Assembly: GCA_038741495.1 (NCBI GenBank)
Contig: JAVYKX010000002.1
Coordinates: 62,001 to 126,000 of the forward strand
From: Thermofilum sp.
GTDB taxonomy: Archaea; Thermoproteota; Thermoprotei; Thermofilales; Thermofilaceae
Direction: 5' to 3'
DNA length: 64,000 nt
A program made the translations under genes and the position numbers. The notes under the pieces are model-generated. The model saw only the letters and a program-made list of their open reading frames with translations, ran no database searches and had not been told where the DNA came from. Positions 1-64,000 of this stretch are shown one piece after another (within the stretch, counting starts at the first letter, position 1; each line of letters starts with the position of its first letter).

Positions 1-1051
1 CTTTGAAAACTTTAGTCGTGTAGTACTCGAAAAACGGGCTGGCTCCTTCGTGAGGGAAAATCGCAAACACATCCTTGTTGTGAGTGTAGCCGTACTTTAT
101 TTCGCTGAGAACTCCCGGTGATAAGACTCTGACCGGGTAGAACACGACAAGCATATCACTCTGGTTGATCAGCTGGTAATCCCTAGCGACTATCTGGTCC
201 CTAATATCTTCGACTGCTGCTAGCAGATCATTTACACTTACTTTAGCTTGGAAACCGTCCTCAGATATCTCCACGTACTCTTTTCCCTCGCTTTTCGCCT
301 GGATGGCTAAGTCTATTAGGACAGAGTCCTCTATCGTTATAGGATCGAAAATCACCAGCCCGGCCTCTTTCAACTTCTTTTTAATGTCCTCTTTCTCGGC
401 AAAAAACTTTTCATCACCTTTCACGTGTGTTATAGGATAGCTTAAGTAGGCTTTCCACATCCTCCTACCTCCCTCTTTGGATGCTTTCTCCACGTTGAAG
501 AGAATTCTCTCGAGCATGGCTGGGTCTTCGCGCCTCGGGAAAAGGTAGCATGGCTTCCGCCTGTAATCTGCAAGCATTTTTGTAATGAAGAACTCTTCGT
601 CTCGCCACACTAGTATATCTTTTATCGTAAGCCTGTTTCTCCAAGCTCTATCACCACTCAGTCTTGCATAAATGCTATGCGCGTTGTCAACAACATTTAC
701 ATAAATATCTGGATCAATTCTGTTAACATAGTAAAAATTGAACGCCTGTAGGAGGTGTTTCTTCCACCGGAAACTCACGTGCGTGCTTATCGCTACAACC
801 TCGTGGCTGGTGCTCTCAAGCTCTCTCAAGATATCCTCGAAAGTGACTGCTCTAAGGTAGTCTAGCGCAAGCGGGTCCATGTCAAGAATTTTTCCTTCAG
901 GTATCTGAACACCCAGCTCTTCGGATTTGCTGTACATCCTAGAACCAACATCGATCACGTGAACAGAGGGGCTTCGTCTCTGCACCTCCTGGAGCAGAGC
1001 CAGTCTACCGCTTCCGCTGATGCCGGTGACGAAAGCTACGAGTCTAGCCAC
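1..1051 (-). CDS. P-loop / nucleoside deoxyribosyltransferase-like fusion protein, 3' part missing
   Basis: The frame opens with GTG at 1051 just after an in-frame TGA at 1075 and runs off the left edge (about 350 codons seen). The N-terminus looks like a small nucleotide-kinase fold, but its P-loop reads GISGSGRL, with Arg and Leu where Walker A normally has Lys and Ser/Thr. From about residue 225 the protein changes character: an AYLSYPIT start and a later SDMLVVFYPVRVLSPGVLSE stretch recall the nucleoside 2-deoxyribosyltransferase/YpsA-like fold. I infer a nucleotide-related protein; the exact reaction is unknown. It is divergent from the Sec61beta gene, with a 69-base gap. The lost C-terminus lies outside the window. 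Confidence 0.7.
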   Translation of the reverse strand, partial: MARLVAFVTGISGSGRLALLQEVQRRSPSVHVIDVGSRMYSKSEELGVQIPEGKILDMDPLALDYLRAVTFEDILRELESTSHEVVAISTHVSFRWKKHLLQAFNFYYVNRIDPDIYVNVVDNAHSIYARLSGDRAWRNRLTIKDILVWRDEEFFITKMLADYRRKPCYLFPRREDPAMLERILFNVEKASKEGGRRMWKAYLSYPITHVKGDEKFFAEKEDIKKKLKEAGLVIFDPITIEDSVLIDLAIQAKSEGKEYVEISEDGFQAKVSVNDLLAAVEDIRDQIVARDYQLINQSDMLVVFYPVRVLSPGVLSEIKYGYTHNKDVFAIFPHEGASPFFEYYTTKVFK

Positions 1052-1076
1052 GTTTCTCAGCAGAAACTGCTTTCAC

Positions 1077-1090
1077 AAAAAAGTTTATTC
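1077..1090 (+). promoter_or_regulatory. Archaeal TATA box upstream of Sec61beta
   Basis: An A-rich BRE-like run is followed by GTTTATT, about 35 bases before the Sec61beta ATG. That would give a short leader of about 10 bases. This is inferred from sequence and spacing alone. Confidence 0.45.
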
Positions 1091-1120
1091 ATTACGAAGC
1101 ATTGTGCGTTGTGAGCAGAG

Positions 1121-1321
1121 ATGTCTGGGTCGAAAAAAGCTAAGAAGAGTGGGGGCAGCTCTGAGAGAAGACCTACAGCGATGCCTGCTGCCGGGCTCCT
1201 AACATTCTACGAAGAAGATATAGGTGGTATAAAGCTAAGGCCCGAGTATGTTGTGATCAGCGCTTTCCTTTTATCCCTCCTGGTAGTCATGGCACATTTA
1301 GGTTTCTTCACGCCTCGATGA
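1121..1321 (+). CDS. Preprotein translocase subunit Sec61beta (SecG in archaea)
   Basis: This 66-residue protein has the archaeal Sec61beta layout: a basic, Ser/Gly-rich cytoplasmic tail, a LLTFYEED...IKLRPEYV segment (about residues 27-45) typical of the family, and a single C-terminal transmembrane helix (about residues 46-63). It is the small tail-anchored subunit of the SecYE protein-conducting channel. Its last 24 bases overlap the convergent GGGP synthase gene. Length and motif order match the family, so the call is firm. Confidence 0.93.
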   Translation: MSGSKKAKKSGGSSERRPTAMPAAGLLTFYEEDIGGIKLRPEYVVISAFLLSLLVVMAHLGFFTPR

Positions 1322-2101
1322 GCCTAAATTCTTCTTTGCTTCGAGGCGGTTGCGAGCACCTTCTAGCACTCCCTCAACTATACCTTTTATAGCAGAGTAA
1401 ACGTCCTCTGCCACTTCAGTTATAGTACCTGTGACGATTATGTCAGCACCAGCCTCCACGAGTTTTCTAGCAGTAGATGGTTTGCGCACTCCTCCCCCGA
1501 CCACGATAGGTATGCTCACAGTATTCCTCACAGCTCTCACCACCCGCGGTGGCACGGGTTTCCCACCAGACCCTCCCTCGAGATAGACGAAGTCGAAGCC
1601 CATGTACTCCGCTGCGAGCGCATAGGCAGCTGCGATCTCAGGCTCTTCGAAAGGTAACGGCCGAGTGTAGCTAACAATGGATACGGCACCACCCCACCCC
1701 ACAATGATGTAACCGAGCGGTAGAACCTCAAGCGAATATCTCTTCACAATAGGAGCTCCCTGCATCTGAGCTCCTGTGATAAAGTAGGGGTTGTGGGAGT
1801 TCAGAACCGAGATGAACCAGACAGCGTCCGCGTAGCGGCTAAGTGCGGAGGGAGAACCGGGGAACAGGATCACAGGAATGTCAACAGCCTTCTTTATGGC
1901 GAGAATAGTCTCGTCGGTCATTCCTTCTGAAACACCTATGCTTCCTCCAATCATTATCGCGGACGTCCCTGCCCTTGCAGCTTCTTTCGCTATAGTAGCC
2001 GCTCTCTCCGCACTGACACGATCAGGGTCTAGAAGCGTCATGTGTATGGCTCCCTTAGCCTTAATCTCGTTAAGGATGTACTCCTTAACCTTTCCCCTCA
2101 T
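1298..2101 (-). CDS. Geranylgeranylglyceryl phosphate synthase
   Basis: The enzyme joins geranylgeranyl diphosphate to sn-glycerol-1-phosphate, the first ether bond of archaeal lipids. The TIM-barrel markers are clear: HMTLLDPDR near the N-terminus (Mg and substrate), IMIGGS, the YLEGGSGG phosphate-binding loop, and a second phosphate loop IVVGGGVRKP followed by ADIIVTGT. I chose the ATG at 2101 (MRGKVKEYI...) because a longer frame to 2134 would add 11 residues lying inside the upstream Elf1 gene. It still overlaps Elf1 by 17 bases, so the two are probably co-transcribed. Confidence 0.93.
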   Translation of the reverse strand: MRGKVKEYILNEIKAKGAIHMTLLDPDRVSAERAATIAKEAARAGTSAIMIGGSIGVSEGMTDETILAIKKAVDIPVILFPGSPSALSRYADAVWFISVLNSHNPYFITGAQMQGAPIVKRYSLEVLPLGYIIVGWGGAVSIVSYTRPLPFEEPEIAAAYALAAEYMGFDFVYLEGGSGGKPVPPRVVRAVRNTVSIPIVVGGGVRKPSTARKLVEAGADIIVTGTITEVAEDVYSAIKGIVEGVLEGARNRLEAKKNLGSSRREET

Positions 2102-2363
2102 TGACCGCACCCTCTGCAAGCTTACCAGCCTCATAGTCGTCGAGGAATTTGCTAAAGTAGTCTACATGGGATAGATAAGGATTGTACTCGTACTCTCCCT
2201 GAAGCCCGCACCTAGAGCAAACAACCCGAACCTTTTTCTCCTTACCTCTGCTCACGGAAACTGAAACCGCGGTAGTCCCGCACGAAGGGCACTCGAATAC
2301 CGTGGGAAGCCTACGCTTAGGAACTAGCTGTGCACGCGCACGCTTACGCCTCCTCCTCCCCAT
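2085..2363 (-). CDS. Elf1-like zinc-ribbon transcription elongation factor
   Basis: The 92-residue protein starts with a very basic MGRRRRKRAR segment, followed by a zinc ribbon CPSC...CSRC with 23 residues between the pairs. It ends with an acidic helix around YFSKFLDDYEAGK. This is the layout of Elf1, which in eukaryotes and many Thermoproteota binds elongating RNA polymerase. Its frame overlaps GGGP synthase at the 3' end, so both probably share a transcript. A TATA-like element lies about 30 bases upstream of the ATG. Confidence 0.85.
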   Translation of the reverse strand: MGRRRRKRARAQLVPKRRLPTVFECPSCGTTAVSVSVSRGKEKKVRVVCSRCGLQGEYEYNPYLSHVDYFSKFLDDYEAGKLAEGAVNEGKG

Positions 2364-2390
2364 CTCTGCTTCCGAGCAAAGGGTATGGTG

Positions 2391-2401
2391 AACTATTTAG
2401 G
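2391..2401 (-). promoter_or_regulatory. TATA box for the Elf1-GGGP synthase pair
   Basis: Minus-strand CCTAAATAGTT lies about 30 bases before the Elf1 ATG and overlaps the stop codon of the upstream small gene. This suggests that the pair has its own promoter. Confidence 0.4.
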
Positions 2402-2717
2402 TATAGCGGGGTTCCACGTAAAGCAAAAACAAAGGGAAACTGACCAGTGCCTGCTCACCAGCTTTCAAAAACCTTTTCCACTCAACAGGGCTAACGCTGC
2501 CTCGAGGATCGCGCATTAGTGTGACATTTAAGGGGAAAAAAGCAGCGCATCCGTTAAACGCGCTCAAAGCCTCCCGTATATCTTCACCAGCGCTAATTAA
2601 GCCACCCCTCACCTCAGCGATTAGCAAGCTGTGATACTGCAGCAAGTTGCCAGCCAGGTTAAAGAAGACCACATCCCTAACCGCGGCATGCAGCAGTTTC
2701 CGAGCATCAACTCTCAA
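2397..2717 (-). CDS. Hypothetical 106-residue protein
   Basis: I do not recognise this protein. It begins with TTG at 2717 (LRVDARKLLH...), has alternating hydrophobic and charged segments compatible with a small alpha/beta domain, one Cys, and a hydrophobic end FPLFLLYVEP. There is no signal peptide and no metal motif. It lies between the RPA-like gene and Elf1 on the same strand, so an information-processing role is possible but only by neighbourhood. A small KEOPS Pcc1-type subunit was considered, but no motif supports that. Confidence 0.55.
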   Translation of the reverse strand: MRVDARKLLHAAVRDVVFFNLAGNLLQYHSLLIAEVRGGLISAGEDIREALSAFNGCAAFFPLNVTLMRDPRGSVSPVEWKRFLKAGEQALVSFPLFLLYVEPRYT

Positions 2718-2834
2718 ACCCCACTTGCCAGGCGACTCTCCGGCGATAAGGCGCTGAAAGTGGGCGAGTGGGCCGCTTTAAGGCGGCCGTACCCCATGAG
2801 AAATGAGTACCGGCGCGGAGCCGATGAACGGGTG
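2718..2834 (-). other. GC-rich intergenic segment with inverted repeats
   Basis: This 117-base gap separates two same-strand genes. It holds a perfect palindromic stem GGCCGC/GCGGCC with loop TTTAAG (2771-2788) and an outer CCCACTT...AAGTGGG pairing (about 2721-2765). The loop reads as a TATA-like CTTAAAG on the minus strand, which could start transcription of the 2397-2717 gene with a short leader. It may be a promoter region that folds or a small RNA; I cannot decide. Confidence 0.3.
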
Positions 2835-4232
2835 TTAGAAAAGTATGTCTAAGTCATGCACTACAATCAGCCTGTTCGCAGACCCTATTACTTGCCCCCG
2901 TAGCGCAACATCGGTCCCCGCCAGCTCTTCGTTTACATAGTTCGCAATCGAGGCTATAGCTTCGGGATCCGTGTCGCACAGCGAAGCTTCGTCCACACCG
3001 TAAAGCTTCTGCAGTACTTTCGCAGAATTCGAGATAGCCTGCATATTCGCCGTGCCATCGTCGACCCACGCAGTAACCTGGTAAAGAGGTGAGCCTTCCA
3101 CGCATCTATGCTTAAGCTTTAGTGAAACGAGGGAGGCCTCGAGCTCGATTGCCTCCGTAGCAGCGAGCAAGTACCCTCTGCTGTAATCAGCGTCCTTCCG
3201 GGAGCTGGATAAGACCTTGACTACCGTTAATGGTGTGGTTCTTAGGCTGACACCGCTCTTGTACACCCCTAGTATCTCGACTTCACTGTTCAGCAATTTC
3301 CCGATATCGACGAGCTGTTGATCGGAAGGTACGAGGAGCTCGAAGACCTCCCCCTTCTCGCCGATGAGGAGAACTTTCCCCCCAGATCTCCTGAAAAGCA
3401 GGTAACAGGCTACGCTGCCTCGCGCAGAAACTCCCGCGAAAGGATCATCGCGGCACGCTATGTTAGGAGTTTCCCTCAAAGGCTCTACAACGCACCTGTT
3501 ATTACACTTGAGAACCCTCAGCTCTCCGAGACGCTCTTCGAAGTAGTTCGAAACGATAATACCCTTCGATGATGCGGAGAATTCACTGCCAGGAGCGAGG
3601 AGCACTCCAACGGGTCTGCACTGCCTGTCCAAGCAGAGTATGACCTTACCCCGCGGGCTTTCAGCACTCTCTTTGAACACGAGTACGTCGACCTTTGCTC
3701 TAAACCTCGACAGCAGCTCGATAGCAGACTCTAAGCTCAGTTCTCCTCTTACTTCAATCTGTGACCCTTGCGTTAGGGCTAGCTCAAGCCTCCCTCTGCG
3801 CCTCACAACAGATGCCCTGCGGAGCAGAACTTTCGAGAAGATTCTAACCTTAGCGATCTCGTGGGCTACATCACCCCAAGCGGCGCCCCATATCGCACTC
3901 TCCTCATCCGTAAGGAGGAAGCGCGCGTAGGGTTTACCTTCCCTCGTAAGTGCTACAGCGGTTTTCGCGAGTATAACCCCTTCGAGGTCTACTCCTCGAA
4001 AGCCTGCTGCTAGGTCTCGTATGCGGAGCATGGCTAAAGACCGCGGAGCAAATTCGCGTGAAACCGGTACTCCTAGCTCTTTTGCCACTAAGAGCAGCGC
4101 GGCATCTCTGCCGATTATCCCTCCAAGCTCCTGTATCTTGGCCTCGACGAGCTTCTCAAGCTCCTCGCGCGTGAGCCCCGGCTTGGCCTCTAAAACCCTC
4201 CTTACAAGCTTCTCCTCATCCTCTAGGCTCAA
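2835..4232 (-). CDS. RPA-like single-stranded DNA-binding protein (multi-OB)
   Basis: The N-terminal helical segment (LTREELEKLVEAKIQELGGI, then GRDAALLLVAKELGV) is the signature of archaeal replication protein A large subunits. It is followed by at least three OB-fold-like regions (about residues 70-165, 180-290 and 365-465). The end, LRGQVIGSANRLIVVHDLDI, is typical of a last OB strand. I see no CxxC zinc finger. RPA coats ssDNA in replication and repair. The downstream SWIM zinc-finger gene overlaps it by 4 bases, pointing to joint expression. Confidence 0.8.
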   Translation of the reverse strand: MSLEDEEKLVRRVLEAKPGLTREELEKLVEAKIQELGGIIGRDAALLLVAKELGVPVSREFAPRSLAMLRIRDLAAGFRGVDLEGVILAKTAVALTREGKPYARFLLTDEESAIWGAAWGDVAHEIAKVRIFSKVLLRRASVVRRRGRLELALTQGSQIEVRGELSLESAIELLSRFRAKVDVLVFKESAESPRGKVILCLDRQCRPVGVLLAPGSEFSASSKGIIVSNYFEERLGELRVLKCNNRCVVEPLRETPNIACRDDPFAGVSARGSVACYLLFRRSGGKVLLIGEKGEVFELLVPSDQQLVDIGKLLNSEVEILGVYKSGVSLRTTPLTVVKVLSSSRKDADYSRGYLLAATEAIELEASLVSLKLKHRCVEGSPLYQVTAWVDDGTANMQAISNSAKVLQKLYGVDEASLCDTDPEAIASIANYVNEELAGTDVALRGQVIGSANRLIVVHDLDILF

Positions 4233-4558
4233 AGCCGACCACCCATAGCTTTAAGCAGCTCCCTGGCTAGCTTCTCGGCAGTCCAGCACTCTTCCTCAAT
4301 CGCGATACCGCTTCTCAGCGCCTTCTCGACGGCTAGCATGTGGTAGCACTTCTCCTTAACTCTTCTTATCACGACTGAGAAAAGAAAATCGGGGCACGAG
4401 CAGTAGCGCCCGGGCACCACGACGTGATGGTAAGTTCTGCCAGCGCTGAGCACGGCGAACAGCGGAGTATCCCTAGGTGTAGGATCGCAGAGTCTAATGC
4501 GCTTTACGCGTCCTGCAAGCAAAGCTTTCCTAGCTTTGAGCTCGTCAGCGTGCACCAT
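4229..4558 (-). CDS. SWIM zinc-finger protein coupled to the RPA-like gene
   Basis: The 109-residue protein carries a clear SWIM finger: CSCPDF (about residues 53-58) then KCYH (about 71-74), the CxC...CxH pattern. Such small SWIM proteins occur in archaea and, as Sws1/Shu2, in eukaryotic complexes that promote recombinase loading on RPA-coated ssDNA. Here the gene precedes the RPA-like gene and overlaps it by 4 bases, so a role in ssDNA handling or recombination is a reasonable inference. No catalytic domain is visible. It starts 8 bases after the AspRS stop. Confidence 0.75.
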   Translation of the reverse strand: MVHADELKARKALLAGRVKRIRLCDPTPRDTPLFAVLSAGRTYHHVVVPGRYCSCPDFLFSVVIRRVKEKCYHMLAVEKALRSGIAIEEECWTAEKLARELLKAMGGRL

Positions 4559-4565
4559 TGACCCT

Positions 4566-5828
4566 CTACGGCACTAGCCTGTAGCGATCCCTCGGGAAAA
4601 GGACGACTTCACGTATATTCGAAACTCCGAGGATCGTCATCAGCAGTCTATCTAGGCCAAGTCCGAAACCTCCGTGAGGAGGCATGCCGTACCTGAAGGC
4701 CTCCAAGTAGAACGAGAACTCCTCCTTCCGCAGTCCTTTGTCCTCGATGTTCTTTAACAGCTCCTCGTAGCGGTGCTCCCTCTGCCCCCCGGATGCGACC
4801 TCTATGCCTCTAACGTCCAGGTCGAAGGACTCGCTGAGCCCGCCAGCACCCCTCATAATGTAGAATGGCTTAGCCTCCCAAGGGTACCTAATTATGAAAT
4901 ACGCGGGATTGCCTCTTCCTTCCATGTACTCGCCGAGAACCTTCTCAGAATTACTGTCCAGATCCTCACCGAAGCTGACGTTGACACCTAGCTGATTTAG
5001 CAGCTTAACTGCTTCCTCATAAGTAATGCGCGGTACACTGCTGAGCGGAGGAAGCAGGTTAAACCCCTGCTCTCGGAGAACTTCGCCGAGATCCTCGTTG
5101 AGCCTGCGGACAACATACTTTAGATAATCCTCTAGTAAATCCAGGACCTCTTCCATCCCATCTATAAAGGCCATCTCAACGTCGAGGCCCCAGCTCTCGT
5201 TAAGGTGCCTAACGGTATTGAACTTCTCGGCTCGGAAGTAAGGGGTTATCTCGAATACTCTGGGAACTCCGCACATAAGCATCTGCTTGTACAGCTGAGG
5301 ACTTTGAGACAGGTAAGCCTTCCTCTCAAAGTATTCCACCGTGAAGAGAGTTGCACCACCCTCAGCACCAGCACCAACGATTTTCGGAGTATTCACTTCG
5401 AGGAAACCTCTCGACGAGAAATACTCCCTCGTGTAGCTCATCAGGGCGCTTCTGGCCAGGAAAAGCGCCCTAAACCTCGGCAGCCGCAGAGACAGGTACC
5501 TGTAGTCGATGTAAGCGTCAAAACTCGCAGGAGTTTTACCCGTCGGGTCCAAGGGCAGAAGAGCCTGCGGCTCCGAGAGAACCTCTACCTTAACCGCGTG
5601 GAGCTCTCTCCCCTTCATGCTTATTACCTTCTCGGGCTCTCGGCCGATCACCCTCACAGCGCTGCCAAGCTTCAGGCTCACCGCAGTCCTCCAAGTCTCC
5701 TCGGGCACTTCATCTCTCTTGACAACCACGGTTAAGGGTTTCACGGATAAGTCGTCGATGACTTCAAGGAACGATATGCGGCCAAGCACCTTTAAGTTAG
5801 ACACCCAGCCCACGATCCGCTTCTCCAT
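4566..5828 (-). CDS. aspS: Aspartyl-tRNA synthetase
   Basis: This is a class IIb synthetase of 420 residues with an N-terminal OB anticodon-binding domain and a catalytic core. Seen are PLDPTGKTPASFDAYIDYRY, YLSQSPQLYKQ, motif 2 FRAEKFNTVRHL, and motif 3 HGGFGLGLDRL. The size fits the archaeal/eukaryotic type without the bacterial insertion. At the position where discriminating enzymes often have Trp (GWVW) this one has Ser (GWVS), while the later Lys region is kept, so it is unclear whether it charges only tRNA-Asp. The first gene of a possible aspS-SWIM-RPA transcript, divergent from L34e. Confidence 0.95.
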   Translation of the reverse strand: MEKRIVGWVSNLKVLGRISFLEVIDDLSVKPLTVVVKRDEVPEETWRTAVSLKLGSAVRVIGREPEKVISMKGRELHAVKVEVLSEPQALLPLDPTGKTPASFDAYIDYRYLSLRLPRFRALFLARSALMSYTREYFSSRGFLEVNTPKIVGAGAEGGATLFTVEYFERKAYLSQSPQLYKQMLMCGVPRVFEITPYFRAEKFNTVRHLNESWGLDVEMAFIDGMEEVLDLLEDYLKYVVRRLNEDLGEVLREQGFNLLPPLSSVPRITYEEAVKLLNQLGVNVSFGEDLDSNSEKVLGEYMEGRGNPAYFIIRYPWEAKPFYIMRGAGGLSESFDLDVRGIEVASGGQREHRYEELLKNIEDKGLRKEEFSFYLEAFRYGMPPHGGFGLGLDRLLMTILGVSNIREVVLFPRDRYRLVP

Positions 5829-5855
5829 CAGAGCTCAGTGATCGCCGAATAGGAG

Positions 5856-5867
5856 AAATATTTAAAG
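5856..5867 (+). promoter_or_regulatory. TATA box for L34e
   Basis: AATATTTAAAG is centred about 39 bases before the L34e ATG, and a GAGGAGAT ribosome-binding sequence follows. It lies in the 72-base divergent gap shared with aspS. Confidence 0.5.
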
Positions 5868-5900
5868 CATCCCTACTCTCAGAGCGCGAGGAGATAAGCT

Positions 5901-6167
5901 ATGGTGCGCCCCTCCCAAAGGTCTAGGACGAAGAAGAGGAAGCTTGTCCGCACGCCCGGAGGGAGACTTGTGCTCCGCATCCTCGACAAGAAGCATGATT
6001 ACCCTAAGTGCGCTTCGTGCGGCAGGCCTTTAAGCGGTTTTCCCAAAGTCACAGCTAGGGAGGAGAGGAAGGGGCTTAAGCCTCCCACCAGGCCTTTCGG
6101 AGGCTACTTATGCCACAAGTGCCTATCTCTGGGCTTAAAGCGCGCTGCTAGAGCTCTCTCGGGTTGA
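5901..6167 (+). CDS. rpl34e: Large-subunit ribosomal protein L34e
   Basis: An 88-residue basic protein with the family's opening (VRPSQRSRTKKRK...PGGRLVLR) and a four-Cys zinc motif, CASCGRPL and later CHKC. It is a component of the 50S subunit in archaea and the 60S subunit in eukaryotes. A GAGGAG ribosome-binding site lies 7 bases before the ATG. It is followed almost without gap by cytidylate kinase, a pairing common in archaea. Confidence 0.95.
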   Translation: MVRPSQRSRTKKRKLVRTPGGRLVLRILDKKHDYPKCASCGRPLSGFPKVTAREERKGLKPPTRPFGGYLCHKCLSLGLKRAARALSG

Positions 6168-6175
6168 GCAGTTTA

Positions 6176-6733
6176 ATGGCATGCATAATCGTAGCGATTA
6201 GCGGTACTCCTGGAAGCGGTAAAACTACTTACGCAAAGTTCTTAGCCGAGCGGTACGGGCTACGCTACGTTTCAGGAGGTGCTCTCTTCCGGGAAATAGC
6301 GCGCGAGAGAGGGTACGATTTAGTCGAGTTTCACCGCGTAGCAGAGATAGAGGAGGACATTGACTTTCTGATAGAAGAAAGATCTCTTAGAGAGGCTCTC
6401 AAAGGAGGTGTTGTTATCGAGGGCCACCTAGCCGTCTGGGTGCTTAGAAGCATAGCGCATGCCAAGATAATTTTCGATGCCCCTCTGGAGGTGAGAGCTA
6501 GGCGTATAGCCGTCAGGGATTCGAAAAGCTTTAGCGAGGCACTTGAAGAGCTTGTTAAAAGAGAGAAAAGCAACCGGGAAAGAGCCTGGAAGTACTATGG
6601 CCTTGATGTCCGCGACTACAGCGTGGCAGATTTAGTCATCAACACGGGCTTGCTGGGGGAAGAGTCGGTGAAATTTATCTTGACGAGCTTTTTCGATAGA
6701 CTGCGGCTGGAGCATCCCGAGCTTTTCCACTAA
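6176..6733 (+). CDS. cmk: Cytidylate kinase, archaeal type
   Basis: It phosphorylates CMP/dCMP with ATP. The P-loop AISGTPGSGKTT lies near residue 10, followed by the substrate region YVSGGALFREIARERG, the VVIEGHLAVW segment, and a lid RRIAVRDSKSF...REKSNRERAWKYYG. The length of about 185 residues is normal. I chose the ATG at 6176 because archaeal CMP kinases begin a few residues before the P-loop; a TTG at 6164 overlapping the L34e stop would add four residues. It converges on the deoxyhypusine synthase gene and overlaps its end by 4 bases. Confidence 0.9.
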   Translation: MACIIVAISGTPGSGKTTYAKFLAERYGLRYVSGGALFREIARERGYDLVEFHRVAEIEEDIDFLIEERSLREALKGGVVIEGHLAVWVLRSIAHAKIIFDAPLEVRARRIAVRDSKSFSEALEELVKREKSNRERAWKYYGLDVRDYSVADLVINTGLLGEESVKFILTSFFDRLRLEHPELFH

Positions 6734-7731
6734 GGTAGCCGGCGCTTGGCCACAGCGCCCAGAATTATGGGTAAAAGAAGTGTGGCATCCCCCGGAACCG
6801 TCACATGTTTCGCGGACGGCTTAATCTTCCCCCAGCTTATAGCTTCTCTGGTTCTCGCCCCGGATAGGGAGCCATCCCACTCAGGAGCAGACGTAACGGC
6901 GACAGCGTAGTCAAGGCCGCCCCGGAACTGAGCCCACCAGATCACGTGATGCTTAGATATTCCTCCTCCGAGCATCAAGCCGGCCAGGCAGTCCGCCTCG
7001 TACACAATTTCTGCGATCTTCGCCATGTCCGCAACCGTATCGAGAACTATTCCCCGCAGCTCCGAGGAAGCCCTTGCCCTTTCGTTGAAAGTATAGACCG
7101 CGGTGCCGAAAGCCGAGTCCACCAGACCAGGTGAAAAGACTGGTACGCCCTTCCTAGAACAAGCTCTAAGGATTGACTTCTGATCCTCTAGCCTCCTTCC
7201 GGACTCGTAAGCCAGTTCGCTGGGCGACCATGAAGTTTTAACCCGGGAAAGCTCGCTGAGCAGTCTGTGTACGAACGACTCTATTAAGGGACCGTAGTGC
7301 TCTAGCGGGATGAGTATATTCCCAAGCCGGTGCAAGCCAAGCTCCCGCAGCATTTCATCGTCGAGCTCGAAGTCGCCAACGTAGTACCTTCCCCCAGTAG
7401 CTCTCGCTATATCGTGGTCAAAAGTCCCCCCAGTTGTAACCACGGCTCTACAGAAGCCCTTAGCGATCACATCAGCGAGGAGGCCCCGCAGACCGGTCGC
7501 CACTATATTTGCTGGAAATGACAAGATAAGAGCGCAGTTCTTACTGTATGCTTCATCGAGGATTTCAACAGCTCTCTGTAAGTACCGTAGAGAGAAGCCC
7601 CCAATCCTGCTGAAGACTTTCATGGCTTCTCCGAAGTTCTCTACTACCTCGTCAAGGGAGAGATCCTCGACGTGAACTTTCAGCATCTCTCTTCTAAGCT
7701 CTAGCCTCTGCGGCTCCAAGCAGCTTTTCAC
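6730..7731 (-). CDS. dys: Deoxyhypusine synthase
   Basis: It transfers the aminobutyl group of spermidine to a lysine of initiation factor aIF5A. Signature segments are VTTGGTFDHDIAR (NAD site), VPVFSPGLVDSAFG, the GGGISKHHVIWW loop, and DYAVAVTSAPEWDGS followed by the catalytic lysine in EAISWGKI (about residue 302). The 333-residue length matches archaeal enzymes. The start overlaps the Spt4 stop by 4 bases, so the rpo7-spt4-dys genes form an operon. Confidence 0.95.
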   Translation of the reverse strand: MKSCLEPQRLELRREMLKVHVEDLSLDEVVENFGEAMKVFSRIGGFSLRYLQRAVEILDEAYSKNCALILSFPANIVATGLRGLLADVIAKGFCRAVVTTGGTFDHDIARATGGRYYVGDFELDDEMLRELGLHRLGNILIPLEHYGPLIESFVHRLLSELSRVKTSWSPSELAYESGRRLEDQKSILRACSRKGVPVFSPGLVDSAFGTAVYTFNERARASSELRGIVLDTVADMAKIAEIVYEADCLAGLMLGGGISKHHVIWWAQFRGGLDYAVAVTSAPEWDGSLSGARTREAISWGKIKPSAKHVTVPGDATLLLPIILGAVAKRRLP

Positions 7732-7931
7732 CTAGCCTTTAGGGCGTAGAACCCTTTCCTCTGGATTCCAAGCACTTTAGCAGCAACGCTCTGCTCGTTC
7801 AGAACGACGATCAAACCCTCCCAGTTGTCGGTAAATTCTCTGCTTCCGCAGCTAGGACACGTTTCGACATCCTCTTCCACGAGAAACCTGCACTTGACGC
7901 AGGCTTTTAGGGGAAGCTTCCGCTTACTCAC
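7728..7931 (-). CDS. spt4: Transcription elongation factor Spt4 (RpoE'')
   Basis: A 67-residue zinc protein with two CxxC pairs (CVKC and CPSC) and the family's ending: GLIVVLNEQSVAAKVLGI, then KGFYALKAR. It forms a heterodimer with Spt5/NusG that clamps RNA polymerase in the elongating state. It lies between Rpo7 and deoxyhypusine synthase with overlapping ends, the standard archaeal order. Confidence 0.95.
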   Translation of the reverse strand: MSKRKLPLKACVKCRFLVEEDVETCPSCGSREFTDNWEGLIVVLNEQSVAAKVLGIQRKGFYALKAR

Positions 7932-8496
7932 TCTTATCAGCCTCCTTCCTCTTCTCTATCATCTCGCGAATATGGTCTAGCCTGCCGAGATAGGGGGCTC
8001 GCATAGTAAGCCTTACCCTGAGAATACCTTTGAGCTCGTCGTAGCTCACGCCAGTAACTCGCGCTCTAACGATGTCACCTCTTCTTATGACTCGCTTGCC
8101 GCTCTCTGCTATAACCACCCCCTGGTCTCGATCGTATATAACGTCCTTGGTTGGGAACACCTGCGACCGGTGAACGAAGCCGTCTATCACACCTAGCCTG
8201 ACCGTCAGCCCTATGTTTTCAACTAAAACAACCTCGCCCTCAACAACCTCGTTGGGAATAGCATTGTACACTAGCGCAACAAACCTACACTCGTGGTAAG
8301 AGCTAGGATCCCCGAAGGTAAGGTACCCTTCAGGGGATACCTCTACACTAAGCACGGAAATCACGAGGCCTACGCCCTCGACAACCCTTCCTTCGTAAGT
8401 TTCCCTCAGGACCTCTAGCGCTGCTTCTTCTAGCTGTTTTCCGAACAAGTGAGGCGGAATATCGACAATGTCCTCGATCGTCACCAGCTTGTACAT
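7924..8496 (-). CDS. rpo7: RNA polymerase subunit Rpo7 (RpoE')
   Basis: Rpo7 forms the stalk of archaeal RNA polymerase with Rpo4. The N-terminal RNP-like domain begins MYKLVTIEDIVDIPP. The C-terminal S1/OB domain contains LVENIGLTVRLGVIDGFVHRSQV and GDIVRARVTGVS. The start at 8496 is chosen over an upstream ATG at 8541: a minus-strand TATA box at 8550-8557 would place transcription start near 8530, and GAGAGG precedes the chosen ATG. It is the first gene of the rpo7-spt4-dys operon. Confidence 0.93.
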   Translation of the reverse strand: MYKLVTIEDIVDIPPHLFGKQLEEAALEVLRETYEGRVVEGVGLVISVLSVEVSPEGYLTFGDPSSYHECRFVALVYNAIPNEVVEGEVVLVENIGLTVRLGVIDGFVHRSQVFPTKDVIYDRDQGVVIAESGKRVIRRGDIVRARVTGVSYDELKGILRVRLTMRAPYLGRLDHIREMIEKRKEADKSE

Positions 8497-8548
8497 CCTC
8501 TCGCCCTCCCGCCCTGTTCCATCTCCAGATAGCTCAAGCATGGCGAAA

Positions 8549-8559
8549 TCTTTTATGCT
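8549..8559 (+). promoter_or_regulatory. TATA element between rpo7 and SRP RNA
   Basis: TCTTTTATGCT is centred about 25 bases before the 5' end of the SRP RNA. Read on the other strand it is AGCATAAAAGA, at a suitable distance for the rpo7 operon. One element may serve both directions. Confidence 0.5.
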
Positions 8560-8579
8560 CTCCTCTTCAGTAGCTTAAA

Positions 8580-8905
8580 GGGCCCGGCGGGTTAAGCCCC
8601 GGGGGGCCAGCCCTCCCCTGTAACCGCAAACGGGCTGAGGGCGGGGGGCGTTAACCCGCAGAGGCGCCGGGTAGGCCGTGGGTGCCCGCGCTGACGCACC
8701 TTCGATGAAGCCGGCCCCCGTGGGATGCTCTGTCCCGCCGAGCCTCCTGTAGGGGAGGCTCAGGGGGGTACGGCCGAACCGGGTTAGGCCCGGGAGGGAG
8801 CAGCCCTAAGGCCGGCAGGGCATGTTCACGGGAAGGCTGGTCGGAGCCAGGTGCCGGCTCGGGTCCACGGCCTGCCGGCCACTTTGCGGGGACGCCGCCG
8901 GGCCC
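8580..8905 (+). ncRNA. ffs: Signal recognition particle 7S RNA
   Basis: The 5' GGGCCCGGCGG pairs with the 3' CCGCCGGGCCC, forming the long closing helix of archaeal SRP RNA. The SRP54-binding hairpin (helix 8) is recognisable near 8781-8815: GTTAGGCCCGGGAGGGAGCA, with the conserved asymmetric loop. Length of about 326 bases and very high GC fit hyperthermophile SRP RNA. It scaffolds SRP19 and SRP54 for co-translational targeting. The open frame on the opposite strand here is only a by-product of the GC-rich RNA. Confidence 0.93.
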
Positions 8906-8912
8906 TTTAAGC

Positions 8913-9440
8913 TTAGAGAAGACCATGCAGTTTATAAATAGTCCTTACTCTACCCTCTCCCCCTATCTGATCAAGGATCTTCGCAACAGCTTCTGGGACG
9001 AGATTTCTCCAATCCTCATCCCCTTGGGCCATAAGGTTCCTCACATGGGTGCCAGAAAGGACCTCTCTCTCTTTCAGCGGTACTCCGACAACTTCGTACC
9101 CGCGCTCTCTAAGAAGAGCTTGCGTTAAGGGATCGTTGCTGTATGCTCTGTCGAACTTAGGGCTCACCATTTCAACGTAAGCTGGCCAGAGAAAGTGTAC
9201 GGAGTCCGTATCAGGTATCAGCGTGATAATGACTCTATCCAGTAGCCCCTCCACCTTGAGTGAGCTCCATATCATAAGGAGCCTCTCGCCAGCGGTGAAA
9301 GGGTTCTTCGGGAGATAGGCGTACTGTGCGCTACCTACGCCTATGACAAGTTCTTCTTCTCTTTCCAGTATCCACTTAACAGCCTCGAGGTGCCCCTTAT
9401 GAAAGGGTTGAAACCTGCCGATGAATAAGCCCCTGCTCAT
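8913..9440 (-). CDS. nadM: Nicotinamide-nucleotide adenylyltransferase, archaeal NadM type
   Basis: It makes NAD from NMN and ATP. The nucleotidyltransferase signature GLFIGRFQPFHKGHLEAV is at the very N-terminus (HxGH motif), and the second motif VLSGTHVRNLM lies near residue 135. At 175 residues it is the normal archaeal length. The ATG overlaps the stop of reverse gyrase by 4 bases, so it is translated from the same transcript. Its 3' end stops 8 bases before the convergent SRP RNA. Confidence 0.94.
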   Translation of the reverse strand: MSRGLFIGRFQPFHKGHLEAVKWILEREEELVIGVGSAQYAYLPKNPFTAGERLLMIWSSLKVEGLLDRVIITLIPDTDSVHFLWPAYVEMVSPKFDRAYSNDPLTQALLRERGYEVVGVPLKEREVLSGTHVRNLMAQGDEDWRNLVPEAVAKILDQIGGEGRVRTIYKLHGLL

Positions 9441-12400
9441 AGCCGCCGAATCACCGCGACGAGCTCGTCGTAAAACATTGCCAGCACCTCCTTATAGTTA
9501 GCTAAACCCTGCTCCACGAGATCCATCTTCTCGAGAACCTCCGCCGTCTTCTCCTCAGATACTAGCTGCCCGTAGTTCCCTGCAAGGTATTCGTAGACCT
9601 TTACCCCCAGCTTCGTGGGAACAAGCTTGCCTCTCTTCACAGGGAGCACGTAATTCCGGGCTAGCAGCTTCTTGACTATCTCAGCATAAGTTGACGGCCT
9701 GCCTAGCTTCCTTTCCTTCATGAGCCCCACGAGGTCTGCCTGGGTATACAGCGGCAGAGTGGGCCTTCTCCTGTACTCCACTCTGACAACTTTATACACG
9801 CCAGGCTGAAGAGGAACAGGCTTCCCGAGTGGAAGGAGTCTTGCGAACCCGTCGAAGAGAATCTCAGCAACTCGGTGAACCTCCTTCTCGAAGTACAGAC
9901 CCTCGACCCTCAGCTTCTCCTCTTTTACCCTAGAAGGCGCCATCTGACTCGCCATGAATCTCCTGAAGATCAAACTGTAAAGCTGCAAGTGCTCTCTGCT
10001 CAACTGTACTGGAAGCTGCAGCACCCCTTGCCTAATCAACCCTAGCAGTGTTTCAGCGTCGTAAGGTCGAGTAGGTCTTATGCACTCGTGAGCACCAGCC
10101 TCCCCCCACCTTCTCGGCCAGAAGTACTCTTCCCCGAGCTTCTCCATCAAGTAAGCCCTCGCGACAGCTATGCCCGCTTCTGAAACATGGGTGCTGTCAG
10201 TCCTGTGGTAGGTGATCAGACCCATCTCGAATAGATCTTGTGCAAGCCGCATTACCTCATCAGCGCTGAAACCATAGAGCCTGTTAGCCTCTCGGAGCAT
10301 GGTGTCCGTTGTGAAGGGGGGCGGCGGGTGAATCTCCCTCTCCTGGGTAGCGACGCTTGTCACTCGAACTTCGCTGCCCAGGAGCTCATCCTTGACCTCG
10401 CTAGGTTTTTTGCCGTCAAGCTTCATATTGTCGACAAGCAGCCTGAAGGTCGGCTCCAGCTCAAGCGTGAAGACAGGTCTAATGCTCTTCGATACCTCCC
10501 TGTAACGCGAGATAACCCATCCCAGCACTGGGGTCTGAACTCTCCCCGCTGAAAGCCAATCCATCCCGAACTCCTTCCACAGCGCCTTACTCAGAGCGAA
10601 ACCTATCCACCTGTCCTCAATTCTTCTCACCAGCTGCGCCTCAACCATTCTCGTGTTAATCTCTCGCGGATTTTTCAAAGCCTCTTCGAATGCCTTCCTC
10701 GTGACTTCGTGAAACTCTATCCTCTTAATGCTCCGCGCGTAGGGGCTAAGCGTGACCGCGATATCCCAGGCGATCTTCTCTCCCTCGGTATCTGGGTCGG
10801 TGGCTATCAGCACTTCATCAACCTCCGCGGCGAGGCTTCTAAGGAAGCTCACTATCTCGGCTTTGTCGAGTATAGTGGTGCTTCCGCAGTAGGGGCATCT
10901 CCCCGCACCGCTCTCTTCCCGGTAGTCCGTGAACTGCCTCCCGCAGCTTAGGCACCTCTTTATTGTTGTGAAAACTGGAACGAAGAGGCCGCGTTCCCGC
11001 TCTGTCAGTACGCCGAAAACATCCTCCACTCCGTCGAAATTGAACATGCTTGTTATCAGGTCGAAAATGTGCCCCATCGAGGCTGCTATCTGGAGCTGAT
11101 AGTTACCCGTAGTAACCTCGTAGACCACGTACCTACCTATCCTACGCCTCGAAGGTCTGCCGAAAAACGATGCTATAGTTCTAGCCTTAGTGGGGCTTTC
11201 CACAACTACCAGGGCTGTTCTGAGAAGCTCGCTGACTTCCTCCGGCTTACTCTCCCCCCTGATGATCCTTCTTATGCGCTCTCTCTCTTCAGTTATCTCT
11301 CTGATCAGAGCATCTAGGTTAAGCTCAGCTAGCTGAACCCACTCGCCGTCTCCGAGGAAAGTTCTCGAAGCTTTGATGAACTTCTTAAGAAGCTCCTCGT
11401 TATCGGCAACAAGTACTGATAAACCTTTCGAGATTCCTCCCGTGTACAGTCTCGAGGACCTTCCAGACGCTTGGATGTATGTTAAAATGTCGGGAATTAT
11501 GAGGTATAGCACACCATTTTCTTGAGTCAGCATAGCAGAAGTTTCCGCTACTAGCTTATAGAGGTGCTCTTTAGACTCAAGATACTTTCTCACGAGTTCC
11601 TGCAATCTCTTAATAATTCGTAAAATCCCAGCCAGTTTTGGGGGCTCTTCCCCTCGCTTCAGAGCCTCCATTAGGGCCCTGTACTGGTGCGGCTCCAATG
11701 CGAGAAGCGCTCTGCGCACCGCTGAGATCAGTCTCTCCATCTCGGAGCGATCCTCCTTCTCCGCTATCTGAGCGACATTCGACGCTAGCTGCAGAAGCCT
11801 TACAGGAGTCAGGAGAGTCACATCCGTCTTCAGCTTAAAGTGCGGGATTCCTGCGAAGATAACGTACTTCACTACGTGAGGCATGTCGAGCCCGCGCACC
11901 AAGAGCCCGTAGTAGCTTGCAGTGCCTACCAGAACGTCCAGCCTCCCTTCCTCAAAGTCTCCAAGAACCTGTTTTTTCAGCCTCCCCCGAACGAGCTCCA
12001 CCTTTAAACCTCTGGCGCGCACCGCATCCAGCAAGCTGTTGAGAGTACTCTCATCCGTCCCCAGAGGCACGAAGATCAAACCCCCCCTCCCTAGTCGGGA
12101 AGATAGGCGGGCTACTTCCTCTACCAACCCCTCCCCCTGGGCAAGCACGTAAGTGTCGACAACGTTGCGGAGCTGCTCGCTCCTACTGCCCACCTCGAAG
12201 CCGAGCAGCTCCCGGAATAAACGCACCCTCAAACCCCGCGCTCTCCCCGTTGCCGTGGAAACCAGGAGGATGCCGTGCTTACTCTTCGCTGCCTTCCTAA
12301 CTTCCTCTTCTAAAGCCCGAACTCTCTCCGCTAACTCGCCGGGCGGGCTACCGCGCCGTAAGGCTGCTGCCAACTTTAGCCTGGTGTAAATGAGCTCCAT

Positions 12401-13147
12401 AGCTTTCTCAACATCCTCCCTAGCGAAGCCTAGGAGGAGTAGGAGCTTGTCGATTCCTTTAGAAGATTTAAGAACGGAGTCCACGTCATCAACAAATATC
12501 AAGTCAAATGCAATCCCGCTAAGCAGTTCGAAGTTCCTTTGCAGGAAGTGCGGCGTGGATAGAAGAATGCTGAAATTTCTCGCAGCTACCTTTTGGAGGA
12601 TGTTCTCCTTCTCACTTTTCGAGAGCCCCGCGTGGTAGGCTACTATGACCTCCTCACCTACGCCGGCTCGCCTCGCGAGCTCCGATATCCTCTTGTGAAC
12701 ATGCGTCAGAAGCGCGGTATTCGGGAAGATCATATAGCACCTCTTTCCCTGGCGGGCCAGGTAAAGGGATAACACCATGCCGAACATCGTCTTACCCACA
12801 CCAGTAGGCGCGAGAATGGCGAAGCTATTGCCTCGTAGCGCCCTCAATGCCCAGGTCCTCTGAGCCGACCAAGGTTTGCTACCTACGACTTCTTCGAAAA
12901 AACTGGAGAACCTTTCGAGGGATTCCCGAACCTTTACCAGCTCTTTAACCCCTCCAGCTTTGCCGCGTTTCTCCAGCTCAGATGCTATGAAGTACAAGTC
13001 TGCCTGCGCCCCTCTGCTCAGCTCTTCAGGAATCTCCTCGAGACACTTTCCACAAGGAAGCTTTAGGGATAACCTGTAGTCGGTTATAGCGCCGCTGCAG
13101 TTGTAGCACATCTCCCTGAATACGGCGCGAGCTGTCTCGAGCTCCAC
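9437..13147 (-). CDS. rgy: Reverse gyrase
   Basis: The helicase-topoisomerase fusion introduces positive supercoils into DNA and is the hallmark of hyperthermophiles. Numbering from GTG 13147: first zinc finger C14/C17...C32/C35, Walker A APTGVGKT (about 113-120), the modified DEAD box FVDDVDS, a helicase-like second domain, then the topoisomerase IA half starting VVVESPTKARTI. A second zinc finger is CLSC...CPYC, and the catalytic tyrosine lies in GLITYHRTDS (about residue 980). I prefer GTG 13147, which GAGGTGG precedes, over a TTG at 13162. About 1236 residues is the usual size. nadM follows in overlap. Confidence 0.97.
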   Translation of the reverse strand: MELETARAVFREMCYNCSGAITDYRLSLKLPCGKCLEEIPEELSRGAQADLYFIASELEKRGKAGGVKELVKVRESLERFSSFFEEVVGSKPWSAQRTWALRALRGNSFAILAPTGVGKTMFGMVLSLYLARQGKRCYMIFPNTALLTHVHKRISELARRAGVGEEVIVAYHAGLSKSEKENILQKVAARNFSILLSTPHFLQRNFELLSGIAFDLIFVDDVDSVLKSSKGIDKLLLLLGFAREDVEKAMELIYTRLKLAAALRRGSPPGELAERVRALEEEVRKAAKSKHGILLVSTATGRARGLRVRLFRELLGFEVGSRSEQLRNVVDTYVLAQGEGLVEEVARLSSRLGRGGLIFVPLGTDESTLNSLLDAVRARGLKVELVRGRLKKQVLGDFEEGRLDVLVGTASYYGLLVRGLDMPHVVKYVIFAGIPHFKLKTDVTLLTPVRLLQLASNVAQIAEKEDRSEMERLISAVRRALLALEPHQYRALMEALKRGEEPPKLAGILRIIKRLQELVRKYLESKEHLYKLVAETSAMLTQENGVLYLIIPDILTYIQASGRSSRLYTGGISKGLSVLVADNEELLKKFIKASRTFLGDGEWVQLAELNLDALIREITEERERIRRIIRGESKPEEVSELLRTALVVVESPTKARTIASFFGRPSRRRIGRYVVYEVTTGNYQLQIAASMGHIFDLITSMFNFDGVEDVFGVLTERERGLFVPVFTTIKRCLSCGRQFTDYREESGAGRCPYCGSTTILDKAEIVSFLRSLAAEVDEVLIATDPDTEGEKIAWDIAVTLSPYARSIKRIEFHEVTRKAFEEALKNPREINTRMVEAQLVRRIEDRWIGFALSKALWKEFGMDWLSAGRVQTPVLGWVISRYREVSKSIRPVFTLELEPTFRLLVDNMKLDGKKPSEVKDELLGSEVRVTSVATQEREIHPPPPFTTDTMLREANRLYGFSADEVMRLAQDLFEMGLITYHRTDSTHVSEAGIAVARAYLMEKLGEEYFWPRRWGEAGAHECIRPTRPYDAETLLGLIRQGVLQLPVQLSREHLQLYSLIFRRFMASQMAPSRVKEEKLRVEGLYFEKEVHRVAEILFDGFARLLPLGKPVPLQPGVYKVVRVEYRRRPTLPLYTQADLVGLMKERKLGRPSTYAEIVKKLLARNYVLPVKRGKLVPTKLGVKVYEYLAGNYGQLVSEEKTAEVLEKMDLVEQGLANYKEVLAMFYDELVAVIRRL

Positions 13148-13202
13148 AGAACCACCTCTCAACTAGCGGGGAAAAGCGCAAGGTAAGAAAAAACGTATCG
13201 CT

Positions 13203-14138
13203 TTACTGCGAAATCTGGGAGAGCTTTACCAGCCTATTCCAGTTCTCCTCAACTTCTCTTTTGATCTCCTCGAGAAGCCACCTGTTCTCGGGCTCGAGTA
13301 AGTGCCTGAAGCGTCCCTGAAGCTTGAAGTAATCCTCGATGGGCTTCGGCTCCTTTACCGGCACCGTGATCCTATACCTCCCATCCTCGTACTCGTAAAG
13401 CGGCCATATCCGGGTCTGCACAGCCAGCCGAGCAACCTCAATGCTCCTTGAGGGGTCGAAGTACCACCCAGTAGGGCAGGGGGAATAGTAGTGGAGCACT
13501 GTGGGTCCCTGGAAGCTGGCAGCCTTAGCTATCTTGTTGTACATGTCGACAGGGTACGCTGGGTTCATCGTTGCAGCGTACCTTACGCCGTGAGCTATCG
13601 CTATCTCAACCAGGTTTTTCTTCCTCTCTAGCTTGCCTGGAATAACCCTGCCGGCAGGGCTTGTAGTCGTGTGTGCACCCTTCGGAGTGGCACCCGACCT
13701 CTGGATACCTGTATTCATGTAAGCTTCGTTGTCATAGCAGATGAACATGAAGTCGTGCCCTCGCTCCAGCGCGCCGCTCAGCGCCTGGAAACCAATGTCG
13801 AAGGTTCCGCCGTCACCCGCTAGCACGATTATCTTCGGCCTCCTTACCCCCTGCTTGCGCTCAAGTACCTTGAACGCCGCCTCTATACCGCTAGCCACTG
13901 CCGGCGCATTCTCAAATGCTACGTGAACCCAGGGGACGCCCCAGCTTGTGTACGGGAAAACAGTGGTAGAAACCTCCACGCAGCCTGTCGCGTTAACGAC
14001 GACTTTAGGTCCTGGAACAGCCTTGAGAGCGAACCTAATAACCTGTGTCGCCCCGCAGCCAGCGCAAAGCCTGTGACCCGGAGCGAAAAATTCCTCTTTA
14101 GGTATCTCTTTCAGGGACCTAATCACGCCGGTGCTCAC
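13203..14138 (-). CDS. porB: 2-oxoacid:ferredoxin oxidoreductase, beta subunit (operon 1)
   Basis: The beta subunit carries thiamine diphosphate. Seen are the CAGCGATQ start (about residues 25-32), the TPP/Mg motif GDGGTFDIGFQAL...ICYDNEAYMNTGIQ, and conserved cysteines for a 4Fe-4S cluster, including SPCPTGW. It begins at a GTG 8 bases after the alpha-subunit stop. With the three genes upstream it forms a gamma-delta-alpha-beta operon converting a 2-oxoacid and CoA to acyl-CoA, CO2 and reduced ferredoxin. Pyruvate is the likely substrate of this copy because its alpha subunit looks pyruvate-type; this is inference. Confidence 0.92.
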   Translation of the reverse strand: MSTGVIRSLKEIPKEEFFAPGHRLCAGCGATQVIRFALKAVPGPKVVVNATGCVEVSTTVFPYTSWGVPWVHVAFENAPAVASGIEAAFKVLERKQGVRRPKIIVLAGDGGTFDIGFQALSGALERGHDFMFICYDNEAYMNTGIQRSGATPKGAHTTTSPAGRVIPGKLERKKNLVEIAIAHGVRYAATMNPAYPVDMYNKIAKAASFQGPTVLHYYSPCPTGWYFDPSRSIEVARLAVQTRIWPLYEYEDGRYRITVPVKEPKPIEDYFKLQGRFRHLLEPENRWLLEEIKREVEENWNRLVKLSQISQ

Positions 14139-14145
14139 TCCAACC

Positions 14146-15333
14146 TCACCCCTCCCTTAACCCTATCCAGATGCTCCTCTGAGGAGCCTCACCTTTTCTC
14201 AAGACTTCTTGGGCGAAGCTAAACAACTCTCTAGCGTGCTGCGGAGTAAAATCTCTGCCGCCTAGTCCGTAGACAGCGCTGAAGAGCAGAGGCCTTCTCT
14301 TCGCGGAGTACAGAGCTGAGGCGATGTCTGCGAAAAGCTGCGGTGCTGGGCTTCCGAAGCTTAAGCTCCTGTCAAGAACTCCGACAACTGAGGCCTCGCT
14401 CAGCGCCCTCCTAATCTCATCCACCGGGAAAGGTCTGTACTGCGTTAAGCTCACAACCCCTAGCTTCTTCCCCTCCGCTGCTAGCTCGCGGGAGGCGTGC
14501 CTCAGCGTGCCCGCGGAAGACCCTAAGGCGACGAGAACTACCTCCGCGCCCTCAGTGTTGAAGGTTTTTACTGGGGAGTAACTTCTCCCAGTAAACTCAC
14601 CGTACTCTTCGAAGACCTCTTTGATTGCAGGCCTTGTAGACTCGAACGCCTCGAACTGGAACTTCCTGTGCTCCATATACCAGTCGATCAAGTCCAGTGC
14701 TCCGTAGGTCATCGGCCTCTCAGGGTCGATAGCGTTCACGGGCTTCTTCGGCGGTAAGAACTCATCTACGTCGCGATCCTCTAGAACCCTTAGACCCTCT
14801 GCGGCATGCGTGAGGATGAAGCCATCCAGGTTGACTATGCTCGGGAAGAGTACGCGGTGATCCTCCGATATCCTGAAGGCCATCAGTGTGAGGTCGTACG
14901 CTTCTTGAACGTTCTCAGCGAAGAACTGCATCCACCCCGTATCCCGAGCAGCGTACGCATCGTCGTGCGAGCAGTGGATGTTGATGTTGGGCGATAATGC
15001 CCTGTTACCCATAGCCATCACGATGGTCGTTCTGAGCCCCGCTGCTATCCAGAGTATCTCCCACATGAATGCCAAGCCTTGGCTACTCGTCGCCGTAAAT
15101 ACTCGTGCACCAGCCAGCGAAGCGCCTACAGCGGCTGAGAGAGCGCTGTGCTCGCTCTCAACCGGGATATAGGCTGCGTCGAGCTCTCCGTTGTTTACGT
15201 ACTCCGCTAGGGACTCTACGATAATCGTCTGCGGTGTTATCGGGTAAGCCGATATCACGTCTACCTTCGCCTGCTTAACCGCGTACGCGACCGCTCTGTC
15301 GCCGTTCATCCCGACAAGTCTTCCTCTCGACAA
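14146..15333 (-). CDS. porA: 2-oxoacid:ferredoxin oxidoreductase, alpha subunit (operon 1)
   Basis: A 395-residue subunit with the family's core: AVAYAVKQAKVDVISAYPIT, the SEHSALSAAVGASLAGARVF segment, TSSQGLAFMWE, and RALSPNINIHCSHDDAYAAR, followed by DTGWMQFFAEN. The NIHC and RDTGW region resembles pyruvate:ferredoxin oxidoreductases. TTG 15333 is 6 bases beyond the delta-subunit stop, with GGTGATTAGG as a ribosome-binding sequence; an ATG at 15309 would remove residues that the family normally has. Confidence 0.92.
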   Translation of the reverse strand: MSRGRLVGMNGDRAVAYAVKQAKVDVISAYPITPQTIIVESLAEYVNNGELDAAYIPVESEHSALSAAVGASLAGARVFTATSSQGLAFMWEILWIAAGLRTTIVMAMGNRALSPNINIHCSHDDAYAARDTGWMQFFAENVQEAYDLTLMAFRISEDHRVLFPSIVNLDGFILTHAAEGLRVLEDRDVDEFLPPKKPVNAIDPERPMTYGALDLIDWYMEHRKFQFEAFESTRPAIKEVFEEYGEFTGRSYSPVKTFNTEGAEVVLVALGSSAGTLRHASRELAAEGKKLGVVSLTQYRPFPVDEIRRALSEASVVGVLDRSLSFGSPAPQLFADIASALYSAKRRPLLFSAVYGLGGRDFTPQHARELFSFAQEVLRKGEAPQRSIWIGLREG

Positions 15334-15339
15334 ACCTAA

Positions 15340-15627
15340 TCACCCCTCCATGACCATCTCGATGGCGTGTACGGGGCAAACGTTAGCACAGATACCGCAG
15401 CCCTTGCAGAAATCGTAGTTTATCGTGACCCGGTCACCTTCATGCCTCTCGATGGAGGGTTCAGGGCAGTGAACCCAGCATAACAAGCACCTTATGCACT
15501 TCTCCTCGTGAAGCACCGGTTTCATCGCCCGCCAGTTGCCTGTTTTAAACTGGAGGCTTGTCTTCGGCAGAGGAATAACGTTGCCCACTGGCAGGTCTTT
15601 CCAGCTTCTCGGGTTAAACTCACCCAT
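15340..15627 (-). CDS. porD: 2-oxoacid:ferredoxin oxidoreductase, delta (2x4Fe-4S) subunit (operon 1)
   Basis: This ferredoxin-like subunit of 95 residues has two Cys clusters, CIRCLLCWVHCPEP and CKGCGICANVCP, each binding one 4Fe-4S cluster that passes electrons to ferredoxin. The N-terminal 35 residues (SWKDLPVGNVIP) are the POR-delta leader. It overlaps the gamma-subunit gene by 8 bases. Confidence 0.93.
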   Translation of the reverse strand: MGEFNPRSWKDLPVGNVIPLPKTSLQFKTGNWRAMKPVLHEEKCIRCLLCWVHCPEPSIERHEGDRVTINYDFCKGCGICANVCPVHAIEMVMEG

Positions 15628-16195
15628 ACTTCTTCACCCTTTCGTAGCCCCTCGTCACCGCTTCAATATTCATTTCCGCCAGCTTAGGGTCCCTGCCGAA
15701 CCTCTCGCGCACCACCTCGAGCACAGTATCTATGCCGACTAGTCCGCTGGCTTTCACGAAAGCGCCCAGCATGGGAGTGTTGTACAAAGGCCTCCCGAAG
15801 ATCTCCATCGCTATACCGTAGGCGTCAACGTACCACAGGATAGCGGAGAACTTTCTCGCAGCCTCTACTAGCTGCCCGTCCGGGACCTTAGCGTTCACAA
15901 CGATCAAACCGCCCTCCTTAAGGCCCTGAGTGATCAGCGGGACCTCTTTCTGCAGGCTCGGATCTATAACCACGACCGCGTCCGGAGAGTAAATGCCGGA
16001 GTGCAGTTCTATGAGCTCCTCGCTTATGCGGGTGTAAGCTCTCACCGGGGCTCCTCTTCTCTCAGGTCCGAACTCCGGCGCGTGGTAAACCGCCTTACCC
16101 TCCCGCAGCGCTGCGAGGGCAAGGAGCTCGCTGGACGTCACAACACCCTGACCTCCTCGGCCGTGCCACCTCACTTCGTACATCCTGCTGGGCAT
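15620..16195 (-). CDS. porG: 2-oxoacid:ferredoxin oxidoreductase, gamma subunit (operon 1)
   Basis: The gamma subunit is recognised by MYEVRWHGRGGQGVVTSSEL at its start and FGPERRGAPVRAYTRIS (about residues 40-56). It takes part in CoA and thiamine binding at the dimer interface. Three starts are possible: GTG 16207, ATG 16195 and ATG 16183. I give the ATG at 16195; the family core begins at 16183. First gene of the operon, with an A/T-rich promoter region to its right. Confidence 0.9.
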   Translation of the reverse strand: MPSRMYEVRWHGRGGQGVVTSSELLALAALREGKAVYHAPEFGPERRGAPVRAYTRISEELIELHSGIYSPDAVVVIDPSLQKEVPLITQGLKEGGLIVVNAKVPDGQLVEAARKFSAILWYVDAYGIAMEIFGRPLYNTPMLGAFVKASGLVGIDTVLEVVRERFGRDPKLAEMNIEAVTRGYERVKKYG

Positions 16196-16330
16196 CGGCT
16201 GACACACCCTGTTCTTTACACTCTAAGAAAAATCTGTCTACTTCATGGCCAGTGATAACGGTGTTCATGACGGCTTAAACTTGTTAAGGAAAAGATATCT
16301 CCCTCCCTGCGTGAAGTTCTTCAGCTCAGG

Positions 16331-16837
16331 GTGAAGGACTGCAGGAAGGGCGCTGTAGGAGGTACGTTTTCGCTGCTCCACAGGGGTCATAGGCTCCTCT
16401 TAAGCTACGCTGCCCTGAATAGCGAGCGGCTCCTTATAGGTGTGACTAGCGACGAGTACGCTCAGAGCAGGAAGACGCACCCGGTCGAGCCCTTCGAGCT
16501 GAGAGCACTCTCAGTACTTCTTTACGTTCTCACAGTGAACCCCGAGGTGGTGGTGGAGGTAGTCCCTATAGACGATGCTTACGGACCTGCGGTAGTAGAC
16601 CCGGAGCTGGACTGCATATTCGTGAGTGAAGAGACCTTGGCCGGCGCTCTTGCAGTCAACTTGGTGAGGCGGCTTCGCGGGTTAAAACCTCTTAAAATAC
16701 ACTCCGTCGAGGTCATCTTACACGAAGGTGGCGTTAAGCTCTCAAGCACGCTTCTCTGGAAGAAGATTCCTGCTGCCGATACGGGCTCTTACCACCTCAA
16801 CGCTAAGCGCCATGAAGACGAGCCAGGCGAGAAATAG
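16331..16837 (+). CDS. coaD: Phosphopantetheine adenylyltransferase, archaeal type
   Basis: This enzyme of CoA synthesis makes dephospho-CoA from 4'-phosphopantetheine and ATP. The nucleotidyltransferase signature GGTFSLLHRGHRLLLSYA starts near residue 10, and ERLLIGVTSDEYAQSRK follows. The late motif VKLSSTLL replaces the usual SST segment of the family. The start is GTG. The last 96 bases overlap a small membrane-protein gene on the other strand. Confidence 0.9.
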   Translation: MKDCRKGAVGGTFSLLHRGHRLLLSYAALNSERLLIGVTSDEYAQSRKTHPVEPFELRALSVLLYVLTVNPEVVVEVVPIDDAYGPAVVDPELDCIFVSEETLAGALAVNLVRRLRGLKPLKIHSVEVILHEGGVKLSSTLLWKKIPAADTGSYHLNAKRHEDEPGEK

Positions 16838-16978
16838 CACGAGACCCAGCAGAGCTCTTAGCAAGGGGTCTCTGAAGGCTGAGAGCAACATCTCGAGGAA
16901 GTACACTAGAATTATGATAGCGAGCCAGGCGGAAGATGCCATGAGAGACAACCAGAACCACGCTTTAGCAACCTTCAT
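16742..16978 (-). CDS. Small two-helix membrane protein
   Basis: A 78-residue frame with two strongly hydrophobic stretches (about residues 8-28 and 39-60) and a basic C-terminus. The ATG lies 11 bases after the stop of the phosphoglycosyltransferase gene, and GAGGCGAG precedes it, so it reads as the last gene of that operon. Its 3' third is antisense to coaD. I do not recognise the family; a membrane partner of the glycosyltransferase is possible but unproven. Confidence 0.5.
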   Translation of the reverse strand: MKVAKAWFWLSLMASSAWLAIIILVYFLEMLLSAFRDPLLRALLGLVLFLAWLVFMALSVEVVRARIGSRNLLPEKRA

Positions 16979-16989
16979 GGAAGCTCGCC

Positions 16990-18006
16990 TCAGAGCATGA
17001 GAAAGGCTGAGAGCAGAGCAAGTGCAGCGACCGTGAGTTCAAGCAGAATATACAGCTTTACCACTTCCTCCTCTCTCCCATCCCCTCCGATTAACAGCGC
17101 TAGCCTGGTTAAGGTGAGCGGGGCTTTGGGGCTCCTACTAGCCCGCAGAGTGCCGTCGGGCTCAACGATCACCGGCCGCTCGGGAACGGTGCGATGCTCC
17201 CTGAAGCCTCTAAAGCTGACGAGCACCATGAAGCCGTTTACGACGTGCGGGAGAAGCAGTGTTAGTGCAATGAACTCGAGGTGCTCCACCACAGCTAATC
17301 CACCAAGCAAGGCTCCCAGGAAGAGGCTACCGCTATCGCCGTTGAAAACCCTGGCTGGGTACGCATTGTACGGGTAGTAAGCCGCTAGCACCCCGACGAG
17401 AAGCAGGGAGAGTATGAGCGCGGTTTCTCTTCCTAGAAAGGCGGAGATCAAGGCTAGAGTGGAGAAGGCGACGAGCATCGTCCCAGGTGTGATCCCGTTG
17501 AGAACATCCAGCATATTAACTACGTTCGCGGGGCCCGCAACGGCTAGTGGTAGGAGGATCCAGTAGATCAGAGTGATTCTGAGCTGCCCTATAACGGGGA
17601 GAGCAGGCCTCCCCCAGTTTATCAGATGGGGGTCCAGGAGGGCGGTAAGTGCTATGGGAACTATCCCTAAGATAGTTAGAGCGGTTTTAGTTAAACCTCC
17701 AAGAACTTTCAGATCGTCGACTAGCCCTACACCGAAACAAATAGCTGCAGCACTCATCACAACTAGGCCCTTCAGGAACGAAGCGCTTAACCCTTGCAAA
17801 ACAAGCCAGGCGGTAAGACCGCTCAACACCCCTATGAAGATGATTACGCCACCTGCGTGAACGACTTCTGGCTTGCCGGGCTTGTGCGCATCGGGCCTGA
17901 CTATCCCCCTAGACTTGAGATAGCGAAGCATGTGAGGCGCCACCACTTTCACCACCAGGTAGCCGACAGCAGCTGCAACCACCCCGGTCAGCGCAGGTTG
18001 GTACAT
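16990..18006 (-). CDS. UDP-sugar:polyprenyl-phosphate sugar-1-phosphate transferase (GPT/MraY family)
   Basis: An integral membrane enzyme with about 9-10 helices. Family motifs are DAHKPGKPEVVHAGGVIIF near the start, VGLVDDLKVLGGLTK (acidic pair), NVVNMLDVLNGITPG, and FNGDSGSLFLGALLG. It would load the first sugar of the protein N-glycan onto a dolichol-type lipid (compare Alg7). ATG 18006 is preferred: a longer frame to 18075 would run into the trmJ gene and adds no conserved residues. Confidence 0.88.
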   Translation of the reverse strand: MYQPALTGVVAAAVGYLVVKVVAPHMLRYLKSRGIVRPDAHKPGKPEVVHAGGVIIFIGVLSGLTAWLVLQGLSASFLKGLVVMSAAAICFGVGLVDDLKVLGGLTKTALTILGIVPIALTALLDPHLINWGRPALPVIGQLRITLIYWILLPLAVAGPANVVNMLDVLNGITPGTMLVAFSTLALISAFLGRETALILSLLLVGVLAAYYPYNAYPARVFNGDSGSLFLGALLGGLAVVEHLEFIALTLLLPHVVNGFMVLVSFRGFREHRTVPERPVIVEPDGTLRASRSPKAPLTLTRLALLIGGDGREEEVVKLYILLELTVAALALLSAFLML

Positions 18007-18031
18007 TCCCCCACCACCGGTCACTGCATGG

Positions 18032-18805
18032 TTACTTGCTCGCAGCGCCCTGCCTCTCTCTAAGCAGCCTCTCAATAACTCTTGCGCTATCTCCCATGAA
18101 ACCGAAGAGGACTCTCAGGTCAGCCTTAGATACTCTGCTTTCCGAGAGAAACCTCTTCACTACTAGCTCGCTTCCTCTGATGCGCTGGTCATCGTAACCT
18201 AGCAGTTCGCCAAGCCTCCTGAGAGTCCTGAAGAAAGCCTCTAGCTCATCTCTCGCGGGACGCTCCAGCCTGTAAGGAGCAGGGCTTACGGCTGCGTTGA
18301 AGACCTCGTACAGGAGGATGGCAGCCGCGTGCGAAGCGTTCAGAGATGGGTAGGCGGGATTCGCATCTATAGTGACGATGACGTCGCAGGCTGAGAGCTC
18401 TTCGCGCGTCAGGCCGATATCCTCTCTGCCTATAACTAGCGCCTTACGCCCACTCGCCTCGACCAGCAAGCTAGCAAGTTCCTTCGGGGTTAAGTACCTT
18501 CTGAGCGCCCCGCTACCCTTCACACCTGTGCTGCAAGCCACCAGGTCATGGCTCTTCACCACTTCCTCAAAGCTATCGACAATGAACGCGGCTTCCACGA
18601 TCTCCGCTGCATGCATCGCGTACTTCCTAGCCTCTATCCCGAGCTCGCAGCGCGGCCTAACGACAATAAGCCTCTCGAAGCAGAAGTTCTTCATACATCT
18701 GGCAAGGTACCCTACGTTCTGGTCGTAAAGAGGTTCCACGAAAACTACCGATATCTCTCTCAACCTCTCATCGCAGCTTTTACCGCTGCCCGCTATAGCG
18801 GTCAC
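18032..18805 (-). CDS. trmJ: tRNA 2'-O-methyltransferase, TrmJ-like SPOUT family
   Basis: The SPOUT motifs are present: VVFVEPLYDQNVGYLARCMK, ARKYAMHAAEIVEAA, ALVIGREDIGLTREEL, and NPAYPSLNASHAAAILLYEV. The C-terminal half (GYDDQ...SKADLRVLFGFMG) matches the TrmJ extension. It methylates ribose at position 32 of tRNA in known members. A TATA-like ATTTAAGG on the minus strand, about 29 bases before GTG 18805, fits a leaderless start. Confidence 0.88.
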   Translation of the reverse strand: MTAIAGSGKSCDERLREISVVFVEPLYDQNVGYLARCMKNFCFERLIVVRPRCELGIEARKYAMHAAEIVEAAFIVDSFEEVVKSHDLVACSTGVKGSGALRRYLTPKELASLLVEASGRKALVIGREDIGLTREELSACDVIVTIDANPAYPSLNASHAAAILLYEVFNAAVSPAPYRLERPARDELEAFFRTLRRLGELLGYDDQRIRGSELVVKRFLSESRVSKADLRVLFGFMGDSARVIERLLRERQGAASK

Positions 18806-19115
18806 CCGTGCTCGGGATACGAATAAGATCCTTAAATCATAAGCAGGGTAGAACTCTGCTGAAACTCATGAGCGATTCTCCGCGCACCGTTCGAAGAGCA
18901 CCCTCCACGAGCTTCACCCCGTGGCTGCGAAGCCCGTGTAGAGGGTGAGCCAGCCACCCCTCAGCCTCATGAGCACCGTGCGCCCCGAGGTGCTGAACGT
19001 CACGCTCACCGGCTCCAAGCCGCAGTTTTAAACCTTCACCTCGCGCGGAGGCGGTGCTGCGCTGCGCTAGCCCTAGAGCACGAGAGAGAAAAAAGGAGGA
19101 ATAGCTTGAGGGTTT
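18806..19115. other. Intergenic stretch with foldable repeats and short coding-like frames
   Basis: No gene that I recognise. Two foldable units are visible: CACCCTC...GAGGGTG enclosing CCACG/CGTGG (about 18899-18952), and GAGCC...GGCTC enclosing AGCACC/GGTGCT (about 18954-19016). A palindromic GTTTTAAAC lies near 19026. On the minus strand a 37-codon frame ends GGWLTLYTGFAATG, which resembles the end of a protein. This could be a structured RNA, a decayed gene, or both. Confidence 0.35.
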
Positions 19116-19253
19116 TCAGCGGGGTAGGGCTTCCTCTAGTACCTGCTTAACTTTTTCCTCGAGAAGCTTCCCCGCGTGGAGGAAGGTCGCGCCCTCCTCT
19201 GTGACAACCCTCACGTCTTCCGGCGGGATAATGTTCCCAGCCCTCAGCGCCAC
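19116..19253 (-). CDS. Short ORF or gene remnant ending in an amphipathic helix
   Basis: A 45-codon frame from GTG 19253. Its body (LRAGNIIPPEDVRVVTEEGA, then a Lys/Glu-rich helix EEKVKQVLEEALPR) has a convincing amino-acid pattern, but I cannot name it. Upstream the frame stays open into the GC-rich stretch, where the translation is low-complexity and unlikely to be protein. It may be a true small protein or the 3' end of a broken gene. Confidence 0.4.
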   Translation of the reverse strand: MALRAGNIIPPEDVRVVTEEGATFLHAGKLLEEKVKQVLEEALPR

Positions 19254-19255
19254 CA

Positions 19256-19492
19256 CCAACCCCCGGGGCCTAGGCCCCCGGGGAGAGCCCCCTATCCCGG
19301 GACGCGGCCGGGCTCTGCGCTCGGCCAAGTGCCCGGGGGCTCCGCGCGCGACGAGGGGGTGAGCAGCCGGGAGGCGCTCCGGCGACGGAGCGCTGAAAGG
19401 CGCGAGCAGGCCGCCATGGGCGGCGGCCGCCCCCATGACCCGCCCTGGTCTCCCGCGAGGAGGTGCAGGGCGGGCCCGGAGGCGAAAAGCCT
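19256..19492 (+). ncRNA. Candidate structured RNA, very GC-rich, family unknown
   Basis: This stretch has the high GC expected of stable RNA in a hyperthermophile, like the SRP and 5S RNAs here. It is dense in perfect stems: GAGCCC/GGGCTC, GCGCTCCG-GCGA-CGGAGCGC (a GNRA tetraloop on the plus strand), GGCCGCC/GGCGGCC, and CCCGCCCTG/CAGGGCGGG closing an inner CTCC/GGAG. The tetraloop favours the plus strand. It lacks the GAGGAAAG and ACAGAA landmarks of RNase P RNA, has no tRNA T-arm, and is not rRNA. Its function is unknown. Confidence 0.4.
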
Positions 19493-19522
19493 ATGAAGGG
19501 GAGATGAGCACCGGCGCGGATC

Positions 19523-21154
19523 ATGAGCGATAAGTTCGGTGAGCTCAAGCGGGCCTACAAGCTGGTATTTGCGCTTCCTCGCAGCGAAGCGCTCGCGGCT
19601 ACGATCCTGGCGCTGACCCTGCTCTGCTTTTTAGCTGCCAGCGCGGTCGACGCTACCCGTTCCTTCATGGGGGCGGCAACCAGCGCTGCTTTGACGGTTC
19701 TAGTAGGAAGAATCGTTGACAGCGCGATTATTACTTGGAGAAGGGCGGGCGGCTTCTACGCGGTATTCCTCCTATCTTCGGTATTCTTCCTGCTGCTGAG
19801 CGGGAGCGCGTATCCGGGAGCTCTCCTCGCAGCGCTGTTAGGCTTCTTGTTTCTATCCGCTACTTCAGGCCCCCTGAAGGCGGCCTTACCACTCTTCTCA
19901 TTCCTGGCAGCGCTGAGCGTGCTAGCTGGCCGCGTTGCTGCTATTTTCAGCGTTATAGCCCTCGGCTACGTGCTGGTTGTTCTGGGAGGATTAGCCCTTA
20001 TCGACTACAGGGTTAAGAAGACTACGGGTGTCAGCGGCATAGCGCTCTTGAGAGGATTTCTAAGGTACATACTCTCCGGTGAGAAACGCTCTCTCGAGGA
20101 GGCTCTCGCAGGTCTTTCTTCCGAGAGGGTACTGAACCTGCACCTATTTGACTTCGAGAACTCGGAAGGCGACCTCATCGGAAGGATTATCGTGTCGGAG
20201 ATCCACCCCGGACCCTTCAGGGACCTAGGCAGCAGTGGGTTGCCTCGCGAGGTGATAGCAGCTCACGGATCCCTACCTGTACTCTACCTGAAAGCCCCCT
20301 CTTCGCACGCGGAGAACCTAGCCTTCTCCGACGAGGTGAGCAGGCTGGTAAGAGAGCTTATGCAAACGGGTAGGGCGGAAGCACACTACAACTACGCGCG
20401 AATCGGGGTTGCGGCAAGGGGTAGGTTCAGAGTTGTAGTGCTCTCCTTCGACCACGTGAGCCTAGCTTTCATTGACCCGCTGGTGCCAATGGAGGATCTT
20501 TCCCACTACTTGAGTAGACTGCTCTCACTTCAAGGAGTGGTGGCTGTTGATACTCACAGCATGATTTCGAAAGACTACAGTGTACTGGAAAAACCTACTA
20601 CAAATCTCCAAGAATACTACGAAGTTTTTTCCGCGTTGGCAGAAGCTTTAGAGAAACCCAGGGGAGAGGGGTCCCTGCGGGCAGCCTTTAAGCGTGTAGA
20701 CTACTCCGACGGCATATCTGTAGCTCCTGGAGGAGTCTCCTGCGCTGTCCTCTCAGTCGGCAGCCTCAGAGTGGGAATAGTGAGCATAGATAGCAATAAC
20801 GTTCAGGCAGACTTCAAACCTGTTCTGCTGAAATCTCTCGAGAGGCATGTCAGCGTACCGATAGTGGCATCAACAGACACGCACTTGTTGACGGGACGTA
20901 GAACAGGTGTCGAGTACTACCCTGCAGGATCCACCTCGCCCGACCGGCTGCTAAGCACCTGCCTGGAGTGCATCGAAGAAGCGGCTGAAAAACTAGAAGA
21001 AGCTAAGGTAGGCTACACAGTCTTTCCATTTAAGTCGCTGTACACCAGCGGCGACCTTCTAGAAGAGATCTCTCGCGTATCGCGGGGAAACGTGCTCATA
21101 GGGATAGGGTTGATCACCCTAGCTGTAGCAGCATCAGCGCTTGCCCTCCTCTAA
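19523..21154 (+). CDS. DUF2070 membrane protein
   Basis: A 543-residue protein with about 6-7 N-terminal membrane helices (residues 20-165), a large soluble part, and one C-terminal helix (about 525-543). The soluble part has the DUF2070 motifs: SEIHPGPFRDLGSSGLPREV, a VVAVDTHS segment, VGIVSIDSNN and VASTDTHLLTG. The His/Asp pattern suggests a metal-dependent enzyme on the membrane face, but no function is established for the family. It is convergent with operon 2 and overlaps its end by 21 bases. Confidence 0.85.
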   Translation: MSDKFGELKRAYKLVFALPRSEALAATILALTLLCFLAASAVDATRSFMGAATSAALTVLVGRIVDSAIITWRRAGGFYAVFLLSSVFFLLLSGSAYPGALLAALLGFLFLSATSGPLKAALPLFSFLAALSVLAGRVAAIFSVIALGYVLVVLGGLALIDYRVKKTTGVSGIALLRGFLRYILSGEKRSLEEALAGLSSERVLNLHLFDFENSEGDLIGRIIVSEIHPGPFRDLGSSGLPREVIAAHGSLPVLYLKAPSSHAENLAFSDEVSRLVRELMQTGRAEAHYNYARIGVAARGRFRVVVLSFDHVSLAFIDPLVPMEDLSHYLSRLLSLQGVVAVDTHSMISKDYSVLEKPTTNLQEYYEVFSALAEALEKPRGEGSLRAAFKRVDYSDGISVAPGGVSCAVLSVGSLRVGIVSIDSNNVQADFKPVLLKSLERHVSVPIVASTDTHLLTGRRTGVEYYPAGSTSPDRLLSTCLECIEEAAEKLEEAKVGYTVFPFKSLYTSGDLLEEISRVSRGNVLIGIGLITLAVAASALALL

Positions 21155-22042
21155 GAGCTCCGCAATCCTGTCCCACTTCTCGTCAACCTCGCGCTGCAGC
21201 TTCTCTACCTCCTCCTGGCTGAGGTGTGAGAAGCGCCCCTGCAGCCTGAGGTATTCTGCAACAGGTCTTCTCTTACTCTTATCCAGCAGGCCGGCGCTGG
21301 GACCCGTAAGCCTGAAGACCCCCTTCTCGACCTCGTAGAGTACCCACATGCCGGTCAGCACCGCAAGCTTGGCAATCTCAACTGTGAGGCGTGGCTCGTA
21401 CCTCCAGCCCGGCGGGCAGGGGGCTAGCGCGTGCAGGTACTTCAACCCGCCGCTAATGGACGCGGCCTTTTTGACCTTGTAAGCAATATCGCTCGGGTAA
21501 GCAGGGGATAGCGTGGCTACGTATGGTACGCGGTGCGAGATCATGATTCCGGGAAGATCCTTCTTGAACCCGGGGTTCCCGCTCGGTGTGGTCGTAGTCC
21601 ATGCTCCGTAAGGTGTCGACCCGGACTTCTGAATACCCGTGTTCATGTACGCTTCGTTATCATAGCAAATGTAGATGAAGTTGTGGCCCCGCTCCGCGGC
21701 GCCGCTTAACGCTTGAAGACCTATATCGACAGTTCCCCCGTCTCCGGCCCACACGACGACGTTTCCAGGCCTCTCCAACCTAGCTAAAGCCTCCACCACA
21801 CCGGAAGCCGCTGCCGCGCTCGCTGCGAAAGCTATGTGGAGAACCGGCACCCGGAAAGCGCTTTTCGGGTGTGGGCCCGCAATTACCGAAGTGCAAGATG
21901 CGGGTATCACCAGGTACGTGTTGGGTCCGAGCGCTTTGAGCACGTGCCGTAACAGGAGCATCGCCCCACAGCCGGGGCAGGCCGCGTGCCCCCGCTCCAA
22001 GTACTCTTCTCTAGGGAAAGCGCGGTGCGCCATCCTCCTCAC
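21134..22042 (-). CDS. 2-oxoacid:ferredoxin oxidoreductase, beta subunit (operon 2)
   Basis: Paralogue of the operon 1 beta subunit, 302 residues: ACPGCGAM start, TPP motif AGDGGTVDIGLQALSGAAER, CYDNEAYMNTGIQKSGSTPY, and APCPPGW. Compared with operon 1 it lacks a stretch of about 10 residues after the GDGGT region. The substrate is not evident; branched-chain or other 2-oxoacids (VOR type) are possible because the alpha subunit is clearly different from operon 1. The start overlaps the alpha stop by 4 bases. Confidence 0.9.
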   Translation of the reverse strand: MRRMAHRAFPREEYLERGHAACPGCGAMLLLRHVLKALGPNTYLVIPASCTSVIAGPHPKSAFRVPVLHIAFAASAAAASGVVEALARLERPGNVVVWAGDGGTVDIGLQALSGAAERGHNFIYICYDNEAYMNTGIQKSGSTPYGAWTTTTPSGNPGFKKDLPGIMISHRVPYVATLSPAYPSDIAYKVKKAASISGGLKYLHALAPCPPGWRYEPRLTVEIAKLAVLTGMWVLYEVEKGVFRLTGPSAGLLDKSKRRPVAEYLRLQGRFSHLSQEEVEKLQREVDEKWDRIAELLEEGKR

Positions 22043-23190
22043 CTCTCCACCTGCCAGAAGAAGACTCCGCTCCCCTTTTCTGCCAGCTTGTACATGTTTA
22101 TCACATCTCCAGCGGTCACATCTGCGCCTCCTACACCTGCTGATATGTCGACTAGAGCCGCTGCCACGTTTCGAAGCTGCAGTGCGGTTGCCACGTCAGC
22201 TGCTAGAGGGCTGGCAGCACCAAGCGCGGACGACCTCGAAATTACCACAACCCGCTCTTTACCCTTAAGAGCTTCCGCTAGAGATTCGTAGGGGAATGGT
22301 CTGTAGAGCCAAAGCTTTAGAGCGCCGACCCTTTGACCCTCCCTCCTTAGCGTGTCGACGGCACCGACGACCTCGCCGAATATCGAGCCCATAACTACGA
22401 AGACCATGTGAGCGTCATCGCAGCGATAGCATTCGAAGCCCCTCGAGTAATCTCTCCCGGAAACCTCCCCGAGCTTAGCTGCAGCATCTCTGAATACTTT
22501 CAGCGCCTCTAAAGCGGCGAGCTTCATGGCCTTCCTGATCTTCAAGTACTCCTCGGGGTAGGCCAAGTTCCCCAGCGAAGCCGGGTCCTCAAAGCTAAGA
22601 GGCGGCTTCCAGGCCCCCTTCGGTGGGAGGAGATCTGGCGCTCTCTCGATGAGCTGAACCGGCTCGTAGGTGTGAGAAACTTCAAAAGCATCCCAGGCGA
22701 CGGCCGTCGGAAGCGAAACTCTGGGGTTTTCGGAAAGCATGTAGGCTAGAAGAGTGAAATCGTAAACTTCTTGTGCGTTTGATGCGAAAAGCAGGTTCCA
22801 GCCACTATCTCTGAGCGTGTAGAAGTCCGCATGGTCGCTCCAGATATTCCACGGCGGGCCTATGGCCCTGGTCACCAGGCCCATAACTATCGGCAACCTA
22901 GCTCCAGCAGCCCACCAGACAACCTCGTACATGTACAGGAGCCCGTGAGAGGATGTTGCAGTGTACGTGCGCGCCCCTACGCTAGCCGCGCCTATCAGGG
23001 CAGCCATGGCGCTGTGCTCGGACTCTACCCTAACGAACTTAGCCTTCAGCTCCCCCGCATCTATGAAGTCCGCTAGCTTCTCGATAACCGTGGTTTGGGG
23101 AGTAATCGGGTATGCTGATATCACGTCGGGCTGGGCTTCCCTCACAGCGTACGCCGCAGCGTAGTTGCCTGTCAGAAGAAGCGCTCTCAT
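22039..23190 (-). CDS. 2-oxoacid:ferredoxin oxidoreductase, alpha subunit (operon 2)
   Basis: The alpha paralogue has YPITPQTTVIEKLADFI, SEHSAMAALIGAASVGART, TSSHGLLYMYE, GPPWNIWSDHADFYTLRDSG and a C-terminal transketolase-like domain. The loop differs from operon 1 (GPPWNIW versus SPNINIHC), suggesting another 2-oxoacid. ATG 23190 is used: it overlaps the delta-subunit stop by 4 bases, whereas the longer frame to 23238 lies inside that gene. Confidence 0.9.
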   Translation of the reverse strand: MRALLLTGNYAAAYAVREAQPDVISAYPITPQTTVIEKLADFIDAGELKAKFVRVESEHSAMAALIGAASVGARTYTATSSHGLLYMYEVVWWAAGARLPIVMGLVTRAIGPPWNIWSDHADFYTLRDSGWNLLFASNAQEVYDFTLLAYMLSENPRVSLPTAVAWDAFEVSHTYEPVQLIERAPDLLPPKGAWKPPLSFEDPASLGNLAYPEEYLKIRKAMKLAALEALKVFRDAAAKLGEVSGRDYSRGFECYRCDDAHMVFVVMGSIFGEVVGAVDTLRREGQRVGALKLWLYRPFPYESLAEALKGKERVVVISRSSALGAASPLAADVATALQLRNVAAALVDISAGVGGADVTAGDVINMYKLAEKGSGVFFWQVER

Positions 23191-23444
23191 CGCTCCCTCA
23201 CCATTGTTATAGCTCCGAAAGGACACTCGTGCGCGCAAATCCCACAGCCCTTACAGTACTCGTAATCGATGAGAACCTTCTCCTCTCCTATCTCCACCAC
23301 GCCATCAGGGCAGAAGAGCCAGCAGACTCCGCAGAGCTTGCACTTAGAGCTGTCAACGACCGGCCTTTCCGCTCTCCAGCCTCCCGAGGCTACAACCCCC
23401 CTTTTAGGTCTCGCTAATAGAATCTCAACCACACTTCTCGACAA
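23187..23444 (-). CDS. 2-oxoacid:ferredoxin oxidoreductase, delta subunit (operon 2)
   Basis: An 85-residue two-cluster ferredoxin subunit: CKLCGVCWLFCPDG and CKGCGICAHECPFGA. The shorter N-terminal leader (RPKRGVVASGGWRAERPVV) differs from the operon 1 copy. It overlaps the gamma gene by 20 bases and the alpha gene by 4 bases, consistent with tight translational coupling. Confidence 0.92.
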   Translation of the reverse strand: MSRSVVEILLARPKRGVVASGGWRAERPVVDSSKCKLCGVCWLFCPDGVVEIGEEKVLIDYEYCKGCGICAHECPFGAITMVRER

Positions 23445-23985
23445 GTTTCCACCCCTCCTCCACGGCTTTTAAATTCTCGCTTAGCTTGGCCTTCACTTGC
23501 AGCTTAGTAGCCTCCAGCAGCTCGTCGAGGCTGACGAGACCTGAAACCCGCGCCACAGCGCCGACCATCGGCATGTTGACTAGAGGGATGCCGGCCAGCC
23601 TAAGGTTGAGCTCCTCCGCTATTCCGAGTGCATCAACACAGTACATCTCCTGCGCTACGCGAGAGAGCTCTTCTTCAAGCCTAGTAGAGTTGACTACTAC
23701 AGCTCCCGTGGGCTTAAGGAGCCCCTCGGGCTTAATGGTGCGAAGTAGAGTACTGTCAAGCACCGCGAGCAAATCTCCGCGCTGAACTCTAGACCGGGTG
23801 AGAATCCTCGTCTTAGCGATCCTGTTGTAAGCGAAGACAGGTGCGCCCCTTCTCTCAGCCCCGAAGAAAGGTATTGCGAGCGCGTAGTAGCCTCTAAGAA
23901 CTGCTGCCTGAGCCAGGATAAGCGCGGCGGTGACGCCTCCCTGGCCTCCGCGGCCGAGCCAGACGACATCAAATGTTCCATCCAT
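23425..23985 (-). CDS. 2-oxoacid:ferredoxin oxidoreductase, gamma subunit (operon 2)
   Basis: It starts DVVWLGRGGQGGVTAALILA and contains FFGAERRGAPVFAYNRI, the gamma-subunit signature. At 186 residues it is the usual size. It is the first gene of operon 2 and is divergent from the aminotransferase gene. Having its own gamma subunit means operon 2 is a self-contained enzyme, unlike the Thermococcales arrangement in which two enzymes share one gamma. Confidence 0.9.
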   Translation of the reverse strand: MDGTFDVVWLGRGGQGGVTAALILAQAAVLRGYYALAIPFFGAERRGAPVFAYNRIAKTRILTRSRVQRGDLLAVLDSTLLRTIKPEGLLKPTGAVVVNSTRLEEELSRVAQEMYCVDALGIAEELNLRLAGIPLVNMPMVGAVARVSGLVSLDELLEATKLQVKAKLSENLKAVEEGWKLVEKCG

Positions 23986-24013
23986 AACATTCTATGCAGA
24001 GAAGCTTGCTTCA

Positions 24014-24023
24014 CATTTATATT
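24014..24023 (+). promoter_or_regulatory. TATA box of the aminotransferase gene
   Basis: CATTTATATT is centred about 28 bases before ATG 24047, which indicates a leaderless transcript and fixes that start. Confidence 0.6.
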
Positions 24024-24046
24024 CTTGCTCCTACCTGTTAATATTG

Positions 24047-25384
24047 ATGAAGCCCAAGATAGTCGTTGAACCTCCAGGCCCTCAGGCTAGGGAGATTGCA
24101 CGCCGGGATAACGAGCTGATAATGCAGAGCTTTGCGAGATGGTATCCGCTCGTCGCAAGGAGAGCCTACGGGGTGTGGGTGGAGGACGTTGACGGTAATG
24201 TGTACCTGGACTTTAACTCCGGCATCGGCGTTAACAACACGGGGCACTGCCACCCGAAAGTCGTAGAGGCCATCAAGAAGCAAGCCGAGCTCCTTCTTCA
24301 TTACTCTCTCACCGACTTCCTTTACGAGCCGCCGGTGAGGCTTGCGGAGAAGCTTGTGGCGATAACGCCGGGAAGCTTCCCAAAGAAGGTTTTCTACGTG
24401 AACAGCGGTGCCGAAGCTATAGAGGCGAGCCTGAAGGTTTCGCGGGGGCACTTCCGCGGGAGCAGGCCTTACATCATCGCCTTCGCAGGCTCGTTCCACG
24501 GCAGGACGATGGGGGCGCTCAGCTTAACTTCCAGCAAGCCCGTGCAGAGGCGGCACTTCGCCCCCCTAGTTCCTGGCGTGTTTCACGTGCCCTATCCGTA
24601 CTGCTTCCGCTGCCCCTTCAAGCTCAGGTACCCGGATTGCAACTTGTGGTGTGTCGACTTCATCGAGGAGTGGCTTCTCAAGAAGTATGTTCCTCCCGAG
24701 GAAGTTTCCGCGATAGTCTTCGAACCCATCGCCGGGGAAGGGGGGTACATAGTTCCGCCGCCCGAGTTCTTCCCGCGTTTACGTAAGCTTGCGGACAAGT
24801 ACGGGATTCTGCTGGTTGACGACGAGGTGCAGGCAGGCATCGGCAGGACCGGGAGGTGGTTCGCCATAGAGAACTGGAACACCACCCCTGACATAATCGC
24901 TATCGCGAAAGGTATAGCGTCGGGTATGCCGCTTGGAGCTATCGTGAGCAGGGCCGACGTAGCTGACCTGCCGCCAGGCTCCCACGCAAGCACGTTCGGC
25001 GGTAACCCGGTCAGCTGCGCGGCAGCGTTAGCCACGCTGGAGGTCATCGAGGAGGAAAAACTCCTAGAAAATGCTAGGAGAGTGGGTGACTTCGCTAAGA
25101 AGAGACTAAGCGAGATCGCTTCCAGTGTAAGCGCCGTAGGAGACGTGAGGGGGATAGGCCTAATGATTGGTGTGGAGCTCGTGAAGCGGGACGGCTCGCC
25201 AAACCCCGAGCTTCTGCAAGCTACCATAGAGAAGGCGTTCAAGAAAGGCCTTTTGGTAATCGGTGCCGGCCTGAGCACCATTCGCGTCGCACCACCGCTC
25301 ATCATCACGCAGGATGAGATGGAGACGGGGTTGGAGATACTCGAAGAATCCCTCCGGGAAGCGGTGAAGGAGAAAGGCTGGTAG
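24047..25384 (+). CDS. Class III PLP-dependent aminotransferase (acetylornithine/4-aminobutyrate family)
   Basis: A fold-type I omega-aminotransferase of 445 residues. Motifs are VYLDFNSGIGVNNTGHCHPK, FYVNSGAEAIEASLK (PLP phosphate), FHGRTMGALSLT, the VFEPIAGEGGY region, LLVDDEVQAGIGRTG, and the Schiff-base lysine in IAIAKGIASGMPLGA. CPFKLRYPDCNLWCVDF is an archaeal-type Cys-bearing insertion. Members include 4-aminobutyrate and ornithine aminotransferases and archaeal amino-acid racemases; the substrate cannot be read from sequence. The canonical E(V/I)Q is seen as DDEVQ. The TATA position supports ATG 24047 over longer frames. Confidence 0.88.
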   Translation: MKPKIVVEPPGPQAREIARRDNELIMQSFARWYPLVARRAYGVWVEDVDGNVYLDFNSGIGVNNTGHCHPKVVEAIKKQAELLLHYSLTDFLYEPPVRLAEKLVAITPGSFPKKVFYVNSGAEAIEASLKVSRGHFRGSRPYIIAFAGSFHGRTMGALSLTSSKPVQRRHFAPLVPGVFHVPYPYCFRCPFKLRYPDCNLWCVDFIEEWLLKKYVPPEEVSAIVFEPIAGEGGYIVPPPEFFPRLRKLADKYGILLVDDEVQAGIGRTGRWFAIENWNTTPDIIAIAKGIASGMPLGAIVSRADVADLPPGSHASTFGGNPVSCAAALATLEVIEEEKLLENARRVGDFAKKRLSEIASSVSAVGDVRGIGLMIGVELVKRDGSPNPELLQATIEKAFKKGLLVIGAGLSTIRVAPPLIITQDEMETGLEILEESLREAVKEKGW

Positions 25385-25605
25385 CGCAACTCCCCAGAGC
25401 ACCTCGAAAGTTTCTCTACCCTATAAAGACGGTACAGCTCCCGGCTCCTTTCTCAATATTCCTCATCAAGCCCTACGACCTCCCTTCGGAAGGAGCTGCG
25501 ATTAAAGCTTAGCGGATCCTCAGAGGCTCAGGGCCTATGAGGGGGAATAGCACCTCGCGGAACAACCAGGCAGCGGCTACGCTTCGGTTAAAGTCGAGGA
25601 ATTGA

Positions 25606-25732
25606 TGGTGGGGCCGCCGGGATTTGAACCCGGGATTCGGCGGACGCGCTAGCGACGCGCCCTCCACCAGCGCCCCAGGCTGGCCTCAGGGGCTACCCTC
25701 AGCCAATCCTAGCCAAGCTAGACGACGGCCCC
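25606..25732 (-). tRNA. tRNA-Pro(GGG) with two non-canonical introns, CCA encoded
   Basis: Acceptor GGGGCCG/CGGCCCC, discriminator A and an encoded CCA, T-arm CCGGG-TTCAAAT-CCCGG, D-arm with TTGG. The anticodon arm is CCAGC-CTGGGGC-GCTGG with anticodon GGG (25674-25676), read as proline. The gene is about 49 bases too long. About 21 extra bases (within 25684-25705) lie between the D-arm and anticodon stem, and about 28 (within 25634-25666) lie in the variable region; both fold as small helices (AGGG/CCCT; GGGCGCG/CGCGTCC). No intron is at the canonical 37/38 site. A TATA-like TTAAAG lies about 32 bases upstream. Confidence 0.85.
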
Positions 25733-25832
25733 CGCGGATGCTGCTCTAGGCGCCCCTTTAATCCTTTCGCCGCCACCTCGCACCTGTACCTTCTCCTAGA
25801 GAGGTGAAACTTTCGAGCATGGAGAGAATCTA

Positions 25833-25848
25833 TATTACCTTGGTAATA
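25833..25848. promoter_or_regulatory. Palindromic operator next to the HTH gene's TATA box
   Basis: TATTACC-TT-GGTAATA is a perfect 7-base inverted repeat. It overlaps the TATA-like CTATATTA (25829-25836) and ends 13 bases before the GTG of the HTH gene, so it sits across the promoter and start site of a leaderless transcript. A dimeric HTH protein could bind it and block its own transcription. Confidence 0.55.
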
Positions 25849-25861
25849 CGGCAGCGGTTCT

Positions 25862-26494
25862 GTGCAGCAAGCTTTGGTACAGGAGGAAATACTGGCATCG
25901 CTCACAGAAACTGAGAGGAGGATCGTGGTAGCGTACCTAAAGCAGCGTGGTAAAGCTCGCGATCTCGCGCACGCGTTAGGCGTGTCCGAGCGGACGGTCT
26001 ACAAAGCTCTCTACAAGTACAGGAAGCTTGCTCGAGAGCGAGGAGTAGATCCCTCCGCATTCTACCTTAGGGGGAGCTTCGGCTACCAACCCGATAACGG
26101 ACGCGACGAGCTCCAGCGCCCGCTGCTGAATTTCGAAGGCATAAAGCAGGAGATTATTGCTGAGCTCGTACCCGTAATAGAGGAAGCTGTAAGGCAGGCT
26201 GTGAAACAGAGCCTAGAAGAGCTTCTCTCGGGCCAGCGCGGGCGGGCGGCAGCGGCGAGCCCCAGCGCCTCTAATCATTTAAAGAGCGACAGCGATCAAA
26301 TTGCCAGGCTCATACTAACTATTGAGAAGCTTAACGAGAATCTCGTCAAGTTTGGGCAAGCGATTACCAATCTCTACTCTACCGGTACGCCACGCGTACA
26401 GCAGCATAGCTGGCAGAACCGTGCCCACGAGGACTCTCTTCCCAGCTTCGTCGTAGGCAATCCTTGGCTCGAGGTGCTATCGCAGAGATACTAG
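25862..26494 (+). CDS. HTH protein with an arcadin-2-like C-terminal tail
   Basis: Residues 10-55 form a helix-turn-helix (LTETERRIVVAYLKQRGKAR, then ALGVSERTVYKALYKYRK) like sigma-4/Resolvase-type domains. A helical segment (about 95-125) and a Ser/Ala-rich linker follow, then a coiled-coil-like stretch (about 140-170), and finally the tail SLPSFVVGNPWLEVLSQRY at the very C-terminus. The tail matches the end of the arcadin-2 candidate at 39775-40410 (LPxF, NPW, S, R in register). The start is GTG, about 30 bases after the TATA box. I infer a DNA-binding protein that contacts the same partner as arcadin-2, perhaps crenactin. The family is otherwise unknown to me. Confidence 0.75.
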   Translation: MQQALVQEEILASLTETERRIVVAYLKQRGKARDLAHALGVSERTVYKALYKYRKLARERGVDPSAFYLRGSFGYQPDNGRDELQRPLLNFEGIKQEIIAELVPVIEEAVRQAVKQSLEELLSGQRGRAAAASPSASNHLKSDSDQIARLILTIEKLNENLVKFGQAITNLYSTGTPRVQQHSWQNRAHEDSLPSFVVGNPWLEVLSQRY

Positions 26495-27579
26495 ACGCGA
26501 GTCTCAGCGAGAAGCCGGTTCACCTGCATCTGTACGCGAAAAGAGTTAAGACCTTCCGATTCAAGCGTAAACCCGTGAAGACAGCGGTCGACGCTCTTGC
26601 CGCTTATGGCGGCAAAGTGGAGAAACTTATGGAACAGAGCCTCTTGAGGCACGCGGACCCTGAGTTCGCTGACGCTATTCTTTACCCTATTAGAACTGGA
26701 GGAAAAAGGGTTCGCCCAGCGTTAACTATACTTTCATGTCTTGCTAGCGGCGGCTCTGAGGAGCAGGCTTACCCGGCTGCTGCGGCGGTAGAGCTAGTGC
26801 ACAATTACTCGCTCATCTTGGACGACATTATTGACCACAGCGAGGTTAGGAGGGGTCAGCCCACTCTCTGGAAGAAGTATGGGCTCAGCACAGCGATCCT
26901 GGTTGCGGTCCACTACAGGGAAACAGTGTCCGAGCTGCTAAACGAGACCCCCGACCCGAAGCTCTTCAACGAGATTGCAGCAAGGACGGTTAAGCTCATC
27001 GTGGACGGGGAAAGGCTGGACATCCTCTTCGAGCAGGCCGGCCGCAGCGACGAGCCTTACATCGTGAGCAACAGGCGCAGGCATGTATCGCTCAACGACT
27101 ACTTCGCGATGATCGAGCGGAAAACTGCTGTACTTATCCAAACCGCCTGCGAGTTCGGGGCCCTTTCGGCGAGAGCTCCTCCAGACTACGTTAGGGCTCT
27201 TAGCGAGTACGGCTACAGCCTCGGGATGGCCTTCCAGGTGGGAGACGATATCATAGACATCTTCGGCGTAGAGGAGAAGACGGGTAAAGTCGTGGGAGGT
27301 GATATCCGCGAACATAAGCTCGGGAACATAGTACTACTCTTAGCAGTAGAAGAAGGTAGTGAGAAGCTGCGCGAGATTCTCTCCAAAAATGACGTAACCT
27401 CCGAGGATATTAAAGAGGCTATTGAGCTTGTGCGGCGCACCTCCGCCAGGGAAAGAGCTGAGCGCATCAGGAACGATTACGTTCAGAGAGCCCTCAAAGC
27501 TCTCGAGCCTCTACCCGAGACAGAGTATAAGTCGATCCTGAGGGATGTCGCCGTCTTCATCATGAAAAGAGAGCACTGA
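26464..27579 (+). CDS. Isoprenyl diphosphate synthase (geranylgeranyl/farnesyl type)
   Basis: A trans-prenyltransferase that builds the C15/C20 chains for archaeal lipids. Seen are GGKRVRPALTIL (about residues 79-90), the first Asp-rich motif DDIID (120-124) and the second GDDIID (260-265). The residue five before the first motif is Tyr, which favours short products. The frame opens at TTG 26464 inside the HTH gene; a GTG at 26575 (VKTAVDALAAYGG) better matches the usual N-terminus, so the first 37 residues may be untranslated. It is followed 6 bases later by isopentenyl phosphate kinase. Confidence 0.9.
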   Translation: MARGAIAEILDASLSEKPVHLHLYAKRVKTFRFKRKPVKTAVDALAAYGGKVEKLMEQSLLRHADPEFADAILYPIRTGGKRVRPALTILSCLASGGSEEQAYPAAAAVELVHNYSLILDDIIDHSEVRRGQPTLWKKYGLSTAILVAVHYRETVSELLNETPDPKLFNEIAARTVKLIVDGERLDILFEQAGRSDEPYIVSNRRRHVSLNDYFAMIERKTAVLIQTACEFGALSARAPPDYVRALSEYGYSLGMAFQVGDDIIDIFGVEEKTGKVVGGDIREHKLGNIVLLLAVEEGSEKLREILSKNDVTSEDIKEAIELVRRTSARERAERIRNDYVQRALKALEPLPETEYKSILRDVAVFIMKREH

Positions 27580-27585
27580 TAAGCT

Positions 27586-28356
27586 ATGCTTGTCTTAGTG
27601 AAGCTGGGCGGCTCTGCAATCACTGACAAAGCTAAAGCCTTCAGTTTCCGAAGAGAAAGCGCTGAGATTTTCGCGGAGAAGATCAAGGCGCTGAGAGAGA
27701 TGGGCGTTAGCATTCTCATTGTCCACGGAGGGGGCTCGTTCGGCCACCCGGTGGCTCTACGGTACAGGCTCCACGAGGGTGGAAACCAGCCAGAGAAGCT
27801 TCTGGGCTTCGCAGAGACCAGGTACCGGATGACGGAACTGAGCCAGCTGCTGGTCCGTTCCCTCCTGGATCACGGCATTCCAGCCGTCGCTGTTCAAACA
27901 TCTGCGATAACGGTGGCTATGGATGAAGCTCTACACTACATGGATCTAGAGCCAATAGAGAGATTTCTGAAGATGGGGCTCGTGCCGCTCCTATGCGGAG
28001 ACGTCGTCCCGGATATCAAAAGAGGTATGTCTGTGCTCTCTGGTGATGCGATATCCGCTCACCTTGCGTGCAGGCTGAGGGCTTCGGCGCTAATCTTCGT
28101 GATGGGGGCGGGAGGAATATACACAAAACCTCCGAGCACTCCGGGAGCCGTTCTAGTGCGCGAGTTGAGAAGCGAGAGCGGCGTGATCCTCGGAGATGCA
28201 AGAGGCATTGACATCACAGGAGGCGTTGCAAAGAAATTACACTACGCGTTCGAAGCGGCTCGATGCGGTACTAGAGTAACGATCGGTGGGGTATCTCACC
28301 TTGTTGAAATGGCTCTGGGCTTAGACGCACCGTATACCACCGTTGTCCCCGGCTAG
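27586..28356 (+). CDS. Isopentenyl phosphate kinase
   Basis: It phosphorylates isopentenyl phosphate to isopentenyl diphosphate, the last step of the archaeal modified mevalonate pathway. This amino-acid-kinase fold shows KLGGSAITDK at the start (Lys6), HGGGSFGHP with the family's defining His (about residue 54), CGDVVPDIKRGMSVLSGD, and DITGGVAKKL. The 6-base gap after the prenyl synthase gene indicates an operon making the prenyl chain and its precursor. Confidence 0.93.
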   Translation: MLVLVKLGGSAITDKAKAFSFRRESAEIFAEKIKALREMGVSILIVHGGGSFGHPVALRYRLHEGGNQPEKLLGFAETRYRMTELSQLLVRSLLDHGIPAVAVQTSAITVAMDEALHYMDLEPIERFLKMGLVPLLCGDVVPDIKRGMSVLSGDAISAHLACRLRASALIFVMGAGGIYTKPPSTPGAVLVRELRSESGVILGDARGIDITGGVAKKLHYAFEAARCGTRVTIGGVSHLVEMALGLDAPYTTVVPG

Positions 28357-28407
28357 TCACGCGACTCTCAACGGGTGACCGAAACTTCAGCCGTGCCGCA
28401 TACTAGC

Positions 28408-28417
28408 CTTTTTAAGC
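28408..28417 (+). promoter_or_regulatory. TATA box of the yjbQ gene
   Basis: CTTTTTAAGC is centred 25 bases before ATG 28438, exactly the leaderless spacing. It lies inside a longer open frame and so argues against that frame's upstream start. Confidence 0.55.
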
Positions 28418-28437
28418 TACCGCAGACACGTATCCCG

Positions 28438-28851
28438 ATGCGCACGCATGTGAAAGTGCTCGAGCTTCGTACATCTGAGCGCTTTCAGCTGGTAGACATA
28501 ACTCGTGATGTTGAGAAGGTAGTTCAGGAGAGCGAAGTGAAGAATGGTATCTGTGTAGTGCACGCTCCCCATGCAACAGCTGCGGTGATACTGAACGAAC
28601 ACGAGAGCGGTCTCATCAGGGATATTCTGAACAAGTTGAGGGAACTCTTTCCACCAGACGCGGAGTACATGCACAACCGGATAGATGATAACGCTCATGC
28701 ACACATCGCTTCAGCGTTGCTGGGTTCTAGCAAGGTTTTACCTGTGGTAAACTCGCGGCTGGTTAGAGGTACTTGGCAGAACATTTTCCTCGTCGAGCTG
28801 GACGGGCCGAGAAACCGGCGGGAAGTTGTAGTACAAGTTTTAGGTGAGTAA
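28438..28851 (+). CDS. YjbQ/UPF0047 family protein
   Basis: A 137-residue single-domain protein with the family motifs ICVVHAPHATAAVILNEHE, then YMHNRIDDNAHAHIASALLG and LVRGTWQNIFLVELDGPR. The conserved His residues suggest a metal site. Bacterial members show weak thiamine-phosphate synthase activity, but the true role is unsettled. The start is set by a TATA box 25 bases before; a frame from 28375 would contain that TATA box. Confidence 0.85.
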   Translation: MRTHVKVLELRTSERFQLVDITRDVEKVVQESEVKNGICVVHAPHATAAVILNEHESGLIRDILNKLRELFPPDAEYMHNRIDDNAHAHIASALLGSSKVLPVVNSRLVRGTWQNIFLVELDGPRNRREVVVQVLGE

Positions 28852-28859
28852 AGCTCGCG

Positions 28860-30989
28860 TCAGGCCTGCGGCTTGAGGGTAACTTTGACGTCTACGGCGA
28901 GTCCTCCTTTACCCTTCTCATATACGAAGAAGGGGTTGATGTCGATATCCTCGATCTCTGGTATGTCTAGAGCTAGCTTTGAGAGCTTTATGAGAGACTG
29001 CACCACCGCCTCGTAGTCCGCGGGAGGTTCGCCGCGGTACCCTTTAAGCACTCTGTAGACCTTTGTCTCCTCGAGCATCTCATAAGCGTCCTCCAGGCTC
29101 AGGGGAGCTACCCTGAAGCTAACGTCCTTCATGAGCTCAACTAGCACGCCTCCCGACCCCACCATCACTAGAGGCCCGAAAATGGGGTCTCTGTGGACTC
29201 CAAGAGCGACCTCCCTCCCCTTCTCAGCCATCTTCCTCACGATGACGCCATTTACTCGAGCGTTGGGAACCTTCGAGGAAACATTCGAGAGAACCTTGTG
29301 ATACGCCTCAATGAGCTCTTCATCGCTGTTGATGTTCATGATTATCGCCCCTACGTCGCTCTTGTGGAGCACGTCGGGGGACTCAACCTCCACGACGACA
29401 GGGTAGCCCACTTCTCTCGCTACTCGCAAGGCCTCCTCCTCGCTGAGCACGAGTACCTTGGTGAGCACCGGTATCCCGTACGCTGAGACCAGCCTGGCGG
29501 CCTCCGATGAAGTTAGAGCCGCCCTGCCCTCCCCTACGGCTTTAGCGACTATCGCTTTAGCCGCTTCCCTGTCCCCGCTCACCTCTACGAGAGTCCTCTG
29601 GTCAAGCTTCCTGCGGAGATCGGAGTACCTGTACAGGGCAGCTAGAGCCGAGACGGCTTTCTCCGGGGACTCGTAGCATGGCACTCCTTTCTCGATCAGC
29701 TGGTTGCACGCTCGCTTAACCTCCTCGCCGCCTATCAGCGAGACAACTACCGGTTTCTTCACACCAGTATCCCTCATAGCCTTTAGAATCGCCTCAGCGA
29801 TCTCGCCGGGGTTTGTGATCGCTGTGTGGCAGTAGAGCACGACAACCGAGTGAACTCTCCTGTCCAGGAGGAGATCCTTAAGCGCGCCAGTGTAGCTCTC
29901 CGCATCCGCCATCCCCGTGAGGTCGATGGGGTTGAAGACGCTGCCAAAGGGCGGCATGTGCCTTCTGAGCTTCTGAGCTAGGTCGTCGGGGATATCCATC
30001 AGCTTTATGCCTGCCTTCTCCGCGGCGTCCGTCGCCATTATTCCCGCGCCTCCTCCGTTGGTCAAGATAACGACTCCGCCCCCCTCGGGTAGAGGAGAGT
30101 TAGCGAGAGCTAAAGCCCAGTCGAAGAGCTCGATGAAGTCGTTAGCTAGTAGGACACCACACTGCTTGAACGCTGCCTCGTAAGCCGCGAAGCTCCCGGC
30201 GAGCGAGCCTGTGTGCGATTTTATCGCCCCGATTGTCCTGGCACCCCTCCCGGCTTTCAAGACGATAACCGGCTTCACTCTGGCTACTCGCCTGGCGACC
30301 TCCACGAACCTCCTCCCATCGCTTATACCCTCTAGGTACGCTGTAATCACTCGAGTATGAGCATCTTCGGCGAACAATTCCAGCATGTCGACCTCGTCGA
30401 CATCAGCTTTATTCCCTAAGCTCACTAGGTCGGAGAGACCTATACCCATCATTCTCGTCCATCCTATGAGAGCTATACCCAGAGCACCGCTCTGCGTGAT
30501 GAAGGCAATGTTTCCCGGCCTAGGGGATGTCTGGCAGAAACTCGCGTTGACACCTTTCACCGTGTCGCAGATACCGACAATGTTGGGGCCTAGAATCCTC
30601 ATGCCGTACTTTCTGGCTATCTTGACCAGCGTCTCCTCGAGCTCAACGTTTCCGACCTCCTTAAAGCCGCTGGTAATAATCGCCGCAGCTTTAGCTCCTG
30701 CTTGGCCGGCCTCCTCTAGAACCTGAGGCACTACCGGCGCGGGCACAACTATGACCACTAGGTCTACACTCTCTGGGAGCTCGGAGAGAGACCTGTAGCA
30801 CCGCAGCCCTAGAATCTCCTCAGCGTTCGGGTTGACGGGGTATATTCGCTCACGCGGGAAGCCGCTTTCAAGCAGATTCTTAACTACCTGGTAGCCGATC
30901 TTGCCCGGATTGCGGGAAGCACCCACCACTGCCACGCTCTCTGGCCTTATAAGCTTGAATAGCCGCTCATCCATCGACATTTCGAGCAA
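28860..30989 (-). CDS. ADP-forming acyl-CoA synthetase, fused alpha-beta
   Basis: It converts acyl-CoA, ADP and Pi to acid, CoA and ATP, conserving energy in peptide and sugar fermentation. Order: CoA-binding Rossmann domain ([18 protein letters not shown]), two ligase domains with the phospho-His loop [11 protein letters not shown] (His259), and an ATP-grasp beta part from about residue 490 (AYGIPVLTK...[13 protein letters not shown]...[16 protein letters not shown]). Residue 534, usually Lys in PVVxK(I/V)xSP, is Glu here. The start could also be ATG 30974. It links functionally to the two 2-oxoacid oxidoreductases. Confidence 0.9.
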
Positions 30990-31063
30990 TTATCGTGGTG
31001 CGCTTTAAGAACAGCTGTTATCAAGAAAGATAGATACTAAAGCCCATTTTCGACAACTGACGT

Positions 31064-32116
31064 TTAAAGACCTGCTGCAATCTGCCGCTGACCGCTTCTC
31101 AAAGCTTTCAAGCGATGCAGAGTGATGTTCGGAGACTCTGGGAGCAGGCCCTCGGGGCGCTTCGCGAGAAGCAGGAGCAACCCTAAGCCGAAAACCACGT
31201 AGGCGAAGTAGTTTACATCTATAGGTAACCTGAGGAGAGGCTTTAGGAAAGAGAGAGTTTTATCGAGAGCTATGTAGACTCCAGCTCCGACAAGCGGACC
31301 CAGCGGGTTCCCGCGGCCGCCCAAGATCACGATCATCACGACCAGGAAGGTCTTTCCCACGGTGAAATCATCCGGGTTCACAGCACCCATGTAGAACGAG
31401 TACACCACCCCGGCTAGCGCTGCCATCACCGAGCCGATCACCAGCGTAGTGATTCTCATCTTAACAACGTCCCTGCCCAGAATCGATGCTGCGAGCTCAC
31501 TATCTCGGATCGCCCTGAGAACTCTGCCGTAACGCGATGCAGAAAGCTCCCGGAAGACAGCCCAGGTCAAGAGCATAAGTCCCCAAGCAAACGCGAACAA
31601 TGCGTAAGGCCTGAAGCTCCCTGCCCAAGCGAAAACGTCGACAACCCCAGCGCCAAACGTTCCCCCCACGATGTTCTCGTCGTTCCTCGCTATGACTCTA
31701 ACCGTCTCGCTGAATGCGATCAGGGTGATCCCTAAGTAATCCTCTCTCAGGCGAATAGCCGGGTAGGATGCTAAAACCCCTAGCAGGGCTGCTCCTGCTA
31801 CAGCGACTACTACAACAACCGCTAGTATTGACAAGCCGAGAAGCGGGTTCTCAGCCACCTGCTTGGTAACCATCGTTGCGTAGAGCCAAGACCGCTCCCT
31901 GAAGGATCCTTCCCAGCTCCACCCAAGCAGCCAAGTTCCAAGCCTGGCGCTCAAACCCCCTACGCTGAACGCTCCGACGGCGAAGAAAGCCGCTTTAGCG
32001 AAGTTCGGCAGCCCGAGCTCACCGTACTCGAGCTCCATAGAGATCGCAAGTATCGCGTACACGGAGTAAAGCACGCAAACATCCACGAGCATCGCTAGAG
32101 GATCCATCAACGTCAC
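31064..32116 (-). CDS. livM: Branched-chain amino-acid-type ABC permease LivM
   Basis: A 350-residue membrane protein with about 9-10 helices. The family core is YGELGLPNFAKAAFFAVGAF near the start and the EAA-like loop SRYGRVLRAIRDSELAASILGRD, which contacts the ATPases. ILGGRGNPLGPLVGAGVYI is a strong LivM marker. It is the last gene of the five-gene liv operon, its start overlapping livH by 4 bases. Confidence 0.92.
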   Translation of the reverse strand: MTLMDPLAMLVDVCVLYSVYAILAISMELEYGELGLPNFAKAAFFAVGAFSVGGLSARLGTWLLGWSWEGSFRERSWLYATMVTKQVAENPLLGLSILAVVVVVAVAGAALLGVLASYPAIRLREDYLGITLIAFSETVRVIARNDENIVGGTFGAGVVDVFAWAGSFRPYALFAFAWGLMLLTWAVFRELSASRYGRVLRAIRDSELAASILGRDVVKMRITTLVIGSVMAALAGVVYSFYMGAVNPDDFTVGKTFLVVMIVILGGRGNPLGPLVGAGVYIALDKTLSFLKPLLRLPIDVNYFAYVVFGLGLLLLLAKRPEGLLPESPNITLHRLKALRSGQRQIAAGL

Positions 32117-32997
32117 CTCTCCCAGATCGATGCCAGGCCCTTTGGCCGCGCAAGCAGAGTAGCGACTATGACGGAGAACGCGAGCAGCGGCCTGTACGCT
32201 GTACTGAGGCCCATGGAGGCCAGAAGGTATGCGAGTGCGCTCTCGGAAAATCCTATCACGTAAGCCCCAACGATGCTGCCTAGAAGGCTTTGAAGGCCTC
32301 CCAGAGTCACCGCGGCGAATAGCGTTAAGAGTATGAAGCTCCCCGTATCCGGGCTCACAACGAACCTGTACGGTATCATCGCGCCCGCGAGACCGGCGAA
32401 AGCACCCGCCAGGAACCAGCTTAGCGCCAGGATTTGCTTAGTGTTTATTCCGAGAGTCTCTGCCAGCTCCGCGCTTTCAGCGACTGCGCGCATCTTCACA
32501 CCGACTCTCGTATGGTATAGCAGGAGGTAGAGGGATACCAGAGCGGAGGTGGTGACGAACATTACAGCTAAGGGGTAGCCTTCGACCTTAAAGCCGGCCA
32601 GCTCTACAGTGATGTCTTTGAAGATGAAACCTCTGGAGTACACGCTTAGGCTAGCCTGCAGGTAGTCTGCGAGGATGCTCAGCAGAGCCCTGATGATGAC
32701 GTCTAGAGCCATGGAAGCAATCATGAGGGTAACGAGGCCGTGCCTTCTCAGAGGCTCGAAGACCAGGAGGTAGGAGGCTAGAGCTGCTAACCCCCCCAGT
32801 AGCGCCGACACTGGGAGGGCTGCGTAAGGGTGTACGCGCATCACAACACTCGTAATGAGGGCTGCGTAAGCCCCGATGGTCATGTAGTCCGCGTGAGCAA
32901 AGTTGCTGACCCGGGTAGTAATAATGCAGAGAGCGAGGCCTAGGCTGGATAGAGCTAAAAGGCTAGAGTAAGCTGCTGCCTCGACAAGCACTAGCAA
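32113..32997 (-). CDS. livH: Branched-chain amino-acid-type ABC permease LivH
   Basis: A 294-residue permease with about 8 helices. SNFAHADYMTIGAYAALI, YHTRVGVKMRAVAESAELAE (ATPase contact loop) and TLGGLQSLLGSIVGAYVIG are LivH motifs. The start is TTG 32997 or GTG 32991, 6 bases after the livF stop. Together with LivM it would form the membrane channel. Confidence 0.92.
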   Translation of the reverse strand: MLVLVEAAAYSSLLALSSLGLALCIITTRVSNFAHADYMTIGAYAALITSVVMRVHPYAALPVSALLGGLAALASYLLVFEPLRRHGLVTLMIASMALDVIIRALLSILADYLQASLSVYSRGFIFKDITVELAGFKVEGYPLAVMFVTTSALVSLYLLLYHTRVGVKMRAVAESAELAETLGINTKQILALSWFLAGAFAGLAGAMIPYRFVVSPDTGSFILLTLFAAVTLGGLQSLLGSIVGAYVIGFSESALAYLLASMGLSTAYRPLLAFSVIVATLLARPKGLASIWER

Positions 32998-33003
32998 GAA
33001 AGG

Positions 33004-33711
33004 TCACCCAAGCCCGAGGTACATTTTACCTAGGTCCTCGTTCTCCAGAAGATCTTCTGAGGGGCCGAAAAACTTCGCCTCCCCCGAGACCATGAGAAGT
33101 GCCTGACTACTCACTCTGAGAGCCATTGTGGCATTTTGCTCGACGAGCATTACGGTTAGACCGAGGTTTTCGTTGAGCTCCTTAACCTTTTGGAGCAGCA
33201 TCGAAGCTAGCTTCGGCGCTAGAGCTGCAGTGGGCTCATCGAGCAGAAGAAGCTGTGGCCTGTGAAGCAGGCTCATCGCCAGGGCGACCATCTGCCGCTC
33301 TCCCCCGCTCAGCGTCCTCACCTTTCTGTCCATGAGGCTCTTCAGCTCTGGTAAGATTTCCAGCACCTCGCTCAACCTCGATTCTTCGACGCTTCGGGGC
33401 AGCGTCGAAGCTGCTAGGAGCAAGTTTTCGCGAACCTTAAGGCTCTCAAACGTACTCCCAACTTGTGGAAGGTAAGACATGCCTAGCAGAGCCCTCCTGT
33501 AGGGGGGCTCTCGAGTTATCTCCCTACCATTGAACTTCACGGCACCTCTGAACACTCTCGCAAGTCCGAAGATCCCCTTGAGGAGAGTACTCTTTCCGCT
33601 GCCGTTCGGCCCGACGACCGCCAGGATCTCGCCTCGAGATAATTTGAAGCTGATCCTGTGAACTATCTCTATTGAGCCGTACCCTACGGAAAGGTCATCA
33701 ACCACCAGCAT
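33004..33711 (-). CDS. livF: ABC transporter ATPase LivF
   Basis: A 235-residue ATPase: Walker A GPNGSGKSTLLKGI, Q-loop MSYLPQVGSTF, signature LSGGERQMVALAMSL, Walker B LLLLDEPTA, H-loop VEQN (Gln in place of the usual His, as normal for LivF). It pairs with LivG to energise uptake. Confidence 0.93.
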   Translation of the reverse strand: MLVVDDLSVGYGSIEIVHRISFKLSRGEILAVVGPNGSGKSTLLKGIFGLARVFRGAVKFNGREITREPPYRRALLGMSYLPQVGSTFESLKVRENLLLAASTLPRSVEESRLSEVLEILPELKSLMDRKVRTLSGGERQMVALAMSLLHRPQLLLLDEPTAALAPKLASMLLQKVKELNENLGLTVMLVEQNATMALRVSSQALLMVSGEAKFFGPSEDLLENEDLGKMYLGLG

Positions 33712-33716
33712 TCGGA

Positions 33717-34478
33717 TCAGCCTGCCGCCAGGTACGCTGATAGGACACGGGGGCTGCCTACAACCTCTTGGGGGGACCCTTCGGCAATTACCACACCTCT
33801 GTGAAGCACGTAAACGTAGTCGGCGTAGCTCAGCGCTATGTCGAGTCGATGCTCCACGAACAGTACGCCCAGACCCTCGCCCGCTAAGCGCCGAAGACTG
33901 CTCATTATCCTTCGAGCAAGCGAGGGATTTACCCCCGCGAGTGGCTCGTCGAGGAGAAGCACATCCGGTTCCCCCATAAGTGCGCGGGCAAGCTCTAGCA
34001 GCTTCATCTGTCCTCCGCTAAGTTTTCCAGCTGGCTTATCCCACACCTCTCCTAAGCCTACCAGGTCTAGGATTTTCCAGGCTCTCTCCAGGGCCTCTTC
34101 CTCTTCCCGGATCCAAGAGCGGCTCAGGAGCATGTTGAGGGGCTTCTCTTCCTCGTAGAAACGCAGCGGGACGAGCAGGTTCTCTAGCACGCTTAGGCTC
34201 CGGAAGGGCAGCGGGGTCTGGAAAGATCTAGCTAGGCCGAGCCTAAACCTTTCGTGAGGGGGAAGCTCAGTCACGTCAATTCCCTTGAAAAGCACCCTCC
34301 CCCCATCGGGGCTCAGCACTCCGCTCAGGATGTTCAGTAGAGTGGTTTTACCGCTACCGTTCGGTCCAGCAAGCAGGGTCAAGCGGCCTCTGCTTACACT
34401 TGTTGAAACATTCTCGAGTACTCGAAAGCCTCCGAAACTCTTGCTTACCTGGAGCGCTTCGAGAAGCGGCCCCCTCAT
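33717..34478 (-). CDS. livG: ABC transporter ATPase LivG
   Basis: Walker A AGPNGSGKTTLLNIL, ARSFQTPLPFRSLSVLENLL, signature LSGGQMKLLELARAL, Walker B VLLLDEPLAGVNP, and VEHRLD are all present. LivG is the partner ATPase to LivF. I chose ATG 34478 (MRGPLLEALQV), 4 bases beyond the livK stop; the longer frame to 34523 would lie within livK. Confidence 0.92.
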   Translation of the reverse strand: MRGPLLEALQVSKSFGGFRVLENVSTSVSRGRLTLLAGPNGSGKTTLLNILSGVLSPDGGRVLFKGIDVTELPPHERFRLGLARSFQTPLPFRSLSVLENLLVPLRFYEEEKPLNMLLSRSWIREEEEALERAWKILDLVGLGEVWDKPAGKLSGGQMKLLELARALMGEPDVLLLDEPLAGVNPSLARRIMSSLRRLAGEGLGVLFVEHRLDIALSYADYVYVLHRGVVIAEGSPQEVVGSPRVLSAYLAAG

Positions 34479-34482
34479 CCCC

Positions 34483-35742
34483 TTATACACCGCTCGTAGC
34501 ATTAACCGGCAGGAGCCTTCCACTCGTGATCTCGTAAATCGCCGTCATAACCCACTGCAAGCCCTCGGGACCCCGTCTAACTTCGAAGATACCGTAGTCG
34601 CCGTAAGCCCTGTCGCCGTTCTCGTCAAGAGGGATGTAGCCGGTGACGCCGTAGTAGTGCTGAGCGACGAGCGGTAGGGTCCTAGCGATGATCTCTCCAT
34701 CGTAGGACCCTGTTAGGATAACCGAGAGAGCTATGAGCCACACCGCGTCGTAGGCGTTCATCGAGTAGACGTCCGGGTTCTCACCGTACAAGCTCCTGTA
34801 GACTCTGATGAAATTCTGCTGCAGCTGGTTACTCGCTGGAACATAGTTCGTGCTGGGGTTTCCGCCGAACTTCAATATCTCCTCTCCCACCTCCTCGATG
34901 AACTTCGAGGAGAGAGCGGACCCGTCTGTGCCGAACAGCACCACTCCGCTGAATACCGGGTTCCTGGACATTAGGCGAATAATATTCACTCCATCGTCCT
35001 CGAACGATATCATTATCACTGCTGTCGGGCTGCCGAAACCGGAGGTTATGTCCGCGAGCCTAGCGACCTCTGCGGACAGATCCTGCGCTCTGGGATCGTA
35101 TGCTACGCCTTCAGCTCTGCCGCCCAGAGATTCGAAGTTTTGCTTGAATGAGCTGAAAAGCCCCTGGCCCCACGCGTCATTCCTGTAGATAACCGCAGCC
35201 TTTCTGTACCCTAAATGCCAGATGAGCTCCGCCAGAACTCTACCCTGGAACTTGTCGGTGGGAACAAGCCTGAAGACATAGTCTCCCGGGATTGCCAGCG
35301 CTACCGACGTAGACCCCTGGCTAACCACGACTATCTTGTTAGAGTCGGCAAACTGCTTTACCGCTGAAACCTCGCTGCTGCTTAGAGGGCCTACCACTGC
35401 TCTCACCCCCTGCGCGAAGAGAACCTGTATCTTGCTCCGAGCGACTTCAGGGTCTCCGCGGGTATCCTCCACAATCAGCCTGAACCGGTACGGGGATCCC
35501 ACACGTGACGCAAAATCGTTCACATCTCGCACAGCAAGCTCTAGAGCTTGACGCTCTCTCTTGCCGAAGCTTGCCAGGTCTCCTGTGAGCGGTAGCAGCG
35601 CTCCAAGGGGAACTTCAACGGTGCCCTCGCTCTGGCGCGGTGGCGCTGCCTGCAGTAGCGCTCCGAGCATGTATCCGAGGAACAAGGCAGCTATCAGAGC
35701 AGCTATCCAGCCGGCATATCCTCTTAACGTTCTTCCGCTCAT
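34483..35742 (-). CDS. livK: Substrate-binding protein of the Liv transporter
   Basis: A 419-residue periplasmic-binding-fold protein. An N-terminal membrane anchor (about residues 11-32) holds it outside the cell. The core is VPLGALLPLTGDLASFGKRE, VRAVVGPLSSSEVSAVKQF, KAAVIYRNDAWGQGLF and SMNAYDAVWLIA, typical of Leu/Ile/Val- or amide-binding proteins. The ligand is not determined by sequence. It is the first gene of the liv operon, with a TATA box about 25 bases before its ATG. Confidence 0.9.
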   Translation of the reverse strand: MSGRTLRGYAGWIAALIAALFLGYMLGALLQAAPPRQSEGTVEVPLGALLPLTGDLASFGKRERQALELAVRDVNDFASRVGSPYRFRLIVEDTRGDPEVARSKIQVLFAQGVRAVVGPLSSSEVSAVKQFADSNKIVVVSQGSTSVALAIPGDYVFRLVPTDKFQGRVLAELIWHLGYRKAAVIYRNDAWGQGLFSSFKQNFESLGGRAEGVAYDPRAQDLSAEVARLADITSGFGSPTAVIMISFEDDGVNIIRLMSRNPVFSGVVLFGTDGSALSSKFIEEVGEEILKFGGNPSTNYVPASNQLQQNFIRVYRSLYGENPDVYSMNAYDAVWLIALSVILTGSYDGEIIARTLPLVAQHYYGVTGYIPLDENGDRAYGDYGIFEVRRGPEGLQWVMTAIYEITSGRLLPVNATSGV

Positions 35743-35761
35743 CGCGCGCCGCTTGATGCGT

Positions 35762-35771
35762 CTATTTTAAG
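35762..35771 (-). promoter_or_regulatory. TATA box of the liv operon
   Basis: Minus-strand CTTAAAATAG is centred about 25 bases before the livK ATG, implying a leaderless start to the five-gene operon. Confidence 0.5.
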
Positions 35772-35889
35772 AGTTGCGTCTCCGAAGCAACGGTTCTGTA
35801 ACCGCTCAACGAGTCACTAGTTAAAGGTTATCAGCAACGTTTAAAGTAGACTACCGCTGCCAGCGTTATACTCGATCGAGAATAACGCT

Positions 35890-35910
35890 TATTAGATTTT
35901 TCATCTAATA
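35890..35910. promoter_or_regulatory. Perfect inverted repeat over the moaA promoter
   Basis: TATTAGAT-TTTTC-ATCTAATA has two perfect 8-base arms with a 5-base spacer. The left arm contains the TATA-like CTTATTAG, and the right arm ends 9 bases before GTG 35920. This position is typical for a repressor operator of a leaderless gene. Confidence 0.55.
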
Positions 35911-35919
35911 CTCATCGCT

Positions 35920-36906
35920 GTGCTTACCGACCGGTACGGAAGGCCTTTAAGCAACCTTCGCGTGACAGTTACGCACGATTGCAACTACTCTTGCTTGTTT
36001 TGCCATAGGGAAGGGGAGCCGCTCGGGGGGACCTTCACTTTTAAGCCTGAGCACTTCCGGCTAATGGTGCAGGCAGCTTATTCGCTGGGAGTTAAGCAGG
36101 TCAAGTTGACTGGTGGTGAACCGCTGCTGCGCCGCGACATAGTCGAGATCGCTGAAGAGCTGTCTAGTCTGGGGAAGAAAGATCTTGAAGTCTCTATCAC
36201 GACTAACGGCTTTTTCCTGGTTGAGAATGCTTCAAGGCTGTCTGAGGCAGGCGTTTCTAGAGTTAACGTGAGCCTTCACTCCCTTGAGAGAAATACCTAT
36301 AAGCTCCTCACGGGGAGGGATAGCCTCTCTAAAGCGCTTGCCGGAGTTGATGCCGCTATTGATGCGGGTCTAGGAGTGAAGCTCAACTTCGTGCTGACCC
36401 GGCTCAACGCGAGAGAAGTCCCACGCCTTCTAGACTTTGCATCTTCGAAGGGGGTTAACGTGAATCTTATCGAGCTCATACCGCTAGGAGAGGGGCACTA
36501 CGGTTTTAGCGAGTTGTACATGCCGGTAGAAATGGTGCTTCCTCACCTCGAGAAGAGGTCTGTTAGCAGCGGGCGCCGCGAACTGCACAACCGCCCTGTC
36601 TACGTTCTCGACACGGGTGTAAAGGTGGAGGTTATCGCAAACTACCTGAACCCCAGCTTCTGTCTTGGCTGCAGCAGAGTGAGATTCACTCATGATGGCA
36701 AGCTGAAGGTTTGCCTTTACAGAGATAACCCTGCGATCAGCGTGAGAGACGTTCTGCTCTCCAAGCTACCCGAGGATGAAAAGCTCGAGAAACTAGAGGA
36801 AGCTTTGATAGAGGCGAACTCTCTTCGCGAACCTTACTTCAGGTTAGAGAACGGTGTCGTGAAAACCGCGGATGGACAGATCCTAGGACCGCCGCGCGAG
36901 CTTTAA
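35920..36906 (+). CDS. moaA: GTP 3',8-cyclase MoaA-like radical SAM enzyme
   Basis: It starts molybdopterin (tungstopterin) cofactor synthesis from GTP. The radical-SAM motif is C21NYSCLFC28, followed by VKLTGGEPLLRRDI and VSITTNGFFL. The second 4Fe-4S site is in SFCLGCSRVRFTHDGKLKVC near residues 246-265. The length of 328 residues fits MoaA. The start is GTG, about 28 bases after the TATA box. Tungsten/molybdenum enzymes are common in this group, but no molybdopterin enzyme lies in this window. Confidence 0.9.
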   Translation: MLTDRYGRPLSNLRVTVTHDCNYSCLFCHREGEPLGGTFTFKPEHFRLMVQAAYSLGVKQVKLTGGEPLLRRDIVEIAEELSSLGKKDLEVSITTNGFFLVENASRLSEAGVSRVNVSLHSLERNTYKLLTGRDSLSKALAGVDAAIDAGLGVKLNFVLTRLNAREVPRLLDFASSKGVNVNLIELIPLGEGHYGFSELYMPVEMVLPHLEKRSVSSGRRELHNRPVYVLDTGVKVEVIANYLNPSFCLGCSRVRFTHDGKLKVCLYRDNPAISVRDVLLSKLPEDEKLEKLEEALIEANSLREPYFRLENGVVKTADGQILGPPREL

Positions 36907-36922
36907 AATGATTAAAATAGAC

Positions 36923-37072
36923 CTAGTCCTCATGCTTTAAAACTATATGGAATGTGTTTTGCTGGCAAGTTTTACAGTATAAGTACACTTTCTTAAACTC
37001 GTAGAGATTAAAGCCTGCATTCATCGTGCGTTGAGACCCGCAAACCTCGCACTTCAAGTACCACAGCGTCAC
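36923..37072 (-). CDS. 49-residue zinc-ribbon protein
   Basis: A short frame with GTG 37072 and a GGTGA ribosome-binding sequence 8 bases before it. Residues include YLKCEVCGSQRTMNAG and YLYCKTCQQNTFHIVLKHED: two CxxC pairs 22 residues apart, forming one zinc ribbon. It resembles small ribbon proteins that bind nucleic acid or RNA polymerase. It lies convergent to moaA with a 16-base gap. The composition and spacing convince me it is real, although it is very small. Confidence 0.7.
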   Translation of the reverse strand: MTLWYLKCEVCGSQRTMNAGFNLYEFKKVYLYCKTCQQNTFHIVLKHED

Positions 37073-37183
37073 GAGAGCTCACCTTCTGGGTCAGAGGCTG
37101 CTCGCAACATCACACATCTGCGCAGAGTTACTATCATCATCCCTGTGCTGTGCATTTCAAACTACTTTTAAGTTTATGCGGTT

Positions 37184-39577
37184 TCAGGGCGCCTGGCCTG
37201 CGGAAGAGACGAGCTCCATCGTTCTCACCACACGCGCCTCTGGGAGAGCTTCTGCCAGTCTCTCAGCCTGAGTAGTTATTACGACTTGGTCGACGCCGGC
37301 GGTTTTGAAGATATTCTGCATGTAGGTGAGCTTAACTCTCTCGTCTACGTTAGGTAGTGGTTCGTCTAGCAGCATGAAACCAACATTGTGAGGTAGAAGC
37401 TTGAAGATCGACGTCAATAAGGCTAAGATAACTACTGTTTTCTGCCCATCACTCAGCCGCGCAGTAAAGGGTGTCCACTCACCGCCGACTTTCACTGCAA
37501 CTTTGAAGGTGCTTCTCAGGCCTCGAACCTCCTCGACTTCTAGCTTCACCTCCTCAATATCCGAGTAAGGGTATATCGACTTCAGGAGAAGATTCATGGT
37601 GTCGCTTATTTTCCTTACTCTCTCCTCGCGGAGGTCGGCCAGCGCCCTCAGCATAGCCTTCCGAACCGCTAAGAGATTCTTCCGGAGGTTTTCAACCCTC
37701 TTGAGATTCTCGCTTAGCTCGCGGTACTCGCGCTCAGCTTCCTCAAGCTGCTGCTTTAGCGGCATGCTCTCCAGCGCTTCGATCTTGGCTTCGATACCTC
37801 TCAACTGTTCCCTCAGATCCCTGAACTGCCTCTCCAGCTCATCATACCTGCGCTTCTGCGGAAGCAGCTGCTCGAGCTGCAGCCGCTTGTCCTCTAGTGT
37901 CTTCTCGAGGCTCTCGATCTCCCTTGCGGCGTCAAGCTTCTCGACACCTTCTCGCAGTTGAAGAAGCAGGTTGCCAGCCCTGCTCAACTGAAATTCGATG
38001 GCTTTGTACTCTTGTCTAGCTCTCTCAAGCTCTTCTCTGACTTCCTCGCACTCCTTACTCAACTTCTCCCTCAAGCTCTCGAGCTCCTCGTACCTGCTGA
38101 CAGGCTCCTCCAGCTCGATAAGCCTAGCCTTGATCTCCTGCAGCTCCGATAAGACTCTCTTCAATCGCTGGATCTTCTCCTCCTTAGATCTCAGCTCGGA
38201 CTCCTGCTCTGCAGCAGATTCCCTGATCCGCGGCTCAAGCTTCTCTACCGAGCTTTTATCGAGCTCGCTGCCACAGACAGGGCACCGGGTTTCGCCTCTA
38301 AGTCTAAGTTCCTCCACAATTCGTCTCCGCAGGATACCGGCGGCTCTGCCCTCGAGTACTAATTCCTTAAGCCTCTCGTACTCTCTCTCGAGCTTTGAAA
38401 TCTCGGAGCGCAGCTTGTCTTCGGACCCTACCTCCGAAAGAATTCTCTCACGCCGCTCGCTCAGGTCCTCAAACTCCCGAACCTGTACCTCGAGGTTCAC
38501 CAGCATCTCTTCGACTTGCTTTAACCTGAGCTCACACTCGTTTACCTCGACAGCCTTCCCGGCCTCCACCTCTCTTAGCCCTCTATCAAACTCGTCGACT
38601 ATCGCGCTGTGAGCCTCCTTTAGCGCCTCGTAGACCCGCTTCAGGTTCATGCTCGCTGGATCAACTTTCTCAAGCTTCTCCTTAACGGAGGCAGGCACAG
38701 GAAGAAGCTCAGCAGCCCTCAGGAGCCTGTGCTTTAAATCATCGGCTAGAGACGCGAGTGTGTACTCGTCGAAACCCCCCTTCCCAATCTTTTGCTTCAA
38801 CTTCTGGAGTATCTGCGAAACCTCAGCGATTGATGCCTGAAGCTTTTCAAACTCATTCTTAGCACCCTCAAGTTTTTCCAACTCAACCTTTATCGCTGAC
38901 AGCTTGCCGAGCAGCTCATCACGTTGAGATCTAAGCCTGGCGAGTTCCTTGGACGTGGACTCGTACTGCAGCTCCAGCTTGCGCAAGTTCTCTTCAGCTG
39001 CGGAAAGCAAGCCTCTCAACTTTTCCAGCTCGGACTCCACCCGCCTTACTGGAATGCTTTTCACGAGCCCTGCCACGGAGTCTAGACCCAGCAAGCGATC
39101 GAGGACCCTGCTCCTGGCTTCAGGTGTTCCGTAGGCGAGTAGAAGAAGGGTGGCGAAACTTAGGTGCACAGTCCGGTAGAACTCCTCGAAATCTAACCCC
39201 AGTAAACTCTCCACGTACTCCCTGACCGCACCGCTACCTCTAACTACCCGCCCGTCGGGCAGAACCAGTTTCGCGTACTCCTTATGCTCCCTGGAGATCT
39301 CTCGCATTATGCTGAGAACGCTATCCCCGTGCTTCAGCACTACCTCTATGCGCGCTTTATCTCTTCTCGCATTGATAAGATCGCTCTTAGCGTAAAATCT
39401 TCTCCGCAGCCCCGGCTCCATCCCGTAAAGCGCGTAGGACACCGCGGAGAGAAGGCTGCTCTTACCCGAGCCTACGGGTCCAGCTATTACAGTTAACCCC
39501 TGGTCTAGCTCGAGTGAAACTTTCTGGGCGAAGTACCTGAATCCCTCAATCTCCACCCTCTTCAGCAGCACCGGCAC
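37184..39577 (-). CDS. Arcadin-4 candidate: Rad50/SMC-like ATPase
   Basis: A 797-residue Rad50-like protein: Walker A AGPVGSGKSSLLSAVSYALY (33-40), long coiled coils (about 175-430 and 445-700), a zinc hook CPVC (C432, C435) in the middle, then signature LSDGQKTVVILALL and Walker B FMLLDEPLPNVD. It is not next to mre11. Its place after an arcadin-2/arcadin-3-type pair and crenactin matches the arcadin cluster of Pyrobaculum, where arcadin-4 is an SMC-like protein. The signature LSDGQ departs from LSGG(Q/E). It overlaps the small gene upstream by 32 bases. A Rad50 role in repair is the alternative. Confidence 0.85.
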   Translation of the reverse strand: MPVLLKRVEIEGFRYFAQKVSLELDQGLTVIAGPVGSGKSSLLSAVSYALYGMEPGLRRRFYAKSDLINARRDKARIEVVLKHGDSVLSIMREISREHKEYAKLVLPDGRVVRGSGAVREYVESLLGLDFEEFYRTVHLSFATLLLLAYGTPEARSRVLDRLLGLDSVAGLVKSIPVRRVESELEKLRGLLSAAEENLRKLELQYESTSKELARLRSQRDELLGKLSAIKVELEKLEGAKNEFEKLQASIAEVSQILQKLKQKIGKGGFDEYTLASLADDLKHRLLRAAELLPVPASVKEKLEKVDPASMNLKRVYEALKEAHSAIVDEFDRGLREVEAGKAVEVNECELRLKQVEEMLVNLEVQVREFEDLSERRERILSEVGSEDKLRSEISKLEREYERLKELVLEGRAAGILRRRIVEELRLRGETRCPVCGSELDKSSVEKLEPRIRESAAEQESELRSKEEKIQRLKRVLSELQEIKARLIELEEPVSRYEELESLREKLSKECEEVREELERARQEYKAIEFQLSRAGNLLLQLREGVEKLDAAREIESLEKTLEDKRLQLEQLLPQKRRYDELERQFRDLREQLRGIEAKIEALESMPLKQQLEEAEREYRELSENLKRVENLRKNLLAVRKAMLRALADLREERVRKISDTMNLLLKSIYPYSDIEEVKLEVEEVRGLRSTFKVAVKVGGEWTPFTARLSDGQKTVVILALLTSIFKLLPHNVGFMLLDEPLPNVDERVKLTYMQNIFKTAGVDQVVITTQAERLAEALPEARVVRTMELVSSAGQAP

Positions 39578-39758
39578 GCGGCTCTCCCTCTAGCATCGCC
39601 TCTACTAGCTGCTTAACCCCCCTACGCCCTCTGGTCACGTACGCCTGAAGGATTTCTTCCGCGAGCCTCAAAGCCTCAGGATCATCGGAGAGCTCCCTCC
39701 GGAGTACCTCTCGCAGCACTCGCTCAACGCTAACTCCCATGTATCTCTCACGATGCAT
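39546..39758 (-). CDS. Arcadin-3 candidate, small helical protein
   Basis: A 70-residue, mostly helical acidic protein (VSVERVLREVLRRELSDDPE..., then RLAEEILQAYV) between the arcadin-2 and arcadin-4 candidates. Two ATGs, at 39758 and 39740, are possible. It overlaps the SMC-like gene by 32 bases and starts 16 bases after the previous stop, so translation is probably coupled. The name rests on position and size only. Confidence 0.65.
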   Translation of the reverse strand: MHRERYMGVSVERVLREVLRRELSDDPEALRLAEEILQAYVTRGRRGVKQLVEAMLEGEPRAGAAEEGGD

Positions 39759-39774
39759 AAGATCGCCTCGGCAG

Positions 39775-40410
39775 CTACTTGCTATCCACTCCCCGCTTGC
39801 TGAAGATCATAAACCATGGATTGTTGCGCGCAAACTCGGGCAAATCATCAGGTATGCTTGAAGCGCTGGGGGGTGTGGAAACCTGAGAAGCCGATTCTCC
39901 CGCTCGCTCACTGCTGAACTGGATCCGCTGCCCTTGCGGGAGGGCAGCCGAAGCGTCAGGAACGCTACGCTGAGGGGCTTGCTCGTGTTCGCGTAGGCCG
40001 GTGGGTCTTGAGAGGCCGGCTCCCGGTGGCTCGCCCCGCCTAAGTGGAGCGGGTAGAACCTCCTCAACAGCCCCTTCGTCGCCGACTCTTAGGAGCCCAA
40101 CCTTGTGGTACCCTTCAAGAACATCGCGAAGCATAGTCATCCTCTTGCCTGCGATTCTTCTCAGGAAGTTTGATGGCACCGCGATGTATACGCGGTCGAA
40201 CGAGAGGGGACGGCATCCCGCTGATGCTTCCCACACAGCTTCGAGAACCCCGCTGGACGAAGCTGGGAGAACAATCCTGACAGCGATCGATTCGCTATTT
40301 GAGTAGCATACTAAAGTTTGGTCTTCAAGCTCCTCGACTCTGCAACCTCTGCTTTCGAGGTAGCTTTTGACCGCGGCAAGCACCCTGTACCTCGACAGTA
40401 CGCGCGCCAT
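39775..40410 (-). CDS. Arcadin-2 candidate with crenactin-binding tail
   Basis: A folded N-terminal domain (about residues 1-120), a long Pro/Ser/Gln-rich linker (about 121-185), and a C-terminal motif DLPEFARNNPWFMIFSKR. In Pyrobaculum, arcadin-2 regulates crenactin filaments through a C-terminal peptide that binds crenactin's hydrophobic groove; the layout here fits. The gene is next to crenactin and has its own TATA-like TAATTAAG about 30 bases upstream, so arcadins 2-3-4 may be a separate transcript from crenactin. Confidence 0.75.
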   Translation of the reverse strand: MARVLSRYRVLAAVKSYLESRGCRVEELEDQTLVCYSNSESIAVRIVLPASSSGVLEAVWEASAGCRPLSFDRVYIAVPSNFLRRIAGKRMTMLRDVLEGYHKVGLLRVGDEGAVEEVLPAPLRRGEPPGAGLSRPTGLREHEQAPQRSVPDASAALPQGQRIQFSSERAGESASQVSTPPSASSIPDDLPEFARNNPWFMIFSKRGVDSK

Positions 40411-40462
40411 TCTTCTGAAAATTAATCGTGTGTGTAGCTAATTAAGCATGCTGGTCGCGAAT

Positions 40463-41743
40463 TTAATAGTGGACTCCTCTCTTGTACCAGCCTTCCATCC
40501 GGCCCCAGTTCCACTCAATCGTATCAGGTACAGCCAGGCTATACACAATGCCCCCTTTCCAAACCGAGTAGAGAGGATCTGATACAAGTTTCACAGTGTA
40601 GTCCAGCCCCTTCTGCCTCAGCTGTAGGGCAACTTTCTCCGCAGAGTTCACAGCTACGTCCTCTAAACCCTGCGGGACCTTCCACGCGAAGTTACCGCCG
40701 CTGAGTATAGCCACTCTTATCTGCTGCTGAGCCTCGAAGCTTGTCCTGCCGATTGAGTATCTTATCGCGTCGATGAGCGGAAGAGTGCCCGGAAGCCTCT
40801 GGTCCCCCACCACAGTGTCTCTAGGCCTCGGCATGCCTCGCTTGTAGTAACTCTCGTAGATCTCGTGATTAGGGTCGAAGATTATCTCCCCTATGAGGAA
40901 GCGCATCCACGAGTTTGAACCCATATCTATCTCAATCGTAGTTCGCGGGACTTTGAACACCACGCGGAAACGCTCCGGCTCTTTTTTAGCCTTCTCGATA
41001 GCGAGGTCAAGGTCCCTCGGCACGAGACCCACGCTCTCCTTGAACATTCTTACGAACTTCTCCTCCCTGGCCCGGTCTTCGTAGCCGAGGTCCCGTAAAA
41101 TCTCCGCGGCGATAGCGTCGGCCTCGGCTCCTCCCCGGTTAAGCACCGTTATTGCGTCGCGCACCGGGTAAACGACGATAGGTGTAACCTGAGTGTTGCC
41201 GTGGCCAGATTCCACCACGATACACTCCGTGATCTTCTCAGCAATCGCCACGGCGAGCGGCTGGGGGATTATCGTCACTGCCTTGACGTAGCGGCCTTCC
41301 TTGTCAAGCTCCGCGTGAATGTCGAACAACCGCTCATACATGTGCCTCGGAGCTATAGCTGAGAGGGCAGCTGTAACGTAAAAGCCATCGAAGTCCTGAG
41401 CCTTCTTCATCTCCTTCAAACTCTTCTCGAAACCGTACCTCGTTATCTCCTTGATGACAGCCCAGGCCCGCTCGTTACCTCTCTCCACGAGACCATCATG
41501 CATCGGGTATATGAGAGCGCGACCCATTGTGTCCACAGCGGGCAGGTACCGGGAAACCTCCTCTCCCACAACGATGGGTTTAGAAACTCCGAAAAGCTCT
41601 AGCAGAACCTTCGACTCGAGCTCCGACGTGATAACACCTCTATTCTCTATGACGTAAGGTCTCTCCGCAACGGGACCGAACTTAAAGTGGCTTGTACCGT
41701 AATCTTCCGCGTACGCGTACTTCCTCCTATACTCGTCGATCAC
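40463..41743 (-). CDS. Crenactin, archaeal actin
   Basis: A 426-residue actin-fold ATPase that forms double-helical filaments in Thermoproteales. Phosphate loop 1 is EDYGTSHFKFGP (D14-T17), phosphate loop 2 is VVESGHGNTQVTP (about 177-189), and the adenosine motif is VAILSGGNFAW near residue 350. The ends MIDEYRRKYAYAEDYG and WNWGRMEGWYKRG match this group. The start is GTG. It heads the arcadin neighbourhood and is divergent from the 41813-42235 gene. Confidence 0.93.
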   Translation of the reverse strand: MIDEYRRKYAYAEDYGTSHFKFGPVAERPYVIENRGVITSELESKVLLELFGVSKPIVVGEEVSRYLPAVDTMGRALIYPMHDGLVERGNERAWAVIKEITRYGFEKSLKEMKKAQDFDGFYVTAALSAIAPRHMYERLFDIHAELDKEGRYVKAVTIIPQPLAVAIAEKITECIVVESGHGNTQVTPIVVYPVRDAITVLNRGGAEADAIAAEILRDLGYEDRAREEKFVRMFKESVGLVPRDLDLAIEKAKKEPERFRVVFKVPRTTIEIDMGSNSWMRFLIGEIIFDPNHEIYESYYKRGMPRPRDTVVGDQRLPGTLPLIDAIRYSIGRTSFEAQQQIRVAILSGGNFAWKVPQGLEDVAVNSAEKVALQLRQKGLDYTVKLVSDPLYSVWKGGIVYSLAVPDTIEWNWGRMEGWYKRGVHY

Positions 41744-41783
41744 CAGCGCCCCACCGCGAATGAAGCAGTAGTGGCACTAATAG

Positions 41784-41793
41784 CCTTTTATCT
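41784..41793 (+). promoter_or_regulatory. TATA box of the gene divergent from crenactin
   Basis: CCTTTTATCT is centred about 25 bases before GTG 41813, so that GTG is taken as a leaderless start. Confidence 0.5.
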
Positions 41794-41812
41794 GCAAGAT
41801 CGCAGTAGCCAT

Positions 41813-42235
41813 GTGAGAAGCGAAAGCCCGACGGGCATGCGTGCGGCGCGCGACGAGGCCCTGCTCTACGTAGAATACAAGGGATCTAAGCTAGCCGTAG
41901 CTAGGATTCGGCGAGAGGTTATCCCGTTCAACTTTGATGAATTGGTAAAGATTCGGAGCACCATCACGCGAGTGTCCAAGCGCGGCGGCTTGCTGCTGTT
42001 TCAAGTGCCAGCCAGCCTCCGCCACGAACACAGTCTCTACAGAAGCTTCCAACCGGGAGATGTGCTAGTAGCTTACCAATTGGGCTGCCTAGCCATCCTC
42101 ACAGAGCCCCTGGTGCCGGAGGGGATCGAGTTGTTCAAGGCTGGAGAGGTGGTGGAGGGTTTCGAAAACCTCTCAAGGCTGCAGCCAGGAGACACGGTTA
42201 AGCTTCGCGTTGCAACCGGTGAAGCTGTCGAATAG
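41813..42235 (+). CDS. Hypothetical protein of the crenactin neighbourhood
   Basis: A 140-residue protein I cannot name. It is rich in beta strands (LLYVEYKGSKLAVARIRREV..., then GGLLLFQVPASLRHE, and QPGDVLVAYQLGCLAI). A second half contains VVEGFENLSRLQPGDTVKLRV, resembling a beta-barrel end. No signal, metal motif or membrane helix is seen. GTG 41813 lies about 25 bases after the TATA box; ATG 41837 is the alternative. It is divergent from crenactin and just upstream of the arcadin-1 candidate, so it may belong with the cytoskeleton genes. Confidence 0.65.
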   Translation: MRSESPTGMRAARDEALLYVEYKGSKLAVARIRREVIPFNFDELVKIRSTITRVSKRGGLLLFQVPASLRHEHSLYRSFQPGDVLVAYQLGCLAILTEPLVPEGIELFKAGEVVEGFENLSRLQPGDTVKLRVATGEAVE

Positions 42236-42308
42236 CAGGCAGTAGCTTTTTCTAGGCCTCTCACCCTCTAGTCGCGTGACAGCGGAACATGCAAGCCTGA
42301 CGGAGCAG

Positions 42309-42665
42309 ATGGGGCGCGTGATCCCCCTGAAGCTGAGGGCTCTGGGTGACCTGGCCAGACTTGTCGGCAGCACGATGACTATGGGCCACCCCTCCTACTT
42401 GATTCACTTTGCAGAGCAGGGGAAGCACGTGTATGGAGTGTTCATAGTTTTCCGCGACTACTACAGGCTCTACGGCGTGCCCATGTTCTACTACGTAATA
42501 TCGGAGAAAGAGCTGCCGGGGAACTACCTGCTCTATAGATCCGATGAGAGCGGAGAGTACGTTGAGGTTTCAAAGGGTATTAAACCGGGCTACGTCGCAG
42601 TACCTATAGTGAATCTGCGAGAGAAACCTCAACTACTGGACCGGCTCGAAGTGGAAGCTGAGTAG
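42309..42665 (+). CDS. Arcadin-1 candidate
   Basis: A 118-residue soluble protein: VIPLKLRALGDLARLVGSTM, HPSYLIHFAEQGKHVYGVFI, then PMFYYVISEKELPGNYLLYR. It looks like a small alpha/beta fold with no catalytic motif. Size and place beside crenactin fit arcadin-1, but the name is inferred from neighbourhood only. GGAG lies 3 bases before ATG 42309; a GTG at 42276 has no ribosome-binding sequence. It converges with alba. Confidence 0.6.
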   Translation: MGRVIPLKLRALGDLARLVGSTMTMGHPSYLIHFAEQGKHVYGVFIVFRDYYRLYGVPMFYYVISEKELPGNYLLYRSDESGEYVEVSKGIKPGYVAVPIVNLREKPQLLDRLEVEAE

Positions 42666-42670
42666 GCGGT

Positions 42671-42952
42671 TTACTTCTTACGCTCTAAGACTATCTCTAT
42701 GGTGGAGACGTTTCTGCGCTTGTCGCCTTCGCCGACCTGCTCGCTGCCGATGCGCACGTTGGTTATGTCAACCTCGTCCTTGAGGAACCTGCTCCTCACA
42801 ATCTCAGCGACATCGACAGCTCTGGAGATGGCCCTGCCTCTCGCTTTAATCAGGACGCGCTTGGCGCCTTGGTTGAACTGTATGACTGCCGCGAGAACGT
42901 AGTTCATGGCGCTCTTGTTTCCTACTAGTACGCTGCCTTCCTGAAAGCTCAT
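42671..42952 (-). CDS. albA: Chromatin protein Alba
   Basis: The small dimeric archaeal DNA/RNA-binding protein. [34 protein letters not shown] (basic loop with the conserved GR) and the [11 protein letters not shown] end are diagnostic. ATG 42952 is preferred, with GGTGAG 5 bases upstream; a GTG at 42961 adds 3 residues. At 93 residues the size is normal. In hyperthermophiles Alba coats the genome and is regulated by acetylation or methylation. Confidence 0.95.
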
Positions 42953-43063
42953 TTGTCTCACCGCTTAGCGCCACAACCACTGCTAGAGGTTTTTAAACTT
43001 TACCTGAGTAGCCGACCGCCCCTGCCCGAGGAAAATGGCGGAGAAGTAGACCTATTCTTCTCG

Positions 43064-44737
43064 CTAGAAGACGGGGCGCAGCTCCAGCTCGTACCCGAAC
43101 TTCCTGACTATCCTTTCGAGCTTCCGCCTAGGCTTCCCAGCTATGTAGTTGTACTGCTCCAAGCTGAGCTCGACCACTACTAGTGACGAAGAGCTGTCAA
43201 CCTTGACCTCGTAGCCTCCTCCATCCCCGATAAACCTCTGCAGCGCGCGCTCTACGGCACTCTTAAGCTTGTACTCCTCCATGCTCACCCGGCTACCGTG
43301 CTTCTTTATCGGGACCACGAACGTCCGCTCACCGAACACGTACAACTCATACTCAGCCTCACCGGTTAGGAAATCTCTCACGACAACGACCGGCCTGGCG
43401 AGGTCCTCCTCCTTTAAGCCGTGAGGTATCTTGACGGTTGTCTCGAGGGAGTACACCTTCTCGACGTTCCCGTTCTTTATGAATATGACAGTATCGACTA
43501 TCGAAGGAATCATTCCCAGTTCCACCCTCCCGATAAAGCGCTGGATCGCGTCGATCGGGCTTGTGGCGTGCACGACGCCGACCATCCCGACGCCCGCGAG
43601 CCTCAGATCGGCGTAGAGCTGGAAGTCTTTTGTATCGCGCATTTCATCGAAGAAAGTGTAGTCTGGCCTCGAAAGGAGCAACACGTCGTGTATCTCCTCC
43701 GAGGTAGCGTAGCTTTTCGAATATTGCGTGATCTCGGGGGGTAGGTGCATGTCGCGCGGGGACTCGATAGTCTTGACGATTCGACCCTTCCTGAAGTAGT
43801 ACTCCGCCAGAGCTTGAGCGAAAGTAGTCTTCCCCATGCCCGGAGCGCCTGCTATGAGTATACCCTCCGCTTGCTGCTCTAAACGTTCCACAAGCTTCCT
43901 AGGTAGGTTGTAGTCCTCGAGCGAAAGCTTGGCAACAGGACGCACAGCAGTTATCTCGTAGCCGTCGGAGAAGGGCGGCTTCGTTATGACGATCCTGTAC
44001 TCGTTCAGCTGCACTATGGTGACCCCAGGGCTATCATACTCGATGAAAGAGTTGGGTGAAGAGCCTGCTCTTTCAAGAATCTGCCTAACGTACTCCTCGA
44101 GCTCCTCGCGCGTGAGCGGCGCGCTCCCTAGCTCGACAAAGGACCACTTTCCTGGGAGACCTCGCTTAGCTTTAGGCGGCGCTCCCTCCTTGAGGTGAAC
44201 GGACATGGTTGCAGCGTCGAACAGCCTTTCAAGGAAGAAGCCGTTCTTGTCACCTTTCTTGAGAAAAATGACTCTCAAACCCATAGCGCGGGCAGCTTCA
44301 GCTGAAACCTCGTCAGCGGTGACCAAGACCGCGTCGCTCTCGGCTGCCAGGAGCTTAGCCACGATGTCCGGGTCCTGGGGGCGAAGCGCCCTCGCGACCT
44401 CGGGAGACTCATAGACGTATTCCAGCTCAACCAGCTCCTGCAAGCGCTCGGCAGTCTCTTTCAAAAGCTTTAACTCTCTCAAGCCGGCAACGCCCGAGCT
44501 GCTGCCCCTTCTGGCCTGCTCCTCGAAAACGCTGATGTAGTACACAGGGACGAGAAGCCTACCGGCTATCTCGCCTCGTTCAAGAGCCTCACGCAGCGCT
44601 CCACTCAGTATAGCTGAGGTGTCTGGAACATACACCTTACTTTCGATCCCGATCACTTCTACTTCTGACGACGCGGGTGAGAACGGCGAATTAAGCTTTG
44701 TGATTTCCCGTAGCCGTCCAGACCCCTTAGTTTCCAC
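43064..44737 (-). CDS. PINA-type Holliday-junction branch-migration ATPase (PIN-ATPase-KH)
   Basis: Domain order: N-terminal PIN (VYVPDTSAILSG, later LVTADEVSAE), a VirB11/PilT-like ATPase (Walker A IAGAPGMGKTTF, then FFDEMRDTKDF and GMVGVVHATSPIDAIQRF), and a C-terminal KH-like RNA/DNA-binding part. This matches PINA of Sulfolobales, which migrates Holliday junctions with Hjc. The start is uncertain: TTG 44794 gives 19 more residues, but a TATA box (minus CGATTATACTT, 44762-44772) lies about 29 bases before GTG 44737 and inside that extension. Confidence 0.88.
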   Translation of the reverse strand: METKGSGRLREITKLNSPFSPASSEVEVIGIESKVYVPDTSAILSGALREALERGEIAGRLLVPVYYISVFEEQARRGSSSGVAGLRELKLLKETAERLQELVELEYVYESPEVARALRPQDPDIVAKLLAAESDAVLVTADEVSAEAARAMGLRVIFLKKGDKNGFFLERLFDAATMSVHLKEGAPPKAKRGLPGKWSFVELGSAPLTREELEEYVRQILERAGSSPNSFIEYDSPGVTIVQLNEYRIVITKPPFSDGYEITAVRPVAKLSLEDYNLPRKLVERLEQQAEGILIAGAPGMGKTTFAQALAEYYFRKGRIVKTIESPRDMHLPPEITQYSKSYATSEEIHDVLLLSRPDYTFFDEMRDTKDFQLYADLRLAGVGMVGVVHATSPIDAIQRFIGRVELGMIPSIVDTVIFIKNGNVEKVYSLETTVKIPHGLKEEDLARPVVVVRDFLTGEAEYELYVFGERTFVVPIKKHGSRVSMEEYKLKSAVERALQRFIGDGGGYEVKVDSSSSLVVVELSLEQYNYIAGKPRRKLERIVRKFGYELELRPVF

Positions 44738-44761
44738 TCGATGCGGTTTCTCTGAACCTTC

Positions 44762-44772
44762 AAGTATAATCG
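44762..44772 (-). promoter_or_regulatory. TATA box of the pina gene
   Basis: Minus-strand CGATTATACTT is centred about 29 bases before GTG 44737, supporting a leaderless start. Confidence 0.5.
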
Positions 44773-44901
44773 AGTTGAAAGTAGAAGTACTCAAGGATCT
44801 CTGTTCTAGAAGATTTCAGTGGAAATAGAGGGGTGGCAGCGAACCGCACAGTGCTCTGCTGCATTATACACGTTGATCTGTTGAAAGGCTCTGGGAGAAA
44901 G

Positions 44902-44925
44902 GGGGTTTAAATAACCCCTCTTTTT
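44902..44925 (+). terminator. Hairpin plus T-run
   Basis: GGGGTT-TAAAT-AACCCC is followed by TCTTTTT on the plus strand. It could end plus-strand transcription, but on the minus strand TTATTTAAAC reads as a TATA box upstream of pina, so its role is ambiguous. Confidence 0.3.
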
Positions 44926-44986
44926 CCACTGGAGCGGTGGAGTTAGCGCGAAAAACGACGATGAGCCATTTATTCAGAAGATTTTT

Positions 44987-45049
44987 TCTCTGTTCATCAT
45001 CTACGATGGAGAATGAATCTCTATGCACGAACAGAGATTTTTCGTAGAT
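44987..45049. repeat. Overlapping, mutually exclusive inverted repeats
   Basis: ATCTACGA (44999-45006) pairs with TCGTAGAT (45042-45049), enclosing AATCTCT (45016-45022) paired with AGAGATT (45033-45039). A third arm, TCTCTGTTC (44987-44995), is complementary to GAACAGAGA (45029-45037), so two exclusive folds are possible. The element ends 71 bases before ATG 45121. Confidence 0.6.
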
Positions 45050-45120
45050 TATACATCTTCCACGAAGCTGTCTATCGTGCAGGATAGTCAATTAAACCCC
45101 TAGGAAGTAGTGTGAGGTGA

Positions 45121-45513
45121 ATGCCTAAGGTACGCATAGAGGATACTCTTCCTAGCGGGGAACGAGTATCACTCAGTATCGAAGGGCCGGATGTCAGTGA
45201 GGAGAAGGTTCTACATTTCTTGCGGGTTCTTCGCGAGATGCGAGATGCAGGTAGCGCTGAGGCGGGGTCTTCTTACGAGGAGCCTGTATCGCTTAAAGAT
45301 AAGATATGGCGTGTAATCGCCGAGAACTTTGGCGATGGCACCTGGTTCTCGCTTAAGGATCTTTACAACATCGCAGCTAAGGAGATTCCAGGCTTGAAGA
45401 TAACAGCTATCTCGACTTACGTGTCGCGGCTAGTTAGCGAGAACAAGCTGGTCAAGAGGGGGCATAAGCCCAACACGAGGTACCGTGTGCGGGTAATCGT
45501 TAGACCTGCGTAG
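45121..45513 (+). CDS. Winged-helix DNA-binding protein
   Basis: A 130-residue protein with a short N-terminal beta-rich part (MPKVRIEDTLPSGERVSLSI), an acidic linker, and a C-terminal winged helix (about residues 60-125: WFSLKDLYNIAAKEIPG, ISTYVSRLVSENKLVKRG, YRVRVI). I do not know the family name. It may be a Thermoproteota-specific regulator or nucleoid protein. The unusual inverted repeats upstream make self-regulation plausible. Confidence 0.7.
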   Translation: MPKVRIEDTLPSGERVSLSIEGPDVSEEKVLHFLRVLREMRDAGSAEAGSSYEEPVSLKDKIWRVIAENFGDGTWFSLKDLYNIAAKEIPGLKITAISTYVSRLVSENKLVKRGHKPNTRYRVRVIVRPA

Positions 45514-45528
45514 ATATCGGCGTTTTCC

Positions 45529-46098
45529 TCACAAGCTTCTACCAAGGAGAAGTTTCGCGATATCGCTCTTCGCTATTATGCCTACTATGCGCATGTCGCT
45601 CTCCACGAGGACGGCCGGGATACCCCTAGAGAGCAGCCGGGTTACCTTGCCGATTCTCGTCTCAGCATTCACGAGGGGCAGCGGGTCGGACATCACGTCG
45701 GCTACCGTCAGGTTGGCTGCGCGCCTACTTTCCCTCAGGAAAGCGTGAAGCACATCGTCCTCGAAGATTGTTCCAACGTTCTTCACACCATCTTGGAGAA
45801 CCGGAAGCTGGCTGAACCCCCTTTCCCACATGATCCGCGTCGCCTCCACGAGAGGCGTGCGTGGCTCGACATAGATCACAGGGCTCGACATTATGTCTCG
45901 AGCGGTGAGCTCGTCTTCTACGAGCTCTGAGAGAGCCTGGTAAATCTTCATAAGGGTCGATACCCTAGGGTTGACCTTACCTGACTCGATCCTCGCGATG
46001 AGTGACTGGCTCACGCCGGCTCTTCGAGCTACCTCAGCTTGAGTTAGACCTGTTTTCAGCCTAAGCATCCGCAGCTCTTCGGGCGTTGGAATCGGCAT
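45529..46098 (-). CDS. Xre-type HTH plus two CBS domains regulator
   Basis: Residues 5-60 form a Cro/CI-type HTH (LRMLRLKTGLTQAEVARRAG, VSQSLIARIESGKVNP). Two CBS domains follow (about 65-125 and 130-189: MSSPVIYVEPRTPLVEA..., MSDPLPLVNAETRIGKV). CBS pairs usually sense adenine nucleotides. This HTH-CBS architecture is widespread in archaea with unknown targets. Convergent with the winged-helix gene and divergent from the 46145 gene with a 46-base gap. Confidence 0.85.
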   Translation of the reverse strand: MPIPTPEELRMLRLKTGLTQAEVARRAGVSQSLIARIESGKVNPRVSTLMKIYQALSELVEDELTARDIMSSPVIYVEPRTPLVEATRIMWERGFSQLPVLQDGVKNVGTIFEDDVLHAFLRESRRAANLTVADVMSDPLPLVNAETRIGKVTRLLSRGIPAVLVESDMRIVGIIAKSDIAKLLLGRSL

Positions 46099-46144
46099 AT
46101 CGAAGGTGTAAAGCGATATATGCTGAATTAAGCATTATGGTGCC

Positions 46145-47134
46145 GTGAATGCGTCGATAGTGAGAAGCGTGTGCGTCGAGGGTCGGGGCTATCTGGCTTT
46201 AACGGTTGCGCTATGGCTGAGGAGGCTTTCGCCCAGGCTGGCGATAGTGCTTGAGCAGCCTGCCAGCCCGGTTATATCGCCTAGATATCTCTGCGGGCTC
46301 CTGAGAGGCCGGCGAGAGGGGGTCAGGTTTTCAGGCCGTCTTATCAGGGACCTAGTCTACCCGTCGAGTATGCGGGATTGCGCCTGCAGCGTCAGAGTGG
46401 TAGTCAAAGAACCCCAGCTTCCTTTATCGCTCCTGGAGGACTTGAAAGGTGAGAGGAGAGTGAGTCTTCCTCCATCACCGCTGGGAGTGCAGCTTGCGCT
46501 CTGCGCTGATTCCCGGGAGAGGAGGGTTCTGGCAGGGGATAGGCTGGAGTTCTTTGCGAGTAGCGAGATATCATCGGCTCTTGCCGACATGATCGCGAGC
46601 GCGGGCATACTTAGCCGGGAGGAGTCGGCGGAGTTGCTTAGCGAGCTTTCGGTGGAGCCGGAGATTATAATCGAGAGGGTTGAGGGAAGCACCGTCAGGC
46701 TCTCGGGTCGAGCTTTTCTCGACGAGGCTGTAGAGAGCCTTGCCGCAGCTGCCGCGCTAGAGGTTGTGGGACGGCGGTACGCGCCTGCTCCTAGCTTGAT
46801 CGCTATCGATGCGGGGGAGGATGTGTTCTTCGAGGTTGGCGAGCAGAGAGGGGAGTCCAGCGTGAAGATGGGGTTCGGCGGGTCCGCGCACTTCGTTAGG
46901 CTGGTGCTTTCCAGGGAGGAGATGCGCGTTGTGGGTGCGAGGGGTGTGGTCCCCAGATGGCGATTCCCGGCGGTTCTCGAGGCAGTTCTGGTTTTGCTCA
47001 GCCGGGAGGGTCTCTGCGAGCACCTACCCACGTTCGCCGCTGCAAGGTCTACTATGCTGAGCGATTGCAGTGTCCTGAGGGGGCTGCTGAGCTTAAGCGT
47101 CAAGACTTGTCTCCGGCCGGAAGCTTCTCAGTAG
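46145..47134 (+). CDS. Diverged flavoprotein-like protein (NOX/CoA-disulfide reductase family remnant)
   Basis: 329 residues. The start VCVEGRGYLALTVALWLRRL and PASPVISPRYLCGLLRG line up with the FAD-binding and Cys-bearing N-terminus of NADH oxidase/CoA-disulfide reductase enzymes. The end RLVLSREEMRVVGARG resembles their dimerisation domain. It is about 110 residues shorter than the family and the glycine motif is changed (GxGxxA), so FAD or NAD binding is doubtful. The start is GTG. It could be a pseudoenzyme with a new role. This assignment is my alignment by eye. Confidence 0.55.
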   Translation: MNASIVRSVCVEGRGYLALTVALWLRRLSPRLAIVLEQPASPVISPRYLCGLLRGRREGVRFSGRLIRDLVYPSSMRDCACSVRVVVKEPQLPLSLLEDLKGERRVSLPPSPLGVQLALCADSRERRVLAGDRLEFFASSEISSALADMIASAGILSREESAELLSELSVEPEIIIERVEGSTVRLSGRAFLDEAVESLAAAAALEVVGRRYAPAPSLIAIDAGEDVFFEVGEQRGESSVKMGFGGSAHFVRLVLSREEMRVVGARGVVPRWRFPAVLEAVLVLLSREGLCEHLPTFAAARSTMLSDCSVLRGLLSLSVKTCLRPEASQ

Positions 47135-48159
47135 AGGGAGCTGATTTCGCTCCATTCGATCTCTACTGGGTGCCGCTTAACCGAGGCTTCCACCGCCTTT
47201 ACGATGCACTTGAGCGCGACGTAGCCGTCGACGCCGGTCACCGCGGGTTTTGAACGCCCGGTTATCGAGTCTATGAAATTCAGAAGTTCTAGCTTGAGGG
47301 GCTCGGGCTGGAGGTATGAGATCTCAAGCAGGCTGCTCTCGGAGTGGTAGCTTGTCTCGGTGTAGGTGAGTGGTCTCTTCAGAAGGCCGTTGTCGATAAC
47401 CACTCTCCTCAGGATGTAGTCAGCTCTTATGAGGGCGGAGGGGGTGCGGACAGTCAGACTTCTGTGCTTGTAGTGGGGCTCACTTCTCCAGCTGGCAACG
47501 AGGAACGCTGTAACGCCTTCCTGGTATTCGTACAGCGCCTGCACTTCCACCTCGTATGGGTAGTCCTCCTGCCTAGCGGTGATAGCGTACACTCTGGTGG
47601 GGGGCGCGCCAATGATGAAATTTGCGACATCTACGTCGTGCACGAGGAGGTCGTGTGCAACACCCAAGTTCAGAGTATAGCTTTTAGCGGGACCTGGTCC
47701 GAGCCTCTTAGCCTCTATCGAGAGGGGCCCGCCAAGCTCTTCGGCTCTGATTTTTACCTCTTGGACTGTGGGGTTAAAGCGCTCGATGTGCCCCACCATG
47801 AGCAGTTTTCCAGCTTTCCGGGCCCGCTTGACGAGCTCCAATCCCTCCTCCGGGCTTGCGGCAAGGGGCTTTTCCACCAGGAGGTCCATCTTTTCAACAA
47901 TTGCCGCGGCCACGCTGTAGTGCAGGGCAGTGGGGACCGCAACTACGGCTGCATCCACCTTGTGGCCTGATCCCACGAGATCCGAGATGCTCGTAAACCA
48001 GCCATCGCACTGGTACTTTGCCGCTACCTCTCTGGCTCTAGAGGGGTTTTCGTCCACCACGTAAACTTTCTCTATTCTAGATCCTCGAAGCTCCGAGAGC
48101 ACTCGAACGTGGTTAACGCCCCACCGTCCCGCACCTACGACTGCTACGCTTACACTCAT
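47128..48159 (-). CDS. Gfo/Idh/MocA family oxidoreductase
   Basis: An NAD(P)-dependent dehydrogenase of 343 residues: Rossmann motif VAVVGAGRWGVNHVRVL, AAVVAVPTALHYSVA, the catalytic EKPLA, and HDLLVHDVDVANFIIGAPP. Members oxidise sugars, inositols or UDP-sugars. The nearest kind, with VGAGRWG...GHIERFNP, is often annotated UDP-N-acetylglucosamine 3-dehydrogenase-like, but the substrate is unknown. The 3' end overlaps the 46145 gene by 7 bases. Confidence 0.85.
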   Translation of the reverse strand: MSVSVAVVGAGRWGVNHVRVLSELRGSRIEKVYVVDENPSRAREVAAKYQCDGWFTSISDLVGSGHKVDAAVVAVPTALHYSVAAAIVEKMDLLVEKPLAASPEEGLELVKRARKAGKLLMVGHIERFNPTVQEVKIRAEELGGPLSIEAKRLGPGPAKSYTLNLGVAHDLLVHDVDVANFIIGAPPTRVYAITARQEDYPYEVEVQALYEYQEGVTAFLVASWRSEPHYKHRSLTVRTPSALIRADYILRRVVIDNGLLKRPLTYTETSYHSESSLLEISYLQPEPLKLELLNFIDSITGRSKPAVTGVDGYVALKCIVKAVEASVKRHPVEIEWSEISSLY

Positions 48160-48196
48160 CTGGGATCAGTACGCTACCAAACACCTGATAGAAAAT

Positions 48197-48312
48197 GGTT
48201 CCGGCACCGTCCTTTCCCGGGGCCGCAGACCCCAGTACTCGGAGCGGCGCGCTCCCCTTAGCTTCCGCGATCTGACGAGTGCGGGCGTGGCAGGAGCGCT
48301 ATGGCCGGAACC
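48197..48312 (-). rRNA. 5S ribosomal RNA
   Basis: On the minus strand the RNA begins GGTTCCGGCCATAGCG and ends with GCCGGAACC, forming a perfect 9-base terminal helix. Internal 5S landmarks are present: CGGAAGCTAAG (loop B/C region), GAGTACTGGGG and TGCGGCCCCGGGAA (loops D/E). Length is about 116 bases. It stands alone, with no 16S or 23S gene in the window, as common in Thermoproteota. A TATA box lies 26 bases upstream. Confidence 0.92.
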
Positions 48313-48332
48313 GGAAAATGTGAAAAGCATCT

Positions 48333-48343
48333 CTTTTAAAAAC
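48333..48343 (-). promoter_or_regulatory. TATA box of the 5S rRNA gene
   Basis: Minus-strand GTTTTTAAAAG is centred 26 bases before the 5S 5' end at 48312. Confidence 0.6.
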
Positions 48344-48355
48344 TTTACTTGCGGG

Positions 48356-49522
48356 TCAGCTAGATAGCAGCGCCTGCGCGAGCTTGATGCTGAAGATCGG
48401 GTGCTTCAAGAACTTCACAGCTATTCTTGCCACATCCTCTCCGTTCGCCAGCTTCACAACGTCCTCGGGGGTGAGCAGCTCGGCCAGCTGGTTTAACTCA
48501 TCATCGCTGAGTCTCTCTATTACGTGGAGCACTTTCAGGCTGTCCCGTATTCTTCTCCCCCAGTGCTCGTCGTAGCGTCTTCTGTACTCTTGCAAGCTCC
48601 TCTCCGAGAGATCCCCCTCTTCGAGAGCCTTAGCCGCCACTTCTGCAGCGGTTCTACCACCCGCAATGGAGGCGTGAATGCCGCCCCCAGTAACAGGTAT
48701 GACCTGCCCTGCTGCTTCACCGATGAGCATCACATGGTCGGCAACTACTCGCCTGAGCATGCCGCCGATAGTGACTGCTGCACCCCGAAACTCAAGTATC
48801 TTGGACTTGCTGAAAAACTCTGGGTGATTTTTCACGAATTTGTCGAGGTAAGCTTTAGGTGATACGCCTTGCGCGCCGATCCCCACATTAGCTAGGGTGC
48901 CGTCCTTTGGGAATACCCACACGTAACCCTTAGGAGCGACTTCGTTTCCGAGATAGAAGTAGGCTAAGTCGGGGTCCGGCATCGCGACGTGAGTCATGAC
49001 GTACTGCACGGTGGGTATAATCCTCCTCTCACCGGGATTCTCGAGGCCAAATCTCTTCGATATGAACGACATGTAGCCGTCTGCTCCCACCAAGAGGCGT
49101 GCCTCGGCCTCTAGCGTTCTCGCGTGAACCTTCACAACTCCTTCAGTGACTTTCGCGTCGCGCACCTGCTCCTTCATGTAGATCTCTGCACCAGCATCTG
49201 CCGCGTACTCGCCTAGAACCTTGAGGAAATTCTTCTTATCGATAATGTAGCCCATACCCAGGGCCTGCGAGATCTCTACACCCTTACCATTAGGTGCAAC
49301 AACTAGAGCACCGCGAATCTTTCTGGAAATGAACCTGCTGGCGTCGCCCTGACGTATGTCGGCCGTCTCCAGGACCCTGGCGCTAATGCCCTCGCCGCAA
49401 GGTTTCACGGCAAGCTGCTCGTTCTTCTCAAGAACTGCCACTCTATAACCCTTCGCGGCGAGAAACCTCGCGAACGTGAGCCCAGCTGGACCCGCGCCGA
49501 CTACTACAGCGTCATATCTCAT
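48356..49522 (-). CDS. Geranylgeranyl reductase family FAD protein
   Basis: A 388-residue flavoprotein that saturates the double bonds of geranylgeranyl chains in archaeal lipids. FAD motif VVVGAGPAGLTFARFLAAKG, the family's KPCGEGIS (Cys47), LLVGADGYMSFISKRF, then MLIGEAAGQVIPVTGGGIHA. It ends 13 bases from the 5S promoter. It fits with the GGGP synthase, prenyl synthase and isopentenyl phosphate kinase elsewhere in the window. Confidence 0.92.
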   Translation of the reverse strand: MRYDAVVVGAGPAGLTFARFLAAKGYRVAVLEKNEQLAVKPCGEGISARVLETADIRQGDASRFISRKIRGALVVAPNGKGVEISQALGMGYIIDKKNFLKVLGEYAADAGAEIYMKEQVRDAKVTEGVVKVHARTLEAEARLLVGADGYMSFISKRFGLENPGERRIIPTVQYVMTHVAMPDPDLAYFYLGNEVAPKGYVWVFPKDGTLANVGIGAQGVSPKAYLDKFVKNHPEFFSKSKILEFRGAAVTIGGMLRRVVADHVMLIGEAAGQVIPVTGGGIHASIAGGRTAAEVAAKALEEGDLSERSLQEYRRRYDEHWGRRIRDSLKVLHVIERLSDDELNQLAELLTPEDVVKLANGEDVARIAVKFLKHPIFSIKLAQALLSS

Positions 49523-49587
49523 TGGGGATCGCGGCTAGAGCGGAAAACTGGAATAATTAAGATTTTGCTGAAGCCCGCGCTTTTCCG

Positions 49588-50646
49588 CTATTCTTGTGCG
49601 AGTGCCTCCCTTCTGGGTTTGAGCATAACCTTCCTTGGGCGAGGATCGCCTTGTCTAACAAGCAGCGCGGCACCGTGAACCTTGTAGAGTATGTGGTCCC
49701 GCTCGTCTGGAGTTAGCGAGAACAGCAGGGAGATGTCATTCACGTAGCTCTCAGTCCCGCTTAGTGCGATGACGAAGCCTGCGAGCTGGTAGAGGAGGGG
49801 GTCCAGCTCCCGCGGTAGCTGGGTGACGGCTATAACACCGTACCCGAACTTCCGAACCTCTTTGTAAAGATCGAGAAGATAGGGTGCAAGGAAATGGGCT
49901 TCCTCAAGAATTACCATCAGTTCGAGGCGGTGCCTCTCTCCCAGAGTTCTGCGGTAACCCTGAAGGAGAAGAAGGAGGATGAGGCTCGCCAGCTCTTTAA
50001 ACTCCCGGCTGAAGAGCTTTGGGAATGTGAAGTACATGCTTTTCTCCGCTAGGCTATCTATAGTCGCTCCCCCCTCGCCGTGAAGCTTCTCCAGATCTTC
50101 CCGAAGCCTCTTCACCTCCGGTAAGTGGTCATACCTCGCGAGCTCGTCCAGGGAGAGGTTCTCGAAGCAGCGGCGCAGCAGCTCCCTGAAGTGGAAGCGT
50201 GCGCCCCGCAAGCCGTAGACGTGCTCTAAGTAGCTCGCCAGCTCACCGGCAAGCTCACTCACCTGCCACCCCGGTGCGTGGAAAACGTTCACCTTGTCTT
50301 CGCCTAGGTCGATCCCGATGGTGAAAAGCCTTCTGTAGCTCCGCTCGCCGTGAGGGTCGATAACCCAGGCCGGTATGCCCTGCTCTATTGCCTCGAGAAC
50401 TAGGTGTCGTGCAAGCGTGCTCTTACCGCTGCCGGTCGTGCCTACTATTATTCCGTGCATGCTGGGCAGCGCCGCCGGGTTGATGTAGACTTCCCTGCCT
50501 ATGTCGTCCAGCCCGAGGAAGAAGCCCCGCACTTCTTCCCGGGGTGGGAGGATTGAGAGAGGGGAGGCAAAGACGGCGAGGTCCCCGCTCAGGGCCAGGG
50601 GTCTCGGAGTTAGCGCGCGGTGAAGGAGCCGGAAGAGGCTCATCAC
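49588..50646 (-). CDS. HerA/VirB4-type ATPase (CedB/TedB-like)
   Basis: A 352-residue pumping-type ATPase: Walker A GTTGSGKSTLARHLVLEA (about 69-86), VIDPHGE after it, Walker B LMVILEEAHFLAP (about 245-257), and VIAVTQLPRELDPLL. This is the HerA/FtsK/VirB4 class that moves DNA or protein across membranes. No membrane helix is predicted. It is the last gene of a five-gene minus-strand block (pilin-like, six-TM, two large membrane proteins, ATPase), as expected for a Ced/Ted DNA-import motor. It overlaps the previous stop by 4 bases. Confidence 0.85.
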   Translation of the reverse strand: MMSLFRLLHRALTPRPLALSGDLAVFASPLSILPPREEVRGFFLGLDDIGREVYINPAALPSMHGIIVGTTGSGKSTLARHLVLEAIEQGIPAWVIDPHGERSYRRLFTIGIDLGEDKVNVFHAPGWQVSELAGELASYLEHVYGLRGARFHFRELLRRCFENLSLDELARYDHLPEVKRLREDLEKLHGEGGATIDSLAEKSMYFTFPKLFSREFKELASLILLLLLQGYRRTLGERHRLELMVILEEAHFLAPYLLDLYKEVRKFGYGVIAVTQLPRELDPLLYQLAGFVIALSGTESYVNDISLLFSLTPDERDHILYKVHGAALLVRQGDPRPRKVMLKPRREALAQE

Positions 50647-51716
50647 TGAAGCACCTCGAGCCCGACTGGGAGATTCGAAAGCTTGATCCCTATCCTCGCC
50701 AAAAGCCTCTTGAAGCGCTCGTCCGCTATGACGATGCCTGAGACTCTGTAGAGGGCTTCACGCCTCTCCCAGCGTCTTCGAGTGGCCGCGAAAAATTTGC
50801 TGCTTTTGTGAATCAGCGATAGTTTTTCGAGAGCGGTACCTATCTCGTAGCTGCGGTATGCCTCAGCGTCGATCGCTTGTTCCTCCTCGATACTTGCGGG
50901 CTCCACTCGAATAGCGATGTACGAGTCGCGGGGGAGCAGTGAGTACAGGGTCCTACTCCTCGATAAGATGTCCCTCGTGGTGGGGAAGGTGTAAAAGCTG
51001 TTCACGCACTCGATGGTGGATATGCTTTGAGGTCTTACGGATGTGTACCCCTGCGCCGACCAGCCCTTGACGATCGCTAAGCACGCTGCGAGGGATAGCG
51101 GGACGAGGCTGTAGAGCTGGAGAGCCAAGGGTAGCGTAGCTGCTACTAGAACGAGAGCCCTCGAAGGTATTGATTTCCGAGAAGGCTTTAGGACGTCGGG
51201 TCTCAGGATCCTGAGAAGCTGAACCCCCTCCAGCGGGACCCAGGAACAACCTACGATCGAAAGAGCCTCCCCCAGGGACCTTAGAGCCTCGCAGAGGTTG
51301 GATCGCGCCTCATCGATGCTGGAGCGTGACCGCAGAACCACGTAGAACCTCCTCCTGTGCACCACCACGATGTAGTCTACGGAGGGGGCCGCGAAGCCGC
51401 CGTGAAAGAGGGTTGTTGAAAGGTTGAAAAACTCCTTTTCGGAAAGGTCATAGCAGCCGTGGCGGCAGTCAACCACTTCTACTCCAACGTAGGTACAGTT
51501 TCCGCCTCTATCGGCGCTGGTGCAGTAGCTTTTAAAGCAGTAGAGCTCCGTCAACGGCCATCCTCCGCAGTAGAGAGATAGGAAGAACGCGTACACCTCG
51601 GGAATCAAGGCTAAGAGAGCCAGAGATACCAGCAGTGGGGACAGGCTCGGCGCTGCCCCCCTCAGGAGCAGTGCTGCCACGATCAGTAGAAGGGCCGCAA
51701 GGCTTCGAGCCTGCAC
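50643..51716 (-). CDS. Membrane protein with a Cys-rich external segment
   Basis: 357 residues. Two N-terminal helices (about 5-25 and 28-48) are followed by an outside segment with many Cys (YCGGWPLTELYCFKSYC, NCTYVGV, DCRHGCYD) and Asn-x-Ser/Thr sites. Two more helices lie around 185-220, then a long cytoplasmic C-terminus. No family is recognised. The many cysteines suggest disulfides. It overlaps the 832-residue gene by 34 bases and the HerA-like ATPase by 4 bases, so it belongs to the same apparatus. Confidence 0.7.
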   Translation of the reverse strand: MQARSLAALLLIVAALLLRGAAPSLSPLLVSLALLALIPEVYAFFLSLYCGGWPLTELYCFKSYCTSADRGGNCTYVGVEVVDCRHGCYDLSEKEFFNLSTTLFHGGFAAPSVDYIVVVHRRRFYVVLRSRSSIDEARSNLCEALRSLGEALSIVGCSWVPLEGVQLLRILRPDVLKPSRKSIPSRALVLVAATLPLALQLYSLVPLSLAACLAIVKGWSAQGYTSVRPQSISTIECVNSFYTFPTTRDILSRSRTLYSLLPRDSYIAIRVEPASIEEEQAIDAEAYRSYEIGTALEKLSLIHKSSKFFAATRRRWERREALYRVSGIVIADERFKRLLARIGIKLSNLPVGLEVLQ

Positions 51717-54181
51717 CGCAATCCCCTCCTCAATCTGTACATGTAGAGTTGAGACCGGCCCTGCCAGCTGCTGGCAAATCTGTAGTTAGACCAGAGGAAT
51801 AGCCCGGCCACGTGCTGCGCCCACAGCTCTCCCTCTGCGGCGAGCTCTCTGAGCACCTTAAGGCGCAGCTCCAGTCCTAGGTCCAGGTGCATCCATGGTG
51901 ACGGCGCGACTCCCGTGAGTTCTGCTGCAACCCGCCGGGCGGAAGGGTGCGCATCCAGGAGGAAGGCCAATGCTATGCTCAGGGTCCTAGGTTCCGCGGC
52001 GGTCCGGAAGGTTATTCGGTAGAGTTCCCAACCCTTGGTGCTCGTAATCTCCGGTATCCTCTCAGCTATCTTGCGGCTCAGCTCCTCTATCTCTCGAGCG
52101 TACCTCTTGGTCACGGCCTCAGCGTAGCCTCTGATGCCCAGCGCGTACTGCTCCACCTCCCAGACGGTCAGCGAGTAGGGCAGTAGGACCTTGTACCCTC
52201 TCAGCCTGTAGTAACTTTCCCTGGCCAGCTGTTTCGCCAAGAAGAGGCCCTCGGCGAGGGGGATCGTGGTGCGTTCCGAGATCTCGAGGTGATGTTTAAA
52301 CGATGGGTATGTCGACAGCGAGTACAGCACGTCCACTAGCTTGCGCCTCGTTTGGCTCGCGAAGCTGGTCCCGGGGCCTGATCGAACGTATGAGAGAGCT
52401 GCAAGCGCTGCGGGGACAGGCTTCTGCTGCAGTGTTTTCACAACTCTGCGCGCCAGATGCGCAGCATCGGGGGCTTCTAACTGTAGTCCAGCTGCGCTGC
52501 TGAAGACGGGTGCAGCGAGGTGCTTGAAGAGCCTGAGGCTGCCTGCCGGAAACTTCCACGCGTGCGCGTAAAGCTCGCGCACCACTTCGGGAAGTATGCT
52601 TGCGGATAAGGCTAGAGCTGCGAGAAGACCACCGCCCCATGCGAGAACGAGGAGGAAGGTGTTCCACACGAGTGAACCGAGCCGGACGGCGTCGCCGACA
52701 AGCGCTGGCAACCGCTCCGCGAGAGTATAATGTTCCTGCCAGAATGGGTTGAAGGGGAGGGCGTGCGTCAAATTCCAGCAGCAGCGCCCCTCTATTTCTA
52801 TACGTATTTCTCGCGGGGCCGCCCCGGTGCAGTTGACCTGCGCGAAGCTTATGAGGAGGCCGTAGTCGTGAAACTTAGGCACCGAGATCTTCGCCGGCGC
52901 TAGAAGCTCTCTCACACTGTCAGGTAGAGCGCGGAAAACTTTCTCCCACCACCACTCGTAATACTCGCTGTTTTTGCGGAGAACACCGAAGTCGATAACC
53001 GTCCCGGGGGGTAGAACCGCAGCGTTAGTGAGAGTCACTCGCCAGCACGTGCCGTTTCTCGCGATAATAGTACCGTTCGCTGCGCTTAAGCGGTAAGGAC
53101 CAGCCCTGGCGGCGACAACGAGAGGCTTAGGAGGATCCACTGCTAGCAGTACGCTGCAGTTGCCCATGCTGCCGCGAAGGGGAGAGTCCTCTCTCCTAGC
53201 TTCGTAGATACCGCCGAGGCCGCCATTGCAGTAGATCAAGTTCACCGGCAAGTTGACGAGAAGAGCTGTCGAGTTCCCGGGCTTGACGCTGAGCTTGGCG
53301 GGCCACAGCGGACAGCTGCAGCTAGCGTAGGGCACAGGCTCGTAGCAGCAGCCGGGAACAGTAAAGTTCGTGAAGTAGGCGGCGACCCACAGCGCTGTGT
53401 AGTTCCCTTCCGGGAGGATCAGCTCGGTCAGATGGCTGACTCGAGCCATGTAGACTCTTCCATCGCTATCTCTGAGAGCGATCAGCACGGTGTCCGCAAG
53501 GGGCATCTGTCCTTGATCGTAGACTTCCACTACGACCTTGCCCCCTCTCTCAACGTTTGTGACCTCGGGGAGGGGCTTAAGCTGAGGAGTGAGAAGGGCG
53601 AGCGAGTAGGGTAGCACAGCTGTGAGAATGAAGAGGAAAACGACCAGAGGAGTTGTGAGCCGCCGCAGGCGGGGCACCAGTATTGAAGCAAGCAAGACGT
53701 CGAAGTAGGGGCGCAGCCACTCCGAGAGCTTGAGTAGAGCAGCAAGGTGACTTGCGCCCCGTCCCAGGATCCCGGCCGCCGTCGCCAACTGAGAGAGAGG
53801 TCCGAGGAGGCCATCGAGCTCGTAAGCGTACTGGGTGAGCGTTGAATCGAGGTCGAAAGCGCCCGAGTAACCTAGGTAAAGAGTTAGGACGAGGTACAGG
53901 AACGCGGCCCCTGCGGTTATCTGGAACAGTTTCTTGTGAAGAGCGAAGAAGAAATGCTCGACTTCGCTTATGTTTCTCAACGCGGCGCTAATCACCTCGA
54001 AGGGTGCTATCATGCTCGAGAAAGTCGCCATCAGGGAGAAGACTCCCGCGTGGAGCAGGAAGTCGGCAGCTTCTCTAGCGAAGTGCTCCCGCAGCCCTCT
54101 TCTCCTGATTACTACCAGCAGTGCAAGCTCGGCGGACAGAGCTACGAGAGCAGCGCCCAGGAGCTTGTAGCCCAGGCTCAT
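51683..54181 (-). CDS. Large membrane protein of the DNA-import-like block
   Basis: 832 residues. Five or six N-terminal helices (within 5-205) precede an extracellular domain (about 210-500) rich in Cys and N-glycosylation sequons, a helix near 515-540, and a helical cytoplasmic C-terminus. No known family is recognised by eye. The start overlaps the stop of the six-TM gene by 4 bases. It may play the part of an assembly or channel protein in the pilus apparatus. Similar lengths have no obvious Ced counterpart, so this could be a lineage-specific component. Confidence 0.7.
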   Translation of the reverse strand: MSLGYKLLGAALVALSAELALLVVIRRRGLREHFAREAADFLLHAGVFSLMATFSSMIAPFEVISAALRNISEVEHFFFALHKKLFQITAGAAFLYLVLTLYLGYSGAFDLDSTLTQYAYELDGLLGPLSQLATAAGILGRGASHLAALLKLSEWLRPYFDVLLASILVPRLRRLTTPLVVFLFILTAVLPYSLALLTPQLKPLPEVTNVERGGKVVVEVYDQGQMPLADTVLIALRDSDGRVYMARVSHLTELILPEGNYTALWVAAYFTNFTVPGCCYEPVPYASCSCPLWPAKLSVKPGNSTALLVNLPVNLIYCNGGLGGIYEARREDSPLRGSMGNCSVLLAVDPPKPLVVAARAGPYRLSAANGTIIARNGTCWRVTLTNAAVLPPGTVIDFGVLRKNSEYYEWWWEKVFRALPDSVRELLAPAKISVPKFHDYGLLISFAQVNCTGAAPREIRIEIEGRCCWNLTHALPFNPFWQEHYTLAERLPALVGDAVRLGSLVWNTFLLVLAWGGGLLAALALSASILPEVVRELYAHAWKFPAGSLRLFKHLAAPVFSSAAGLQLEAPDAAHLARRVVKTLQQKPVPAALAALSYVRSGPGTSFASQTRRKLVDVLYSLSTYPSFKHHLEISERTTIPLAEGLFLAKQLARESYYRLRGYKVLLPYSLTVWEVEQYALGIRGYAEAVTKRYAREIEELSRKIAERIPEITSTKGWELYRITFRTAAEPRTLSIALAFLLDAHPSARRVAAELTGVAPSPWMHLDLGLELRLKVLRELAAEGELWAQHVAGLFLWSNYRFASSWQGRSQLYMYRLRRGLRCRLEALRPFY

Positions 54182-54963
54182 AGCCGGGTCAGACTGATGT
54201 ATATAGAGCCGAAGAAGCTGGCCAGACCCACACCTGCCACGCTCCCCATCGCCAGCGCCACTCCAGCCTTTGTAGCCGCGGAGCCCAGAGAGACCGCAGC
54301 ATCGCCAGCTATCTCCGCGACTTTAACCCAGTCCATCGGGCTCGCAGCACTCGGCACCCTCACGTTCTGGAGCGCGTCGTGAGTAAGCAGCGCAGCGTAC
54401 GAAAGCGATATCACCGCCGACAGGTAGGCAGCGAGCAGCGCGGCGCCAGCCTTTCTAAGCGCAGGCACAGGTGTTAGCGACGCCCCCAAGCTTAGGATAA
54501 GCGTCGCCACTCTCGAGAGGGCGTCGGCGGCGAAGCTGAGGTGCATGAAGAAAATGGCGGTTATGCTGAGCTCTGTAACCGACCAGCCCGTCGCCGCGCC
54601 GAGCACGCTGCTTAGAGGAGTCGTGAGGGGCGCCGCGGCTAAAATCGCCCGTTCAGTGCTCACGAAGAGCACCACGTCGACCGCAGCCCGACTCGCATTC
54701 CAGAAGGTCGAGGCGGCTTGCCGCAAGGTGCTCTCCGCGGAGAGAGGGTCGCTGAGCCTAACCTCCAGGCCGAGGCTCGAGGAGATTTCCTCAGCCGCGC
54801 GCAGCATCAGCAAGACCACAAGGAGGTATACGGCGACGTGCATACCCTTCTCGAACTCTAAAAGAGCCTCGCGCCTTTGCCCCAGAATCCAGCGGATCAC
54901 CCCCAGGGCGAAGTAAGTGGTGAGAGCTGCCGCGAGGATCGCCCAGGAGAATATGCTTTCCAT
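54178..54963 (-). CDS. Six-helix membrane protein, CedA/TedA-like channel candidate
   Basis: 261 residues with about six hydrophobic segments (residues 4-27, 42-60, 95-120, 130-165, 178-200, 235-258). CedA, the DNA channel of the crenarchaeal import system, has the same size and number of helices and is followed by a HerA-like ATPase, as here. There is no sequence motif to confirm it. The gene begins where the pilin-like gene stops, and overlaps the next gene by 4 bases. Confidence 0.65.
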   Translation of the reverse strand: MESIFSWAILAAALTTYFALGVIRWILGQRREALLEFEKGMHVAVYLLVVLLMLRAAEEISSSLGLEVRLSDPLSAESTLRQAASTFWNASRAAVDVVLFVSTERAILAAAPLTTPLSSVLGAATGWSVTELSITAIFFMHLSFAADALSRVATLILSLGASLTPVPALRKAGAALLAAYLSAVISLSYAALLTHDALQNVRVPSAASPMDWVKVAEIAGDAAVSLGSAATKAGVALAMGSVAGVGLASFFGSIYISLTRL

Positions 54964-55484
54964 CAGCCGGACCCCCTCAGCACCTCTAGCATCAGCTGCC
55001 AGCCTCGCGTGAGCAGAGCGTTAGCGATATCCGCGATCGTCGCCACCTCTGGGACCCCCAGCTCCTTCAGCACGTTTAGCAGGAAGAACGTGAGAGGGAA
55101 AACGGCCAGTGTCTCCACCGCGCGCAGGAGCTTTGAAACTGCAAGCGATCTCCCGAAGCTACCCCCCGTTATCCAGCTGATAAGAGCGTCTACAAGCAGT
55201 ATCACGAAGCCGAGGATACCTGCCCCGAAGACGAGCGCCACGAGCAGCGAGATGATTTCCTCGAAAGGCCGAAAAACCTTGTTGAGAACGTTTGTCGAGG
55301 GCTGGGCGAGCGCGGCCGCCGACGCTGCTAAGAAGAGGAGCGCGATCAGAGAGTACGCTTTAACTGCACAGCTGAAGTCTTCGCGCAGAGCAGCCCGCAC
55401 CTTTTCCGCACACTCCTTGACTCTCTTCGCTCTCCGAAGCTTGAACCGGTACGCGAGTTTGCAGGCTAGTAGCCTCAGCATCAT
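54963..55484 (-). CDS. VirB2/TrbC-like pilin candidate (CedA1/TedC-like)
   Basis: 173 residues. A basic N-region leads into a signal-like helix SLIALLFLAASAAALAQ with a cleavage-like AxA, then a mature part of two long hydrophobic helices joined by a short basic loop (SWITGGSFGRSLAVSKLLRA). This signal plus hairpin of two helices is the VirB2 conjugative-pilin plan, also used by archaeal CedA1 and TedC pilins. I chose ATG 55484; the frame extends to 55559, but a TATA-like element (55506-55520) lies within that extension. First gene of the block. Confidence 0.6.
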   Translation of the reverse strand: MMLRLLACKLAYRFKLRRAKRVKECAEKVRAALREDFSCAVKAYSLIALLFLAASAAALAQPSTNVLNKVFRPFEEIISLLVALVFGAGILGFVILLVDALISWITGGSFGRSLAVSKLLRAVETLAVFPLTFFLLNVLKELGVPEVATIADIANALLTRGWQLMLEVLRGSG

Positions 55485-55584
55485 GCTTCTCAGCAGCGTA
55501 TGTTGGGAAAAGATATGAAGCGGCTCAGCGGAAAAACATCTGCGCTGCCGCGTTATCAACTACTGTTCTCTCTAGTGAAGGGGC

Positions 55585-56280
55585 TTGAAAGTAGTGTGCT
55601 TGGTCAGCGGTAGCAAGGGGGGTACGGGTAAGAGTGTTCTATCGGCTGCGCTGTCTTATACGCTGGCGCAGCGCTTTGGCCCAACGCTTCTCGTAGACCT
55701 TGGCGGCGGCGACAGCAGCTTGATTGCGCTCGGAGCTGTCCCCGCTCAGCCTAGCTTGGACGACGTCCTTAAAGGGAAAGCTGATCCACAGAGCCTTTTC
55801 CGCGAAAGCAACCTTACCTCCGGGCTCCTCGTAGCGCCGAGCCGCAGCCCGCTGACCGACGGTTTTCACCCCGAGAAGCTCGAGGAGGTTCTGCGGGTGG
55901 CGAAGACGAAGGCGGATTACGTGGTCCTGGATTTCCCCGCTTACACGCACGGACCTCTCGACTACCTGCTGGAGCGAGCCGACGACATCCTCATGGTCGC
56001 GACACCTACCCGCTTGGCGCTTGAGCGCCTGAGAAGCTGGATGGAAACTAGAGCTGCAAGCCTCGACACCGCGAAGCTGACGGGGATCCTCAACATGTAC
56101 GTCACCACGATGGGAAGCTGGAAGAGAGCCCTGCTGAGCATGGTTGAGAAAGCAGAAGTCGTTTACTTCGACGTGGCGCTATGGTTCACGCACACGCGCA
56201 ACATCGCCGAAGCTATGATCTGCTGCGAGAAACCCACCCGGGAGAAAGTGACGGAACTCGCAGCGAAGCTGAGCAGCTAG
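55585..56280 (+). CDS. ParA/MinD-family ATPase
   Basis: A 231-residue deviant Walker A ATPase: SGSKGGTGKSVLSAALSYTL (residues 8-17 form the P-loop with the signature Lys), LLVDLGGGDSSLIALG, VVLDFPAYTHG and a later VATPTRLALERL. Such ATPases place DNA, chromosomes or secretion machines at membranes. It starts (TTG) 25 bases from the frame end of the divergent pilin-like gene. It is followed one base later by the helicase gene, so the two are co-transcribed. Confidence 0.85.
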   Translation: MKVVCLVSGSKGGTGKSVLSAALSYTLAQRFGPTLLVDLGGGDSSLIALGAVPAQPSLDDVLKGKADPQSLFRESNLTSGLLVAPSRSPLTDGFHPEKLEEVLRVAKTKADYVVLDFPAYTHGPLDYLLERADDILMVATPTRLALERLRSWMETRAASLDTAKLTGILNMYVTTMGSWKRALLSMVEKAEVVYFDVALWFTHTRNIAEAMICCEKPTREKVTELAAKLSS

Positions 56281-56281
56281 T

Positions 56282-57631
56282 ATGCGCAATATCGCCGAGC
56301 TCTTCCCCGTCAAGCCTCGACCAGGGCAGGTCGAGGCCGCGGAAACTCTCGCAGGTCTCCTAGAAAGCGGCGGCGCAGTGGTCTTCACAGCACCGCCAGG
56401 CTTCGGGAAGACGCTCACCGTGCTGGTAGCTCTGAAGGCAGGGTTTCTCCCCGCTGCGTGGCGAGTGAGAGCTTTAGCTCTCGCCCGCCATATCGCCGAG
56501 GAGGCGGCGCTGCTCGACTTGCGCTCAGAGGTCCTCCCAGGTAGGGAGAAAGTCTGCCCTTATGCTTTAGAGCTTGGAAGTGACGTACACGAGTGGTGCA
56601 GGGTGAGGAGGGATCAGTGCGGCTACTTTACAGCGCGTTCTTGCCCGTACTTCTTCCACCCATCCGCGGACGTCTACGTCTTCAACTACTTCCGGCGCGC
56701 TCCACCCCGCATCATCGACGTATGGGATGAGGCTCACAACCTTCTGGTTCCGCGCGAAGTTTGCGTAAACACAGAAGTTTTTATCGAAGCTGCTGGGGAG
56801 CTGAGGTCCTCGGGAAGCAACGAGCTCGCGAAGTGGTTGAGAAGTTTTCTCCCCTTCCTCGAGAGAGGAGAAGGAGAGGTACCTGTAGACGACAACCAAG
56901 TCTCGTCGCTCCACGTAGCTTACTTGAGGCTTCTCGAGAGAGGGGGGAGGAGGACGGCGCTGGGAAGGCTCTACCGGGTTCTGAGGGCTCAGAGCGTTTA
57001 CGTGGAGGGAGGATACCTGTGCGGAGCCAGCGTCGCGATCCCGCGGAGGCGGCCCGCTCTCTTCATCTCGGCTACCCTACCCTACCCCGACCTCCTGGGA
57101 GGGAAGGTCGTCGAGGTACCTTGGTCGAGAAAGTACAGGGCAATCATAACAGAAGGGCTGACAACTCGTTTCGACGAGTTCGGCGAGAAGGAAGTGAAGG
57201 AATACGGGAAGCTGCTGTGGGATCTGAGGAAGAAGTACGAGAAGGTGCTGGTCTTCGCTACGGAGAGGGTTGCAAAGAGTCTTTCGAAGTTCACCGACCT
57301 CTATGAGCCTCCGGAAATCCCCGAGTGGAAGGGGGTTCTCCTGCTCCACACGAGGGGGAAGTTCGCCGAAGGCGTCGATATCAGGGCGGACGTTGTGGTC
57401 ATGGCGGGGGCCCCCTTTCCCCCGCCGTGGGTTACTAGCAGGCTTCGGCGAACCCTCTCGAAAATGGGGTTTAGTGGAGCTGATAGAATCGCCGAGGCAT
57501 CGATGCTCTCCACCACCCTTCAGTGCGTCGGCCGCGCTACCAGGAGGCCCGAGGACGACCCACTGGTGATCCTTGCTGATGAACGTTACAAGAGGTATGA
57601 AGAGGAGTTAAGTAAGTATTTTATTTTTTAG
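56282..57631 (+). CDS. Short XPD/DinG-like Fe-S helicase
   Basis: 449 residues, shorter than the 550-600 of XPD. Walker A TAPPGFGKT (36-44), four Cys (92, 106, 113, 121) suited to an XPD-type 4Fe-4S cluster, DEAH in DVWDEAHN (149-152), then SATLPYPDLLGGKVVEVP, LLLHTRGKFAEGVDIRADVVVM and a motif VI-like TLQCVGRATRR. It is a superfamily 2 5'-3' DNA helicase. The next-door ParA and the divergent import-like block suggest it handles incoming single strands rather than transcription-repair. This is inference. Confidence 0.85.
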   Translation: MRNIAELFPVKPRPGQVEAAETLAGLLESGGAVVFTAPPGFGKTLTVLVALKAGFLPAAWRVRALALARHIAEEAALLDLRSEVLPGREKVCPYALELGSDVHEWCRVRRDQCGYFTARSCPYFFHPSADVYVFNYFRRAPPRIIDVWDEAHNLLVPREVCVNTEVFIEAAGELRSSGSNELAKWLRSFLPFLERGEGEVPVDDNQVSSLHVAYLRLLERGGRRTALGRLYRVLRAQSVYVEGGYLCGASVAIPRRRPALFISATLPYPDLLGGKVVEVPWSRKYRAIITEGLTTRFDEFGEKEVKEYGKLLWDLRKKYEKVLVFATERVAKSLSKFTDLYEPPEIPEWKGVLLLHTRGKFAEGVDIRADVVVMAGAPFPPPWVTSRLRRTLSKMGFSGADRIAEASMLSTTLQCVGRATRRPEDDPLVILADERYKRYEEELSKYFIF

Positions 57632-57727
57632 ATTTTAGATTTTACAGAGCGATAGTAATTTATTTATCAAATTTATTCTTACTGTATTTTTATCTAGTTA
57701 AAACTGCTGGTAAAATTTGTTGTAAAG
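57632..57727. other. AT-rich spacer between convergent genes
   Basis: Very AT-rich sequence with T-runs on both strands, between the helicase stop and the methionine aminopeptidase stop. It probably serves as a two-way transcription terminator. No hairpin or gene is seen. Confidence 0.5.
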
Positions 57728-58645
57728 TTAATTTTTAGGGTTATTTTCTATCTCGAGTACTCCAGCGAGAGGTACACAGCTGTTTTCGAGGACTAGAGCT
57801 GTATCTTCGAACTGGGAGACGAAGCCGCCCGAGGCTTCGACTAAACGTGGGTAGTGGTGGATTCTACGAGCTTTTACCAGCTTTTCGAGGTCCTTGAGGG
57901 TGATGCCCAGCTTCGGGAGCCATCTCTCGGAGAAGGGTAAGCCTCTGAATTCTCTCCATAGTACTTCTAGGTATTCGCTAGCCGTGGCATCCTCTTTCAT
58001 CTTCTTCACAGAGACTACGCGGTAGATGTGGCTGGCTCCTTGGTTCACCACGTAGCCTCTCCCCGTGGTGGCGAAAGGCTCTACCGCGTACACTTCACCA
58101 GCAAGGACTCTAGTTCTTAGGTACTCGGCGTCAGGAACGTTGGGTAGTGTTTTGCCAGCGTGGAGTACGTACCTATCTACCATGTGCCCAGTAAGGTTCT
58201 TCACGGGCTTGAAACCCCTTTCTTCAATTGTCTCTGCGACCGCTTTTGCAACACTGTTAACCGGGGTGTTGTGCTTCATTACTGTAAGAGCGGCCCTGAG
58301 TGCTTCCCGAGCAGCCTCTGCCAAGAGGGTCCACCGTTTGTCTAAAGGCACTGTTACTGCAGCGTCTACTATGTACCCGTTTACGTGCACACCGATATCC
58401 ACCTTCACCAGTGCGCCCGGCGGTATTCGGGAAGAGTCATCGATACCCGGTGAGTAGTGCGCCGCAACGTTGTTAATCGATATGTTAACCGGGAAGGCTG
58501 GGCGAGCCCCCCTAGAGATTATGAGACCCTCCACCCTCTCGGCTAGATCGAGAAGTAGAGCATTTTCTTCAACGAGGTTTACTGCAAGCTCTAGCGCCTC
58601 TCGGGCTATCCTTCCCGCTACCGCGTACTCGTGAGCAGAGCTCAC
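57728..58645 (-). CDS. map: Methionine aminopeptidase, type II
   Basis: It removes the initiator methionine. Metal ligands are seen in VKVDIGVHVNGYIVDAAVTV (two Asp), LTGHMVDRYVLHAG (His), and VEPFATTGRGYV with a later QFEDTALV (two Glu). At 305 residues it fits the archaeal type IIa enzyme. It is divergent from endonuclease V with only about 50 bases between starts. Confidence 0.93.
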   Translation of the reverse strand: MSSAHEYAVAGRIAREALELAVNLVEENALLLDLAERVEGLIISRGARPAFPVNISINNVAAHYSPGIDDSSRIPPGALVKVDIGVHVNGYIVDAAVTVPLDKRWTLLAEAAREALRAALTVMKHNTPVNSVAKAVAETIEERGFKPVKNLTGHMVDRYVLHAGKTLPNVPDAEYLRTRVLAGEVYAVEPFATTGRGYVVNQGASHIYRVVSVKKMKEDATASEYLEVLWREFRGLPFSERWLPKLGITLKDLEKLVKARRIHHYPRLVEASGGFVSQFEDTALVLENSCVPLAGVLEIENNPKN

Positions 58646-58667
58646 AGGCGCACTTGCGGGGGAGCAG

Positions 58668-58675
58668 TTATTTAA
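58668..58675 (+). promoter_or_regulatory. TATA box of the endonuclease V gene
   Basis: TTATTTAA is centred about 25 bases before GTG 58696 and marks a leaderless start. Confidence 0.55.
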
Positions 58676-58678
58676 CTC

Positions 58679-58691
58679 TGCACACTGTGCA
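58679..58691. promoter_or_regulatory. Small palindrome between TATA box and start of endonuclease V
   Basis: TGCACA-C-TGTGCA is perfectly symmetric, and a second GTGCAC follows at 58696-58701. Its place between TATA box and start codon suggests an operator; the repeat is short and may be chance. Confidence 0.3.
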
Positions 58692-58695
58692 CGTT

Positions 58696-59346
58696 GTGCA
58701 CTTACCGGAAGGTTTCTCGATTGAGAGGGCTCGGCGCGCTCAGCAGCTGATTGCTCAACGCGTAGTAGAGTCAGATCAAATCGACTACCCCATCAGGTAC
58801 GCAGCGGGGGTTGATGTCTCCTTCAAGGGGCAAATCGCAGTTGGTGCTGCAGCAGTCGTAGAGTACCCGAGCTTAAGCCTAGTCGAGGAGAAAGCCGCGC
58901 TCATGCGCACCACGGTTCCATACGTGCCCACGCTGCTCGCTTTCAGAGAGATGGGGCCTGCGCTTATGGCTCTGAAGAAACTTTCGCATGATTACCAGGT
59001 ACTCTTTGTCGATGGTAATGGGCGTTTGCACCCCTACAGGGCGGGCTTCGCTTGCCAGCTGGGTTTAGCCGTAGGTAAACCCACTATAGGTGTTGCGAAG
59101 AGCTTGCTAATCGGTGAGGCGCGGTGGCTAGACGACGTAGCAGAAGTCTCGGTGGGCGGAGAGGTTCTCGGCTACGCGGTTAAACTCGGGTCGCGGCCGA
59201 TTTACGTGAGCGTAGGTCATAAAATATCTCTAGCGACCGCTTTAAGGCTGGCTCGAGCGTTTACGCGTCCCGGAGCAAGGCTACCCGAGCCTCTTCTACA
59301 GGCTCATAAGATAAGTGTTAAAATGAGAAAATCTATAATGTGTTAA
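58696..59346 (+). CDS. nfi: Endonuclease V (deoxyinosine 3'-endonuclease)
   Basis: It cuts DNA next to deaminated adenine (inosine). The motifs are YAAGVDVSFKG (first Asp), VPYVPTLLAFREMGP, FVDGNGRLHPYRAG (second Asp), and AVGKPTIGVAKSLLIG. The start GTG 58696 follows from the TATA box at 58668; the frame is open to 58654, which would contain that box. About 216 residues, normal for the family. Confidence 0.9.
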   Translation: MHLPEGFSIERARRAQQLIAQRVVESDQIDYPIRYAAGVDVSFKGQIAVGAAAVVEYPSLSLVEEKAALMRTTVPYVPTLLAFREMGPALMALKKLSHDYQVLFVDGNGRLHPYRAGFACQLGLAVGKPTIGVAKSLLIGEARWLDDVAEVSVGGEVLGYAVKLGSRPIYVSVGHKISLATALRLARAFTRPGARLPEPLLQAHKISVKMRKSIMC

Positions 59347-60023
59347 GTGTTAGATAATATACCCTTAATGATCTTTTCCTTTAACAACGTTGAAGAGTAA
59401 CCTTCAAGCTTGCTACCAATTTTTACCGAGGTCTTTAGGCCCAGCCTCGCAGCAGCGCTTTCGATAACCTCCTTCAACCAAGCCTGGTCGTACCCAAGGA
59501 GAATTATGTCCGGCTTGACTCGCAGAAGCACTTGATGGTAGTTAGGTGGGTACTCGCCGAGGAATGCTTCGTGGACGGGCTTTAAGCTTCTTACCAGCTT
59601 CAACCTTTCCTCCTCCGATAGGACTGGGTAGCGACCCTTACTCTGTTTAACAGTTTCATCTCTAGCTACGACGACGTAAACTTCGCCCAGGCTCGCTGCC
59701 TCAGCGAGAAACTCCACATGGCCTGGATGCAGAATATCGAACACCCCTCCTACCAGCACCTTCGTTCTCCTGACCTGACTCGGCCAGCTGAAGCTAACCT
59801 TTCCCTCAAGCCGCAGAGCGTCCAGAAGACCCTCTGCGTAGGAAATGCACGCCAGTGCAGTCAAGCAGTCGTTTCTTGAGAGATACCACTCGGCATCAGA
59901 TGCATAACGCGATGCTAGATCGACGATTTCTGCAGCGTTGCCGGTAACCCCTACCAGCTCAGATAAGACCTGCTTCACGGCTCGAAGGTACTTTCTAACC
60001 TTTTCTTCACATGTTTGTTCCAA
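59343..60023 (-). CDS. DUF357 domain fused to an FAD-synthase-type nucleotidyltransferase
   Basis: Residues 1-80 resemble DUF357 (YLRAVKQVLSELVGVTGN..., then LTALACISYAEGLLDALRL). From residue 87 a cytidylyltransferase fold begins: KVLVGGVFDILHPGHVEFLA with HxGH, then VVARDETVKQSKGRYPVLSE and GYSSTLLKEKI (ISSTxI-like). Archaeal FAD synthases (RibL) have this latter part. It overlaps the diphthine synthase stop by 49 bases. The product nucleotide is not certain. Confidence 0.8.
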   Translation of the reverse strand: MEQTCEEKVRKYLRAVKQVLSELVGVTGNAAEIVDLASRYASDAEWYLSRNDCLTALACISYAEGLLDALRLEGKVSFSWPSQVRRTKVLVGGVFDILHPGHVEFLAEAASLGEVYVVVARDETVKQSKGRYPVLSEEERLKLVRSLKPVHEAFLGEYPPNYHQVLLRVKPDIILLGYDQAWLKEVIESAAARLGLKTSVKIGSKLEGYSSTLLKEKIIKGILSNT

Positions 60024-60817
60024 TTGATCATCACCTCGACCGGAGCTCCGTGAACGCTGCTTAGGAACTCTATTTCTGAATCGTGTAATACTCCAGGAAT
60101 AACAACGGAGTGTGGAGGAGGACCAAAATCTTCTCCAGCTAACTCCCGCAGCTCTCCAACCTTCACCACTTCATCGGGAGCCGTAGCCCTGGCGACACCT
60201 ATTGCGAGTGTATCCTCTGAGATAACATGCTCGTGAAAAACTTCTTCAAGCTCGAGCAGTAGAGCGGCAGCTGTAGCAACATCCATGTACACACCCTCCT
60301 GCCTCCGGATCTCGAGGAGAAGGAGTGTGTGCAATCCTCTCCTGAGGTTATCCCTTATCACAGCATAGGTAGTGTAAGGGTAGATCTTCCTTCCTCTTTC
60401 AGGAAACACCAGCGTGACCGGTCTGCCGAACCTGTAAACGTGCAACCCTGTTGAGCAGATAACCCCGTCGAAAACCGAAGGGGCGGGTAGAATTTTCACA
60501 GGTATACCAGCCTTTCGAGCTTCAACTACGAGAGAGGTGTGCGTAGTTGCTATGAGGGGGTGCCCGAATGTTAAGAGTAGAACGGTGCTTTTCCGTGCTT
60601 GCTCGAGCAGTTCCCTGCCGGACTGCTCTTCCAAATCCTGGCGAGCGACCTCCTCTACATGCTTTCCGAAAAGCTCCTCTAGAGCCTCAAGACTGAACCC
60701 CGGCGCCAGGCTGGTGTACTGCTCGAGGTATATCCGGTCAGCTCCTCTAGCGATCTCGATGACTCCCAGAGGTAGGTCTCTCAAGCCGTAGAGCCCTATA
60801 CCGGCTATTACGAGCAT
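59975..60817 (-). CDS. dphB: Diphthine synthase
   Basis: An SAM-dependent methyltransferase that modifies the diphthamide histidine of elongation factor 2. MLVIAGIGLYGLRDLPLG at the start, LLTFGHPLIATTHTSLVVEA (CbiF-type fold), VICSTGLHVYRFGRPVTLVF, and PHSVVIPGVLH-type ending. 280 residues, normal length. It overlaps the nucleotidyltransferase gene, which suggests joint transcription. Confidence 0.93.
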   Translation of the reverse strand: MLVIAGIGLYGLRDLPLGVIEIARGADRIYLEQYTSLAPGFSLEALEELFGKHVEEVARQDLEEQSGRELLEQARKSTVLLLTFGHPLIATTHTSLVVEARKAGIPVKILPAPSVFDGVICSTGLHVYRFGRPVTLVFPERGRKIYPYTTYAVIRDNLRRGLHTLLLLEIRRQEGVYMDVATAAALLLELEEVFHEHVISEDTLAIGVARATAPDEVVKVGELRELAGEDFGPPPHSVVIPGVLHDSEIEFLSSVHGAPVEVMINWNKHVKKRLESTFEP

Positions 60818-60848
60818 TACCGAATACCGTGTTTACTGTAGCTTGGTA

Positions 60849-61820
60849 TCACTTCTTAACAGGGAGTTTGAGACCCAGCTTCTTAACAAGCTCCTTGTAG
60901 CGGTTTCTCACTGTTACTTCAGTCACCTTCGCCGCCCTAGCGACCTCTTTTTGAGTTCTCATCTCGCCATTCTGGAGAGCTGCTATGTAAATTGCTGCAG
61001 CCGCAAGGCCTGCCGGGTCCTTCCCCGCAGTTAAGCCGGCAGCGCGAGCTTTATCTAAGATCTCTATCGCTGCTTTTATCGTCTGGCCAGAGAGCCTGAG
61101 GTAAGAGCCGATTCTCGGAACGAAGTCGGCAGCATTGGGCAGCGGGACCTTTATGGATGCCTCGCGCAAGAGCAGTCTGTAGCACCTGGCTACGTCCTTC
61201 CTCCCAGCTCTAGTGTAAACAGCGATTTCGTCTAATGTTCTCGGCAGCTTAAGCTCCCGGCATGCTGCGTAAACCGCAGCGGCCATAACGGACTCTATCG
61301 AGCGTCCTCTAACAAGATTGCTCTCCAGAGCTCTCTTGTATATTTCGAGAGCCCGGTCAAGGACAGTCTTGGGAAGGCCTAGTTGCGCGCTCAACCTCTC
61401 CAGCTCGATAACCGCTTGAGCAAGGTTTCTCTCCATAGAGCTCTGGGCCCGAGCCCTGACCTGCCACTTCCTTAAACGCAGCATTTCAAGCTTCCTTCGA
61501 AGGCTGATCTCGCGGCCGGCAGCGTCCCGGCCACCCCAATCGATATCGGTGACTAGGCTCTCAACCCCAAAGCTAGAGATGGGTGCGCCTACGCGGCTCC
61601 GCCGTTCCCTCTCTTCTGGCGTGAAAGCGCGCCACTCCGCTCCTAGGTCTATTTCTCTTTCACTCATCACGTAGCCGCACTCCGCGCAGATTACCTCTCC
61701 CCGGCTCGGATCGTACACAAGCTTTGTGCTGCCGCAATGCGGGCACTTCAGCTCAGCAGCCGCCTCCTCGGGAGGCTCCTCTTGCTTATCCTCCCTTAAG
61801 TATCTAAACACTTCTACCAC
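60849..61820 (-). CDS. tfb: Transcription initiation factor B (TFB)
   Basis: TFB recruits RNA polymerase to TBP on the TATA box. N-terminal zinc ribbon (CPHC...CAEC, about residues 26-48), the B-finger/linker with [20 protein letters not shown], then two cyclin repeats (about 125-215 and 220-320) with [20 protein letters not shown] and [14 protein letters not shown]. Start uncertain: GTG 61820 or 61811; minus-strand TATA-like GTTTATAAGG (about 61866-61875) and GTTTAAATAGG nearby could both serve. Confidence 0.95.
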
Positions 61821-61891
61821 CCCGAAACCTATTTAAACGCTACCCTAAGGCTACGTGAAGTTACCTTATAAACATTTCGCTTTTAGGGAAG

Positions 61892-62305
61892 TTAACGCAG
61901 CCTTAAAGAAGCTTTCGCCACGAGGTAAACCTTCACTCCCAACTCTCTAGCTCTCTTGCGCATTTTGCGGTCAGCCGTTACGAGTATCTTTCCTTCCGCG
62001 CGCGCAGCTTCGATAACGATATCGTCGACCGGCCCCTCTGAAAAACCAGGGTCAACGATAGAGATCATCTTCCCCCACTTCTCAAGCATTTGATTAATTA
62101 CCGCGAGCGCTACTGCAGCTTTTACAGCTCGGGAGCCTTTACCCTTTTCTGCCAAGAACTTTATCTCTTGGAGAACCGGTGCTGGGATTATGATCCTGCA
62201 GACAGGAACTTGGGCCTGAAGCGTTAGATCGACAATATCTACCTTCCTATCCACTGCGAATAGTATGCTGCTCGTGTCGAGAACAGCCTCGTAACACTTC
62301 GGCAT
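61892..62305 (-). CDS. PIN-domain nuclease, Fcf1/VapC-like
   Basis: 137 residues with PIN acidic residues: VLDTSSILFAVD (Asp), PVLQEIKFLAEKG (Glu), VDDIVIEAARAEGKILVTADRKM (two Asp). The form resembles archaeal Fcf1/Utp24-type PIN proteins used in rRNA processing more than toxin VapC, because no small antitoxin gene sits next to it. The two roles cannot be separated by eye. Confidence 0.8.
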   Translation of the reverse strand: MPKCYEAVLDTSSILFAVDRKVDIVDLTLQAQVPVCRIIIPAPVLQEIKFLAEKGKGSRAVKAAVALAVINQMLEKWGKMISIVDPGFSEGPVDDIVIEAARAEGKILVTADRKMRKRARELGVKVYLVAKASLRLR

Positions 62306-62470
62306 TGTTCAATCAAACCGTGAAAATCACGTCGAGGAGTATCTTTCAAGTTTTTGCCGAAGCAGAAGCACGCGCACCTCACGATGTCCTAGCGATAAGA
62401 TAGGAATGGTATACATGTTATCAATGGTGAAAGTTTATTTTCTAAACTAATATGCAGTGCATCGAGCCGG

Positions 62471-63829
62471 ATGAGTGAGCCGGGAAGATCTCCCAAGAGG
62501 CGTGTCATCATACTGGGCGCTGGGGGGAGGGATTTTCACAATTTTAATGTTCTTTTTCGCAGCAACCCTGAGTACGAGGTTGTAGCTTTTGCGGCCACTC
62601 AGATCCCCAACATAGATAACCGGCTATATCCCCCGGAGCTTGCGGGCCCCCTGTACCCCAATGGTATACCGATTATCTCGCTGAGCAAAATGGAGGAGAT
62701 TATCAAAAAGAATCTCGTAGATGAGGTTTTACTATCGTACAGCGATATAACGTGCGAGGAGCTTGCAGAGATTGTGAACAAAGTAGTCTCGATGGGGGCG
62801 GACTTCGTCGTGCCCTCGCCGAGGAGAACTATGCTCAAGTCCAGTAAGCCTGTGATCGCGATTACTGCTTCGCGGACGGGGGCCGGGAAGAGCACCGTCT
62901 CGCGTTACGTGGCACGGATCCTTAGAGAGCTAGGAGTGCGCTACGTGATCGTCAGGCATCCTATGCCTTACGGAGATCTCAGCAAGTCCGTGGTTCAAAG
63001 GTTTGCCAGCTACGAAGATGTGGATAAGTACAACTGTACGATTGAGGAGAGAGAAGAGTACGAGCCGCATATAGCTGAGGGTAGCGTAGTTTACGCTGGT
63101 GTTGATTACGAGAGAGTACTACGGGAAGCTGAGAGAGAAGGCGATGTGATCATTTGGGATGGAGGTAACAACGATGTACCGTTCTTCTGGCCTGACCTTC
63201 ACATCACTGTCGTGGATCCTACTAGACCTAAGGACGTTTTAACCTCTTTCCCTGGTGCCGTGAACGTAACGTCAGCAGATGTCATAGTGATCAACAAGGT
63301 TAATCTTGCTCCTCGCGAGCATGTAAAGCACGTTCTCCAGACAGTCAGGTCCGTGAACCCCCGAGCAGAGGTGATAGAGGCTGAGTCAGTACTGCGAGTA
63401 GACAAGCCCGAACTGGTGCGTGGTAAGAGAGTCGTTGTCGTAGAGGATGCTCCCACCGTTACACACGGCTCGCTAAGCCATGCAGCAGGCTATCAGGCAG
63501 CAATCGAGTATGGCGCAAGCGAGATAGTTGATCCAAGAGCTTACGCTGTTGGTAGCTTGAAAGAGGTTTACGATAAGTACCCATGGCTTGGGCGCGTTGT
63601 TCCGGCACTCGGCTACGGGGAGACGCAAATGAGAGATCTCGAGGAAACGCTGAACCGTGTTGATGCCCACACGATAATTCTCGGTACTCCCGCGGACATA
63701 TCCCGCGTACTGAAGCTCAACAAACCTGTAGTGAAGGTATTCTTCGAGCTGAGGGAGACGGAGGGCAAGAGGCTCCGCAAGATAATCGAAGAATTCGCTA
63801 AGCGCGCCCTAGCGGTTTACAGCAAGTGA
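62471..63829 (+). CDS. P-loop GTPase of the COG2403 / cyclic 2,3-diphosphoglycerate synthase-like family
   Basis: 452 residues. The N-terminal Rossmann-like part VIILGAGGRDFHNFNVLFRS is typical. A P-loop follows near residue 133 (ITASRTGAGKSTVSRYV), then VIWDGGNNDVPFF, VVDPTRPKDVLTSFPG, and VIVINKVNLAPREH, which resembles the NKxD GTP motif. Database names of this family include cyclic 2,3-diphosphoglycerate synthase, an osmolyte/thermoprotectant enzyme of some methanogens, but the function here is uncertain. A TATA-like GTTTATTTTC lies about 38 bases upstream. Confidence 0.8.
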   Translation: MSEPGRSPKRRVIILGAGGRDFHNFNVLFRSNPEYEVVAFAATQIPNIDNRLYPPELAGPLYPNGIPIISLSKMEEIIKKNLVDEVLLSYSDITCEELAEIVNKVVSMGADFVVPSPRRTMLKSSKPVIAITASRTGAGKSTVSRYVARILRELGVRYVIVRHPMPYGDLSKSVVQRFASYEDVDKYNCTIEEREEYEPHIAEGSVVYAGVDYERVLREAEREGDVIIWDGGNNDVPFFWPDLHITVVDPTRPKDVLTSFPGAVNVTSADVIVINKVNLAPREHVKHVLQTVRSVNPRAEVIEAESVLRVDKPELVRGKRVVVVEDAPTVTHGSLSHAAGYQAAIEYGASEIVDPRAYAVGSLKEVYDKYPWLGRVVPALGYGETQMRDLEETLNRVDAHTIILGTPADISRVLKLNKPVVKVFFELRETEGKRLRKIIEEFAKRALAVYSK

Positions 63830-63891
63830 GCCCGAACCCCAGTTAGGTATAAGTTACCGCTTTTTGGGAAAGATCGGCGGAGTGTCGGGGT

Positions 63892-64000
63892 GTGCCTCAA
63901 GAGGGTAAACTGCTAGTACTCTGCGTCGACAGGGATAACGATATAGGCACGACGCTAGGTGTGCAAACCCCCATACTAGGAGAGGAGGCTTTGACGAGAG
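63892..64000 (+). CDS. DUF373 family protein, 5' end only
   Basis: The frame starts at GTG 63892 and runs off the right edge (36 codons). Its opening, [17 protein letters not shown], then PILGEEAL, is the signature start of DUF373, an archaeal family of multi-pass membrane proteins with a soluble N-terminus. A TATA-like GGTATAAGTT lies about 40 bases upstream. Confidence 0.75.

Follow-up and report, generated by a model that had tools for sequence, protein, structure and literature searches.

The window, that is, the whole stretch of 64,000 nucleotides of Thermofilum sp. DNA that was analyzed, holds a gene for an HTH protein and a crenactin locus (Table 1). The HTH gene lies outside the arcade cluster, 14 kb from crenactin, and no conserved neighbors were found for it in a gene-neighborhood comparison. 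ARAGORN and Rfam were silent on the tRNA-like sequence that precedes it. At the other locus, the crenactin scored 611 bits against the NCBIfam crenactin model, slightly below the cut-off of 630 bits. The gene directly after it, an arcadin-2 candidate in the first-pass annotation, is arcadin-2: it adjoins crenactin, and its core is homologous to the Pyrobaculum arcadin-2 family (hhalign, 98.6%, E value = 5 × 10−16). The Rad50/SMC-like ATPase gene that follows on the same strand putatively stands, by sequence and position, in place of arcadin-4, which has been described as SMC-like (PMC11946384). A ParA/MinD-like ATPase, possibly a segregation gene, is encoded about 14 kb from crenactin and is followed by a DinG/XPD-like helicase.

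Table 1. Coordinates of the features in the window and of one further tail protein of the same genome
Feature	Position	Strand	Remarks
tRNA-like sequence, apparently intron-interrupted	25608-25735	-	just upstream of the HTH gene
Candidate upstream element GAAACTTTC (GAAASTTTC)	25806..25814		another GAAASTTTC at 25406-25414
Palindrome ATTACCTTGGTAAT	25834-25847		upstream of the HTH gene; single occurrence in the window
HTH protein with crenactin-type tail	25862..26494	+	210 aa, GTG start
HTH DNA-binding domain, sigma-70 region 4/GerE type	25898..26038	+	residues 13-59
Two long helices, predicted coiled coil/oligomerization region	26132..26386	+	residues 91-131 and 140-175; AF2 model
Disordered linker	26387..26434	+	residues ~176-191; poorly conserved
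C-terminal tail LPSFVVGNPWLEVLSQR, predicted crenactin-groove binder	26438..26488	+	residues 193-209
Rad50/SMC-like ATPase, arcadin-4 position	37184..39577	-	after arcadin-2; putative, from sequence and position
Arcadin-2	39775..40410	-	core homology to Pyrobaculum arcadin-2; directly after crenactin
Arcadin-2 tail LPEFARNNPWFMIFSKR	39793-39843	-	within the arcadin-2 gene
Crenactin	40463..41743	-	PDB 4cj7/5ly3 match, E value = 1.6 × 10−106
ParA/MinD-like ATPase	55585-56280	+	
Third tail protein, own genome, outside the window	G000:C2:490530 / 490503-490688 (L003, L146)		137-codon ORF, ends ELPSFVAGNPWFSILAQRGRSRVGL

The AF2 model of the HTH protein runs from an HTH domain (pLDDT 92 to 98) through a coil and a disordered linker to a C-terminal helix. 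The Pfam families HTH_23 and Sigma70_r4_2 matched the HTH domain below their cut-offs, the window member falling just under the cut-off and the domains of its orthologs scoring above the gathering score; Foldseek aligned the domain with sigma region 4 domains at 1.4 to 2.6 Å rmsd over 53 to 64 columns, with E values that were not significant. The ortholog Pfam scores and the matching PDB folds identify it as a four-helix HTH of the sigma-70 region 4/GerE type, the same N-terminal fold as in the regulators of that name, and no known member of that group with a crenactin-type tail turned up in our searches. In the coil, residues 146 to 170 are moderately conserved. The low-complexity linker that had been reported before the tail proved to be in part this coiled coil, although a short disordered stretch is present (pLDDT below 50 at residues 178 to 186). 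The terminal helix, residues 201 to 209, follows the unstructured linker, an arrangement that matches the anatomy of arcadin-2 (PMC5173319).

Next, we looked into how the tail of the HTH protein relates to that of arcadin-2. The arcadin-2 of the P. calidifontis arcade cluster ends in a tail of 17 to 20 residues, N-x-W-[VLI]-x-[VIL]-[LI], which is a helix after an unstructured linker (PMC5173319), and the HTH protein carries this motif at its extreme C terminus. Its end, ...HEDSLPSFVVGNPWLEVLSQRY (also given as SLPSFVVGNPWLEVLSQRY), and that of the window's arcadin-2, ...DDLPEFARNNPWFMIFSKRGVDSK (also given as DLPEFARNNPWFMIFSKRGVDSK), formed the sole pair in register anywhere in the window, as the first-pass annotation had seen. 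A PWM was built solely from the arcadin-2 tails of archaea in other classes (22 sequences, the HTH protein not being among them); run over the 68,326 six-frame 17-mers of the window, it ranked the HTH tail first (35.2 bits) and the window's own arcadin-2 tail second (29.1 bits), the next, background score being 12.3 bits. When the profiles of the two families were aligned, only the last 26 columns matched (98.1% probability, E value = 7 × 10−14). Unlike arcadin-2, the HTH protein thus lacks the conserved N-terminal core domain, in place of which stand an HTH and a coiled coil; its gene is unlinked to crenactin.

What the tail does in arcadin-2 is known from P. calidifontis, where residues 187 to 203 were crystallized in the crenactin groove at 1.6 Å, the peptide depolymerizes filaments and arcadin-2 binds crenactin with a Kd of 31 nM (PMC5173319), in line with the earlier claim that it binds through its C-terminal peptide. 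In genome G063, the crenactin is identical to that of PDB 4cj7/5ly3 over 431 residues, and the arcadin-2 beside it has 203 amino acids, of which residues 187 to 203 are RGGIGENEWVKILRSKR. Since this peptide fits the R187-R203 limits of the published one (PMC5173319), the tail is the proven crenactin-binding peptide. The core in common with the crystallized peptide is NEWVKILRSK; the P. calidifontis HTH ortholog, identified via G063, ends in NVWISIIRNK (tail RRNVWISIIRNKAT, also given as HMPEPLRRNVWISIIRNKAT), and ...EPLRRNVWISIIRNKAT is a candidate crenactin-binding peptide of the HTH type. Most lineages have the NPW form of the tail, and Pyrobaculum/Thermoproteus-type genomes have N-E/Q-W. 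Judged by its sequence, the tail of the HTH protein is the same tail as the structure-proven peptide of arcadin-2. As so short a motif might coincide in just two sequences, we also considered whether short hydrophobic C termini had converged by chance or through their composition. Such an origin is extremely improbable in view of the PWM rank, the profile E value, the conservation of the tail across the class despite different codons and the control counts: the pattern P..F...NPW had three matches in the 1.62-Mb genome, all at protein C termini, and none in the reversed control, and the control counts over 397 genomes gave two. On the PWM, these controls and the phylum counts below, we rejected a chance match.

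The HTH protein is itself widespread. Relatives were found in 23 of the 27 genomes of the order, and the family profile matched 76 of the 81 genomes of the class, part of these matches spanning the tail region only; the five genomes without a match coincide with families f8 and f9, where crenactin is missing as well. Named members came from Thermofilum, Vulcanisaeta, Caldivirga, Thermocladium, Thermoproteus and, through G063, P. calidifontis. Mean conservation across the family was 2.95 bits per column in the HTH domain and 2.92 in the tail, compared with 1.8 in the coil and 0.8 to 1.0 in the other segments, so the HTH domain and the tail are its two conserved parts. Invariant positions are T17, E18, T45, V46, Y47, K48 and A49 in the HTH domain and, in the 34 HTH-family sequences, P194, N200 and W202. 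The proline of NPW is replaced by valine or alanine in the HTH tails of several genera. In Caldivirga-type genomes, the arcadin-2 tail reads NPW and the HTH tail NVW, a mix that lends no support to strict co-drift of the two tails.

The first-pass annotation was right that this HTH protein bears the arcadin-2 tail, but it is not a single case, as many unrelated proteins carry it. The three tail proteins of the genome itself, with no further match, are arcadin-2, the HTH protein and a small winged-HTH-like protein, whose winged-helix match is weak (E value = 0.0022) and which has relatives in most genomes of the genus. Among the carriers elsewhere, a C2H2 zinc finger with a coiled coil was detected above the Pfam cut-off in three (L027, L099 and L119), and five more are of the C2H2 type (L046, L108, L112, L114 and, in Wolframiiraptor, outside the class, L282). 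An RHH domain was found above the cut-off in L240 (RHH_1) and weakly in L029 and L104; weak matches also link four carriers to small winged-HTH-like proteins (L003, which is the one of the genome itself, L056, L111 and L116) and one to AbrB/MazE (L095). Other HTH carriers, with N-E/Q-W tails, occur in Thermoproteus/Pyrobaculum-type genomes (L164/L247 and L246). No recognized DNA-binding domain was present in L041-43, L057, L107, L120 and L293. An Alba-like reading of L057 was dropped because Pfam support was absent or weak, and for the same reason an AbrB/RHH reading of L093, L096, L124, L241 and L243 leaves these unassigned or at best probable. No viral or plasmid tail carriers were found in these searches. 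The carriers are thus unrelated to each other, with independent fusions of the tail, and are mostly recognizable or probable DNA binders.

We then asked how the tail and crenactin are distributed relative to each other across the phylum, using a stricter tail pattern and 397 genomes, with the four cell counts tallied by hand from two tables. The pattern was present in 92 of the 112 crenactin-positive genomes and in 10 of the 285 crenactin-negative ones (Fisher test, P value ~7 × 10−58, which overstates the evidence because related genomes are not independent); of 170 genera, 49 had the pattern and 46 had crenactin. A tail widespread in organisms without crenactin, which the first-pass annotation had named as counting against its proposal, was thus not what we observed. 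Family f14, of the Pyrobaculum/Thermoproteus type, accounts for 15 of the 20 crenactin-positive misses, and the arcadin-2 tails read among its genomes have the drifted N-E/Q-W form. Two of the crenactin-negative genomes with a match (G018 and G010) are fragmented drafts (90% and 84% complete) and have the tail on their HTH proteins; the match in G122 (L260) had no C-terminal tail on inspection. The 98% complete G264, with no crenactin detected, is a real exception to the co-occurrence: it encodes an 86-amino-acid protein of coil and tail (L293) that ends in LPDFVTGNPWISVIRGRG. Two genomes of family f18 (G159 and G214) have crenactin, whereas the other listed members are without it, and no arcadin-2-type tail was found in these two. 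In a scan of 84,980 species, relatives were confirmed solely in Thermoproteota-type, Aigarchaeota-type and Nitrososphaerales/Thaumarchaeota-labeled records.

The exception in G264 bears on a reading in which the tail generally serves to dock another partner, such as a further cytoskeletal or membrane protein of the same lineages, with crenactin, as used by arcadin-2, only one of several ligands. The tolerance of valine or alanine for proline in HTH tails, where the arcadin-2 of the same genomes retains proline, would suit this reading as well. Nevertheless, the strong co-occurrence with crenactin, the loss of both tail and crenactin in f8 and f9 and the crystallized peptide in the crenactin groove argue against it, and we regard it as unlikely.

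From sequence, model and analogy, the HTH protein is probably a DNA-bound crenactin adaptor whose tail docks in the crenactin groove, with a logic like that of ParR. Its sigma-region-4-like N-terminal HTH would bind DNA, its coiled coil would oligomerize it, and its flexible linker would present a C-terminal amphipathic helix bearing N-P-W-[LVI]-x-[VI]-L. This helix would insert into the hydrophobic groove of crenactin between subdomains IA and IIA, the pocket that arcadin-2 and the D-loop of the neighboring subunit occupy. Given the competition between the arcadin-2 peptide and the D-loop, any adaptor with such a tail should bind monomers or a filament end with an exposed groove; the HTH protein would thereby couple specific DNA sites to either of these, as ParR does with ParM. 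For the tail carriers in general, we infer groove binding, DNA sites and a tethering role. Counting against the adaptor reading are the position of the HTH gene outside the arcade cluster with no conserved neighbors, the failure to find a cluster of operator sites, the loose covariation of the arcadin-2 and HTH tails, the tail protein of G264 and the carriers in which no DNA-binding domain is recognized.

ParR, of the plasmid partition system ParMRC, has a ribbon-helix-helix fold, and its gene sits next to that of ParM and close to a centromere. The analogy with ParMRC lies in the pairing of a DNA-binding domain with a C-terminal peptide that would sit in the groove of an actin-like protein, and both parts appear to be present in the HTH protein by sequence and model; the ParM:ParR comparison has already been drawn for arcadin-2 (PMC5173319). 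We claim no homology. Unlike ParR, the HTH protein has an HTH fold (among the carriers, the RHH domain is in L240), and its gene is chromosomal and unlinked, 14 kb from crenactin. Most of the family's HTH genes have a GAAA[CG]TTTC-like element about 42 to 58 bp upstream, and the window has four copies of GAAASTTTC against 0.66 expected; genome-wide, there were 26 compared with 23 in the control. We therefore dropped it as evidence of a ParR-like operator cluster, and neither the window nor the genome count revealed a repeated cluster of operator sites or a centromere for the HTH protein.

The same observations bear on the main rival, in which the tail carriers are transcription factors that sense crenactin monomers: the tail would bind free crenactin, which would alter their DNA binding so that gene expression would track the unpolymerized crenactin pool, and the filament would need no mechanical connection to them. 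In animals, G-actin acts on gene expression through the RPEL motifs of MRTF. An HTH of the GerE/sigma-region-4 type is usual in transcription regulators, many different DNA-binding folds bear the tail, and the HTH gene itself has a candidate operator upstream; furthermore, the arcadin-2 peptide renders crenactin monomeric (PMC5173319), so that a similar tail could prefer monomers. The upstream element, however, is not enriched genome-wide, no regulon or operator is established, and long coiled coils would fit a clustering function just as they fit a regulatory one. We consider sensing of this type possible though rather doubtful; sequence favors neither it nor tethering.

Other DNA binders, with zinc-finger, RHH, other HTH and probable winged-HTH domains, have gained the tail too, so crenactin seems to be a hub of several DNA connections, which suggests that these hot-spring archaea wire the chromosome or gene control directly to an actin-type filament via a shared tail. 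A wider proposal, which we put forward tentatively as a serious possibility short of a probable one, is that Thermoprotei have a chromosome-cytoskeleton network with crenactin at its center, in which the conserved HTH protein and several independently recruited binders (zinc finger, RHH, winged HTH and AbrB-like) would tether chromosomal sites to crenactin ends by one peptide in common. If true, such a network would amount to a chromosomal ParMR-like system with multiple adaptors, serving to segregate or organize the chromosome in archaea that reportedly have no clear SMC homologs. Thermofilum adornatum juxtaposes its chromosome halves without a clear SMC homolog, having only arcadin-4 (PMC11946384), and both the function of crenactin in the cell and the modes of division and DNA segregation in Thermoproteales and Thermofilales are open questions (PMC10936438). 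The first-pass annotation knew of no described case, and the open literature that we searched likewise gave no DNA-binding crenactin partner and no DNA-binding protein with a crenactin-groove peptide (subscription papers and preprints lay outside the search). Such proteins provide candidate links from chromosome to filament that can be named and tested, and one of them is in P. calidifontis, the species of the solved crenactin and arcadin-2 peptide.

The tail would also represent an archaeal actin peptide module that is reused in unrelated proteins, by analogy with the WH2, thymosin beta-4 and RPEL peptides of eukaryotic actin, short peptides that recur in unrelated proteins for the same groove. 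The tail has no sequence relation to any of these, and the arcadin-2 peptide and thymosin beta-4 lie in opposite orientations (PMC5173319). In one Thermofilum-type genome (G022), the arcadin-2 (L063:706-1464, minus strand) has tandem tails, DLPSFARDNPWLRILSS ... ELPSFARDNPWLDFLSRR, which resemble tandem WH2 motifs.
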